Origin: a virus | Virus record (IMG/VR): IMGVR_UViG_3300025687_000190 | Coordinates: 1-31,957 of that record | Direction: 5' to 3' (one strand) | DNA length: 31,957 nt | Part shown: positions 1-31,957 of the stretch, one piece after another | Layout: each line of letters begins with the position of its first letter | Numbering within the stretch: position 1 is the first letter of the stretch | Notes under the pieces: generated by a model | What the model was told of the DNA's origin: nothing | What the model saw: only the letters and a program-made list of their open reading frames with translations | Database searches by the model: none | Made by a program: the position numbers and the translations under genes

Positions 1-2
1 CA

Positions 3-131
3 GAGGTTGCTGCAACGCCACCTAGTGGTATCAAGAAAATTTACATTGGATCAACTCAGGTCCAAAGCTTGTATGTTGGTTCTACTCAAGTGCAGAGTGT
101 TTATGTAGGTTCTACAAAGATTTTTGGGTAG
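3..131 (+). CDS. C-terminal end of a phage structural protein with YVGST repeats (partial)
   Basis: The frame is open from the window edge to a TAG at 129-131; the start lies outside the window. The 42 visible residues contain three near-identical short repeats: IYIGSTQVQSL, YVGSTQVQSV and YVGSTKIFG. Short YVGSTKI-type tails recur at the ends of phage virion proteins, and the gene is co-directional with the virion module that follows, so a structural role is inferred. The repeats are also visible at DNA level as units of about 30 bp. I cannot tell which virion protein this is. Confidence 0.7.
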   Translation, partial: EVAATPPSGIKKIYIGSTQVQSLYVGSTQVQSVYVGSTKIFG

Positions 132-139
132 GAATAACT

Positions 140-178
140 ATGGCTATTCAAATTGATATTACTAACAAAGGCATATAG
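140..178 (+). other. 12-codon mini-ORF, possible gene remnant or leader
   Basis: An ATG preceded by TAGGAATAACT, a plausible ribosome binding site, opens a reading frame of 12 residues (MAIQIDITNKGI) that ends at TAG. The next gene starts only 22 bases later with its own strong site. The peptide looks like the start of a longer phage protein, so it may be the stub of a gene that was cut short. It could also be chance. Confidence 0.25.
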
Positions 179-200
179 CAGTATTAAGTAGGAGACGATA

Positions 201-503
201 ATGCTTGGTTTTTCTGCTTTAGCTAGTACACCTATAGCATCATTAACCCCAGAATCACAAATAGTACAGCTAAATATCACAGGATTTGCTGCTGTAAGCT
301 ATTTAGGGTCGGTAGTAACAACAAGTACTAATTTTGATTTTGAAGCTGTTAAAGATAACTACTCTACTAATAGGACTGTATATGTAGAGAAAAGCATCAG
401 CAGTTTTGATAGAACGGTATTAGTAAAAGCAGAGTTTAGAAAAGTATATGTTCCTTATCAAGATACTGTGTTTGATAGAAGACTAAGAGTAGGAAGTAGA
501 TAA
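201..503 (+). CDS. Small virion-module protein of unknown function, 100 aa
   Basis: This 100-residue protein begins MLGFSALASTPIASL and ends in a basic segment (RRLRVGSR). No enzymatic motif, signal peptide or membrane segment is evident. The ATG has a clear site (AGGAGACGATA), and its TAA stop overlaps the next ATG by one base (TAATG), so the two genes are translationally coupled. Proteins with this MLGFS start, sitting just upstream of the tail adaptor genes, are common in marine podoviruses and are usually annotated as hypothetical. A minor virion or tail role is inferred from position only. Confidence 0.75.
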   Translation: MLGFSALASTPIASLTPESQIVQLNITGFAAVSYLGSVVTTSTNFDFEAVKDNYSTNRTVYVEKSISSFDRTVLVKAEFRKVYVPYQDTVFDRRLRVGSR

Positions 504-847
504 TGTCCTTTAGGTGGCCTGTAAAAGACCCAGATGAAACATTAGATTATAGTGTGGATTGGTCACGCTATTTGGATAGCGCGATAATTTCTACGGTTAC
601 ATGGTATGTAAAAACAAGTGAAATAGGAAAGACACAGCTCGGGGCGGGGCAGACACTAACAGACGCTTCTGGGTCTGTGGTTACGGATAGTATTCAGAAT
701 ATTGCACAAACAAATACGGACACTGTAGCTACTATTAATATAGGGGGCGGTGTTTTAAACAGAGAATATACGTTTTTTTGTAGCATTGTAGATAATAGTG
801 GTAGTATATCTGAACGCTCAATCAAATTAACACTGAGAGAAAAGTAA
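503..847 (+). CDS. Probable fiber-tail adaptor or Ig-like structural protein, 114 aa
   Basis: The N-terminal motif FRWPVKDPDETLDYSVDWSRYL (residues 3-24) is typical of small podovirus proteins described as fiber-tail adaptors. The rest (about 25-114) is rich in Thr, Val and Ser and reads as alternating beta strands ending in SERSIKLTLREK, which suggests an Ig-like sandwich. It overlaps both neighbours by one base (TAATG junctions) and lies in the block 201-3588 with the tail adaptor and nozzle genes. Family membership rests on motif resemblance. A role in joining tail components is an inference. Confidence 0.65.
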   Translation: MSFRWPVKDPDETLDYSVDWSRYLDSAIISTVTWYVKTSEIGKTQLGAGQTLTDASGSVVTDSIQNIAQTNTDTVATINIGGGVLNREYTFFCSIVDNSGSISERSIKLTLREK

Positions 848-1602
848 TGGCATATAACTTTTTAGGCTTAGTAAATGAAGTGAATAGACGTTTAAATGAA
901 GTCGAATTAACTTCAAATAATTTTTTAACCAGTTCAGGTTTCTATGCTCATGCTAAAGACGCTATTAATGCCTCTCTTAGACATATAAACCAATCACAAT
1001 ACGAGTGGCCTTTTAATCATGTCACACAAGAAGATATTCTTACGGCAGGCACAACTAGATATCCTTTTCCTAACGATGCTAAAGTTATAGATTTTGATAG
1101 CTTTAGAATTAAAGAGGATAGCACATTAGGTAATAATACGGTTCGTCTAGGTATTCTAGATTACGATGACTACTTACAAAAGTTTGTTGAGCAAGAATAT
1201 AAAACAAGTTCCAATGGAAGACAGCTACCACGTTTTGTTTTTCATGCTCCTTCTTTAGAATATGGTATGGTTCCAGCACCAGATCAAAATTACACAGTTG
1301 TTTATGAGTATTACAGAATACCTGTAGACCTAATCAATCAAACAGATGTACCCGATGTACCAGAACGCTTTAAGCATGTTATTGTAGATGGCGCAATGTA
1401 TTATGCTTACTTGTTTAGAGGAAATACTCAAGACGCAACTGTATCACAGCAAAAATTTGATAACAGCATTAAACAAATGCGCAGTATGCTAATTAATAAA
1501 ACACATTATTTAAGATCATACATGATTGCTAGAAATCAAACTGTATCAGGCAGATTAGGTTCTGCCTCATCGAACGTAGGCTCATCATTGGATTCTTTAT
1601 AA
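847..1602 (+). CDS. Head-tail adaptor / tail tubular A-like protein, 251 aa
   Basis: This protein resembles the adaptor proteins that sit under the portal ring of short-tailed phages (SU10-adaptor or gp11-like). The evidence is an N-terminal helix (NFLGLVNEVNRRLNEVEL), a central segment with W, Y and F residues that lead into a beta-rich domain (about 45-150), and a helical C-terminal part (PERFKHVIVDGAMYYAYLF, then a Gln/Lys-rich helix). The last 20 residues are Ser/Gly-rich and likely flexible. Its stop is directly followed by the ATG of the tail nozzle-like gene, the usual adaptor-nozzle order in podoviruses. The exact family cannot be settled by eye. Confidence 0.6.
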   Translation: MAYNFLGLVNEVNRRLNEVELTSNNFLTSSGFYAHAKDAINASLRHINQSQYEWPFNHVTQEDILTAGTTRYPFPNDAKVIDFDSFRIKEDSTLGNNTVRLGILDYDDYLQKFVEQEYKTSSNGRQLPRFVFHAPSLEYGMVPAPDQNYTVVYEYYRIPVDLINQTDVPDVPERFKHVIVDGAMYYAYLFRGNTQDATVSQQKFDNSIKQMRSMLINKTHYLRSYMIARNQTVSGRLGSASSNVGSSLDSL

Positions 1603-3588
1603 ATGGCAGAAGATAGTTGGCAAACATATCCTATTGAATTTAGAGGCGGCTTAATTACAAATCTAAGCCCACTACAACAGGGTATTAATGCGCCCGGTAG
1701 TGCTAGAATTTTGCGTAATTTTGAACCTTCTATTGAAGGAGGTTACAAAAGAATTTTAGGCTACAGAAAATACGATATCAATATTATTCCTCCTTACGAT
1801 AATTGTGTTGTACTTGGTGATAGTCAGACCGGGTCTGATTTAGAAGTTGCTTCCTTGTACTCTAGCCCAGAAGAAGGTGATGTTTTTACTATTGAAGGGG
1901 TAAATGGTACTTACACAATTACTAGTGTAACTTATAGTACTGCAAATAAAACGGCTATATTATACTTAGACAGTGCTCTAGCTAGTAGCCCTGCTAATGG
2001 AGCTTTACTTACATTTACTAGCACAGAAACAGCATATCCTACCAAAGGTGTTTATGTTGCCGATGATTATACCATTGTTGCTAGGGGGTCTTCTCTATAT
2101 AAGACAAGTGGCGGTGGTTATACAAAAATAAGTGTTCCATCTTATGGGTCTCCTCTTGTAAATGGAGCGTCACAAACGGGCGGAAGTTTAGACATTGATG
2201 GTTTGAACTCTGCCCCAAAAGCATTTGATGTATTTACTATATCTGGAATTAATGGTGTATATACAGTAACGAGTGACGCTACAGTAGTTTCAGGGGCAGC
2301 TACCTTATCTATTAGCCCTACTCTATCTAGTAGTCCAGCAGATGATGCAGCTATTACGTTTATATCTACTATTAGAGTGTCTTCTTATAAAACACGTTTT
2401 ACAGATTATAATTTTAGTGGCGTTAGAAAATACGCTATTGTCGATGGCTATAATTTTCCAGCCCTATATGACGGCACAACATTTACAGTATTGCATAATG
2501 CCCCAATCGATGCTATGGGTGCTGCATTTGTAATAGAGCACAAAAATACATTATTTTTTGCTAAGGGCAGCAAGCTATTTTTTACTGCTCCTTATACTGA
2601 TAATGATCTTTCAGCTACTTCTGGCGGCGGCATTATAAACATAACTGATAACATTAATGGCTTAAAGACCTTTAGAGAACAGTTATTTATTTTTACTGAA
2701 TCTAAAATATTTCAGTTAAGTGGTTCTTCAATAGCTGACTTTCAGTTACAACCAGTCACCAGAGATATTGGATGTATTGAACCAGATTCTATACAAGAAG
2801 TAGGTTCTGACGTTATGTTCTTTGCTCCAGATGGTCTTCGTCTTTTAGGTGCAACTGATAGAGTAGGTGATTTTAATTTTGCAAATGTTACTAAGGTTAT
2901 TCAATCAGAATTTAATGATTTAGTAAATCAAAGCTCAGAGTTTTGTAGTCTTACTGTAAGAGGAAAATCTCAATATAGATTATTTGGCTATAATGCTTCG
3001 TACACTAAAGAAAATGCTAAAGGCATTATTGTGACACAATTAGCAGAAGAAGGTGGTAGTGGTTATGCTTGTTCAGAACTTCAGGGTATACAGGCTAAAG
3101 TAGCTTCGAGTAGATACACGGGTGGTACTGAACTTTGTATGTTTTCAAACACAGACGGTTATTTATATCAAATGGAGTATGGCAGTAGCTTTGCGGGTAA
3201 TGATATCAGTAGTACTTTTGCTACGCCCTATCTACCAATAAGCGATCCACGAATAAGAAAAACAATATATAAGATGTTTTTATATACTGATTCTATCAGT
3301 AGCATTAATATAAATGTTACTCCTAAGTTTGATTTCAGCTCTACGGAAAGCATTCAGCCAAATTCCATTAATTTGTCTAATATAACAGAAAGTGGTAATA
3401 CTATTTTTTATTATGGGACAGCTACATACGGCGCTGCTAATTATGCGGGAGACCTAGATACAACAATAATTTCACAATTAATAGGTTCAGGTTTTACCGT
3501 TTCATTACTTTTTGAAACAAACGATACAAGCTCTCCATTTACATTGGACGCAGTGACTCTTGAATACACAAATAACTCTAGGAGATAA
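1603..3588 (+). CDS. Tail nozzle / tail tubular B-like virion protein, 661 aa
   Basis: This large beta-rich protein follows the adaptor gene. It starts with a segment typical of podovirus nozzle-type proteins (WQTYPIEFRGGLITNLSPL, then GSARILRNFEPS, about residues 6-45). The middle has blade-like strands (for example FREQLFIFTESKIFQLSG and DVMFFAPDGLRLLGATD). Residues about 69-139 and 186-255 are two copies of one domain: each has G-x-S-Q-T-G, DVFTI-G-NG-YT-TS and a closing SSPA-x4-TF. They look like an internal duplication or an inserted carbohydrate-contacting pair. A nozzle role is inferred from size, order and fold type. No catalytic motif is seen. Confidence 0.65.
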   Translation: MAEDSWQTYPIEFRGGLITNLSPLQQGINAPGSARILRNFEPSIEGGYKRILGYRKYDINIIPPYDNCVVLGDSQTGSDLEVASLYSSPEEGDVFTIEGVNGTYTITSVTYSTANKTAILYLDSALASSPANGALLTFTSTETAYPTKGVYVADDYTIVARGSSLYKTSGGGYTKISVPSYGSPLVNGASQTGGSLDIDGLNSAPKAFDVFTISGINGVYTVTSDATVVSGAATLSISPTLSSSPADDAAITFISTIRVSSYKTRFTDYNFSGVRKYAIVDGYNFPALYDGTTFTVLHNAPIDAMGAAFVIEHKNTLFFAKGSKLFFTAPYTDNDLSATSGGGIINITDNINGLKTFREQLFIFTESKIFQLSGSSIADFQLQPVTRDIGCIEPDSIQEVGSDVMFFAPDGLRLLGATDRVGDFNFANVTKVIQSEFNDLVNQSSEFCSLTVRGKSQYRLFGYNASYTKENAKGIIVTQLAEEGGSGYACSELQGIQAKVASSRYTGGTELCMFSNTDGYLYQMEYGSSFAGNDISSTFATPYLPISDPRIRKTIYKMFLYTDSISSININVTPKFDFSSTESIQPNSINLSNITESGNTIFYYGTATYGAANYAGDLDTTIISQLIGSGFTVSLLFETNDTSSPFTLDAVTLEYTNNSRR

Positions 3589-3594
3589 ATAAAA

Positions 3595-4980
3595 ATGGGA
3601 ACCGGATATAAACGCGCTGATACCTCAAATAATATTGCTACGGGTAATATTATTAACGCTTCTGATTTAGACGCTGAATTTGATGCTGTAGAAGCTGCTT
3701 TTAATGCTGTTTCTGGTCATACACATGACGGAACTGCTGAGGAAGGTGGTCCCATTGTAAGTATCGGTCCTGCTCAGAATTTTGTCGTTGCAGCAGCAGC
3801 AGCAACACCAAAAGTAACTAACTTCATGGACCTTGGCTCTTCAGGTTTACAATTTAAAAATATTTATATTGATGGCCTAGCTTACATAGATGAGTTTGGA
3901 GAAGACACATTATTGTCTACAGATAAAAAAGTTCAGTTTAGAGACCCTGCTATTTATTTACATTCAAGTGTAGACGGTCAGTTAGATGTTGTTGCTGATG
4001 TAGAGATACAACTAGATTCCCCGACTATAGATATTAATGCGGCTACAGCTGTTACAATAGACACTGCTGCACTAACAATAACAGGATCAACAGATATTGT
4101 TGGTGATCTTGACATAGACAACATTAATGTAAATGGTAATACTATTAGTAGCACAGACACCAATGGAAATATTAACCTAACACCCGATGGTACTGGTTCT
4201 GTTGCTATTTCTAAAGTTGACATTAATGGCGGAACTATTGATGGAACCACTATTGGCGGATCAAGTGCTGCTGATGCTACATTTGCCACTCTAAATGTTG
4301 ATGGGGGCGACATTGTACTATTCGAAAAAGCCGACCACTCCAGTATTCCAGAAGCTGGTAAAGGGTATCTTTGGGTTAAGTCAGATACTCCAAGTAGTCT
4401 TATCTTTACTGATGACGCAGGTACGGATTATAATATAACAGAATCCGTAAGCAGTACATCTGTAGTAGACGACACGACACCTCAATTAGGAGGTGACTTA
4501 TATAGTAACGGATCAGATATTTATGTAGAAGATAATGATTCTGTTTACCTAGGGACAGACGGAGACTACCGATTATTTTATGATGGAACGAATTTAAATT
4601 TAAGAACTAGCAATAGCTCTAGAATTTTATTTCAGTACAATACAGGTACTAGATATGATTTTTATATGCCTACTGGTGATTTGACTATTACAGGGGAATT
4701 ACAGCAGGGTTCAGATGTGTCTATAAAAACAGACGTTGTCCCAATAACGGATGCTTTAGCTAAAGTACTCAATATTCGTGGTGTTACTTATAAACGAAAA
4801 GATCTAGAGTACTCAAGACGATACGCTGGTGTTATAGCACAAGAGGTAGAGTCTGTGCTACCAGAAGTAGTAGCTGTAAACTCCAGTGGTCTAAAATCAG
4901 TTGCGTATGGAAACATGGTGGGCCTTCTTATTGAGGCAATTAAAGAGCTTAAAAATGAAATAGACCAATTAAAGTCTTAG
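3595..4980 (+). CDS. Tail fiber/spike with C-terminal S74 intramolecular chaperone, 461 aa
   Basis: The N-terminal 60 residues carry the motif GHTHDGTAEEGG common in phage fibers. Residues about 130-320 are a long run of Asn, Asp, Ile and Thr repeats, typical of a trimeric beta shaft. The C-terminus (373-461) is a peptidase S74 domain, which helps trimerisation and then cleaves itself off. It has the SD-x3-K box (Ser373, Lys378, the expected catalytic pair), then NIRGVTYKRKD, AGVIAQEVESVLPEVV and a C-terminal coiled coil (LLIEAIKELKNEIDQLKS). GGAG lies about 10 bases before the ATG. It is likely the receptor-binding protein. A second, shorter S74 domain ends the protein at 5270-8308. Confidence 0.85.
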   Translation: MGTGYKRADTSNNIATGNIINASDLDAEFDAVEAAFNAVSGHTHDGTAEEGGPIVSIGPAQNFVVAAAAATPKVTNFMDLGSSGLQFKNIYIDGLAYIDEFGEDTLLSTDKKVQFRDPAIYLHSSVDGQLDVVADVEIQLDSPTIDINAATAVTIDTAALTITGSTDIVGDLDIDNINVNGNTISSTDTNGNINLTPDGTGSVAISKVDINGGTIDGTTIGGSSAADATFATLNVDGGDIVLFEKADHSSIPEAGKGYLWVKSDTPSSLIFTDDAGTDYNITESVSSTSVVDDTTPQLGGDLYSNGSDIYVEDNDSVYLGTDGDYRLFYDGTNLNLRTSNSSRILFQYNTGTRYDFYMPTGDLTITGELQQGSDVSIKTDVVPITDALAKVLNIRGVTYKRKDLEYSRRYAGVIAQEVESVLPEVVAVNSSGLKSVAYGNMVGLLIEAIKELKNEIDQLKS

Positions 4981-5008
4981 CTTATTTTTATTTTAAAGGT
5001 GCTATTGC

Positions 5009-5257
5009 ATGTTTTTATCGGACTACTTATGGAACACACTACTTACGGCGTTGGCCGCAATAACTTTATGGTGGGTTAAATCTACTAAAACGGATATAGA
5101 TACGCTAAGAACTTTAATTCATAAAACAAGAGAAGATAGTTCTAGAGATTTTGTCACTAAAGAAATGTTAAGAGATCATAATACTGAAATAACAAAACGA
5201 CTAGATAGATTAGAAAGTAAAATTGACACTCTTGTTCTCAAGCTCACAAATAAATAA
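5009..5257 (+). CDS. Small membrane-anchored coiled-coil protein, candidate holin or spanin, 82 aa
   Basis: Residues about 5-24 form one hydrophobic segment (YLWNTLLTALAAITLWWV). It is followed by a charged helical region (25-82) with heptad-like leucines (ITKRLDRLESKIDTLVLKL). One N-terminal membrane span plus a cytoplasmic or periplasmic coiled coil fits small podovirus lysis proteins (T7 holin-like or i-spanin-like), but there is no lipobox and no diagnostic motif. It sits between the fiber gene and the 1012-residue protein, whereas the endolysin is in the opposite-strand module. The holin call is inference only. Confidence 0.55.
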   Translation: MFLSDYLWNTLLTALAAITLWWVKSTKTDIDTLRTLIHKTREDSSRDFVTKEMLRDHNTEITKRLDRLESKIDTLVLKLTNK

Positions 5258-5269
5258 AGGATAAAGTAG

Positions 5270-8200
5270 ATGGCTACACTTGCACAATTACAAAATAGTT
5301 TAAAAAATGCTCAAAACAATCTACAATATACCAAAGACCGAATTGCGGCTGGTATTCGAGACCCTTCTAATGGAGAAGTTGATGGCGCTAAAGAGGACGC
5401 AGAAAGACAAGCACAAAATTATCTGGTAAAATATCAAAAACAAATTGATGACTATACGGCACAAATAGCGCAGTTACAAGGTACGACTACTGGTACTACT
5501 GGTACTACTGCTACTACTGGTACTACTGGTACTACTGGTACTACTGATACTACTGGTACTACTGGTACTACTGATACTACTGGTGCTACTGGTACAGCAA
5601 CTGGTACTGATGTTTCAATTGATCTTCTTCTGGGTTCACCGGAAGATGCTAGACGACTAGAGCAATTAATAAAATATGATCCTACCCAGTTAACAGATGA
5701 AGAAAAAACTGAGTTAGAAACCTTAAGAGGTAGGACACCTTTTGTAACTAGCGGTGGGGAAAGCTTTTCGGCTGAAGCGGCTACTTCCAAATATAGTGAT
5801 CTTTTAAGACAGAGACCCGATACTTTAACAGATGCAGACAGAGAGTATATTGCTGAATACAGAGCTAAATATGGTTATGCATCTCCTATTCAACTAGCAG
5901 AACCTGAACAACCGGCAATTTTAGACAGAACAACAGCATTAATGGAGGGCGTTACCCCAGAAGGTGAGCCCTACTTAACAGATGCTATGACAGTAACAAC
6001 AGAAAAAACAGATACAACAACTGACACAGGTCAATTTTTAGGTGGCACTACGGGTCAAATTTCAGCTCCCGTAGATAAAGATACAACATCAGCAAGTCAA
6101 ACATCCGCAGTAGCTCCTACTGAACGAGACGCAGCTACATATACAGCTGCTACTATCAGCACCGATGTTAAAAAAGAGTTAGAAGCAATTGATCCTGCAA
6201 CAGGAAAGTTATCAGAGGAAGCTAAGGCTGTTGCCGCACAGATGTCTCCCTCTGAACTTGCGCAACTAAATTTATCTGCAGCTCAATTAGATACAATTCG
6301 AGAGGTTGCTAATGTACCTGACCTTACAGTAGAAGAAGGTCAACTTGTTACGGGTGCAAAAGCCGATAAAAAACCTCAAGAGGAAGCAGCCCAGACATCC
6401 TATGAAAGCACCGTGCAGGCTGCTCAGGGTAGAATAGGAGCAGAAGAACTTATAAACGCAAGAGAAATGGGCTTGCAGATTGATGCACCTGTACAGGCTG
6501 TAGCTGCGTCTATGGATGCTCTAAATAAAGATGCATATGCTAGAGCAGCACAGGGTACTTTTGATGGCATTCTTGCTACTGCTGAGCAGGGTGTAGTAGA
6601 AGCTATGCAAACTGTGCAAGGTCAAATGGCACAGCTAATGGATCAATTTAATAATGGTACTCCTGCTTGGGCAGCAGGGGCTATGAGAGCAGCTAATGCT
6701 GCTATGGCTGCTAGGGGCATTGGAGGCAGCAGCATTGCAGGTGCAGCTATTATACAAGCAGCTATGGAATCTGCTGTTCCTATTGCTCAAGCTGATGCTG
6801 GTGCCTTTCAACAGATGGCTTTAACCAATCTTAATAATAAGCAGCAAGTATCTCTTGCTAATGCAGCAGCACAACAGAATATAACGCTAACTAATTTAAA
6901 CAACAGACAGCAGGCAGCATTACAAAACTCAGCTAATGCTTTTGCATTACAGTCTCAAAATCTATCAAACCAACAATCTGTTGTATTAGCAAATGCACAG
7001 ATTGCTGCTGCTGTTCAACAAAAGAATTTAGATGTAAGGACACAGACAGCACTAGCAAATGCTGCACGTTTTGCTGAAGTTAATAATATTAATCTAAGCT
7101 ATAGGCAGCAGGCTAATTTACAAAGGTCTGCTGAAACGTTACAGATTGAAACTGCTAACTTAAGCAATAACCAACAGACTGCTCTTGCTAATCTACAAGT
7201 AAGAGCAGCACTTGTTGGGCAAGAGTTAACAAATGAACAACAGGCTAGAACCCTTAATGCTGCTAGAATTAGCGAGATTGCCAATCTTAATTTTTCAGCT
7301 GACCAACAGCGGGCAATAGAAAATGCCAGACTTGCCCAGACAGTTGATTTAGCTAATCTTACAAATAGACAGGCTAAAGTTATGGCCGATGCAGCAGCTA
7401 TGTCTCAGATGGATTTGACTAATCTTAACAACAGACAACAAGCCGCTGCACAGAACGCGCAGTCATTTCTACAAATGGATTTGTCTAACCTAAGTAATCA
7501 ACAACAAAAACTCATGTTTGATGCGCAGGCTTTAGTAAATACCATGCTGTCCGATCAAGCAGCAGAAAATGCTGCTGAACAATTTAATGCTACCAGCGAA
7601 AATCAAGTAACTCAATTCTTTGATTCTTTAACGGCAACCATTAGTCAATTTAATGCTAATCAAGCTAATGCTATCAGTCAGTATAATGCTGGCCAAGCTA
7701 ATGCTATGGCTCAGTTTAATGCTAATTTATACCAGCAGTATCAACAGTATAACGCTTCAAATGCTTTGGTTGTTGACCAAAGTAATGCTACATGGCGTAG
7801 ACAAGTAGCTACAGCAGATACTGCTGCTATCAATAGGGCAAATGAATTAAATGCTCGTTCTACTTTAGAACTATCTACGTTAGCATATAACAATATGTGG
7901 GGAATGTACAAAGACATGTTTGAGTTTGCTTTTCAAGCAGAGCAAGCAGATTTAACTAGAGCAAATAATATTCAAACAGCACAAATTAGTGCGACAGCAG
8001 CTGAGAATAGTGCTGCTGGCAGTGCTTTTGGTAGTATTGCAGGATCACTCATTGGCGGTGCTTTTAGTTTGTTTAGCGATATGAAATTAAAAACTAATAT
8101 CAAGGAAGTTAAAGCATTCAAAAATGGAATTAAAATGTATACATGGGACTGGAAGAAAGAAGCTACAGACTTAGCAGACACTCGCCAAAAAGCAGGCTTC

Positions 8201-8308
8201 ATTGCGCAGAATGTTTTAAAGATATACCCAGACCTTGTAGTTAAAGATGAAGATAGTGGCTATCTTACTGTAAATTATGGCGGAGTACTAAAGAAATGTA
8301 TGGCTTAG
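5270..8308 (+). CDS. Long hendecad-repeat virion protein with C-terminal S74 domain, 1012 aa
   Basis: Domains in order: a coiled-coil start (1-70); a Gly-Thr-Thr linker from a 9-bp DNA repeat (about 71-114); an acidic, Thr-rich region (115-500); eleven tandem 22-residue repeats of the form NLxNRQQxxLxNA (520-761); seven 11-residue repeats starting Q[FYS]N or QFF (771-847); a Gly/Ala hydrophobic stretch (about 914-935); and a short S74 domain (936-1012) with the SDMKLK box (Ser936, Lys941), AGFIAQNVLKIYPDLVV and a terminal NYGGVL. The 22/11 periodicity predicts very long straight or right-handed helices. A virion role is supported by context. S74 suggests an exposed or self-processing multimer. 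It overlaps the next gene by 13 bases. Confidence 0.75.
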   Translation: MATLAQLQNSLKNAQNNLQYTKDRIAAGIRDPSNGEVDGAKEDAERQAQNYLVKYQKQIDDYTAQIAQLQGTTTGTTGTTATTGTTGTTGTTDTTGTTGTTDTTGATGTATGTDVSIDLLLGSPEDARRLEQLIKYDPTQLTDEEKTELETLRGRTPFVTSGGESFSAEAATSKYSDLLRQRPDTLTDADREYIAEYRAKYGYASPIQLAEPEQPAILDRTTALMEGVTPEGEPYLTDAMTVTTEKTDTTTDTGQFLGGTTGQISAPVDKDTTSASQTSAVAPTERDAATYTAATISTDVKKELEAIDPATGKLSEEAKAVAAQMSPSELAQLNLSAAQLDTIREVANVPDLTVEEGQLVTGAKADKKPQEEAAQTSYESTVQAAQGRIGAEELINAREMGLQIDAPVQAVAASMDALNKDAYARAAQGTFDGILATAEQGVVEAMQTVQGQMAQLMDQFNNGTPAWAAGAMRAANAAMAARGIGGSSIAGAAIIQAAMESAVPIAQADAGAFQQMALTNLNNKQQVSLANAAAQQNITLTNLNNRQQAALQNSANAFALQSQNLSNQQSVVLANAQIAAAVQQKNLDVRTQTALANAARFAEVNNINLSYRQQANLQRSAETLQIETANLSNNQQTALANLQVRAALVGQELTNEQQARTLNAARISEIANLNFSADQQRAIENARLAQTVDLANLTNRQAKVMADAAAMSQMDLTNLNNRQQAAAQNAQSFLQMDLSNLSNQQQKLMFDAQALVNTMLSDQAAENAAEQFNATSENQVTQFFDSLTATISQFNANQANAISQYNAGQANAMAQFNANLYQQYQQYNASNALVVDQSNATWRRQVATADTAAINRANELNARSTLELSTLAYNNMWGMYKDMFEFAFQAEQADLTRANNIQTAQISATAAENSAAGSAFGSIAGSLIGGAFSLFSDMKLKTNIKEVKAFKNGIKMYTWDWKKEATDLADTRQKAGFIAQNVLKIYPDLVVKDEDSGYLTVNYGGVLKKCMA
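5480..5611 (+). repeat. In-frame 9-bp tandem repeat encoding Gly-Thr-Thr
   Basis: Units of GGTACTACT, with variants GCTACTACT and GATACTACT, run through this stretch for about 14 copies and encode GTT, ATT and DTT triplets. The unit is a multiple of three, so copy-number change would keep the frame open and only lengthen or shorten the linker of the 1012-residue virion protein. It degrades at its 3' end (GGTGCTACTGGTACAGCA). Confidence 0.9.
6827..7552 (+). repeat. Eleven tandem 66-bp units (22-residue protein repeats)
   Basis: Residues 520-761 of the 1012-residue protein split without any gap into eleven 22-residue units. Most begin NL[NSDT] and share QQ at positions 6-7, a hydrophobic residue near 10 and N/A near 12-13. 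Examples of unit starts are NLNNKQQVSLANA, NLNNRQQAALQNS, NLSNNQQTALANL and NLSNQQQKLMFDA. The DNA is diverged, so this is an old protein-level repeat rather than a fresh DNA expansion. Twenty-two residues equal two hendecads. Confidence 0.85.
7580..7810 (+). repeat. Seven tandem 33-bp units (11-residue hendecads)
   Basis: Residues 771-847 of the same protein split into seven 11-residue units: QFNATSENQVT, QFFDSLTATIS, QFNANQANAIS, QYNAGQANAMA, QFNANLYQQYQ, QYNASNALVVD and QSNATWRRQVA. They follow the 22-residue array after a 9-residue break, which shows that the basic building unit of the rod is 11 residues. Confidence 0.8.
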
Positions 8309-8532
8309 GTAAATCATTATATAAGAAATATTTAGATAGATATGAAACTGAAGGTAGAAACCTTGTAAAGCCACCCCCTGTAAAGAAGTTTAATAGGGGT
8401 GGTCTTATGGGGGCAGCTGCAATGGCATCTAAACATACCGTTCCCGATGCACCAAAAAACAACATTAATGACAATACAGCCCTAGCAGCATTTTCCTTAT
8501 TTAAAAGCTTCAATGAGGATTTTAAGAAGTAA
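8296..8532 (+). CDS. Small basic protein of unknown function in the virion module, 78 aa
   Basis: This 78-residue Lys/Tyr-rich protein starts MYGLGKSLYKKYLDRYE and has a central KPPPVKKFNRGGLMGAAAMASK segment. The KKFxRGGLM motif recurs in phage internal proteins, but no function is known to me. It starts inside the end of the preceding gene (13-base overlap in another frame) and ends with a TAATG overlap onto the next gene, so all three are coupled. No membrane segment is evident beyond the short Gly/Ala patch. Confidence 0.65.
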   Translation: MYGLGKSLYKKYLDRYETEGRNLVKPPPVKKFNRGGLMGAAAMASKHTVPDAPKNNINDNTALAAFSLFKSFNEDFKK

Positions 8533-9170
8533 TGAAATATACAATAGACGAACTACAGGAATTTCAAGAGCCAAGCTTTTCTGCTCCTATTCCCGGTATG
8601 GGATTAACGGCAAAGCTAGGGTCACGTCCTTGGGATCAACCTCCTAAGTATCCCAGTGTAGCTGAAGCATTAGATTACTATACAGATACTCTTTTTAGTA
8701 GGGGTGGTGTTTCTTTCGTTGCTGATGCTCTGCAAGCGGGTAAGTCAGCCATTGATGTAGCAGAAGCAGTTACTATGGATGGAGTTCAAAATGGAAATCA
8801 TACGATAGATGTTGGTGTTTTAATCCTACCTGCTGTTGCAGAAGGCATTAACATGATCGGCAATATGATGGGCCTTGAATTTGAAGTTGGTAATGAAGAT
8901 GGTACAAGTGTTGTATCAGATAGTATGCTTGGGCTAATTGCTAATCGTATGTCAAAGAGCATTGAAAAGGATAGAGGATTAGCTGATGTTCTTAATCTAG
9001 ACGACTTTGAATTATCTGATGAAGATATGCAGTACTTAGATATGGAAGATTATGAAACGCAAAGTCCCGAAGAGCTTCCTATGGCTGATGATGAAATGCT
9101 GGTAGAAGCCATGCAAGAAGAAGCCCCTGCAATCCCAGCAGGGCAAGGTTTAATGTCAAGGAGATCATAG
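8532..9170 (+). CDS. Acidic internal virion-type protein, unknown function, 212 aa
   Basis: The N-terminal part has a motif typical of marine podovirus internal proteins: PGMGLTAKLGSRPWDQPPKY (about residues 22-41), followed by a helical domain. The C-terminal third is strongly acidic (DDFELSDEDMQYLDMEDYE) and ends with GLMSRRS. The next gene's product contains the similar LVSRRS before its lysozyme-like domain, so this short motif may be a shared packaging or processing signal (inference). The TAG stop is directly followed by the next ATG, with AGGAGATCATAG as ribosome site. Confidence 0.65.
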   Translation: MKYTIDELQEFQEPSFSAPIPGMGLTAKLGSRPWDQPPKYPSVAEALDYYTDTLFSRGGVSFVADALQAGKSAIDVAEAVTMDGVQNGNHTIDVGVLILPAVAEGINMIGNMMGLEFEVGNEDGTSVVSDSMLGLIANRMSKSIEKDRGLADVLNLDDFELSDEDMQYLDMEDYETQSPEELPMADDEMLVEAMQEEAPAIPAGQGLMSRRS

Positions 9171-11366
9171 ATGGGAAGTTCTTTTTGGTCATCATTTGCG
9201 GCAGCTGCTGCACCACAAATCATTAAGGGCCTAACAGGAGAAGACGGTAAACCTAAAGGCGTTTTTGAGGGTTATGATAAAGAAACTGAAAACCGCTTTG
9301 ATAAGTATATAGCAAAAAGAAGACAAGATGTTGAGGCTGCATATAATAGTTATAAGGCAGACTTTGACTTTTGGGATGAGGCAGCTACTAATTTAGCGTA
9401 TGCTGTTGGTGAAGGCACTGATCCTCAAAACTCATTAACAGGCATGGAATTTGCTGCTCAGACCTTAAGAGGCATGACTAAATCTCAAGCTAAAGACCTT
9501 ATGAATCAGTTTAAAGCTCTTCGAGAAGAAGGCACAAACATTAGAGAGTTGCTGGGCGATAGACTTAATAGAAATGAAGTAACAAGAGAGCAGCGTAAAT
9601 TAACTGCTAATGATGTTGCAAAGATGCAGTTAGGTGGTGGCTTTAAATATCAAGAGAAACCTTTTAATTTACGTGAAAATCAATCTCCCATTAGAAGATT
9701 ACTTTCAGACACGTTTGGTCTATATAAAGAAACAGATGAAGCAGCCGCAAAAAAACTTATGGAGAAACAGAGGGAGGGGATTAGAGGTGGGCTTGTAGAC
9801 TACGATAAGGTTGCTGGAGATACTCCTTTCGGAGAGGCTAGGCAATCTCTTTCTCTTGATCCATCTATGCTTAGGACTAAAGCAGAAGTACGAGAAGAAC
9901 AGAAAAGTATATATACCACTGAAACTGCAAGAATTTTAAACTTAAACACCACAGAAGAATATGCTTTAAACGCGAGGAAACGTGCCGAAGAACATGCAAA
10001 TCTTAACAGAGAGCAGCTGCTGCGAAATGCTAAAACGCCACAAGAAAAAGAGGCAGCAATCGCTGCCATAAAGGAACACCAAGACCAACAATCTATTTTA
10101 AACGCAGACGCTACAGCGGCTGCTACGTTTGCTAATGGTGTAAAGGAGTCTACTAGAACAATTAACAATAAATACAATCTAGGCGAGGGTCTAAACCAAA
10201 AAGTAAGCCAACTTACTGAGGGTCAACAACAGACGTATATTAAGGATATTCAATTAGGCAGGACACAAGCTATGGTAAATGCTTTGTTTAGTGTTCCTCA
10301 AGAAGCTATTTCTTTAGTACAATATGGTTCTTTTGGGGCAGGTGGTGTCTCAGAAGATATGTTTGAGGCGGCTAAAAAACATGTGCAGATACTTAGACAA
10401 GGGCAAAAAATTGCTGGTTCAGGTGCTTCGGCATACGAAAAATATATGGCTGGTGCTGAGGCCGTATTAGGGGATAGTTACAATCAAGAGACTGCAGATG
10501 TTTTAGCTAAACAGTTTCTTCTACCGAATCAGTTTGTATCATATACCAAAGGTCGGGACGAATATAAAAAGAGACAAGGTGAAATACAGGCGAAACAAGA
10601 AGAAAGTAGCACAAATGCAAGTGGAGTAGGTAAGGCAGTTGATACCACACAACCAACTCTTAGGGACAAAGTTGCAGCTAATAGAGCTGCAGCCAATGAA
10701 CCTTCACGTTTTAAGGATAATCTATTTAGAACTTCGAGAGACAGGGCTATTTGGGAGGGCAATGAGGGGGGTTCCTCGGCTTCTACGGATAATAATAAAA
10801 ATGCAGGGAAAGGGACTGCAAATAAAGCAGAGGAGAAAAAAAAGCTAGCCGTTCCTGAAGCCCGTAAGGCTGAACCTCTTGTGTCAAGAAGGTCTGAACA
10901 AATTTCAGAAGAAGAGTATAACACACGCTTATTGGACACCTTCAAAGAAGAAATTAGAAGTGCAGAAGGCTTTAAAAACACTGCACATATACCCACTAAA
11001 GGTGATAAGCCTACTATAGGCTTTGGTTTTACTACAGGTGTACAACTCGGCGATACGATGACGAAAGCCCAAGCTGAAAAGCGTCTTGATACGGAAGTAA
11101 AGAGTAGACTACAGAACATTAGAAAGTATATACCAGACTTTAACAAATTCCCTCAAGATGTTCAGGTAGCTTTATTCTCTTCGTGGTACAGAGGTTCTCT
11201 AAGAGGAAGCCTTGATACAATTGATCTTATAAACAAGGGGGAATATGCAAAAGCGGCTGCTGAGTTCCTTAACAATAAGGAGTACGAAGATGCAGCTGAA
11301 AGAGGAAGACCCGGCATACGCAAACGTATGAAAAAAACTGCGGATGCACTCAGATCAATGGCTTAA
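9171..11366 (+). CDS. Internal virion protein with C-terminal lysozyme-like (GH24-type) domain, 731 aa
   Basis: Residues 1-580 are helical and charged, with an alanine-rich start (SFAAAAAPQIIKGL) and a low-complexity linker (about 480-575). The last 150 residues resemble T4-type lysozyme: Glu599 in SAEGFKNTAH, then GDKPTIGFGFTTG, then a helical half ending in GRPGIRKRM-x-KTADAL. This suggests a virion-carried muramidase that opens peptidoglycan during DNA entry, comparable in role to T7 gp16. The position of the second acidic catalytic residue (T4 Asp20) is Pro/Thr here (AHIPTKG), and the usual SFxFNxG helix reads SSWYRGSL, so activity is uncertain. It is followed after 24 bases by the large ejection-type protein. 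Confidence 0.7.
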   Translation: MGSSFWSSFAAAAAPQIIKGLTGEDGKPKGVFEGYDKETENRFDKYIAKRRQDVEAAYNSYKADFDFWDEAATNLAYAVGEGTDPQNSLTGMEFAAQTLRGMTKSQAKDLMNQFKALREEGTNIRELLGDRLNRNEVTREQRKLTANDVAKMQLGGGFKYQEKPFNLRENQSPIRRLLSDTFGLYKETDEAAAKKLMEKQREGIRGGLVDYDKVAGDTPFGEARQSLSLDPSMLRTKAEVREEQKSIYTTETARILNLNTTEEYALNARKRAEEHANLNREQLLRNAKTPQEKEAAIAAIKEHQDQQSILNADATAAATFANGVKESTRTINNKYNLGEGLNQKVSQLTEGQQQTYIKDIQLGRTQAMVNALFSVPQEAISLVQYGSFGAGGVSEDMFEAAKKHVQILRQGQKIAGSGASAYEKYMAGAEAVLGDSYNQETADVLAKQFLLPNQFVSYTKGRDEYKKRQGEIQAKQEESSTNASGVGKAVDTTQPTLRDKVAANRAAANEPSRFKDNLFRTSRDRAIWEGNEGGSSASTDNNKNAGKGTANKAEEKKKLAVPEARKAEPLVSRRSEQISEEEYNTRLLDTFKEEIRSAEGFKNTAHIPTKGDKPTIGFGFTTGVQLGDTMTKAQAEKRLDTEVKSRLQNIRKYIPDFNKFPQDVQVALFSSWYRGSLRGSLDTIDLINKGEYAKAAAEFLNNKEYEDAAERGRPGIRKRMKKTADALRSMA

Positions 11367-11390
11367 TTATTTATACCAAGGGATTAATAC

Positions 11391-14300
11391 ATGCCTCTTA
11401 CATTTGACCTAACGGCATTACCTGCCTATTCTGAAATAATGGGCGAAAAAACAGACCCCACTGTAGATACAGCTGTACAAGACCCTTTGTCTTCTACACA
11501 AGATTATCTACAGTCTACAGATGATTATCTCTATCAAAGAGCGTCTGATGCAGAAGTTGTAGCTAACGAAGAGAAAGCTAGATTAGTTAAGGACGAAGAC
11601 TTTATGGCTAATCTTCGTTACTATATGCGCTCTCGTTTTAATGATGACGGTAAACAAAACGCAGATGAATCTGATGAAGCATTTTATGACAGGTTTATGA
11701 CGCACTATCGCTGGGCTACAAACAATAGTTTCTCCCTAGGAAAAGAGATAGATTTTCAGCGCGGTACTGATACACCAACCCGTGAAGCCTTTGGTAGGGT
11801 TTATGAAAAAGTAGAAAGAAATGCTCCTACTCTATTTGACATGTCTGCTGGTGAGGCTGCTAATGCTTTAGGAGATTATGTGTACGCAAGTGCTACTGAT
11901 CCCTTGAGTCTTGCACAAGCCGTTATTGCAGGCGTTGCTACAGGCGGTACAGGTGCTGTTGCCTCTCTTACAGCAAAGCAGTTTGCTTCTAGAGCAGCTC
12001 TAAAGAAAGCCCTAACAACAACTATATTAGGCAAGAATGTATCAAAGCATGTCTTAAGAGGAACAGCTGCACATGGAGCTGTAGGGGCTGCTACAGGGGC
12101 TTTACAAGATGCTATGCTACAGGAGCTAGAGCAAAGAGCCTATATAGGTACAGACGAAGAAGGAAATGCTGTCTTTGATCCTACTATCTCTTATGAGGAT
12201 AGAGCTACAGACATAAATAGAGTCCTAGAAAGCGCAGCATTAGGTGGCGTCCTTGGCTTAGGAGAAGGTGTACTTGTTGGTAAAGCTGCTAAAAAGGGTG
12301 CTGTATCTTATGCTAATGAGCGTATTAAGATACTAGGTCTTCAGGGAAAATTAAACTCAAAACTTAATCTACTAGATAACGAGAATAGGATCGTAGATGC
12401 TATTACATTTGATCCTGTACAAGGAGATCAGACAAATAGTCTACTAAGAGCGGTAGATTTAACAACACCAGAAGGTAAAAAATTTGAAGGTGTTTTAGGC
12501 AAGCTAAGAGATAATCTTAATGCTACATCAAAAGATGATCCTATACAGGCTGCTATAGACCAAGTAGATGTAGATGCCGTAGGGACAGTTGCTAACTCAG
12601 ATGCGCTAACTCAAGCGCAGCTTAGAGTTCAGGTTGTTAGAAGCCTAGATAAATTTGCTACCGGGTTATACAAAGCTAAAGTAGAAGACTTTGAAGCTGC
12701 AGCTAAAATGGGCGTTAAGCTTGAAGATGATGCTTTGTTTAATCTTATTGAAGGCTTAAAAGACGATCAAGCTACAGATATTACTAGAGAACTATGGTCG
12801 TATGTAGTTAAAGATGCAAAGGAGGGTGATTGGGATGCAGTAGAAAGAGCCCTTGAGTCTGCTAATTTAACAAAGACAGATTTCTTAGATATTCTTGAAA
12901 GAGTAGACGCTGAAGGACCAGACGGTGAAAAGGTTATGGTCGCTATTCAAAGGGCTTTTCGGCAGTCTAAGAGTGATGCAGGTCGCGTATTAAGCTCAGG
13001 TTCTGCTTTAGGTAAAGCCCGAAAGGCATTCTTTAGCATGGACAAAAAGGATGTTGCTAAAGTTAATAAACTATTTGGTGCAGGCGATCCTACAACACAA
13101 GCATACACAAATCTATATGAGTTTTTTCAAAAGGCGGGTCGTGTTAGAAGAAGTTTAATGGTTATTAACCCAGCCACTACTATGAGAAATATTTTTTCTG
13201 GTATGGCTAACGTAACTTTTAGTACTGCCTCGAACACAATAGAGTCCATGATTTATAACATGGGCAAGGCCGTTACGGGTAAACAATCTGTTGGTAAATC
13301 TCTAAATGAGATTTGGCTCGATTCTAGTAATTTGCTATTAAGTCTAATTCAACCCAGTACTACTGTAGGTGCAGTAACAGGTAACTTATCTATTACTAAG
13401 GCAAAGGTTCTAGCAGATGCTGCTTTAGTTAACAATCCTACATTGGCGCGTAGACTATTTAGAAGCAATAATAACTTTGATGGCGATGGGTCTTTACCGG
13501 GGTTTGTTACATTTCTTAACGGCCTCAACATTGCACAAGACGCCTTCTTTAGGAGGGGTTTATTTGCATACGAGCTAGATAAAAAGTTTAGGAGAGCTGG
13601 TATAGAAGGGGGTCTTGAAGGTGTCCTCAAAGATAATAAACATATCCCTACAGATATTCTTCAAGCAGCAGCAGCAGAAACTATGAAGGGTACTTTTAGT
13701 TATGCTCCTAGAAGGAATAAAGGATCATTAGAAAGTATTGCTGCTGTAACATTAGACTTTATTGAAAAGGTTCCAATGGGTACAGTAGCCTTTCCATTTG
13801 CTCGTTTTATGATGAATGCTCTAGCCTTCCAGTTTAAATACAGCCCCCTAAATGTTGCATTTAATGCTTATGATGCTGCCTTTGTTGCAGCTACAAAGGG
13901 AAGAAAAGAAGTAAACCTACCTAAGTTGGCGGAATCTTTTGCTAACTCATCTGTAGGTATGGCTGCTCTAATGGCAGCACTAAAGGTTAGATCTGAAAAC
14001 CAAGATCAACCTTATTATAACATGAGAGTCGGCGATACTATTATAGACACAAGGGCTTTGTTTCCTATCACACCCTATCTAATGCTTGCAGATTTTCTGT
14101 ATAAGATGGAAGCTCTTGGACCAGAGCAATTTAATAGGCAAATAGACCCAGACAGGATTGATAGAGCACCTCCAAATATTAGAGAGTTAGCTGAAGGTAT
14201 TGCTGGTGTTAATCTACGCTCTAGCGCCCAGCTACCCTTGTTTGATGCTATGCTAAACATAGCTAGTGGTGATTTCACAAAGGAAGAAAAACCCTCTGAA

Positions 14301-15263
14301 GCATTTGGTAAGATGGTTGGCGAATACGCTAACAGCTTCTTGGTTGGTACTAACTTCGTAAAGGATGTTATTGCCTCCTTTGACTCACAAGAGGCAGCAA
14401 TAAGAGACTACAATGCTGCTATTGAAGGTACGGGTGGTATGGAAAGAGGCTTAAGCGCCTTCACTCAAACCGTAAAGAAGAGTCTCCCCGTAGGAGTACA
14501 GGGACTTGCTGGTTTGGCAGAGCCGCCAACTAGGGCATATGCCTATAGAGGGCCTAGTGAAGTAGCTTATAGAGAAAACACACTTGCAAAGCAAACTATC
14601 GGTGCTACTACTGTTCGTAAACCTACTGATGTAGAGACAGAAATGCGGCTTTTGGGGCAAGAGGAGTGGGTAGCCTTTAGAACTACAGGGGATAAACTTG
14701 TAGATAACTATATTCGTGAGGGTGCTAGTCAGTTCGCTAGTGGCGTTATACAAACGCTAATGTCTAATGACGCATATAAAGATATGGCGTATGAAAGTAA
14801 GAAGGTATTAGTTAACGATCTACTTAGTAAGATTAGAAAAGAAGCTAAAGTTATGGGAGAAGTATTTAGTCAGCGGGATATGGCTGCTAAGTACGATCTA
14901 GTAAAGACAGGAATTGAAAACGAAATTAGTGCTATTATCAAAAAAGATGGCGACATAACAGACGCTAATGAAAATGAAGTTTCTATGCTTGAACGTAAGC
15001 GTCTCCTGTATAAAAATTATAGCTACACTGGGCCTTTTGCTAGATTCAGATGGTTGAAGGCAGACAATAGAACTAAAGCAGCTGTAAATAAACAACTAGA
15101 AGAATTAAGATTTACAGTTGCAGAAAAAGCAGACCGTGGAGAAAAACTAGCAGACTATGAAAAACTGCTACTCCTTGCTCCACGGCCTACTGTAGAATCT
15201 TCAGGGCTATATGGTTTAGGTTACGAACTAAGTAAGCTTATAGAAAAAAGCTATTCCTTCTAA
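11391..15263 (+). CDS. Large internal/ejection-type virion protein, 1290 aa
   Basis: At 1290 residues this is the largest product in the window and the last gene of the virion module, the usual place of the giant ejection protein in podoviruses. The N-terminus includes NLRYYMRSRFNDDGKQNADES and DRFMTHYRWATNN, a motif common in marine podovirus internal proteins. Helical Ala/Gly-rich stretches that could contact membrane lie near 175-240 (AVIAGVATGGTGAVASL, GAVGAATGALQDAML) and near 285. The rest is predominantly helical. No transglycosylase motif was recognised. Its TAA stop overlaps the stop of the convergent MazG gene. Confidence 0.7.
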   Translation: MPLTFDLTALPAYSEIMGEKTDPTVDTAVQDPLSSTQDYLQSTDDYLYQRASDAEVVANEEKARLVKDEDFMANLRYYMRSRFNDDGKQNADESDEAFYDRFMTHYRWATNNSFSLGKEIDFQRGTDTPTREAFGRVYEKVERNAPTLFDMSAGEAANALGDYVYASATDPLSLAQAVIAGVATGGTGAVASLTAKQFASRAALKKALTTTILGKNVSKHVLRGTAAHGAVGAATGALQDAMLQELEQRAYIGTDEEGNAVFDPTISYEDRATDINRVLESAALGGVLGLGEGVLVGKAAKKGAVSYANERIKILGLQGKLNSKLNLLDNENRIVDAITFDPVQGDQTNSLLRAVDLTTPEGKKFEGVLGKLRDNLNATSKDDPIQAAIDQVDVDAVGTVANSDALTQAQLRVQVVRSLDKFATGLYKAKVEDFEAAAKMGVKLEDDALFNLIEGLKDDQATDITRELWSYVVKDAKEGDWDAVERALESANLTKTDFLDILERVDAEGPDGEKVMVAIQRAFRQSKSDAGRVLSSGSALGKARKAFFSMDKKDVAKVNKLFGAGDPTTQAYTNLYEFFQKAGRVRRSLMVINPATTMRNIFSGMANVTFSTASNTIESMIYNMGKAVTGKQSVGKSLNEIWLDSSNLLLSLIQPSTTVGAVTGNLSITKAKVLADAALVNNPTLARRLFRSNNNFDGDGSLPGFVTFLNGLNIAQDAFFRRGLFAYELDKKFRRAGIEGGLEGVLKDNKHIPTDILQAAAAETMKGTFSYAPRRNKGSLESIAAVTLDFIEKVPMGTVAFPFARFMMNALAFQFKYSPLNVAFNAYDAAFVAATKGRKEVNLPKLAESFANSSVGMAALMAALKVRSENQDQPYYNMRVGDTIIDTRALFPITPYLMLADFLYKMEALGPEQFNRQIDPDRIDRAPPNIRELAEGIAGVNLRSSAQLPLFDAMLNIASGDFTKEEKPSEAFGKMVGEYANSFLVGTNFVKDVIASFDSQEAAIRDYNAAIEGTGGMERGLSAFTQTVKKSLPVGVQGLAGLAEPPTRAYAYRGPSEVAYRENTLAKQTIGATTVRKPTDVETEMRLLGQEEWVAFRTTGDKLVDNYIREGASQFASGVIQTLMSNDAYKDMAYESKKVLVNDLLSKIRKEAKVMGEVFSQRDMAAKYDLVKTGIENEISAIIKKDGDITDANENEVSMLERKRLLYKNYSYTGPFARFRWLKADNRTKAAVNKQLEELRFTVAEKADRGEKLADYEKLLLLAPRPTVESSGLYGLGYELSKLIEKSYSF

Positions 15264-15631
15264 CGCTTATCTCCAGAGCCACTAAGTACACCTCTTTCTA
15301 GACGCGACTGTAGTTTCTCTACATTCTGTTTAGCAATGGTGTTAAGTGGAATACCAAGATCAGTAGCTAGTGCAGAACAGTACCAAAGAACATCGCCAAT
15401 TTCAGCTGCGATTTGCTCCTTCCAGTCATAAGGAAGGTTCTCTATACCATCTCGCACTAGCTTCTTTACTTTGTTAGCTACCTCTCCAGCTTCACCTGTG
15501 AGGCCAAGAGCAGGGTACAGCAAGCTAACCTCTGCCCTATAGATAGCCGTTGTCTTACAGAAGTCTTGATACTCTTTAAAAGACATCGCATTGCTATTCA
15601 TATATTCATCAGCCTCTTTTTTCAGTTGCAT
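15260..15631 (-). CDS. mazG: MazG-like nucleotide pyrophosphohydrolase, 123 aa
   Basis: MazG-type enzymes hydrolyse (d)NTPs to monophosphates; phage versions may tune nucleotide pools or the host stringent response. The diagnostic helices are visible: ALGLTGEAGEVANKVKKLV (E-x2-E-x-K type, metal binding) and AAEIGDVLWYCSALATDLGI (E-x2-D). Length fits single-domain phage MazG. I start at the ATG of MQLKKEADEYM because GGAGAGG lies just upstream; a longer open frame exists but overlaps the upstream gene widely. The chosen start still overlaps that gene by 23 bases. It is the last gene of the minus-strand module. Confidence 0.8.
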   Translation of the reverse strand: MQLKKEADEYMNSNAMSFKEYQDFCKTTAIYRAEVSLLYPALGLTGEAGEVANKVKKLVRDGIENLPYDWKEQIAAEIGDVLWYCSALATDLGIPLNTIAKQNVEKLQSRLERGVLSGSGDKR

Positions 15632-15857
15632 TGAGCCTCTCCAAATTCTGGAAGTACGCTTCATTGTACCCCCTATGCCACTCTTTAGCTTGCATAGAGT
15701 CCGCTTTATAGGGGCAAGAAGTGACGATAACAGTCTCATTGTCTAGTCTCTTAGTCCATTGTTTGGTGTTTGTGAAGGCATTGTACCCAGCTTCGTATTG
15801 AAGCTTGAGCGGTGGCATCTCGTTGTCACGTTTATGTTTATGCAATGGGCGTTTCAT
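15609..15857 (-). CDS. Small RMF-like protein, 82 aa
   Basis: The motif arrangement is YEAGYNAF, then CPY, then AKEWHRGYNEAYFQNL. It resembles the ribosome modulation factor family and small phage relatives (G-Y/F-x-A ... NPY ... W-x-x-G-W/Y). RMF binds 70S ribosomes and promotes inactive dimers; phage versions have no settled role. The N-terminus is very basic (MKRPLHKHKRDNE), consistent with RNA contact. It is coupled to the upstream gene by an ATGA overlap and overlaps the MazG start. The family call rests on a short motif only. Confidence 0.5.
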   Translation of the reverse strand: MKRPLHKHKRDNEMPPLKLQYEAGYNAFTNTKQWTKRLDNETVIVTSCPYKADSMQAKEWHRGYNEAYFQNLERLNATEKRG

Positions 15858-16330
15858 AGTGAATCCTTTAAGTCCTTAATTTTCATGTTATAACAACTAG
15901 CTTTAACGATATAGCCATTAGAAGTATCAACATCCCCTTTACTAAGGAAGTTTGCTTTATTAAAGTATTCTTCTTTTGACATAACGCCTAAGAACCAACC
16001 TTTACTCATATCGTTTAAGATACGAACAAACGCATAAGCGTCACATTTCTGTTTAGTGTTATAAGCTGCTACAGAGCAGTCATAATCAGGCAGGGGTGTG
16101 ACACTTGTGCGTTTTGTTTTGACATCTACAGATGACCCATCTTCCAGTATAAGATCATAATCATATGAGTTATCCCAACTTCCTCCTAACACACTTAGGG
16201 CAATTTGTTCTCCTATAAAACCAGCGAAGTTTCCTCCTCCGGAGGTTATAGAATTATTTAGCTTGCCCAATTCAATGGCTTTGTCTTGGGCTTTAGCCAG
16301 CATCTCGTGTGTTACTAATACTTCTTGCAT
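15854..16330 (-). CDS. PD-(D/E)XK-fold protein, putative nuclease, 158 aa
   Basis: The core nuclease signature is visible: Glu41 in FIGEQIALSVLGG, Asp59 in YDYDLILEDG, and D-V-K (Asp69, Lys71) in SSVDVKTKR. This order (helix Glu, strand Asp, then D/E-x-K) matches PD-(D/E)XK restriction-like folds. Many phages carry such small proteins of unknown target. The window has two other nucleases of this superfamily (18903-19352 and 19599-20453), so a separate task is likely. It begins four bases after an AGG that overlaps the RNR stop, and ends with an ATGA overlap on the RMF-like gene. Confidence 0.6.
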   Translation of the reverse strand: MQEVLVTHEMLAKAQDKAIELGKLNNSITSGGGNFAGFIGEQIALSVLGGSWDNSYDYDLILEDGSSVDVKTKRTSVTPLPDYDCSVAAYNTKQKCDAYAFVRILNDMSKGWFLGVMSKEEYFNKANFLSKGDVDTSNGYIVKASCYNMKIKDLKDSL

Positions 16331-16331
16331 G

Positions 16332-18281
16332 TTACCTACTCGTAATGTCTACGACTTCGCATACCCCCGCTGTGCAGGCAAGTTCTTGAGAGCCTGTAGT
16401 ATGATCCTCTCTCTCATATTCTCGCAGAAGCGTCCAGTTAATAGTGGATGGCATTCTCGCGGCCAAATTAGCGTAGGCCATTTCATCAATGTCTTGGTAG
16501 GGAGCCTGCTTATAAGTATGGTCTGAATAAGGCAGAAAACTAATACCCGAAATGGCATCAAAATTCTTAAATACCCAATCGCCAACACTAAGCCACTCAT
16601 CTTCTTTTACGCTCACTGTGATACTAGGCTTATGCTCACACCAATGCTCTTGGTAAATAAGCCAAAGTTCTAGATGCTCTAAAGCATTCATATCATCCCT
16701 ACAAACTGAAGCAGCGGGTGACTGCATGGGGAATGAAAACACAGTCGCACTTTCAGGACGCATAAAGTCTGGTTCAGCTGGAATACCTGCGTCCTTTAGA
16801 AACTGCGTCATAGGGTCTTTATTATCCGCCCTTACTGTACGGATGTAGAAAGGATTATGGCGAGCATGAATGCCACTAGCAGAATCAACAAGCTGCGAGA
16901 CTGTACCGCTAGGCTTGACACACGTAATAGCAGCAGACTGATTAATACCAAGAAGAGCAGCAAACTGCTTGTTAACTTCAACGGCTGTACTCCTAAGATC
17001 ACTTAACATACTAGCCAGATATTCTTTACCATTCTTTCCATTGCAATAAGAATTATCCATAATTCCTGTCAGAGATACTCCTAACAGGCGTTCTTCTTCA
17101 GTGTTCTTTCTCCAGATAGAACGCAGATACTTAAAGTCAGTTAGGCAGGATTGAAGAGTACCTAGAATAGTAGCTAACTCAACCTTCTCACGTAATGTTG
17201 CTTTAGTATCTCCCTCACGGACAACTACCTCAGATAGATTACAGAATTGATAAGGTCTAAGAATAATCTCTGAGCATGGATTGGTACCCCACCTTATCTT
17301 TTTAGTCTTTGCTTCATCCGAATAATTAGATCGTCTACCATTCTTAGCCACCTGTCTCTCCGCCGCTTGACGATTAAAGATGCCTCTTTCACCTGACTTA
17401 CTTTCGTAGAGAGAAAGCCACTCAGAAAAAAATACTTCCATCGAAGGTTTATCTTTATACGAGACAGAGTTGTTTGCCAATGATCTTTGTGAATCATTGA
17501 CCCACCATTCTCCAGACTTAGCCTTACGCATAGCGGTATCATTAAGATTAGACAGAGAGATAAGAGCAGAGCGACGAACACCGCCGACAACAACAATCTC
17601 GCCAATCTTGCACATAATATCGTGGGCTTCCAGTGGGTATAAGCGCCTCCCAGCAGCTCCCTTAATCTTAGATACCACAAAGTTAAATAAATCCTCTAGG
17701 GGTTCCGGGCCACTTGCTCTACCGCCAAATGTTTTAAGCCTAGCCCCAGCGGGGCGGACGTTAGATACATCCCATTGTGGAATCTGGCCAGCGTACAAGC
17801 AAGCAATTAACTCTCTTAGAGCCTTACACCATCCGATCTTACTGTCGTCTACGACGATAACAGTGTTGCTTTCATGGAAATCTTCATTAATGAGTGGTAG
17901 CTTATCTACATTCTCACGCTCAACAGAGAAGCCTACGCCTGTTCCGCACATAAGAATGTACATAGCTTCATCAAAAGCACGTAAAGAATCTACTGGTACA
18001 TATGAACAATTGTATGCTCCTACATGGCACCGCTCTAATGCTGGACCGGCAGTCATTACGGCTCTCATAGAAGGCATTACATCTAAATTTAGAACAGCCT
18101 TTTGCAGACGTTCTCTATATTCAGAGACATCTACACCTTTTTCTTTTTTGATGTAGTCAAATAGATAATCGAAGTAACGTGTAATAGTCTCTTCCCATGT
18201 CTCACGGCGCTGGTCTTCTTCTCTCCAGCGAGCATACCGTGAAAGAGCGATAAAGTTTTGATAGTCAGATGGTAATGCCAT
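16332..18281 (-). CDS. nrdJ: Adenosylcobalamin-dependent (class II) ribonucleoside-triphosphate reductase, 649 aa
   Basis: It reduces ribonucleotides to deoxyribonucleotides using B12 to make the radical. The monomeric RTPR type is supported by the start FIALSRYARW then RRETWEETITRY, by GTGVGFSVE (113-121), and by the active-site set Cys92 (NCSY), Asn334-Cys336-Glu338 (NPCSE) and Cys347 (FCNLSE). The C-terminal relay pair C-x4-C is at 636/641 (ACTAGVCE). At 649 residues it is somewhat shorter than the about 740-residue bacterial RTPR. B12 dependence means the host must make or import cobalamin, which fits marine Rhodobacterales or SAR116. Its ATG overlaps the DUF3310 stop (TAATG). Confidence 0.93.
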   Translation of the reverse strand: MALPSDYQNFIALSRYARWREEDQRRETWEETITRYFDYLFDYIKKEKGVDVSEYRERLQKAVLNLDVMPSMRAVMTAGPALERCHVGAYNCSYVPVDSLRAFDEAMYILMCGTGVGFSVERENVDKLPLINEDFHESNTVIVVDDSKIGWCKALRELIACLYAGQIPQWDVSNVRPAGARLKTFGGRASGPEPLEDLFNFVVSKIKGAAGRRLYPLEAHDIMCKIGEIVVVGGVRRSALISLSNLNDTAMRKAKSGEWWVNDSQRSLANNSVSYKDKPSMEVFFSEWLSLYESKSGERGIFNRQAAERQVAKNGRRSNYSDEAKTKKIRWGTNPCSEIILRPYQFCNLSEVVVREGDTKATLREKVELATILGTLQSCLTDFKYLRSIWRKNTEEERLLGVSLTGIMDNSYCNGKNGKEYLASMLSDLRSTAVEVNKQFAALLGINQSAAITCVKPSGTVSQLVDSASGIHARHNPFYIRTVRADNKDPMTQFLKDAGIPAEPDFMRPESATVFSFPMQSPAASVCRDDMNALEHLELWLIYQEHWCEHKPSITVSVKEDEWLSVGDWVFKNFDAISGISFLPYSDHTYKQAPYQDIDEMAYANLAARMPSTINWTLLREYEREDHTTGSQELACTAGVCEVVDITSR

Positions 18282-18559
18282 TATTGTTTTTCCTCCATAG
18301 AATTTACTACTGTTAGTAATAGTTTATTTAGATACCACTGTGCTTTTAGTAGGTCTTTTAGTGGGTCTTCTTTATGCTTAACCCTATAACGACTAACGTA
18401 CTTTAACACATTGCCTTTTAAATAACCTTCAAACTCTGCCTCTGTCATAGAGTTTTTGATTAAGTCGATGGTCTCCATGCTCGTAGTGTTATAGTGAGGT
18501 GGGCTATTGATAATATCAATAGGTTCGTTTTCTTCTGCCATTGCTAAGTACCCTTGCAT
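18281..18559 (-). CDS. DUF3310 protein, 92 aa
   Basis: The DUF3310 core is clear: SPPHYNTTSMETIDLI, EFEGYLKGNVLKYVSRYR, then DPLKDLLKAQWYLNKLL. The family is widespread in phages as a small protein linked to nucleotide metabolism genes; its biochemical role is unsettled. Here it lies directly before RNR with a one-base overlap, matching that association. Two starts are possible: the ATG at 18559, two bases after the upstream stop, or the ATG at 18541 (MAEENEPID) with AAGGG about nine bases upstream. Confidence 0.85.
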   Translation of the reverse strand: MQGYLAMAEENEPIDIINSPPHYNTTSMETIDLIKNSMTEAEFEGYLKGNVLKYVSRYRVKHKEDPLKDLLKAQWYLNKLLLTVVNSMEEKQ

Positions 18560-18561
18560 TA

Positions 18562-18906
18562 CTATTGTTTTCCGAAGTTTATTTTTACGACGTTACCTTC
18601 CGCACTAACGACTCTATTAGTAGGCTTAGGGTCATCCCCTAATAAGTAGGTGCCATCACTTGAGGATGCTAGCATGTCTTCTGCTGCCTCTTTTATATCA
18701 AGATTTTCTTCATATAAAAGAAGCGACACAGACATGAGAGCCCCCATATTTAATAGGATATCTTTACCCTCTTCGTCAAGAGGTATGTCGTTAGGGCATA
18801 CTAAGGATACATCAATCTCACCGTCCCACTCCTTCTTATTATCTAAGATGGGTAAAATCTTTATGTATAACGCATCACTGGAGAGTACATCTCGTATCGT
18901 TGTCAT
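18562..18906 (-). CDS. Acidic protein of unknown function, 114 aa
   Basis: I recognise no family. The protein is acidic with a hydrophobic helix in the middle (LLNMGALMSVSLLLYEE, about 50-67) and a Ser/Asp-rich loop (ASSSDGTYLLGDDPKPTN). It ends in VVKINFGKQ. It is coupled to endonuclease I by an ATGA overlap and has AAAAGGAAAATAAA as ribosome site. Its place between endonuclease I and DUF3310 suggests an accessory DNA-metabolism role, but nothing in the sequence proves this. Confidence 0.65.
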   Translation of the reverse strand: MTTIRDVLSSDALYIKILPILDNKKEWDGEIDVSLVCPNDIPLDEEGKDILLNMGALMSVSLLLYEENLDIKEAAEDMLASSSDGTYLLGDDPKPTNRVVSAEGNVVKINFGKQ

Positions 18907-19352
18907 TTTATTTTCCTTTTATTAGGAAAGGTTACGAAGGTTGGTACGCTGCTCTTCGGTGGTTCCTCTAACCACTCATCGGGGATACTAACATCACTAT
19001 ATAGAAAGCCATTATTCTCACACCACATAGCATATGTGGTCTTTGATCCCTTTGCAATACGGGCTCTACTATTAGAGAATACAAAACGAATGTCAAGGGT
19101 AGGATGCTGCGACTTAATAAGCTTGTGCTTACGCCTGTCTGCTGCTACAAACCTGCCCTTGGTTTCGACTATGATGTTGTTAGGTAACACGAAATCTGGG
19201 GTATAGGTTCGGTAAGCTAAATCTTCCCACTGAATTTTAATCTTCTCGTAGGTAAAATCTATACCTGCATCCTTAAGGGTGTCAGATATTTTTAGCTCTA
19301 GGCCAGACCTATACCCTAGCCTTTTAGCGTGTCTATGCCCTTCTTCATACAT
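18903..19352 (-). CDS. T7 gp3-type endonuclease I (Holliday junction resolvase), 149 aa
   Basis: The full active site of T7 endonuclease I is in place: Glu19 (YRSGLELKI), Asp53 (TPDFVLPN), Glu63 and Lys65 (IIVETKGRF), followed by DRRKHKLIKSQHPTLDIRFVF. T7 residues are E20, D55, E65 and K67 at the same spacing, and length is the same (149). The enzyme resolves branched DNA and degrades host DNA in T7. It starts inside the end of the upstream coiled-coil gene (8-base overlap) and lies with the exonuclease, helicase and polymerase genes of the replication module. Confidence 0.92.
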   Translation of the reverse strand: MYEEGHRHAKRLGYRSGLELKISDTLKDAGIDFTYEKIKIQWEDLAYRTYTPDFVLPNNIIVETKGRFVAADRRKHKLIKSQHPTLDIRFVFSNSRARIAKGSKTTYAMWCENNGFLYSDVSIPDEWLEEPPKSSVPTFVTFPNKRKIK

Positions 19353-19602
19353 ACAGATAGCGGAAGCTATATGGGGTTAGCATTTTGCTTGTGGCACCTC
19401 CTAGAGCAATCATCTCATCTCTAATGGCTTTACTGTTTTCTTTTTGTGTTTCTAATAAGGAACGTAGATTACTATATCGTTTTTCATCATACACCTTTAC
19501 AGCCAACACTAAGTCGTCTCTTAGGTTCTGAATTTTATCCTTAATGTCTTGTACATGATTTAATAGTTCATCAAGGGACATATCTCTATAGTCTTTAGTC
19601 AT
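19345..19602 (-). CDS. Small coiled-coil protein of unknown function, 85 aa
   Basis: The sequence is helical almost throughout: LDELLNHVQDIKDKIQNLRDD then YSNLRSLLETQKENSKAIRDEM, with heptad leucines and many charges, ending in an aromatic tail (YSFRYLYV). No family was recognised. The ATG overlaps the exonuclease stop (ATGA) and has AAGGAAGCAAC upstream. Because it is wedged between the exonuclease and endonuclease I it may be a partner or scaffold for one of them. That is an inference from position. Confidence 0.65.
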   Translation of the reverse strand: MTKDYRDMSLDELLNHVQDIKDKIQNLRDDLVLAVKVYDEKRYSNLRSLLETQKENSKAIRDEMIALGGATSKMLTPYSFRYLYV

Positions 19603-20453
19603 GTTGCTTCCTTTATATATACATAATCTACATCTGCTGGATTTCTAGCAGACGATGGGATAGATGGACGAGTATCTAAACCGGGCCAACAATCCCTCTT
19701 AAAATCACAGAACTTACAGGTATCTGACAATACCTTATTTCCTGTAGCTTTGCCTCTAAAAGTTTCATCTATTGCTGTGTAGTTTCTTTCAAATTTATTC
19801 TCCTCTAGCCTCCTTACTTTTTGTAGGAGCTGTGTGCAAACAGCATCAACGTCTACACCATTAGCTTCTACGTACTTAAACTGGCCGTTGGCTTTATTGA
19901 TAACCCACCAACCACCAATCTTCTTGCCAGATGCTTTTGCATAGCCAGCAAGTTGTCCTATATAGCCAAAGGCATCACTCTTTTCAAGGCTTTCTAAAGA
20001 ACTAAATTTATTTTGATATGACCAAGGTGATGCAGACTTAATATCATCAATAGCACCATTGATGCTTAAGTCCGTAGTTCCTTTAACTTCTATTCCATCG
20101 CCAAGCTTTAAGACAACCTCTTCGCTACCTTCGTATTGAACTCCTGCCTCTGTAAGCAGCCCTTTAAATACGGCTTCGACGATGTCACCCATCATCATAT
20201 TCATAACAAAGTTATAGGAGCGCCCTTCTGCCACCTCTGGTTTGTTTTTCTCATACCAAAGTTGGCAATAAGGACGCCCTATGTTTGACATTCGGATGCG
20301 AAAGGCATCCCTTTTACCCCCTCTGAACTGACGTACAAGAGCTTCCTTAACGTCTGAGGTAATCTGATTTATAGTATTTTCAGATACCTCTGCGTCTTTC
20401 TCGCGCAGACGAGAAAGGAGAATATGTAATGCCAATTCAGAGGGGTGGTTCAT
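19599..20453 (-). CDS. Cas4/RecB-like PD-(D/E)XK exonuclease with Fe-S cysteines, 284 aa
   Basis: Motifs in order: Cys63 (GRPYCQLWYE), GDIVEAVFKGLL (Glu93), GTTDLS (Asp128), DDIKSAS (Asp136/137 and Lys139), GYIGQLAGYA (Gln167, motif III QxxxY), and a C-terminal C-x2-C-x5-C (Cys246, 249, 255). The one-plus-three cysteine layout around the nuclease core is that of Cas4/AddB-like 4Fe-4S nucleases. It probably fills the 5'-3' exonuclease role (T7 gp6) in host DNA breakdown, primer removal and recombination. It is adjacent to the 299-residue putative DNA-binding protein (one-base overlap), which may be a functional pair. Confidence 0.85.
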   Translation of the reverse strand: MNHPSELALHILLSRLREKDAEVSENTINQITSDVKEALVRQFRGGKRDAFRIRMSNIGRPYCQLWYEKNKPEVAEGRSYNFVMNMMMGDIVEAVFKGLLTEAGVQYEGSEEVVLKLGDGIEVKGTTDLSINGAIDDIKSASPWSYQNKFSSLESLEKSDAFGYIGQLAGYAKASGKKIGGWWVINKANGQFKYVEANGVDVDAVCTQLLQKVRRLEENKFERNYTAIDETFRGKATGNKVLSDTCKFCDFKRDCWPGLDTRPSIPSSARNPADVDYVYIKEAT

Positions 20454-21352
20454 TATGCAGCTTCTCCTTCAACCTCAATGAAGCTGTCTAACAGCGCGTT
20501 TTGTCCGCTCGGTAGATCATCCCCATTAACTTTTGTGTCCCACTGACGTAGGACATAGCTGTTGTAGTTGTTCACCCAATCTAAGAAGGACTCAAAAAGC
20601 GCCTGCTCCTCTCCATTAATGTCAAACTTATTAGAGAGGTCTAGATCAAGCTTAGGTAGATAGAAGGATTCTCCGTTAGGCAAGACTCTTTCCGTTGAAG
20701 AGACATTGATCCTACGGTGCATAGGTAGTTCTTTACGTGAATAGAGAGAACGGAAAGGGGCATTGCTATCCTTGAAGGCATCCCTATTATCAATCTCCCA
20801 GATCACTGGGATGTCTTTTTCTAAGTCAACCTGCTCTCCAGATGCATTGACTACACCATAAAGAGTTACTGTACCAAAGATAGCACGAGTACGCTTAATC
20901 TGTTTAATAACGGACTTAAGAGCATCAGGGACAGCGTTCCAATCTTTGATATAGCCCGCTGGCTTACCACAATTGAAACCCCCTTCTGTGTCTTTTAAAT
21001 CGCTATTAAGGTCTGTTGCCATAACAGTCTTGATAAACTTGTTAGGTTCATCTCCACTCCCCCGCACAAAGCGTTTATACAAAACACGCTGCATGTAGGG
21101 GCGTAGGTGTGCAGACTCTGCATAGAAAAGCTCTCTCGTATCTGCGTTTTCTAATTTGATGTGTCCTGCTTCGACTACTTCTACATTGACCATTTTACCT
21201 TTGACTTCTTGCTTACCTACAATAGGTTTCTGCAATAGTCCAAGGCGGGATAGGCTGTTGGTCCGCGTTTCTGAGCCTTCAGATGCGAGCAACATACCAG
21301 CAGCTTTAGCTAGATCAGCAAAGCTGTTATTCGTCGTCATAAGTTCAGTCAT
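20453..21352 (-). CDS. Replication-module protein of unknown fold, possible ssDNA-binding role, 299 aa
   Basis: No catalytic motif is evident. The protein is mixed alpha/beta with a Lys/Arg-rich stretch (LRPYMQRVLYKRFVRGSGDEPNKF, about 83-106) and a segment IFGTVTLYGVVNASGEQVDLEKD (158-180) that could be an OB-like strand pair. The C-terminus is acidic (SFIEVEGEAA), as in many single-strand DNA-binding proteins. It lies between polymerase and exonuclease, where podoviruses often keep the SSB, and has its own promoter in front (21380-21408), which fits a product needed in large amounts. The SSB role is inferred from place, promoter and tail. Confidence 0.6.
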   Translation of the reverse strand: MTELMTTNNSFADLAKAAGMLLASEGSETRTNSLSRLGLLQKPIVGKQEVKGKMVNVEVVEAGHIKLENADTRELFYAESAHLRPYMQRVLYKRFVRGSGDEPNKFIKTVMATDLNSDLKDTEGGFNCGKPAGYIKDWNAVPDALKSVIKQIKRTRAIFGTVTLYGVVNASGEQVDLEKDIPVIWEIDNRDAFKDSNAPFRSLYSRKELPMHRRINVSSTERVLPNGESFYLPKLDLDLSNKFDINGEEQALFESFLDWVNNYNSYVLRQWDTKVNGDDLPSGQNALLDSFIEVEGEAA

Positions 21353-21364
21353 GTTTTACTCCAT

Positions 21365-21399
21365 AAAAAAAGGAAGAGAGTTATATCACTCAACCTCTT
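21365..21399 (-). terminator. Possible weak intrinsic terminator after the polymerase gene
   Basis: On the minus strand AAGAG-GTT pairs with AAC-(T)-CTCTT (8 bp with one bulged T) around a 9-base loop, followed by CC and a run of seven T (21371-21365). The stem is AT-rich and weak. It shares bases with the -10 element of the promoter, so the site may end part of the upstream transcripts and start new ones. A T-run by chance is the alternative. Confidence 0.35.
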
Positions 21400-21408
21400 T
21401 TGTGTCAA
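21380..21408 (-). promoter_or_regulatory. Sigma-70 type promoter inside the 3' end of the polymerase gene
   Basis: On the minus strand TTGACA (21408-21403, perfect -35) is followed by a 17-base spacer and TATAAC (21385-21380, five of six matches to the -10). The -35 lies in the codons for the last residues of DNA polymerase (LDTKEVE). Transcription would start about 10 bases before a T-run and give a short leader before the 20453-21352 gene. It overlaps a possible terminator hairpin. Confidence 0.65.
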
Positions 21409-23425
21409 GCCAATTCGGTCCTATTTTTGCCTCTAAAAGAAGAGGCACATTAAAGTCTATGTCCCATTGCTGGTCGATAAGACGCTTAAGATTTTTGTTA
21501 GTTTTGTCTATTACGGATAGTGCATCTTTTACCTCCTCTGGATGTACGTCTAAGACGATAGAATCATGTACTGTGTTTACAATACATGTATTCAAACCTT
21601 CTAATTGCTCCTCAATATAGATGAGGGCAAGTGGTACAATGTCCGCAGTAGCAAACGACTGTACTGGATAGTTCTTTATCTGCGTGAAGAATGTAGGTGT
21701 GCCATTTGCCCTACGTTCAATGTTAGGAAAAGCAAACTGCCTACCAGAAGGTGTAGTTATACGGCCCTCATTTAAAGCTTCTTTGGCGAGTTCCCTGTGC
21801 CAACGCGCGATGCCTTGGTACTTTTCTCCAAAGTGTTCATAGTATCTGGCTTCGGCAGAAGATCGTCCAAACCCGGTAGCTCCGTAGAGAGGGGCGAAGG
21901 TGTGGGCTTTTGCCTCTTGGCGAGTTGTAGGTTGGCCTGCATTACTGATAACCTGTGCTGTATAGGAATGTACATCGAACCCATTGCTTACTTCCTGTAT
22001 AGCTGTTTGATCCTGAGACAGATATGCAGCTACTCGAAATTCCAATTGAGCAAAGTCAGCCTCTAGTATCTGGCCATTTTCCCACCGCGATACAAAACAC
22101 CTCTTGACAGGGAAGGTTCCGCCGCGCGGCATGTTCTGCATGTTAGGATTGCGGCCAGAAAAACGACCTGTAGATGTAACAGCCTGTGTAAGCTGTACAT
22201 GTAACTTTTTATCGTCCTTTGTAAAGGAACTAATACCCTCGACGAAGGAAGATAAATATGTCTCTACTGCACTTAGGCGCATAACCTTACTCAAGAAATT
22301 GTGAGCAACATCTTTCTTTAAGGAAATAGCAGTAGAAGCCAGTGTTGTCAAGTCAGACTTATTTGTACTAAATCCATTGGCTGTAACCCACTTCTCATTA
22401 GGTGCGCTAAACTTTAGCCCAGCTACTTCATTAGTAGATACAAACAGATAGCCTTCTCCCTCGCAGCCATTGCACTTAGTAGGTTTGGAGAAAGGCTTTC
22501 CATCCTTTTTTGTTTTGAAGACTTTACCTTTGCCGTAGCAAACTTTACACTGTCTAGCTGTCTTCTTGTATATGAGTTCACTACCACTGGATACTGTACT
22601 TCTAAATTCCGCTGCATTCATTCCTCTATGAAATAGGTCTGGCCAACTCTTTTTATCTAGTGGCTTTCTAGAATAGATTACCCAAGATAACTGCTCTGGG
22701 CTGTTTAGATTTATGGGATAGTCCCCCATAAGCTTGTTTGTATTCTCATCTAACTCTTTGATTAGTTGCTGACGTTCATCTGTGTACTGAACACGAACGT
22801 CTTCTAAGACTTCCTTATCGACAGAGAAACCGCTCTTATTCATCTTGGCTAATGACAAAGCAACCCTGTTCGTTAGTTGCACAGTAGAAGTAAGACTTAC
22901 ATTATCAGGTCTCTGTAGATCTGAAAGGTGAGCTGTATATAAGAGTTCTGTTACAGCTAAGTCGTCTAGGAGATAAGAAGACAGTTCATCATGAGGAATA
23001 TCAGCTACGCTAACATCCTCTTTTAGGTATTGCTTAAGAGTGTCCTGCTTCTTTATAGGCAAGCAGCGACGTTCTGCGCAAGCCTCCAAAGAGAGGGGGT
23101 TCTTTAACCCCTTATGTAAGAGGTATTCTACTAGCATGGTATCCCAAACAGGATTATCGTACGTTAAGCCTACCTCCCACAACCACGTTAGATCATGTAC
23201 AATATTGTGACCAATCATGAGAGTAGTTTTAGATAAAATATCCTGTAGCTCTTGCTTATTGCTGACATACCGAGTATCGCTATGGTTGTAAGTAAAAAGT
23301 CTCGACTCACCCCCCAAAAATTTGACCCCTACCATCACTAAACTATTAGTAGATTCGTAGGGGTCTAAGTGTTTCTTGCCGTTCTTAGTTGTAACCGTAT
23401 TCTCAACGTCTAAGACGATTTGCAT
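21386..23425 (-). CDS. polA: Family A DNA polymerase with 3'-5' exonuclease and DnaJ-like zinc insert, 679 aa
   Basis: The exonuclease domain has DVE (Asp6, Glu8), GHNIVHDLTWL (Asp78) and YLLDDLAVTELLY. A zinc-finger-like insert at 293-325 has two C-x2-C-x-G-x-G motifs (CKVCYGKG and CNGCEGEG), like half of the DnaJ cysteine domain. The polymerase part has motif A EADFAQLEFRVAAY (Asp457), motif B R502-x3-K506-x3-F510-x3-YG and motif C VHDSIVLDV (Asp621). Phe510 corresponds to E. coli Pol I position 762. A DnaJ-like central domain in this position is the feature I recall for HMO-2011. The start has TAGGAGTACTCA upstream, sharing the stop of the preceding 59-residue ORF. The last seven residues code over a promoter. 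Confidence 0.95.
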   Translation of the reverse strand: MQIVLDVENTVTTKNGKKHLDPYESTNSLVMVGVKFLGGESRLFTYNHSDTRYVSNKQELQDILSKTTLMIGHNIVHDLTWLWEVGLTYDNPVWDTMLVEYLLHKGLKNPLSLEACAERRCLPIKKQDTLKQYLKEDVSVADIPHDELSSYLLDDLAVTELLYTAHLSDLQRPDNVSLTSTVQLTNRVALSLAKMNKSGFSVDKEVLEDVRVQYTDERQQLIKELDENTNKLMGDYPINLNSPEQLSWVIYSRKPLDKKSWPDLFHRGMNAAEFRSTVSSGSELIYKKTARQCKVCYGKGKVFKTKKDGKPFSKPTKCNGCEGEGYLFVSTNEVAGLKFSAPNEKWVTANGFSTNKSDLTTLASTAISLKKDVAHNFLSKVMRLSAVETYLSSFVEGISSFTKDDKKLHVQLTQAVTSTGRFSGRNPNMQNMPRGGTFPVKRCFVSRWENGQILEADFAQLEFRVAAYLSQDQTAIQEVSNGFDVHSYTAQVISNAGQPTTRQEAKAHTFAPLYGATGFGRSSAEARYYEHFGEKYQGIARWHRELAKEALNEGRITTPSGRQFAFPNIERRANGTPTFFTQIKNYPVQSFATADIVPLALIYIEEQLEGLNTCIVNTVHDSIVLDVHPEEVKDALSVIDKTNKNLKRLIDQQWDIDFNVPLLLEAKIGPNWLDTKEVE

Positions 23426-23434
23426 TGAGTACTC

Positions 23435-23614
23435 CTAATGCAAGGGAGGAGGGGCATTCAAATGTTCGAAAACTAATTCCCAGTAGTCACATAGATTTTT
23501 ATACGCCTCCCATATACAATAGAGGTCATCAGGTGTGAAGCTGTCATCATTCTGCATCCTACTCCTTAGCTTAGTGGTTATCTGTAGCAGCATATAGCAG
23601 TCAGGAGAAAACAT
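23435..23614 (-). CDS. Small Cys- and Trp-containing protein of unknown function, 59 aa
   Basis: This ORF fills the gap between the deaminase and polymerase genes. Its ATG follows GGAGG with a 5-base spacer, and its TAG stop is merged with the GGAG site of the polymerase gene (TAGGAGTACTCAATG). The peptide begins MFSPDCYMLLQITTKLRSRM and has FTPDDLYCIWEAYKNLCDYW in the middle. It reads as helical with three cysteines and two tryptophans, but no family was recognised. Tight spacing and good ribosome sites on both sides support it as a real gene. Confidence 0.65.
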   Translation of the reverse strand: MFSPDCYMLLQITTKLRSRMQNDDSFTPDDLYCIWEAYKNLCDYWELVFEHLNAPPPLH

Positions 23615-23625
23615 AATAGCCTCCG

Positions 23626-24063
23626 TCAGGTGTAATCGAACAGCGACATTGACGAATGCCTACGTTCAGCGACATTAAAGACACCACATCGCCTATCGTT
23701 TATAGAGTAGTATACAGTACGTAATTCAGCCTCTATGATAAATTGGGTGCATACTTTACACGGCTTAGATAAAGCCATAGATGAGTCCGCAAGTATTCTA
23801 CAAACGTATAAGTCTAGACCTTTACAGTTGTCTAGTCCATACCTGAAGAGAGCATGTTGTTCAGCGTGTAAATGTGGCCACTGTGTTCTATGACGCAGAA
23901 GGGGGTGTGTCTTATAACTGTTTACACCAGAACAAACTACGTATTTATCTACGAGTACTGCACCTAAACGAAACCTGCTGCCTTTGCTGGAATGTACGCC
24001 GGGTGTAGTCAAGGCAGCAGTTCTCGCGTGTTCAAGAAACTTGTTTACGTAGTATTTACTCAT
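23626..24063 (-). CDS. Cytidine/deoxycytidylate deaminase-family protein, 145 aa
   Basis: The zinc site of the deaminase fold is complete: HAE (His66, Glu68) in WPHLHAEQHALFRYG, and P-C-x2-C (Cys102, Cys105) in SKPCKVCTQF. The N-terminal part RFRLGAVLVDKYVVCSGVNSYKTHP is the usual strand pair before the active site. Phage members mostly convert dCMP to dUMP, which would feed ThyX two genes upstream; other cytidine or tRNA substrates cannot be excluded. It is coupled to its neighbour by an ATGA overlap. Its end touches the ribosome site of the 59-residue ORF. Confidence 0.85.
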   Translation of the reverse strand: MSKYYVNKFLEHARTAALTTPGVHSSKGSRFRLGAVLVDKYVVCSGVNSYKTHPLLRHRTQWPHLHAEQHALFRYGLDNCKGLDLYVCRILADSSMALSKPCKVCTQFIIEAELRTVYYSINDRRCGVFNVAERRHSSMSLFDYT

Positions 24064-24338
24064 GCCTTTCTATCTAACATAAAGCGTGCCGCATCTATTG
24101 CCATATGTACGTTGTTTTCAAAGGCAGACAAAAGAAGTTTTAATGCTGTAGCATCAACGTCATTAAACCTACCATCAGGATATTGATAATCTTTAATCAT
24201 AGACTGAATCATATCGTCGATGTTATAGTTAATTACTTTAGGTTCATCTGAATCATCACCAAACCATACTAGTATATCAAAGTTACCATCATCCGATAAA
24301 ACCGTATCAACATCAAGCTTAATAGTTACGTACTTCAT
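24060..24338 (-). CDS. Acidic protein of unknown function, 92 aa
   Basis: The protein starts with strand-like MKYVTIKLDVDTVLSDDGNF, is acidic throughout (GDDSDEPK), and ends in an Ala-rich helix (SAFENNVHMAIDAARFMLDRKA). No family was recognised. It lies between ThyX and the deaminase, overlapping the deaminase ATG by four bases, so it is probably co-translated with them. A nucleotide-metabolism link is inference from position. Confidence 0.65.
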   Translation of the reverse strand: MKYVTIKLDVDTVLSDDGNFDILVWFGDDSDEPKVINYNIDDMIQSMIKDYQYPDGRFNDVDATALKLLLSAFENNVHMAIDAARFMLDRKA

Positions 24339-24343
24339 TTGTA

Positions 24344-25006
24344 TTAGTCCCCTTGAACGAATTGGTTAATGTATGGAAACACATTTGAAATAGCAGTAGC
24401 GCATTTAACTGCTAATTGTCTGTGCTCTTTCTGTGTATCCTTATGAGTACGAAGTTCTACATAGTGAATCCAACTACGCATTGTCCCATTAACATATAGC
24501 TTAGTGCGAGTCAATCCTTCTGGAAGGATACAACGAGCAACCTCTTTGGCTATGTCACGTTTAAGTGCTTGGTCGTATAAACGAAACACATGACGGCATA
24601 ACTCTTTCTGTGCGCCCTCCCACCAAGCCTTTAACTCAGGATCGTTAGCAGCTAAGGAATTTTGTCTGTTGGTATAATCTTGTAGCCTAACCTCTCTGGC
24701 GTCTACTAAAGTTTCTGTGGCTGAATACCTTTGACTAAACTCTTGTGCTGAAAAACTTCTATGCCTAAGCATTTGTCTAGAAATATCCCTAGATGTTTCT
24801 ATTTCTAGAACAACATTAACCATTTCAAATGGAGACCAGTGCTTATGTCTAATTAGATACTTAAGTAGCTTATCTCCATATAGATTTTCCATCTGGGCCG
24901 TAGGATTAGATACTCTAGCAAAGTAAACTATCGCATCCTCCATAGCGGCAGGTTGGTTAGGAACAATGGGCGCTACAGTCCACCCAGCTAACGACGCACT
25001 AGCCAT
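24344..25006 (-). CDS. thyX: Flavin-dependent thymidylate synthase ThyX, 220 aa
   Basis: ThyX methylates dUMP to dTMP using FAD, NADPH and methylene-tetrahydrofolate. The signature RHRxxSxQxxSxRY is exact (RHRSFSAQEFSQRY), preceded by HWSPFEMVNVVLEIETSRDISRQ and followed by RCILPEGLTRTKLYVNGTMRSWIHYVELRT, which holds the C-terminal nucleotide-binding arginines. Length matches the family. I start at MASASLAGWTV because AGGAG lies six bases upstream; a longer frame begins inside the preceding gene. It works with the deaminase and RNR to make DNA precursors. Confidence 0.95.
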   Translation of the reverse strand: MASASLAGWTVAPIVPNQPAAMEDAIVYFARVSNPTAQMENLYGDKLLKYLIRHKHWSPFEMVNVVLEIETSRDISRQMLRHRSFSAQEFSQRYSATETLVDAREVRLQDYTNRQNSLAANDPELKAWWEGAQKELCRHVFRLYDQALKRDIAKEVARCILPEGLTRTKLYVNGTMRSWIHYVELRTHKDTQKEHRQLAVKCATAISNVFPYINQFVQGD

Positions 25007-25007
25007 T

Positions 25008-25205
25008 TCATTCTCCTGTTTTGCACCAATCAAAAAACTCATCGTAGTTCATAAAGAACCTAAGCACAGTTATGAATGCTTTGCGTAGGTCTTCATCATT
25101 CTTGTCTATGTCTTTATATAAGTCAACAAGAACTTTTTTTACAAGAGTTTCTGCGGCACCGTGGCTCACCTTTATACTGCTGTTAATATTTAGGCTATAT
25201 TCCAT
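25008..25205 (-). CDS. Small protein of unknown function, 65 aa
   Basis: The 65 residues include a helical pair AAETLVKKVLVDLYKDIDK and LRKAFITVLRFFMNYDEFFDWC, ending KTGE. No family was recognised. The ATG has GGAGCAGTTATA upstream, and the TGA stop is one base before the ThyX start, so translation of ThyX is probably coupled to it. It is the first gene downstream of the tRNA in this transcription direction. Confidence 0.6.
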   Translation of the reverse strand: MEYSLNINSSIKVSHGAAETLVKKVLVDLYKDIDKNDEDLRKAFITVLRFFMNYDEFFDWCKTGE

Positions 25206-25237
25206 TATAACTGCTCCTCAATTGCCCCTTATGTAGT

Positions 25238-25314
25238 TGGCGCACCCTAGAGGACTCGAACCTCTGACCCACAGATTAGAAGTCTGTTGCTCTATCCAAC
25301 TGAGCTAAGAGTGC
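25238..25314 (-). tRNA. tRNA-Arg (anticodon UCU), 77 nt with encoded CCA
   Basis: The cloverleaf is complete: acceptor GCACTCT/AGGGTGC (one G-T pair), D arm GCTC/GAGC, anticodon stem ACAGA/TCTGT with loop CTTCTAA, T arm AGAGG-TTCGAGT-CCTCT, discriminator G and an encoded CCA. The anticodon TCT (25280-25278) reads AGA and, by wobble, AGG. The phage uses AGA very often for Arg, and the repeat genes at 31138-31855 use AGG heavily, so the tRNA probably supports translation in a host where these codons are rare. Confidence 0.95.
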
Positions 25315-25317
25315 TTA

Positions 25318-25509
25318 TCAGTGTAGCGTATTGATACCTAGTACCCAGTTCTCAGCACTATCTCTGTGGTAGTCTTCACTCTTTCCTAGGTAACTTTCTT
25401 CTCTGATCTTCTGGCCTTGTTCGTAGAAGACTACACAGAAACCACCTTCTTTCTTATAGACTTCAGACTTACGGTGATTTTCGTCATTGTAGTAGATTGA
25501 AAGTTTCAT
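25318..25509 (-). CDS. Small phage protein of unknown function, 63 aa
   Basis: The sequence MKLSIYYNDENHRKSEVYKK is followed by GGFCVVFYEQGQKIREESYL and DSAENWVLGI. Small proteins with this pattern (KSEVYK, FYE-G, AENWVLG) are common in marine phages, but I know no function. The start is well defined by GGAGACTCCT. It lies between the endolysin gene and the tRNA. Confidence 0.65.
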   Translation of the reverse strand: MKLSIYYNDENHRKSEVYKKEGGFCVVFYEQGQKIREESYLGKSEDYHRDSAENWVLGINTLH

Positions 25510-25518
25510 AGGAGTCTC

Positions 25519-25974
25519 CTACGGCAATTCAAAATGAGGAGAGTCGATGAATGGGGTACGGCCCTCTCCTTTTCTTGTCTCTTCGTAAGAAGTTCTAGCG
25601 CCAATCATTGTACCTTCCCATTTACCAATGTCAGGTACAGTCCATGCTGCCCCCCACCGTATAGGGACATTAATTTCTTTAGATACTAAAGCGACTGCCT
25701 CTGCAACTTCTGCAAAGGCGTCGTGATCCCAGACGATACTACCATTCTTATATACTAAAACGTCTACAGCATCACCTGTAATGTGCTTAGACTTTAATGT
25801 CTTAGATTTTCCTGTGTCAAAAAGGTACTGCTGACGTTCTTCCGAACGTACACCTTCACCAATACCAAAGTCGATGGTAGACTTTAGTATTGCCATCTTC
25901 ATAACAGTTTGAAGTAGCATATTTACACCTATTAAATTTCTTAGTGAGCGATCACTGAACTTATACTGAGGCAT
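25519..25974 (-). CDS. M15-family peptidase endolysin (L-Ala-D-Glu peptidase type), 151 aa
   Basis: The zinc-peptidase motifs are present: SKHITGDAVDVLVY (His64, Asp71), WDHDAFAEVAEAVALVSKE, RWGAAWTVPD and DSPHFELP (Asp144, His147). This is the M15C/VanY-like layout of phage endolysins that cut cell-wall peptides. There is no signal peptide, so a holin would be needed for export. It lies in the replication-side minus-strand module, not next to the virion genes. AGGAGTAGAGA precedes the ATG, and the gene overlaps its upstream neighbour by 14 bases. Confidence 0.88.
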   Translation of the reverse strand: MPQYKFSDRSLRNLIGVNMLLQTVMKMAILKSTIDFGIGEGVRSEERQQYLFDTGKSKTLKSKHITGDAVDVLVYKNGSIVWDHDAFAEVAEAVALVSKEINVPIRWGAAWTVPDIGKWEGTMIGARTSYEETRKGEGRTPFIDSPHFELP

Positions 25975-26200
25975 TCTCTACTCCTGTCAGGAAGTATTTG
26001 GTATGTGACCATAACACAAAGACAGTTTCCTGTGTGTCAGTTAGCAACTGATATCCCTGCGCAGTATGATTAATACCTACTACATTGTTTACAATGATGA
26101 CATTGGCTTTGTCATCTTTGTCGTTTGTAAAGATTGTAACCTTAGTGTTAGGTTCAAACTGTGTTTGAAGTTTGGTTGTACGAACATTTGTTGTAGTCAC
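25961..26200 (-). CDS. Protein of unknown function with GTG start, 79 aa
   Basis: This mostly beta-strand protein begins MTTTNVRTTKLQTQFEPNTKVTI and contains ANVIIVNNVVGI and QETVFVLWSHTKYFLTG; no family was recognised. The start is GTG at 26200, chosen because GGAG lies six bases upstream. The helicase stop TAG is fused to that same site (TAGGAGATTAATGTG). It overlaps the endolysin ATG by 14 bases. Position before the endolysin does not by itself imply a lysis role. Confidence 0.6.
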   Translation of the reverse strand: MTTTNVRTTKLQTQFEPNTKVTIFTNDKDDKANVIIVNNVVGINHTAQGYQLLTDTQETVFVLWSHTKYFLTGVENASV

Positions 26201-26209
26201 ATTAATCTC

Positions 26210-27433
26210 CTATGCTGTATACCTACTTGTTCTATAGTCGAACTCACAATGCACTATGCCATGCCATCCTGTCAACTTATTTTTAACTATGTTAATATGT
26301 CTCTGATTATCTTCTTCTGCTTGGTCAGATAGCTGAGGGTTCTTAGCTAACAAAAGCATAAGGTCTGCCTCTGCAGCTTTACCTGTGCGGCTACCCTCCA
26401 TCATGGATTGGTTCAATACAATCTTACCTTCTGCTTCTGCAGATAACTGAGACATGTAGAAGATAGCGCAATCATGTCGCTTTGCAATACGCCTAGCGTA
26501 GATTGCATTGGCTTTTAGTGCTTCATCTACACGGCTATAACCATTCATGTTGGCTAGTTTATCCCCCATATCGAGTACAACAATGTCAGGATTGTAAGAA
26601 CGGCAGACTGTATCAACCCAATCCATTTTGTATTCGGTGACATCCTTAATAAAAATCTTGTCGCTGATCTTACTATATCGTGACGTAGCTGTGGCATAGT
26701 TATTCATTATGTCGCCTTCAGGATAGCCAGCAGCTGCTAGTACATAGCGTAACAATACTCGACGCACTGGTTCTTCATTGCATAGTACAAGGACTTTAGC
26801 TCCCTGTTCTGCAAAGCCATCCGGCCCTGCAATTAAGCTGGCATGAAACGATGTTTTGCCTACGTTAGATCGTGCACCTACCTCAATTAACTGTCCACCA
26901 TCAATGCCAGTGACCTTCTTTTGTAGAGAAGGAATATTAAACTGCCACTTAGGTTTATTGAGTGTCTGTGCAATGATCTCATCAAATGAGAGATTGTCCC
27001 AAGTAACTTCTACACGTGGTAGAAAGTTATCTTCGTGCTTTTCTAAGAGGCTACGGAGTTCCTCTAGTGAAGCCTTGTTTCCATTGACATATTCAAACCC
27101 TAAGTTTGCAATCTCTTCACCAATGTGTTGTTGAAAAAGAGTAGACAAGATGTCTCGTGCCACATCTTTTCCAATAACTTTTTCACGGGAGATCTTTTGG
27201 AAAATGTCAGAGATAGTACTTTTCTGAGATGAAGTAAGGGTAGGATTTTGTGTTAGGTAAATAGCCTCAACCTCCGTAGGTTCTAAGCTTCTACCGTACA
27301 AACCTACTGCCTCATCTATTGCCCTCTTAATCTTCTGACCTTCCTGAGAGAAGATGGCCGTTGGACACTTAAAATTATTATGGTCCTCATGGAAAGAGTA
27401 ATCCATTAGAGAACGCAGTATCATTAGCTCCAT
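26210..27433 (-). CDS. dnaB: DnaB-type replicative helicase, 407 aa
   Basis: The RecA-like core shows Walker A GARSNVGKTSF (186-196), NEEPVRRVLLRYV, Walker B DIVVLDMGD, a QLSAEAEGK segment (motif H3-like) and the late MMEGSRTGKAAEADLMLLL plus HINIVKNKLTG typical of DnaB/T7 gp4 helicases. The N-terminal 150 residues are helical and shorter than in bacterial DnaB. It unwinds the fork for polymerase. T7 fuses primase and helicase, while here they are adjacent separate genes overlapping by 10 bases. Start 27433 has GGAAG seven bases upstream; ATG at 27424 (MILRSL) is the alternative. Confidence 0.9.
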   Translation of the reverse strand: MELMILRSLMDYSFHEDHNNFKCPTAIFSQEGQKIKRAIDEAVGLYGRSLEPTEVEAIYLTQNPTLTSSQKSTISDIFQKISREKVIGKDVARDILSTLFQQHIGEEIANLGFEYVNGNKASLEELRSLLEKHEDNFLPRVEVTWDNLSFDEIIAQTLNKPKWQFNIPSLQKKVTGIDGGQLIEVGARSNVGKTSFHASLIAGPDGFAEQGAKVLVLCNEEPVRRVLLRYVLAAAGYPEGDIMNNYATATSRYSKISDKIFIKDVTEYKMDWVDTVCRSYNPDIVVLDMGDKLANMNGYSRVDEALKANAIYARRIAKRHDCAIFYMSQLSAEAEGKIVLNQSMMEGSRTGKAAEADLMLLLAKNPQLSDQAEEDNQRHINIVKNKLTGWHGIVHCEFDYRTSRYTA

Positions 27434-28191
27434 ACTAAGTCTTCCAATCTCTGTAAGTCTTCAGTGATACGGTACTTAAGGTCATCCTTCAATTTTAGAG
27501 CCTTCACGTCAGGTAAGGATGACCTAAGCATACGGGTAAACTTAAGTGTCTTATCAGCAGCATCCGGGTCTAAAGCCACTATAACACGTCGATATTGCTT
27601 AAGCAGCTCTATATGCCTGTCTGCAAGAGAAGTACCTAAAATAGCTAAGCCAGTGACACTGCTACTGGCCACTACATAAGCACTTATACAGTCCTCTACT
27701 AAGACACAGACATCTCCTTCTCCATGTACATAGGGTAGCCCTGACCTGCCATACCGTAACCATTTAGGTCTTCTGTAGCCAATCGCGCGACCTGCTGCAT
27801 CTACAAGAATACCTTCATGGTAGACAGGAAAGACTACCCTATGATCCTTAATGTCGTACAAAACGTGCTTGCTGTCAATACCCCATTCTGTCAGCCATTC
27901 TATGGCCGCTGGTGAGAATTGCTGTACTAAAAAGGCAGGCTTGTTAAAGTCAAACATAAAAGGTACGGTATCCTCCGTACCTTTACGCATAACTTTTAAT
28001 ACGTCAGCAGCTGACATATTAGTTTTTCCAGTACCCTTAATACTACAGCTTGCTTTATAACAATTCCATAGAATCCTCCCATTCATATTAGATGCAGTGA
28101 ATGTGTTACGACCCCTACAGACAGGACAGTTAGACCTTCTTGTCTCTCCTAAAGCTAAACCTAACTCCTCTACATACTTGTTTAGGTTCAT
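27424..28191 (-). CDS. DNA primase with zinc finger and TOPRIM domain, 255 aa
   Basis: A zinc ribbon near the start (C22-x2-C25 in NCPVCRG and C44-x4-C49 in NCYKASC) would bind template. The TOPRIM catalytic parts are VLVEDCISAYVVAS (Glu), AILGTSLADRH and VIVALDPDAADK (D-x-D). This matches the T7 gp4 primase half. I start at ATG 28191 (MNLNKYVEELG); an upstream in-frame stretch overlaps the recombinase-like gene and looks non-coding. The ribosome site there is weak (AAGAGAAAAC). It acts with the adjacent helicase. Confidence 0.9.
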   Translation of the reverse strand: MNLNKYVEELGLALGETRRSNCPVCRGRNTFTASNMNGRILWNCYKASCSIKGTGKTNMSAADVLKVMRKGTEDTVPFMFDFNKPAFLVQQFSPAAIEWLTEWGIDSKHVLYDIKDHRVVFPVYHEGILVDAAGRAIGYRRPKWLRYGRSGLPYVHGEGDVCVLVEDCISAYVVASSSVTGLAILGTSLADRHIELLKQYRRVIVALDPDAADKTLKFTRMLRSSLPDVKALKLKDDLKYRITEDLQRLEDLVWS

Positions 28192-28234
28192 GTTTTCTCT
28201 TGCCCTTGTTAAGAGAGTTAAAACGTAGCACGAT

Positions 28235-29104
28235 CTACACTTTTTGTCTAGTACGTGCTTTAACCATGTTAAGATGTGCAAATGTATTAACTATATTTCT
28301 TACACCCCTATCCTCTTGGAATCCTACCACTGATGCGATATCAGAATTAGATAATCCAGCAGCTTTCATCTGCGAAACAGCAGTCCTGCGTAGATAATGT
28401 ACCTTTAATTCAGTAGGTAAATTAACTCGTTCCTTAATCTTGTTTGCGTAGTAGTTAAATTTGTATATAGAATAAGGTTGGTACTTCCCATTTACGGGGT
28501 TCATGCTAGGCGCAACATACTCTTGAAATCCAAAGTCTCTCTCCTGCTGCTTAAGCAGGTCAATTAAAGGGTCTTCAATCTCAAGATATAAATTTGCGCC
28601 ATGGTTTTGTGCTAGGGTTACAATCTTAGACTTAAAGTCTATGCTATCCCATTTTAGTGTTCGTATAATGCCCGGAGGCTGAGCCCATTCATAGATTAGT
28701 TGGGATATAACACCTATATTTCTACACTTAAAATCTGCATAACACGCCTCAAGAAATTTCATAACTTGAGAATGGGTCCATATAGGAGTGCATATTGTTT
28801 TATAAGGCTTAGTTTGCATTACAAAAGGATTTGGAATGCCCACCTTTCCGATATGAAACATTGTTCTACATAACTGTACACACATGCGGCCAATAGTAGC
28901 AGAATAGTCTTTCATTATTCTGTTATAAAAATCAACAGCGAACTCCTTGTCTATAGACGCGGCATCCACGTTAAGATCAGGGATATATTTTTCTATAACC
29001 TGTAGAAAATAAAGGTACTGTTTTTGTGTAGTATCCTTTAGATTCAACATGCGTTCATGGGTTTTATATAAATTAATTAAATCTCCAAATGTTTTGGTAG
29101 TCAT
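28235..29104 (-). CDS. Degenerate tyrosine recombinase-like protein, 289 aa
   Basis: Overall layout is that of phage integrases: a SAM-like core-binding domain (TFGDLINLYKTHERML to about 100) and a catalytic-type domain with EWAQPPGIIRTLKWDSIDF, VHYLRRTAVSQMKAAGLSNSDIASVVG and FAHLNMV. The key positions are altered. The first catalytic Arg aligns with Pro143 (QPPG where QRPG is expected), the strand Lys with His168, the GH histidine with Phe262, and the nucleophilic Tyr with Phe275 (TFAHL where TYAHL is expected). His236 and Arg239 (HYLRR) remain. It is predicted to bind DNA but not cut it. The start follows GGAGGATGCT. Confidence 0.75.
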   Translation of the reverse strand: MTTKTFGDLINLYKTHERMLNLKDTTQKQYLYFLQVIEKYIPDLNVDAASIDKEFAVDFYNRIMKDYSATIGRMCVQLCRTMFHIGKVGIPNPFVMQTKPYKTICTPIWTHSQVMKFLEACYADFKCRNIGVISQLIYEWAQPPGIIRTLKWDSIDFKSKIVTLAQNHGANLYLEIEDPLIDLLKQQERDFGFQEYVAPSMNPVNGKYQPYSIYKFNYYANKIKERVNLPTELKVHYLRRTAVSQMKAAGLSNSDIASVVGFQEDRGVRNIVNTFAHLNMVKARTRQKV

Positions 29105-29115
29105 AGCATCCTCCA

Positions 29116-29145
29116 TAAAAATAGGGAGGGGAATTAACCCCTCCC
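29116..29145 (-). terminator. Intrinsic terminator downstream of the DUF932 gene
   Basis: A perfect 8-bp GC-rich stem GGGAGGGG/CCCCTCCC with loop TTAATT lies 19 bases after the DUF932 stop, followed on the minus strand by TATTTTTA. It sits just before the ribosome site of the recombinase-like gene, so it should separate the two transcripts. It is the strongest terminator I see in the window. Confidence 0.85.
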
Positions 29146-29164
29146 CTGATGAAAGCATTACAGC

Positions 29165-30037
29165 CTAGGCTGCAAGGGCTTTGAATTGTGGGCTGTTTAC
29201 CCACTTTATTACGGACTGTTCCCGCATAAACATGTTCACTGCCTCATTGTCATTATCAGAGGCTTTCAGTTTAAACCCATTACGTTCATCCGCATACGTG
29301 GCATAGTTAGTGAATGCACTGTACAATGCATACACATTATGCCCTCGCGTCTGCGTTTCCTCAAGGTAGAGATGCCCCATCTTCTCAGCCTTACGCTTAC
29401 TGCCTACGATCTCTGGAAGCAGTAGCTCAACATCCTCGAAGGCTAGTTCCTTTTCGGCCCACGTTTGTAAGACCCTGCCATGTTCATGGAACTCCACCTT
29501 AGCCTTATTTAGCTCATCAATGAAGCTATTTAAGCTGAAGTTAGCAGTGTTCTTACGCTTAACTTTATCCCAATCACCAACAATCATACCATTTGTGCAG
29601 AACGCATCAATCGCCCCAAAGAAAACCTGATTGGAGCATAGCCCATCAATGCCATGCAAGGCAATGACACGCTGCGCAACATCCACTTGATGCTTCTTAG
29701 TGGTGACGCTGTAACGGACGTTCGGCAGGGTAATATCCATCAGAGCAAAGCACCCATTGCGTGCTGTCTTCCAGCTAACCTTAGCATCTTGAAGATCGTG
29801 AATGCTTAGGTTGTCCCTAATTGTATCTTGTACACGGGAGAAGTATTCGGGGTGAGAAGCACACTTAAACTTTGACCCTACTACATCTAGCGGATCACCC
29901 GTTACAGCGTTCACAACGTACTTCTTGTGTGCTACACGGGACGACTCAAAGAAGATGTCGAAGTTTACATCTTCTGGGATTTCCCCAAACACATTTTGGT
30001 TCATGTTCGGGAAAGAGATAACGGTATCGAGCGGCAT
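29165..30037 (-). CDS. DUF932 (phage/plasmid-like) protein, 290 aa
   Basis: The region DAFCTNGMIVGDWDKVKRKNTANF (about 156-179) and the C-terminal NVYALYSAFTNYATYADERNG match the DUF932 family, found in many phages and plasmids with no settled function. I start at ATG 30037 (MPLDTVISFPNMNQNVFGE) because AAGGA lies seven bases upstream; ATG codons at 30070 and 30052 are less likely. The gene has its own sigma-70 type promoter (30075-30104) and a strong terminator (29116-29145), making it a single-gene transcription unit inside an otherwise polycistronic module, which suggests separate timing or high expression. Confidence 0.8.
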   Translation of the reverse strand: MPLDTVISFPNMNQNVFGEIPEDVNFDIFFESSRVAHKKYVVNAVTGDPLDVVGSKFKCASHPEYFSRVQDTIRDNLSIHDLQDAKVSWKTARNGCFALMDITLPNVRYSVTTKKHQVDVAQRVIALHGIDGLCSNQVFFGAIDAFCTNGMIVGDWDKVKRKNTANFSLNSFIDELNKAKVEFHEHGRVLQTWAEKELAFEDVELLLPEIVGSKRKAEKMGHLYLEETQTRGHNVYALYSAFTNYATYADERNGFKLKASDNDNEAVNMFMREQSVIKWVNSPQFKALAA

Positions 30038-30074
30038 TGCATTTCCTTTCATAGCAGCCGTTAGTGACACACTT

Positions 30075-30104
30075 TTTATACTAAAAAACTAGGCTGTTGG
30101 TCAA
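30075..30104 (-). promoter_or_regulatory. Sigma-70 type promoter for the DUF932 gene
   Basis: TTGACC (30104-30099, five of six) is followed by an 18-base spacer and TATAAA (30080-30075, five of six). An A-rich stretch lies just upstream (minus strand AAAATAAAAAAAGG), which could act as an UP-like element. The leader to the ATG at 30037 is about 30 bases. The -35 overlaps the stop codon of the zinc-ribbon ORF. Confidence 0.65.
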
Positions 30105-30241
30105 CCTTTTTTTATTTTACTAAGAGTGAGGTAGCATGTCGCACATAGATTCCCACTTATGTGGACTATATCCTGTGCTTCCTTCTGACAACGGGTACAG
30201 GGATGTCTGAGATCCCCCTTTGGTCTGTCTTCCATTCGCAT
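30101..30241 (-). CDS. Zinc-ribbon microprotein, 46 aa
   Basis: The reading frame from the ATG fused to the upstream stop (TAATG) encodes MRMEDRPKGDLRHPCTRCQK, then a spacer, then NLCATCYLTLSKIKKG and a TGA. Two C-x2-C pairs separated by 17 residues form a treble-clef or zinc-ribbon pattern, and both ends are basic, so nucleic-acid or RNA polymerase binding is plausible. A second ATG at 30235 is possible. It fills what would otherwise be an empty 170-base gap before the DUF932 promoter. Confidence 0.65.
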   Translation of the reverse strand: MRMEDRPKGDLRHPCTRCQKEAQDIVHISGNLCATCYLTLSKIKKG

Positions 30242-30471
30242 TATGAAAGCCTTTCTATTTCGGATACCCCTTTAGGAGTAATGAAATAAGACAACCCATA
30301 CTTAGGTGGGATGCGTCGTTCTTCAATCAGCCCTTCTTGCACGATTATACTGACCGCCCTTCTCAGTCCGTTGTCGAAGTGGCTTGCTAAATATCCCTTC
30401 TCGTATTGAGACGCCCACTGCACACGTTGTAATGTTCGGAGCCTCCACTCAGGCGCTGCGATTTTAGTCAT
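30241..30471 (-). CDS. Small winged-helix-like protein, 76 aa
   Basis: The sequence reads LRTLQRVQWASQYEKGYLASHFDNGLRRAVSIIVQEGLIEERR, then PPKYGLSYFITPKGVSEIERL. The pattern of a recognition-like helix, then VQEGLIE, then a hairpin ending in YxITPKG is what winged-helix DNA-binding proteins show, so a regulator is plausible. I start at ATG 30471, five bases from the upstream TGA. It overlaps the zinc-ribbon ORF by one base. The fold call is by eye. Confidence 0.6.
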   Translation of the reverse strand: MTKIAAPEWRLRTLQRVQWASQYEKGYLASHFDNGLRRAVSIIVQEGLIEERRIPPKYGLSYFITPKGVSEIERLS

Positions 30472-30473
30472 TA

Positions 30474-30743
30474 TCAAACACTCCCGTTGCCAAAGGGCAG
30501 AGAATAGTGATACCCAACTGGTGGGTTGGACTGGTTCTCTTTATCCAGAAATTTCATGATCTCACCGAGTGCCTCGATGAGAGACTGAGGGGTACCTTCA
30601 AAACTCAGGGGGTCATGGTCTCCGTTAATCACATAGATTTCCTGAACGAGAGTGTCACCCCTTTCGTTTCTGTGTTGCGCTATCGAAACGATAGAGCCTT
30701 TGTAGTTGAGGTAAACATTGTTGAAGGATATTTCAGATAACAT
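30474..30743 (-). CDS. Small early-region protein of unknown function, 89 aa
   Basis: The start ATG at 30743 (MLSEISFNNVYL) is preferred because GGAG lies six bases upstream; ATG 30755 is also in frame. The first 50 residues read as beta strands (VYLNYKGSIVSIAQH, TLVQEIYVING), followed by a helix (TPQSLIEALGEIMKFLDKE) and a Pro/Gly tail. No family was recognised. It overlaps the end of the upstream gene by 11 bases. Confidence 0.6.
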   Translation of the reverse strand: MLSEISFNNVYLNYKGSIVSIAQHRNERGDTLVQEIYVINGDHDPLSFEGTPQSLIEALGEIMKFLDKENQSNPPVGYHYSLPFGNGSV

Positions 30744-31008
30744 TTTCTTCTCCATTGTTCAGATCATCGGCTAGTTCTTTGAGCCTGATCCTCTCGCGAT
30801 AGCCGTAGCTACGCATGGTGCTGCCCATGTGAGCCGTTACGTTGGCCACCACTTGGACCACTCCCCTTGCTCTTTCGGATATCATCTTAGGCCTGCCTTC
30901 GAAGCCATCCTCAAGTTCAACCACTGCCATCTTTCGATAGCTGCCGGCATACTTTCGAGCCTCCCCTTTCAGGACTGGGGCGGCTTCCATGTAGATAAAC
31001 TTTGGCAT
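30733..31008 (-). CDS. Small basic early-region protein of unknown function, 91 aa
   Basis: The ATG at 31008 (MPKFIYMEAAPVLKGEARKY) follows GGAGTAAAGACT, and GGAG here overlaps the stop of the upstream 39-residue ORF. A longer GTG-started frame exists but would run through that ORF. The protein is Arg/Lys-rich with ERARGVVQVVANVTAHMGSTMRSYGYRERIRLKELADDL in the C-terminal half. No family was recognised. Its basic charge would suit nucleic-acid binding. Confidence 0.6.
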   Translation of the reverse strand: MPKFIYMEAAPVLKGEARKYAGSYRKMAVVELEDGFEGRPKMISERARGVVQVVANVTAHMGSTMRSYGYRERIRLKELADDLNNGEENVI

Positions 31009-31013
31009 AGTCT

Positions 31014-31133
31014 TTACTCCTGTTGTAGTGGTTTGTATTCGCGAGTAACGCAGAAAGAAAAGCAGAGGCGTCCTACCTTTATGAAAAGGATACCGCCTAC
31101 TTTCTTTGAAGAGATATTCCACATAGGTTTCAT
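31014..31133 (-). CDS. Short ORF downstream of the Ser-X repeat array, 39 aa
   Basis: The frame begins MKPMWNISSKKVGGILFIKV and ends REYKPLQQE with TAA. It is placed between two well-formed ribosome sites. AGGAG at its start overlaps the stop of the last repeat gene; that site is too close for the ATG at 31133 but well spaced for the second ATG at 31124. Its own end holds the GGAG of the next gene. The middle is hydrophobic and basic (GGILFIKVGRLCFSFCV), a possible short membrane segment. Confidence 0.45.
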   Translation of the reverse strand: MKPMWNISSKKVGGILFIKVGRLCFSFCVTREYKPLQQE

Positions 31134-31137
31134 TCTC

Positions 31138-31305
31138 CTAGCCAGACCTAGACCCAGACCTAGACCTAGACCCAGACCAAGGCCCAGACCAAGACCTAGA
31201 CCTAGACTTAGACCAAAGCCTAGACCCAGACCCAGACCTAGACCTAGGCCTAGGCCTAGACCCAGACCAAGACATAGACCTGTACTTGGTTCGTTTAGTT
31301 GCCAT
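31138..31305 (-). CDS. Ser-X dipeptide repeat protein, copy A, 55 aa
   Basis: After the start MATKRTKYR, every even residue from 10 to 54 is Ser (19 of 23) or a near-codon replacement (Pro three times, Leu once). Odd residues are mostly Arg, Gly and Trp, with single Met and Lys. All Ser codons are TCT. The ribosome site is AGGAGAAACATCT, whose TAG-GAG overlaps the stop of copy B. The protein is very basic, probably disordered, and has no cysteines or acidic residues. I know no family with this design; it recalls SR/RGG-type RNA-binding low-complexity tails only in composition. Confidence 0.8.
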   Translation of the reverse strand: MATKRTKYRSMSWSGSRPRPRSRSGSGSRLWSKSRSRSWSGPWSGSRSRSGSRSG

Positions 31306-31316
31306 AGATGTTTCTC

Positions 31317-31478
31317 CTAGTCAGACCAAGACCAAGACACAGGCCAAGACTCAGACCCAGACCTAGACACAGGCCAAGACACAGACACAGACCTAGACCT
31401 AAACCAAGACATAGACATAGTCCTAGACTCAGACCCAGACTTAGACCTAGACCTGTACTTGGTTCGCTTAGTTGCCAT
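31317..31478 (-). CDS. Ser-X dipeptide repeat protein, copy B, 53 aa
   Basis: The start MATKRTKYR is identical to copy A, while the repeat differs. Even positions 10-52 are Ser (18 of 22) with Thr20, Phe26, Pro36 and Pro46. Odd positions add Glu, Val and Met to Arg, Trp, Gly and Lys, so this copy is less basic. It ends SWSD before TAG. The site TAGGAGGAAACACGT precedes the ATG and includes the stop of copy C. This copy has the most varied X residues, suggesting it is older or under looser constraint. Confidence 0.8.
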   Translation of the reverse strand: MATKRTKYRSRSKSGSESRTMSMSWFRSRSVSVSWPVSRSGSESWPVSWSWSD

Positions 31479-31490
31479 ACGTGTTTCCTC

Positions 31491-31688
31491 CTAGTCAGAC
31501 CTAGACCCAGACATAGACTCAGGCCCAGACCAAGAGCCAGACCAAGACCAAGACCCAGACCCAGACCTAGACCTAGACCAAGAACCAGACCTAGACCTAG
31601 GCCTAGACCCAGACCAAGACCAAGACCTAGACACAGACCCAGACGCAGACCTAGACCAAGCCCTGTACTTGATTCGTTTAGTCACCAT
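31491..31688 (-). CDS. Ser-X dipeptide repeat protein, copy C, 65 aa
   Basis: This is the longest copy. The start MVTKRIKYR differs from copies A and B by two residues. Even positions 12-64 are all Ser except Pro30 and Pro56. Odd positions are dominated by Trp, Gly and Arg, with Ala15, Val19, Glu57 and Met59. It ends GSRSD then TAG. TAGGAGGAAGAACT is an excellent ribosome site and includes the stop of copy D. Seven tryptophans in 65 residues is a very high content. Confidence 0.82.
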   Translation of the reverse strand: MVTKRIKYRAWSRSASGSVSRSWSWSGSRPRSRSGSWSRSRSGSGSWSWSGSWSGPESMSGSRSD

Positions 31689-31699
31689 AGTTCTTCCTC

Positions 31700-31855
31700 C
31701 TAATCAGACCCAGACCCAGACCTAGACAAAGACCAAGACCCAGACTCAAACCTAGACCCAGACATAGACCAAGACCTAGACAAAGACCTAGACCAAGACA
31801 AAGGCCAAGACCCAGACCAAGACCGAGCCTTGTACTTGATTCGTTTAGTCACCAT
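31700..31855 (-). CDS. Ser-X dipeptide repeat protein, copy D, 51 aa
   Basis: This is the first copy in transcription order. The start MVTKRIKYK matches copy C. Even positions 12-50 are Ser except Pro18 and Phe36; odd positions are Arg, Trp, Gly and Leu, plus Met and Glu. It ends GSGSD then TAG. A longer GTG-started frame exists, but it runs through the end of the upstream gene, so I use ATG 31855. The ribosome site is weaker than in the other copies (GGAG 13 bases upstream, inside the end of the preceding gene), so translation may depend on coupling to that gene, whose stop is four bases away. Confidence 0.78.
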   Translation of the reverse strand: MVTKRIKYKARSWSGSWPLSWSRSLSRSWSMSGSRFESGSWSLSRSGSGSD

Positions 31856-31859
31856 AGTT

Positions 31860-31957
31860 CTACCACCACTCCGGCTGTTGGGTTTTCCATTTAGCAAAGG
31901 AAGCCTTGGCCCCCCTGTAATAAGCACGATATGCTTCTACACAATCGTCCCTCTTAT
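31860..31957 (-). CDS. C-terminal end of an upstream early gene (partial)
   Basis: A frame open from the right window edge encodes 31 residues, including CVEAYRAYYRGAKASFAKWK and ending QQPEWW before TAG. The amphipathic helix and aromatic end look like real protein, and the stop lies four bases before the first Ser-X gene, supporting coupled translation. The family cannot be told from this fragment. Confidence 0.6.
   Translation of the reverse strand, partial: KRDDCVEAYRAYYRGAKASFAKWKTQQPEWW

Follow-up and report, generated by a model that had tools for sequence, protein, structure and literature searches.

The described systems closest to the locus reported here are the Sm/LSm/Hfq rings, the RS/RG-rich low-complexity domains (those of SR proteins, the tails of SmB/D1/D3 and FUS-type proteins), the variable proteins of diversity-generating retroelements, the plain (TCTCGG)n repeats of bacteria and the Type II toxin-antitoxin operons. 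In archaeal Sm proteins, the residues that contact RNA are Asp-35 and Asn-39 in the Sm1 motif and Arg-63 in the Sm2 motif (PMC10221803). The locus compared here with these systems is almost certainly, from its sequence and conservation, part of a protein-level two-component module that joins an Sm-like gene to one or more genes for proteins in which serine alternates with a variable residue (Ser-X). We found no paper in the literature on an Sm-like plus Ser-X module. The Sm-like partner has no sequence match above threshold in Pfam, PHROG, NCBIfam or the PDB, Sm models included, and the Ser-X protein likewise has none above threshold in the sequence libraries, Pfam included. The module is absent from the annotated libraries and the literature searched.

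The window, by which we mean the whole 31,957-base IMG/VR virus record, carries four Ser-X genes on its minus strand, each with a short basic leader that runs into (S-X)n: gene A (31700..31855; 51 aa, leader MVTKRIKYKA, pI 11.7), gene B (31491..31688; 65 aa, MVTKRIKYRA, pI 12.0), gene C (31317..31478; 53 aa, MATKRTKYR, pI 11.6) and gene D (31138..31305; 55 aa, MATKRTKYR, pI 12.0). All four had been listed in a preliminary description with these lengths and the common leader M[AV]TKR[TI]KY, and all are present; a scan of the 32-kb window finds no other Ser-X stretch. The fusion of stop codon and ribosome site (TAGGAG) that it reported is found on the minus strand at the A/B junction (31689..31702, where the stop of gene A is fused to the Shine-Dalgarno sequence of gene B, TAGGAGGAAGAACTATG), the B/C junction (31479..31493, TAGGAGGAAACACGTATG) and the C/D junction (31306..31319, TAGGAGAAACATCTATG), and again after gene D. 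A ribosome site for each gene is therefore confirmed for B, C and D, but is weaker for A, which has a distant GGAG only. The alternation holds in its register, with no Ser on any X position in the four genes, but 14 of the 94 ‘Ser’ positions are occupied by Pro, Ala, Phe, Thr or Leu, which leaves ~85% Ser, so that the term ‘strictly alternating Ser’ was a slight overstatement; these replacements arise by single-base changes of TCT. The genes are built from TCT-NGG hexamers in which N is usually A, G or T, and TRF reads all four as a single 6-nt array. The window also contains a 9-nt repeat in 12 copies (ACTACTGGT, 5482-5595), which encodes a Thr/Gly-rich stretch within a 1012-aa protein (5270-8308).

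The same four genes are found in IMG/VR contig 3300025647_000468 (loci L004 and L011), which extends past the window edge and has two further Ser-X copies ~2.8 kb upstream of the four; the virus of the window therefore has at least six Ser-X genes. Its Sm-like partner (L004:1467-1730) lies outside the window and precedes the two upstream copies. The gene adjoining the array upstream belongs to the pyrimidine-dimer DNA glycosylase family (Pyr_excise, PF03013, E 5e-7; phrog_624, DNA binding protein); the window holds its 3' end (31860..31955, minus strand), and it is complete in L004:4122-4616 (165 aa). Other neighbours in this virus are an L5 gp82-like gene and, at a greater distance, thymidylate synthase ThyX. 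Loci L006-L010, L012, L013 and L015 share the leader of the window genes, and L009 has a near-identical orthologue of gene B with 8 mismatches. To judge from the DNA polymerase, which is 52-60% identical over its full length to those of CRP-1, CRP-345, HMO-2011 and others, and from the integrase-primase-helicase gene order common to the window phage and the HMO-2011/CRP phages, the backbone is of HMO-2011 type. A tRNA-Arg(TCT) gene is located at 25238-25314 (minus strand), with the same anticodon found in L009, L012, L013, L041, L060, L100 and L120; it could help to decode the AGG/AGA codons that are abundant in the arrays, which is suggestive, yet such tRNAs are common in phages. Another module-bearing phage contig has 18 tRNA genes in ~4 kb (L060:1024-4915). 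Contigs often end in or beside arrays (L298, L312, L318, L371, L372 and the right edge of the window), which suggests assembly breaks caused by the repeats or array variation within the population.

Across viruses, at least 119 stretches matched a scan for five TCTNGG hexamers. N is diverse in 83 loci; ahead of most arrays there is a start codon with a short leader. These leaders are lineage-specific (for example MIKKSIYKRNIWS, MIRGKKQKW, MITKRTRWRRRS and MNAAIIRAGLD). The Ser-X ORFs consist of leader and array alone, without an RRM domain, and have a median length of 64 aa (5-95% range 36-94, 238 unique ORFs). Arg (30%), Gly (29%) and Trp (27%) make up most X residues in near-random order; the relative R/G/W composition is 0.35/0.34/0.31, 94% of loci use all three, and the counts are loosely controlled (dispersion 1.58). 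The proteins are basic (pI ~12, net charge +10) and contain ~12% Trp. The preliminary description had counted frameshifts or stops in related phages as evidence against these frames. None were seen in several hundred related ORFs, with just 12 of 4,600 S.S.S triples out of register, and the view that these are real coding genes is supported. The largest array cluster, in the 14.8-kb locus L017, has at least 14 Ser-X genes with the leader ITKR[TS][RK]WRR. In total, the two-gene module spans hundreds of IMG/VR contigs; no cultured representative was found, and the GenBank metagenomic phages MW202825 and MW202573 hold both genes while their annotation misses the module. The earlier statement that no phage family of this design is known is correct as far as annotated families go, but among uncultured phages (IMG/VR) such genes are widespread.

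An all-vs-all BLASTP comparison of the flanking ORFs identified one small gene common to 53 of the 83 array loci. The gene shares the strand of the array and usually lies immediately upstream of it. Its two subfamilies, i and ii, align profile-to-profile at 97.9% probability. The preliminary description missed this partner, which lies outside the window, as well as the turnover among six Ser codons and the R/G/W alphabet. When IMG/VR was searched with the partner alone, using bait alignments drawn from array-bearing loci in a database that contains near-duplicates, a Ser-X gene lay within 1 kb in 144 of 158 partner loci (~90%). In family ii the count is 72 of 78; in three of the six exceptions the contig stops within 90 nt, and in two of these an array or leader can be seen to begin, and 3/78 loci have no array despite available flank. 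In family i, scanned with alignment A5 since A1 was too diverse, a Ser-X ORF lies within 1 kb in 72 of 80 loci; four of the eight exceptions end within 250 nt, three of these with a short or cut array, and 4/80 have none despite available flank. Sense Ser-X stretches in family ii loci number ~90 in 161 kb near the partner versus 9 in 373 kb far from it. The two genes overlap by 4 nt (ATGA) in 45 of 102 pairs and are separated by -4 to +2 nt in 68, which indicates translational coupling. In some family ii loci, the array is immediately upstream of the partner.

The partner is predicted by AlphaFold2 with pLDDT of 92.7 (family i) and 91.3 (family ii) as an N-terminal helix followed by a five-stranded small barrel, an arrangement that, in these models, places it in the Sm/LSm/Hfq fold. 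For both families, the best 50 Foldseek matches in the PDB are Sm/LSm entries or complexes with an Sm-fold chain; 57 matches have E<1e-3 for family ii and none for family i (best E 1.2e-3), whose fold matches are modest (TM mostly 0.54-0.65). A viral structure library yields mostly unnamed phage proteins as matches. An Sm1-like motif, YxYxGxLxGVN, is present. By eye, GVNxxCV stands in for the Asp..Asn stretch and AIESFG for the Arg region, and RNA binding by the partner is doubtful because the canonical Sm RNA-contact residues are apparently not conserved. The gene is under purifying selection (dN/dS 0.03-0.22 in most close pairs). Its product is acidic, with a pI of ~5 versus ~12 for the Ser-X proteins, and this complementary charge, together with the coupling of the genes, suggests that the two proteins bind each other. 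We consider it probable that they are direct partners.

The neighbours of the module include helicase, topoisomerase, primase, Sak4- and Erf-like annealing proteins, exonuclease and DNA methyltransferase genes. These replication and recombination functions place it in the early/replication region, as had been proposed for the array. The module was not found in the plasmids searched, and a search of 777 bacterial genomes found next to none of it, so that it has the appearance of a phage module. Two Patescibacteria MAG contigs (L156 and L186) have an array plus an Sm-like gene and are phage-like in appearance; they are the exceptions among the hexamer matches in bacterial genomes, which are otherwise nearly all plain repeats with a fixed N and were rejected as background. 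A survey of 380 genomes of the phylum of the Patescibacteria MAG gave one match and a survey of 397 genomes of the Leisingera family gave no match, and with such near-absence no host can be assigned. Pure (TCTCGG)n with fixed N recurs in many Rhodobacteraceae genomes (L130, L146, L149, L154, L181, L195 and others) and is a repeat separate from the module. A match in the Synechococcus phage S-SCSM1 is weak and short and falls within a large gene for a ‘virulence associated protein’ (VrlC); a relation to Ser-X is unsupported.

The main rival explanation is that the Trp/Arg-rich Ser-X protein poisons the host through its membrane, ribosome or nucleic acid and that the acidic Sm-like protein, encoded first, neutralises it. 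The arrangement is the typical antitoxin-toxin order, with a small acidic protein upstream of a basic one and a 4-nt overlap, and antimicrobial peptides have a similar Trp/Arg-rich cationic composition. However, several different Ser-X copies per genome, their free order and their very fast turnover would be unusual for a toxin, the module was not found in the plasmids searched and is rarely seen in the host genomes surveyed, and in a few loci Ser-X precedes its partner. We therefore regard a toxin and its neutraliser as unlikely, though it is the alternative that survives best.

The DNA of the arrays changes while the encoded pattern stays the same. The dominant Ser codon across the pairs is TCT in 63, TCG in 19, AGC in 13, TCA in 5, AGT in 1 and TCC in 1; TCN and AGY codons have nothing in common except serine. 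The codon is uniform inside arrays (96.7% purity) and differs between sister phages, with 27 changes required by parsimony on the partner tree. Well-supported sister pairs with different Ser codons include L288 (AGC) and L292 (TCT), and L302 (TCA) and L303 (TCT) with support of 100/99; the leaders of L288 and L292 are related (...IGNINTLYWS) despite the change. The choice of codon follows contig GC (0.40 for TCT versus ~0.48 for TCG/AGC, p = 5e-6). Arg is encoded by AGG or CGG but seldom by both (72, 18 and 11 pairs), and in L288 Lys replaces Arg at the X position. The X codons are nearly always NGG, Gly being GGG in 841 of 889 cases, and synonymous variation within an array is scarce. This near-universality of NGG may follow from Trp having TGG as its single codon and the R and G words being one first-base change away. 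In L309 (215-2100), which has at least six tandem Ser-X genes with the X codons CGT/TAT/TGT/CTT, NGG is largely gone while Arg and an aromatic residue are retained. Because the Ser codon turns over under a constant pattern, it is the amino-acid pattern that is kept: the Ser-X protein is evidently selected for alternation and R/G/W composition, with the order left free. The simplest reading is that arrays have been regrown repeatedly from new seed hexamers toward one amino-acid pattern. When the partners are 94-100% identical in nucleotide sequence, the arrays behind them often show no better alignment than shuffled words do, while those of L009 and L015 retain some similarity. Repeated 5-word blocks are 2.8-fold enriched over shuffles, which is a trace of block duplication. 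Two further readings of the NGG codons were set aside. The first NGG occurs at a median of codon 9, outside the usual 5' window for peptidyl-tRNA drop-off, a role kept as a lead only; the resemblance to a Cas9 PAM (NGG) decoy is taken as coincidence.

The same rapid change could mean that a host defence recognises or is baited by the Ser-X protein and that the Sm-like protein presents the bait, making the arrays a hypervariable counter-defence decoy. The frequent failure of arrays behind near-identical partners to align better than shuffled words, together with the early-region location, would fit such a role. Yet tandem repeats turn over fast anyway, with no need for an arms race, and the dominance of three words with a maintained composition is unlike an antigen under diversifying selection. 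An unsystematic look at the neighbours turned up no defence or anti-defence gene. We regard the decoy as quite improbable. Least probable, at a very small chance, is a DNA or RNA repeat element with an incidental open frame (a replication or recombination site, a G-rich structure, a ring-protein site every 6 nt or a PAM decoy): the GG every 6 nt given by NGG and GGG codons and the scarcity of synonymous variation inside an array speak for it, but it is largely refuted. A DNA-level role for the hexamer was rejected given the turnover among all six Ser codons and the loss of NGG in L309. The first three bases vary freely while Ser stays encoded, so neither the other frames nor the other strand are conserved; leaders, start codons, coupling and in-frame stops accompany the arrays; and NGG is explained by the single Trp codon and by words that interconvert at the first base.

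The mechanism we favour combines an acidic Sm-like oligomer with a cationic, Trp-rich, nucleic-acid-binding scaffold, a reading that as a whole falls just short of an even chance. Possibly in the form of a ring, the acidic Sm-like protein would bind or chaperone the basic Ser-X chains, and these would act as a multivalent sticker-spacer scaffold, with Arg and Trp as stickers and Ser and Gly as spacers, to coat or condense the nucleic acid of the phage in early replication. Additional tandem copies, as in the window, may raise dose or valency. The short-repeat arrays turn over very fast, apparently by regrowth from new seed hexamers. A multivalent scaffold that binds nucleic acid is what the sticker and spacer composition suggests, and such a scaffold would be expected to be insensitive to order. 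This role, one of those in the preliminary description, is plausible by composition, and we assign it to Ser-X tentatively, at somewhat less than even likelihood; host takeover and RNA-polymerase binding, also listed there, have no specific support. A disordered scaffold could use Ser, Arg, Gly and Trp in random order, so the alternation may point to an architecture of beta-strands or to a beta-strand face; it may also be a by-product of repeat growth in 6-nt units.

Regardless of its role, the module is an unannotated and widespread phage system of which the window array is a local case. A protein pattern that different DNA repeats have produced anew many times offers a rare natural experiment in selection on composition and periodicity instead of sequence. 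If the scaffold role is true, Ser-X would be a minimal sticker-spacer protein made by nature, with its Sm-like partner built in, and one could test directly how Sm rings, low-complexity proteins and phage replication are connected. A broader proposal, which we consider rather doubtful, is that the module represents a prokaryotic counterpart of RNP or condensate machines, in which an Sm-like oligomer and an order-free Ser-[Arg/Gly/Trp] polymer assemble early phage nucleic-acid compartments and the polymer gene is regrown from a single seed hexamer with only composition and alternation kept.

Compared with known systems, the partner resembles Sm/LSm/Hfq rings in its predicted helix and five-stranded barrel, its best PDB matches and its Sm1-like motif; it differs in being acidic, in having no sequence match above threshold, in RNA-contact residues that are not evidently kept and in its pairing with a Ser-X gene. 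The Ser-X proteins, like the RS/RG-rich low-complexity domains, are Ser/Arg/Gly-rich, cationic and insensitive to order, with aromatic and Arg stickers. In contrast to those domains, they are free phage proteins of 40-100 aa with strict dipeptide alternation, Trp and no RRM. Arg, the residue paired with Ser in SR/RS tracts, accounts for 30% of X in Ser-X, alongside two other main residues. Diversity-generating retroelements also provide phages with hypervariable protein segments, whereas Ser-X varies through 3-word repeats, length and whole-codon turnover; instead of adenine-directed substitution on a fixed scaffold, the scaffold Ser codons themselves are replaced between sister phages and lengths change. 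Plain bacterial (TCTCGG)n has an identical hexamer frame that can be read as (SR)n, but with N fixed, no recognisable leader and no partner seen. As in Type II toxin-antitoxin operons, the module is a small overlapping pair with the acidic protein first (45/102 with a 4-nt overlap; pI ~5 versus ~12), while its second gene is repetitive, hypervariable and present in multiple copies.
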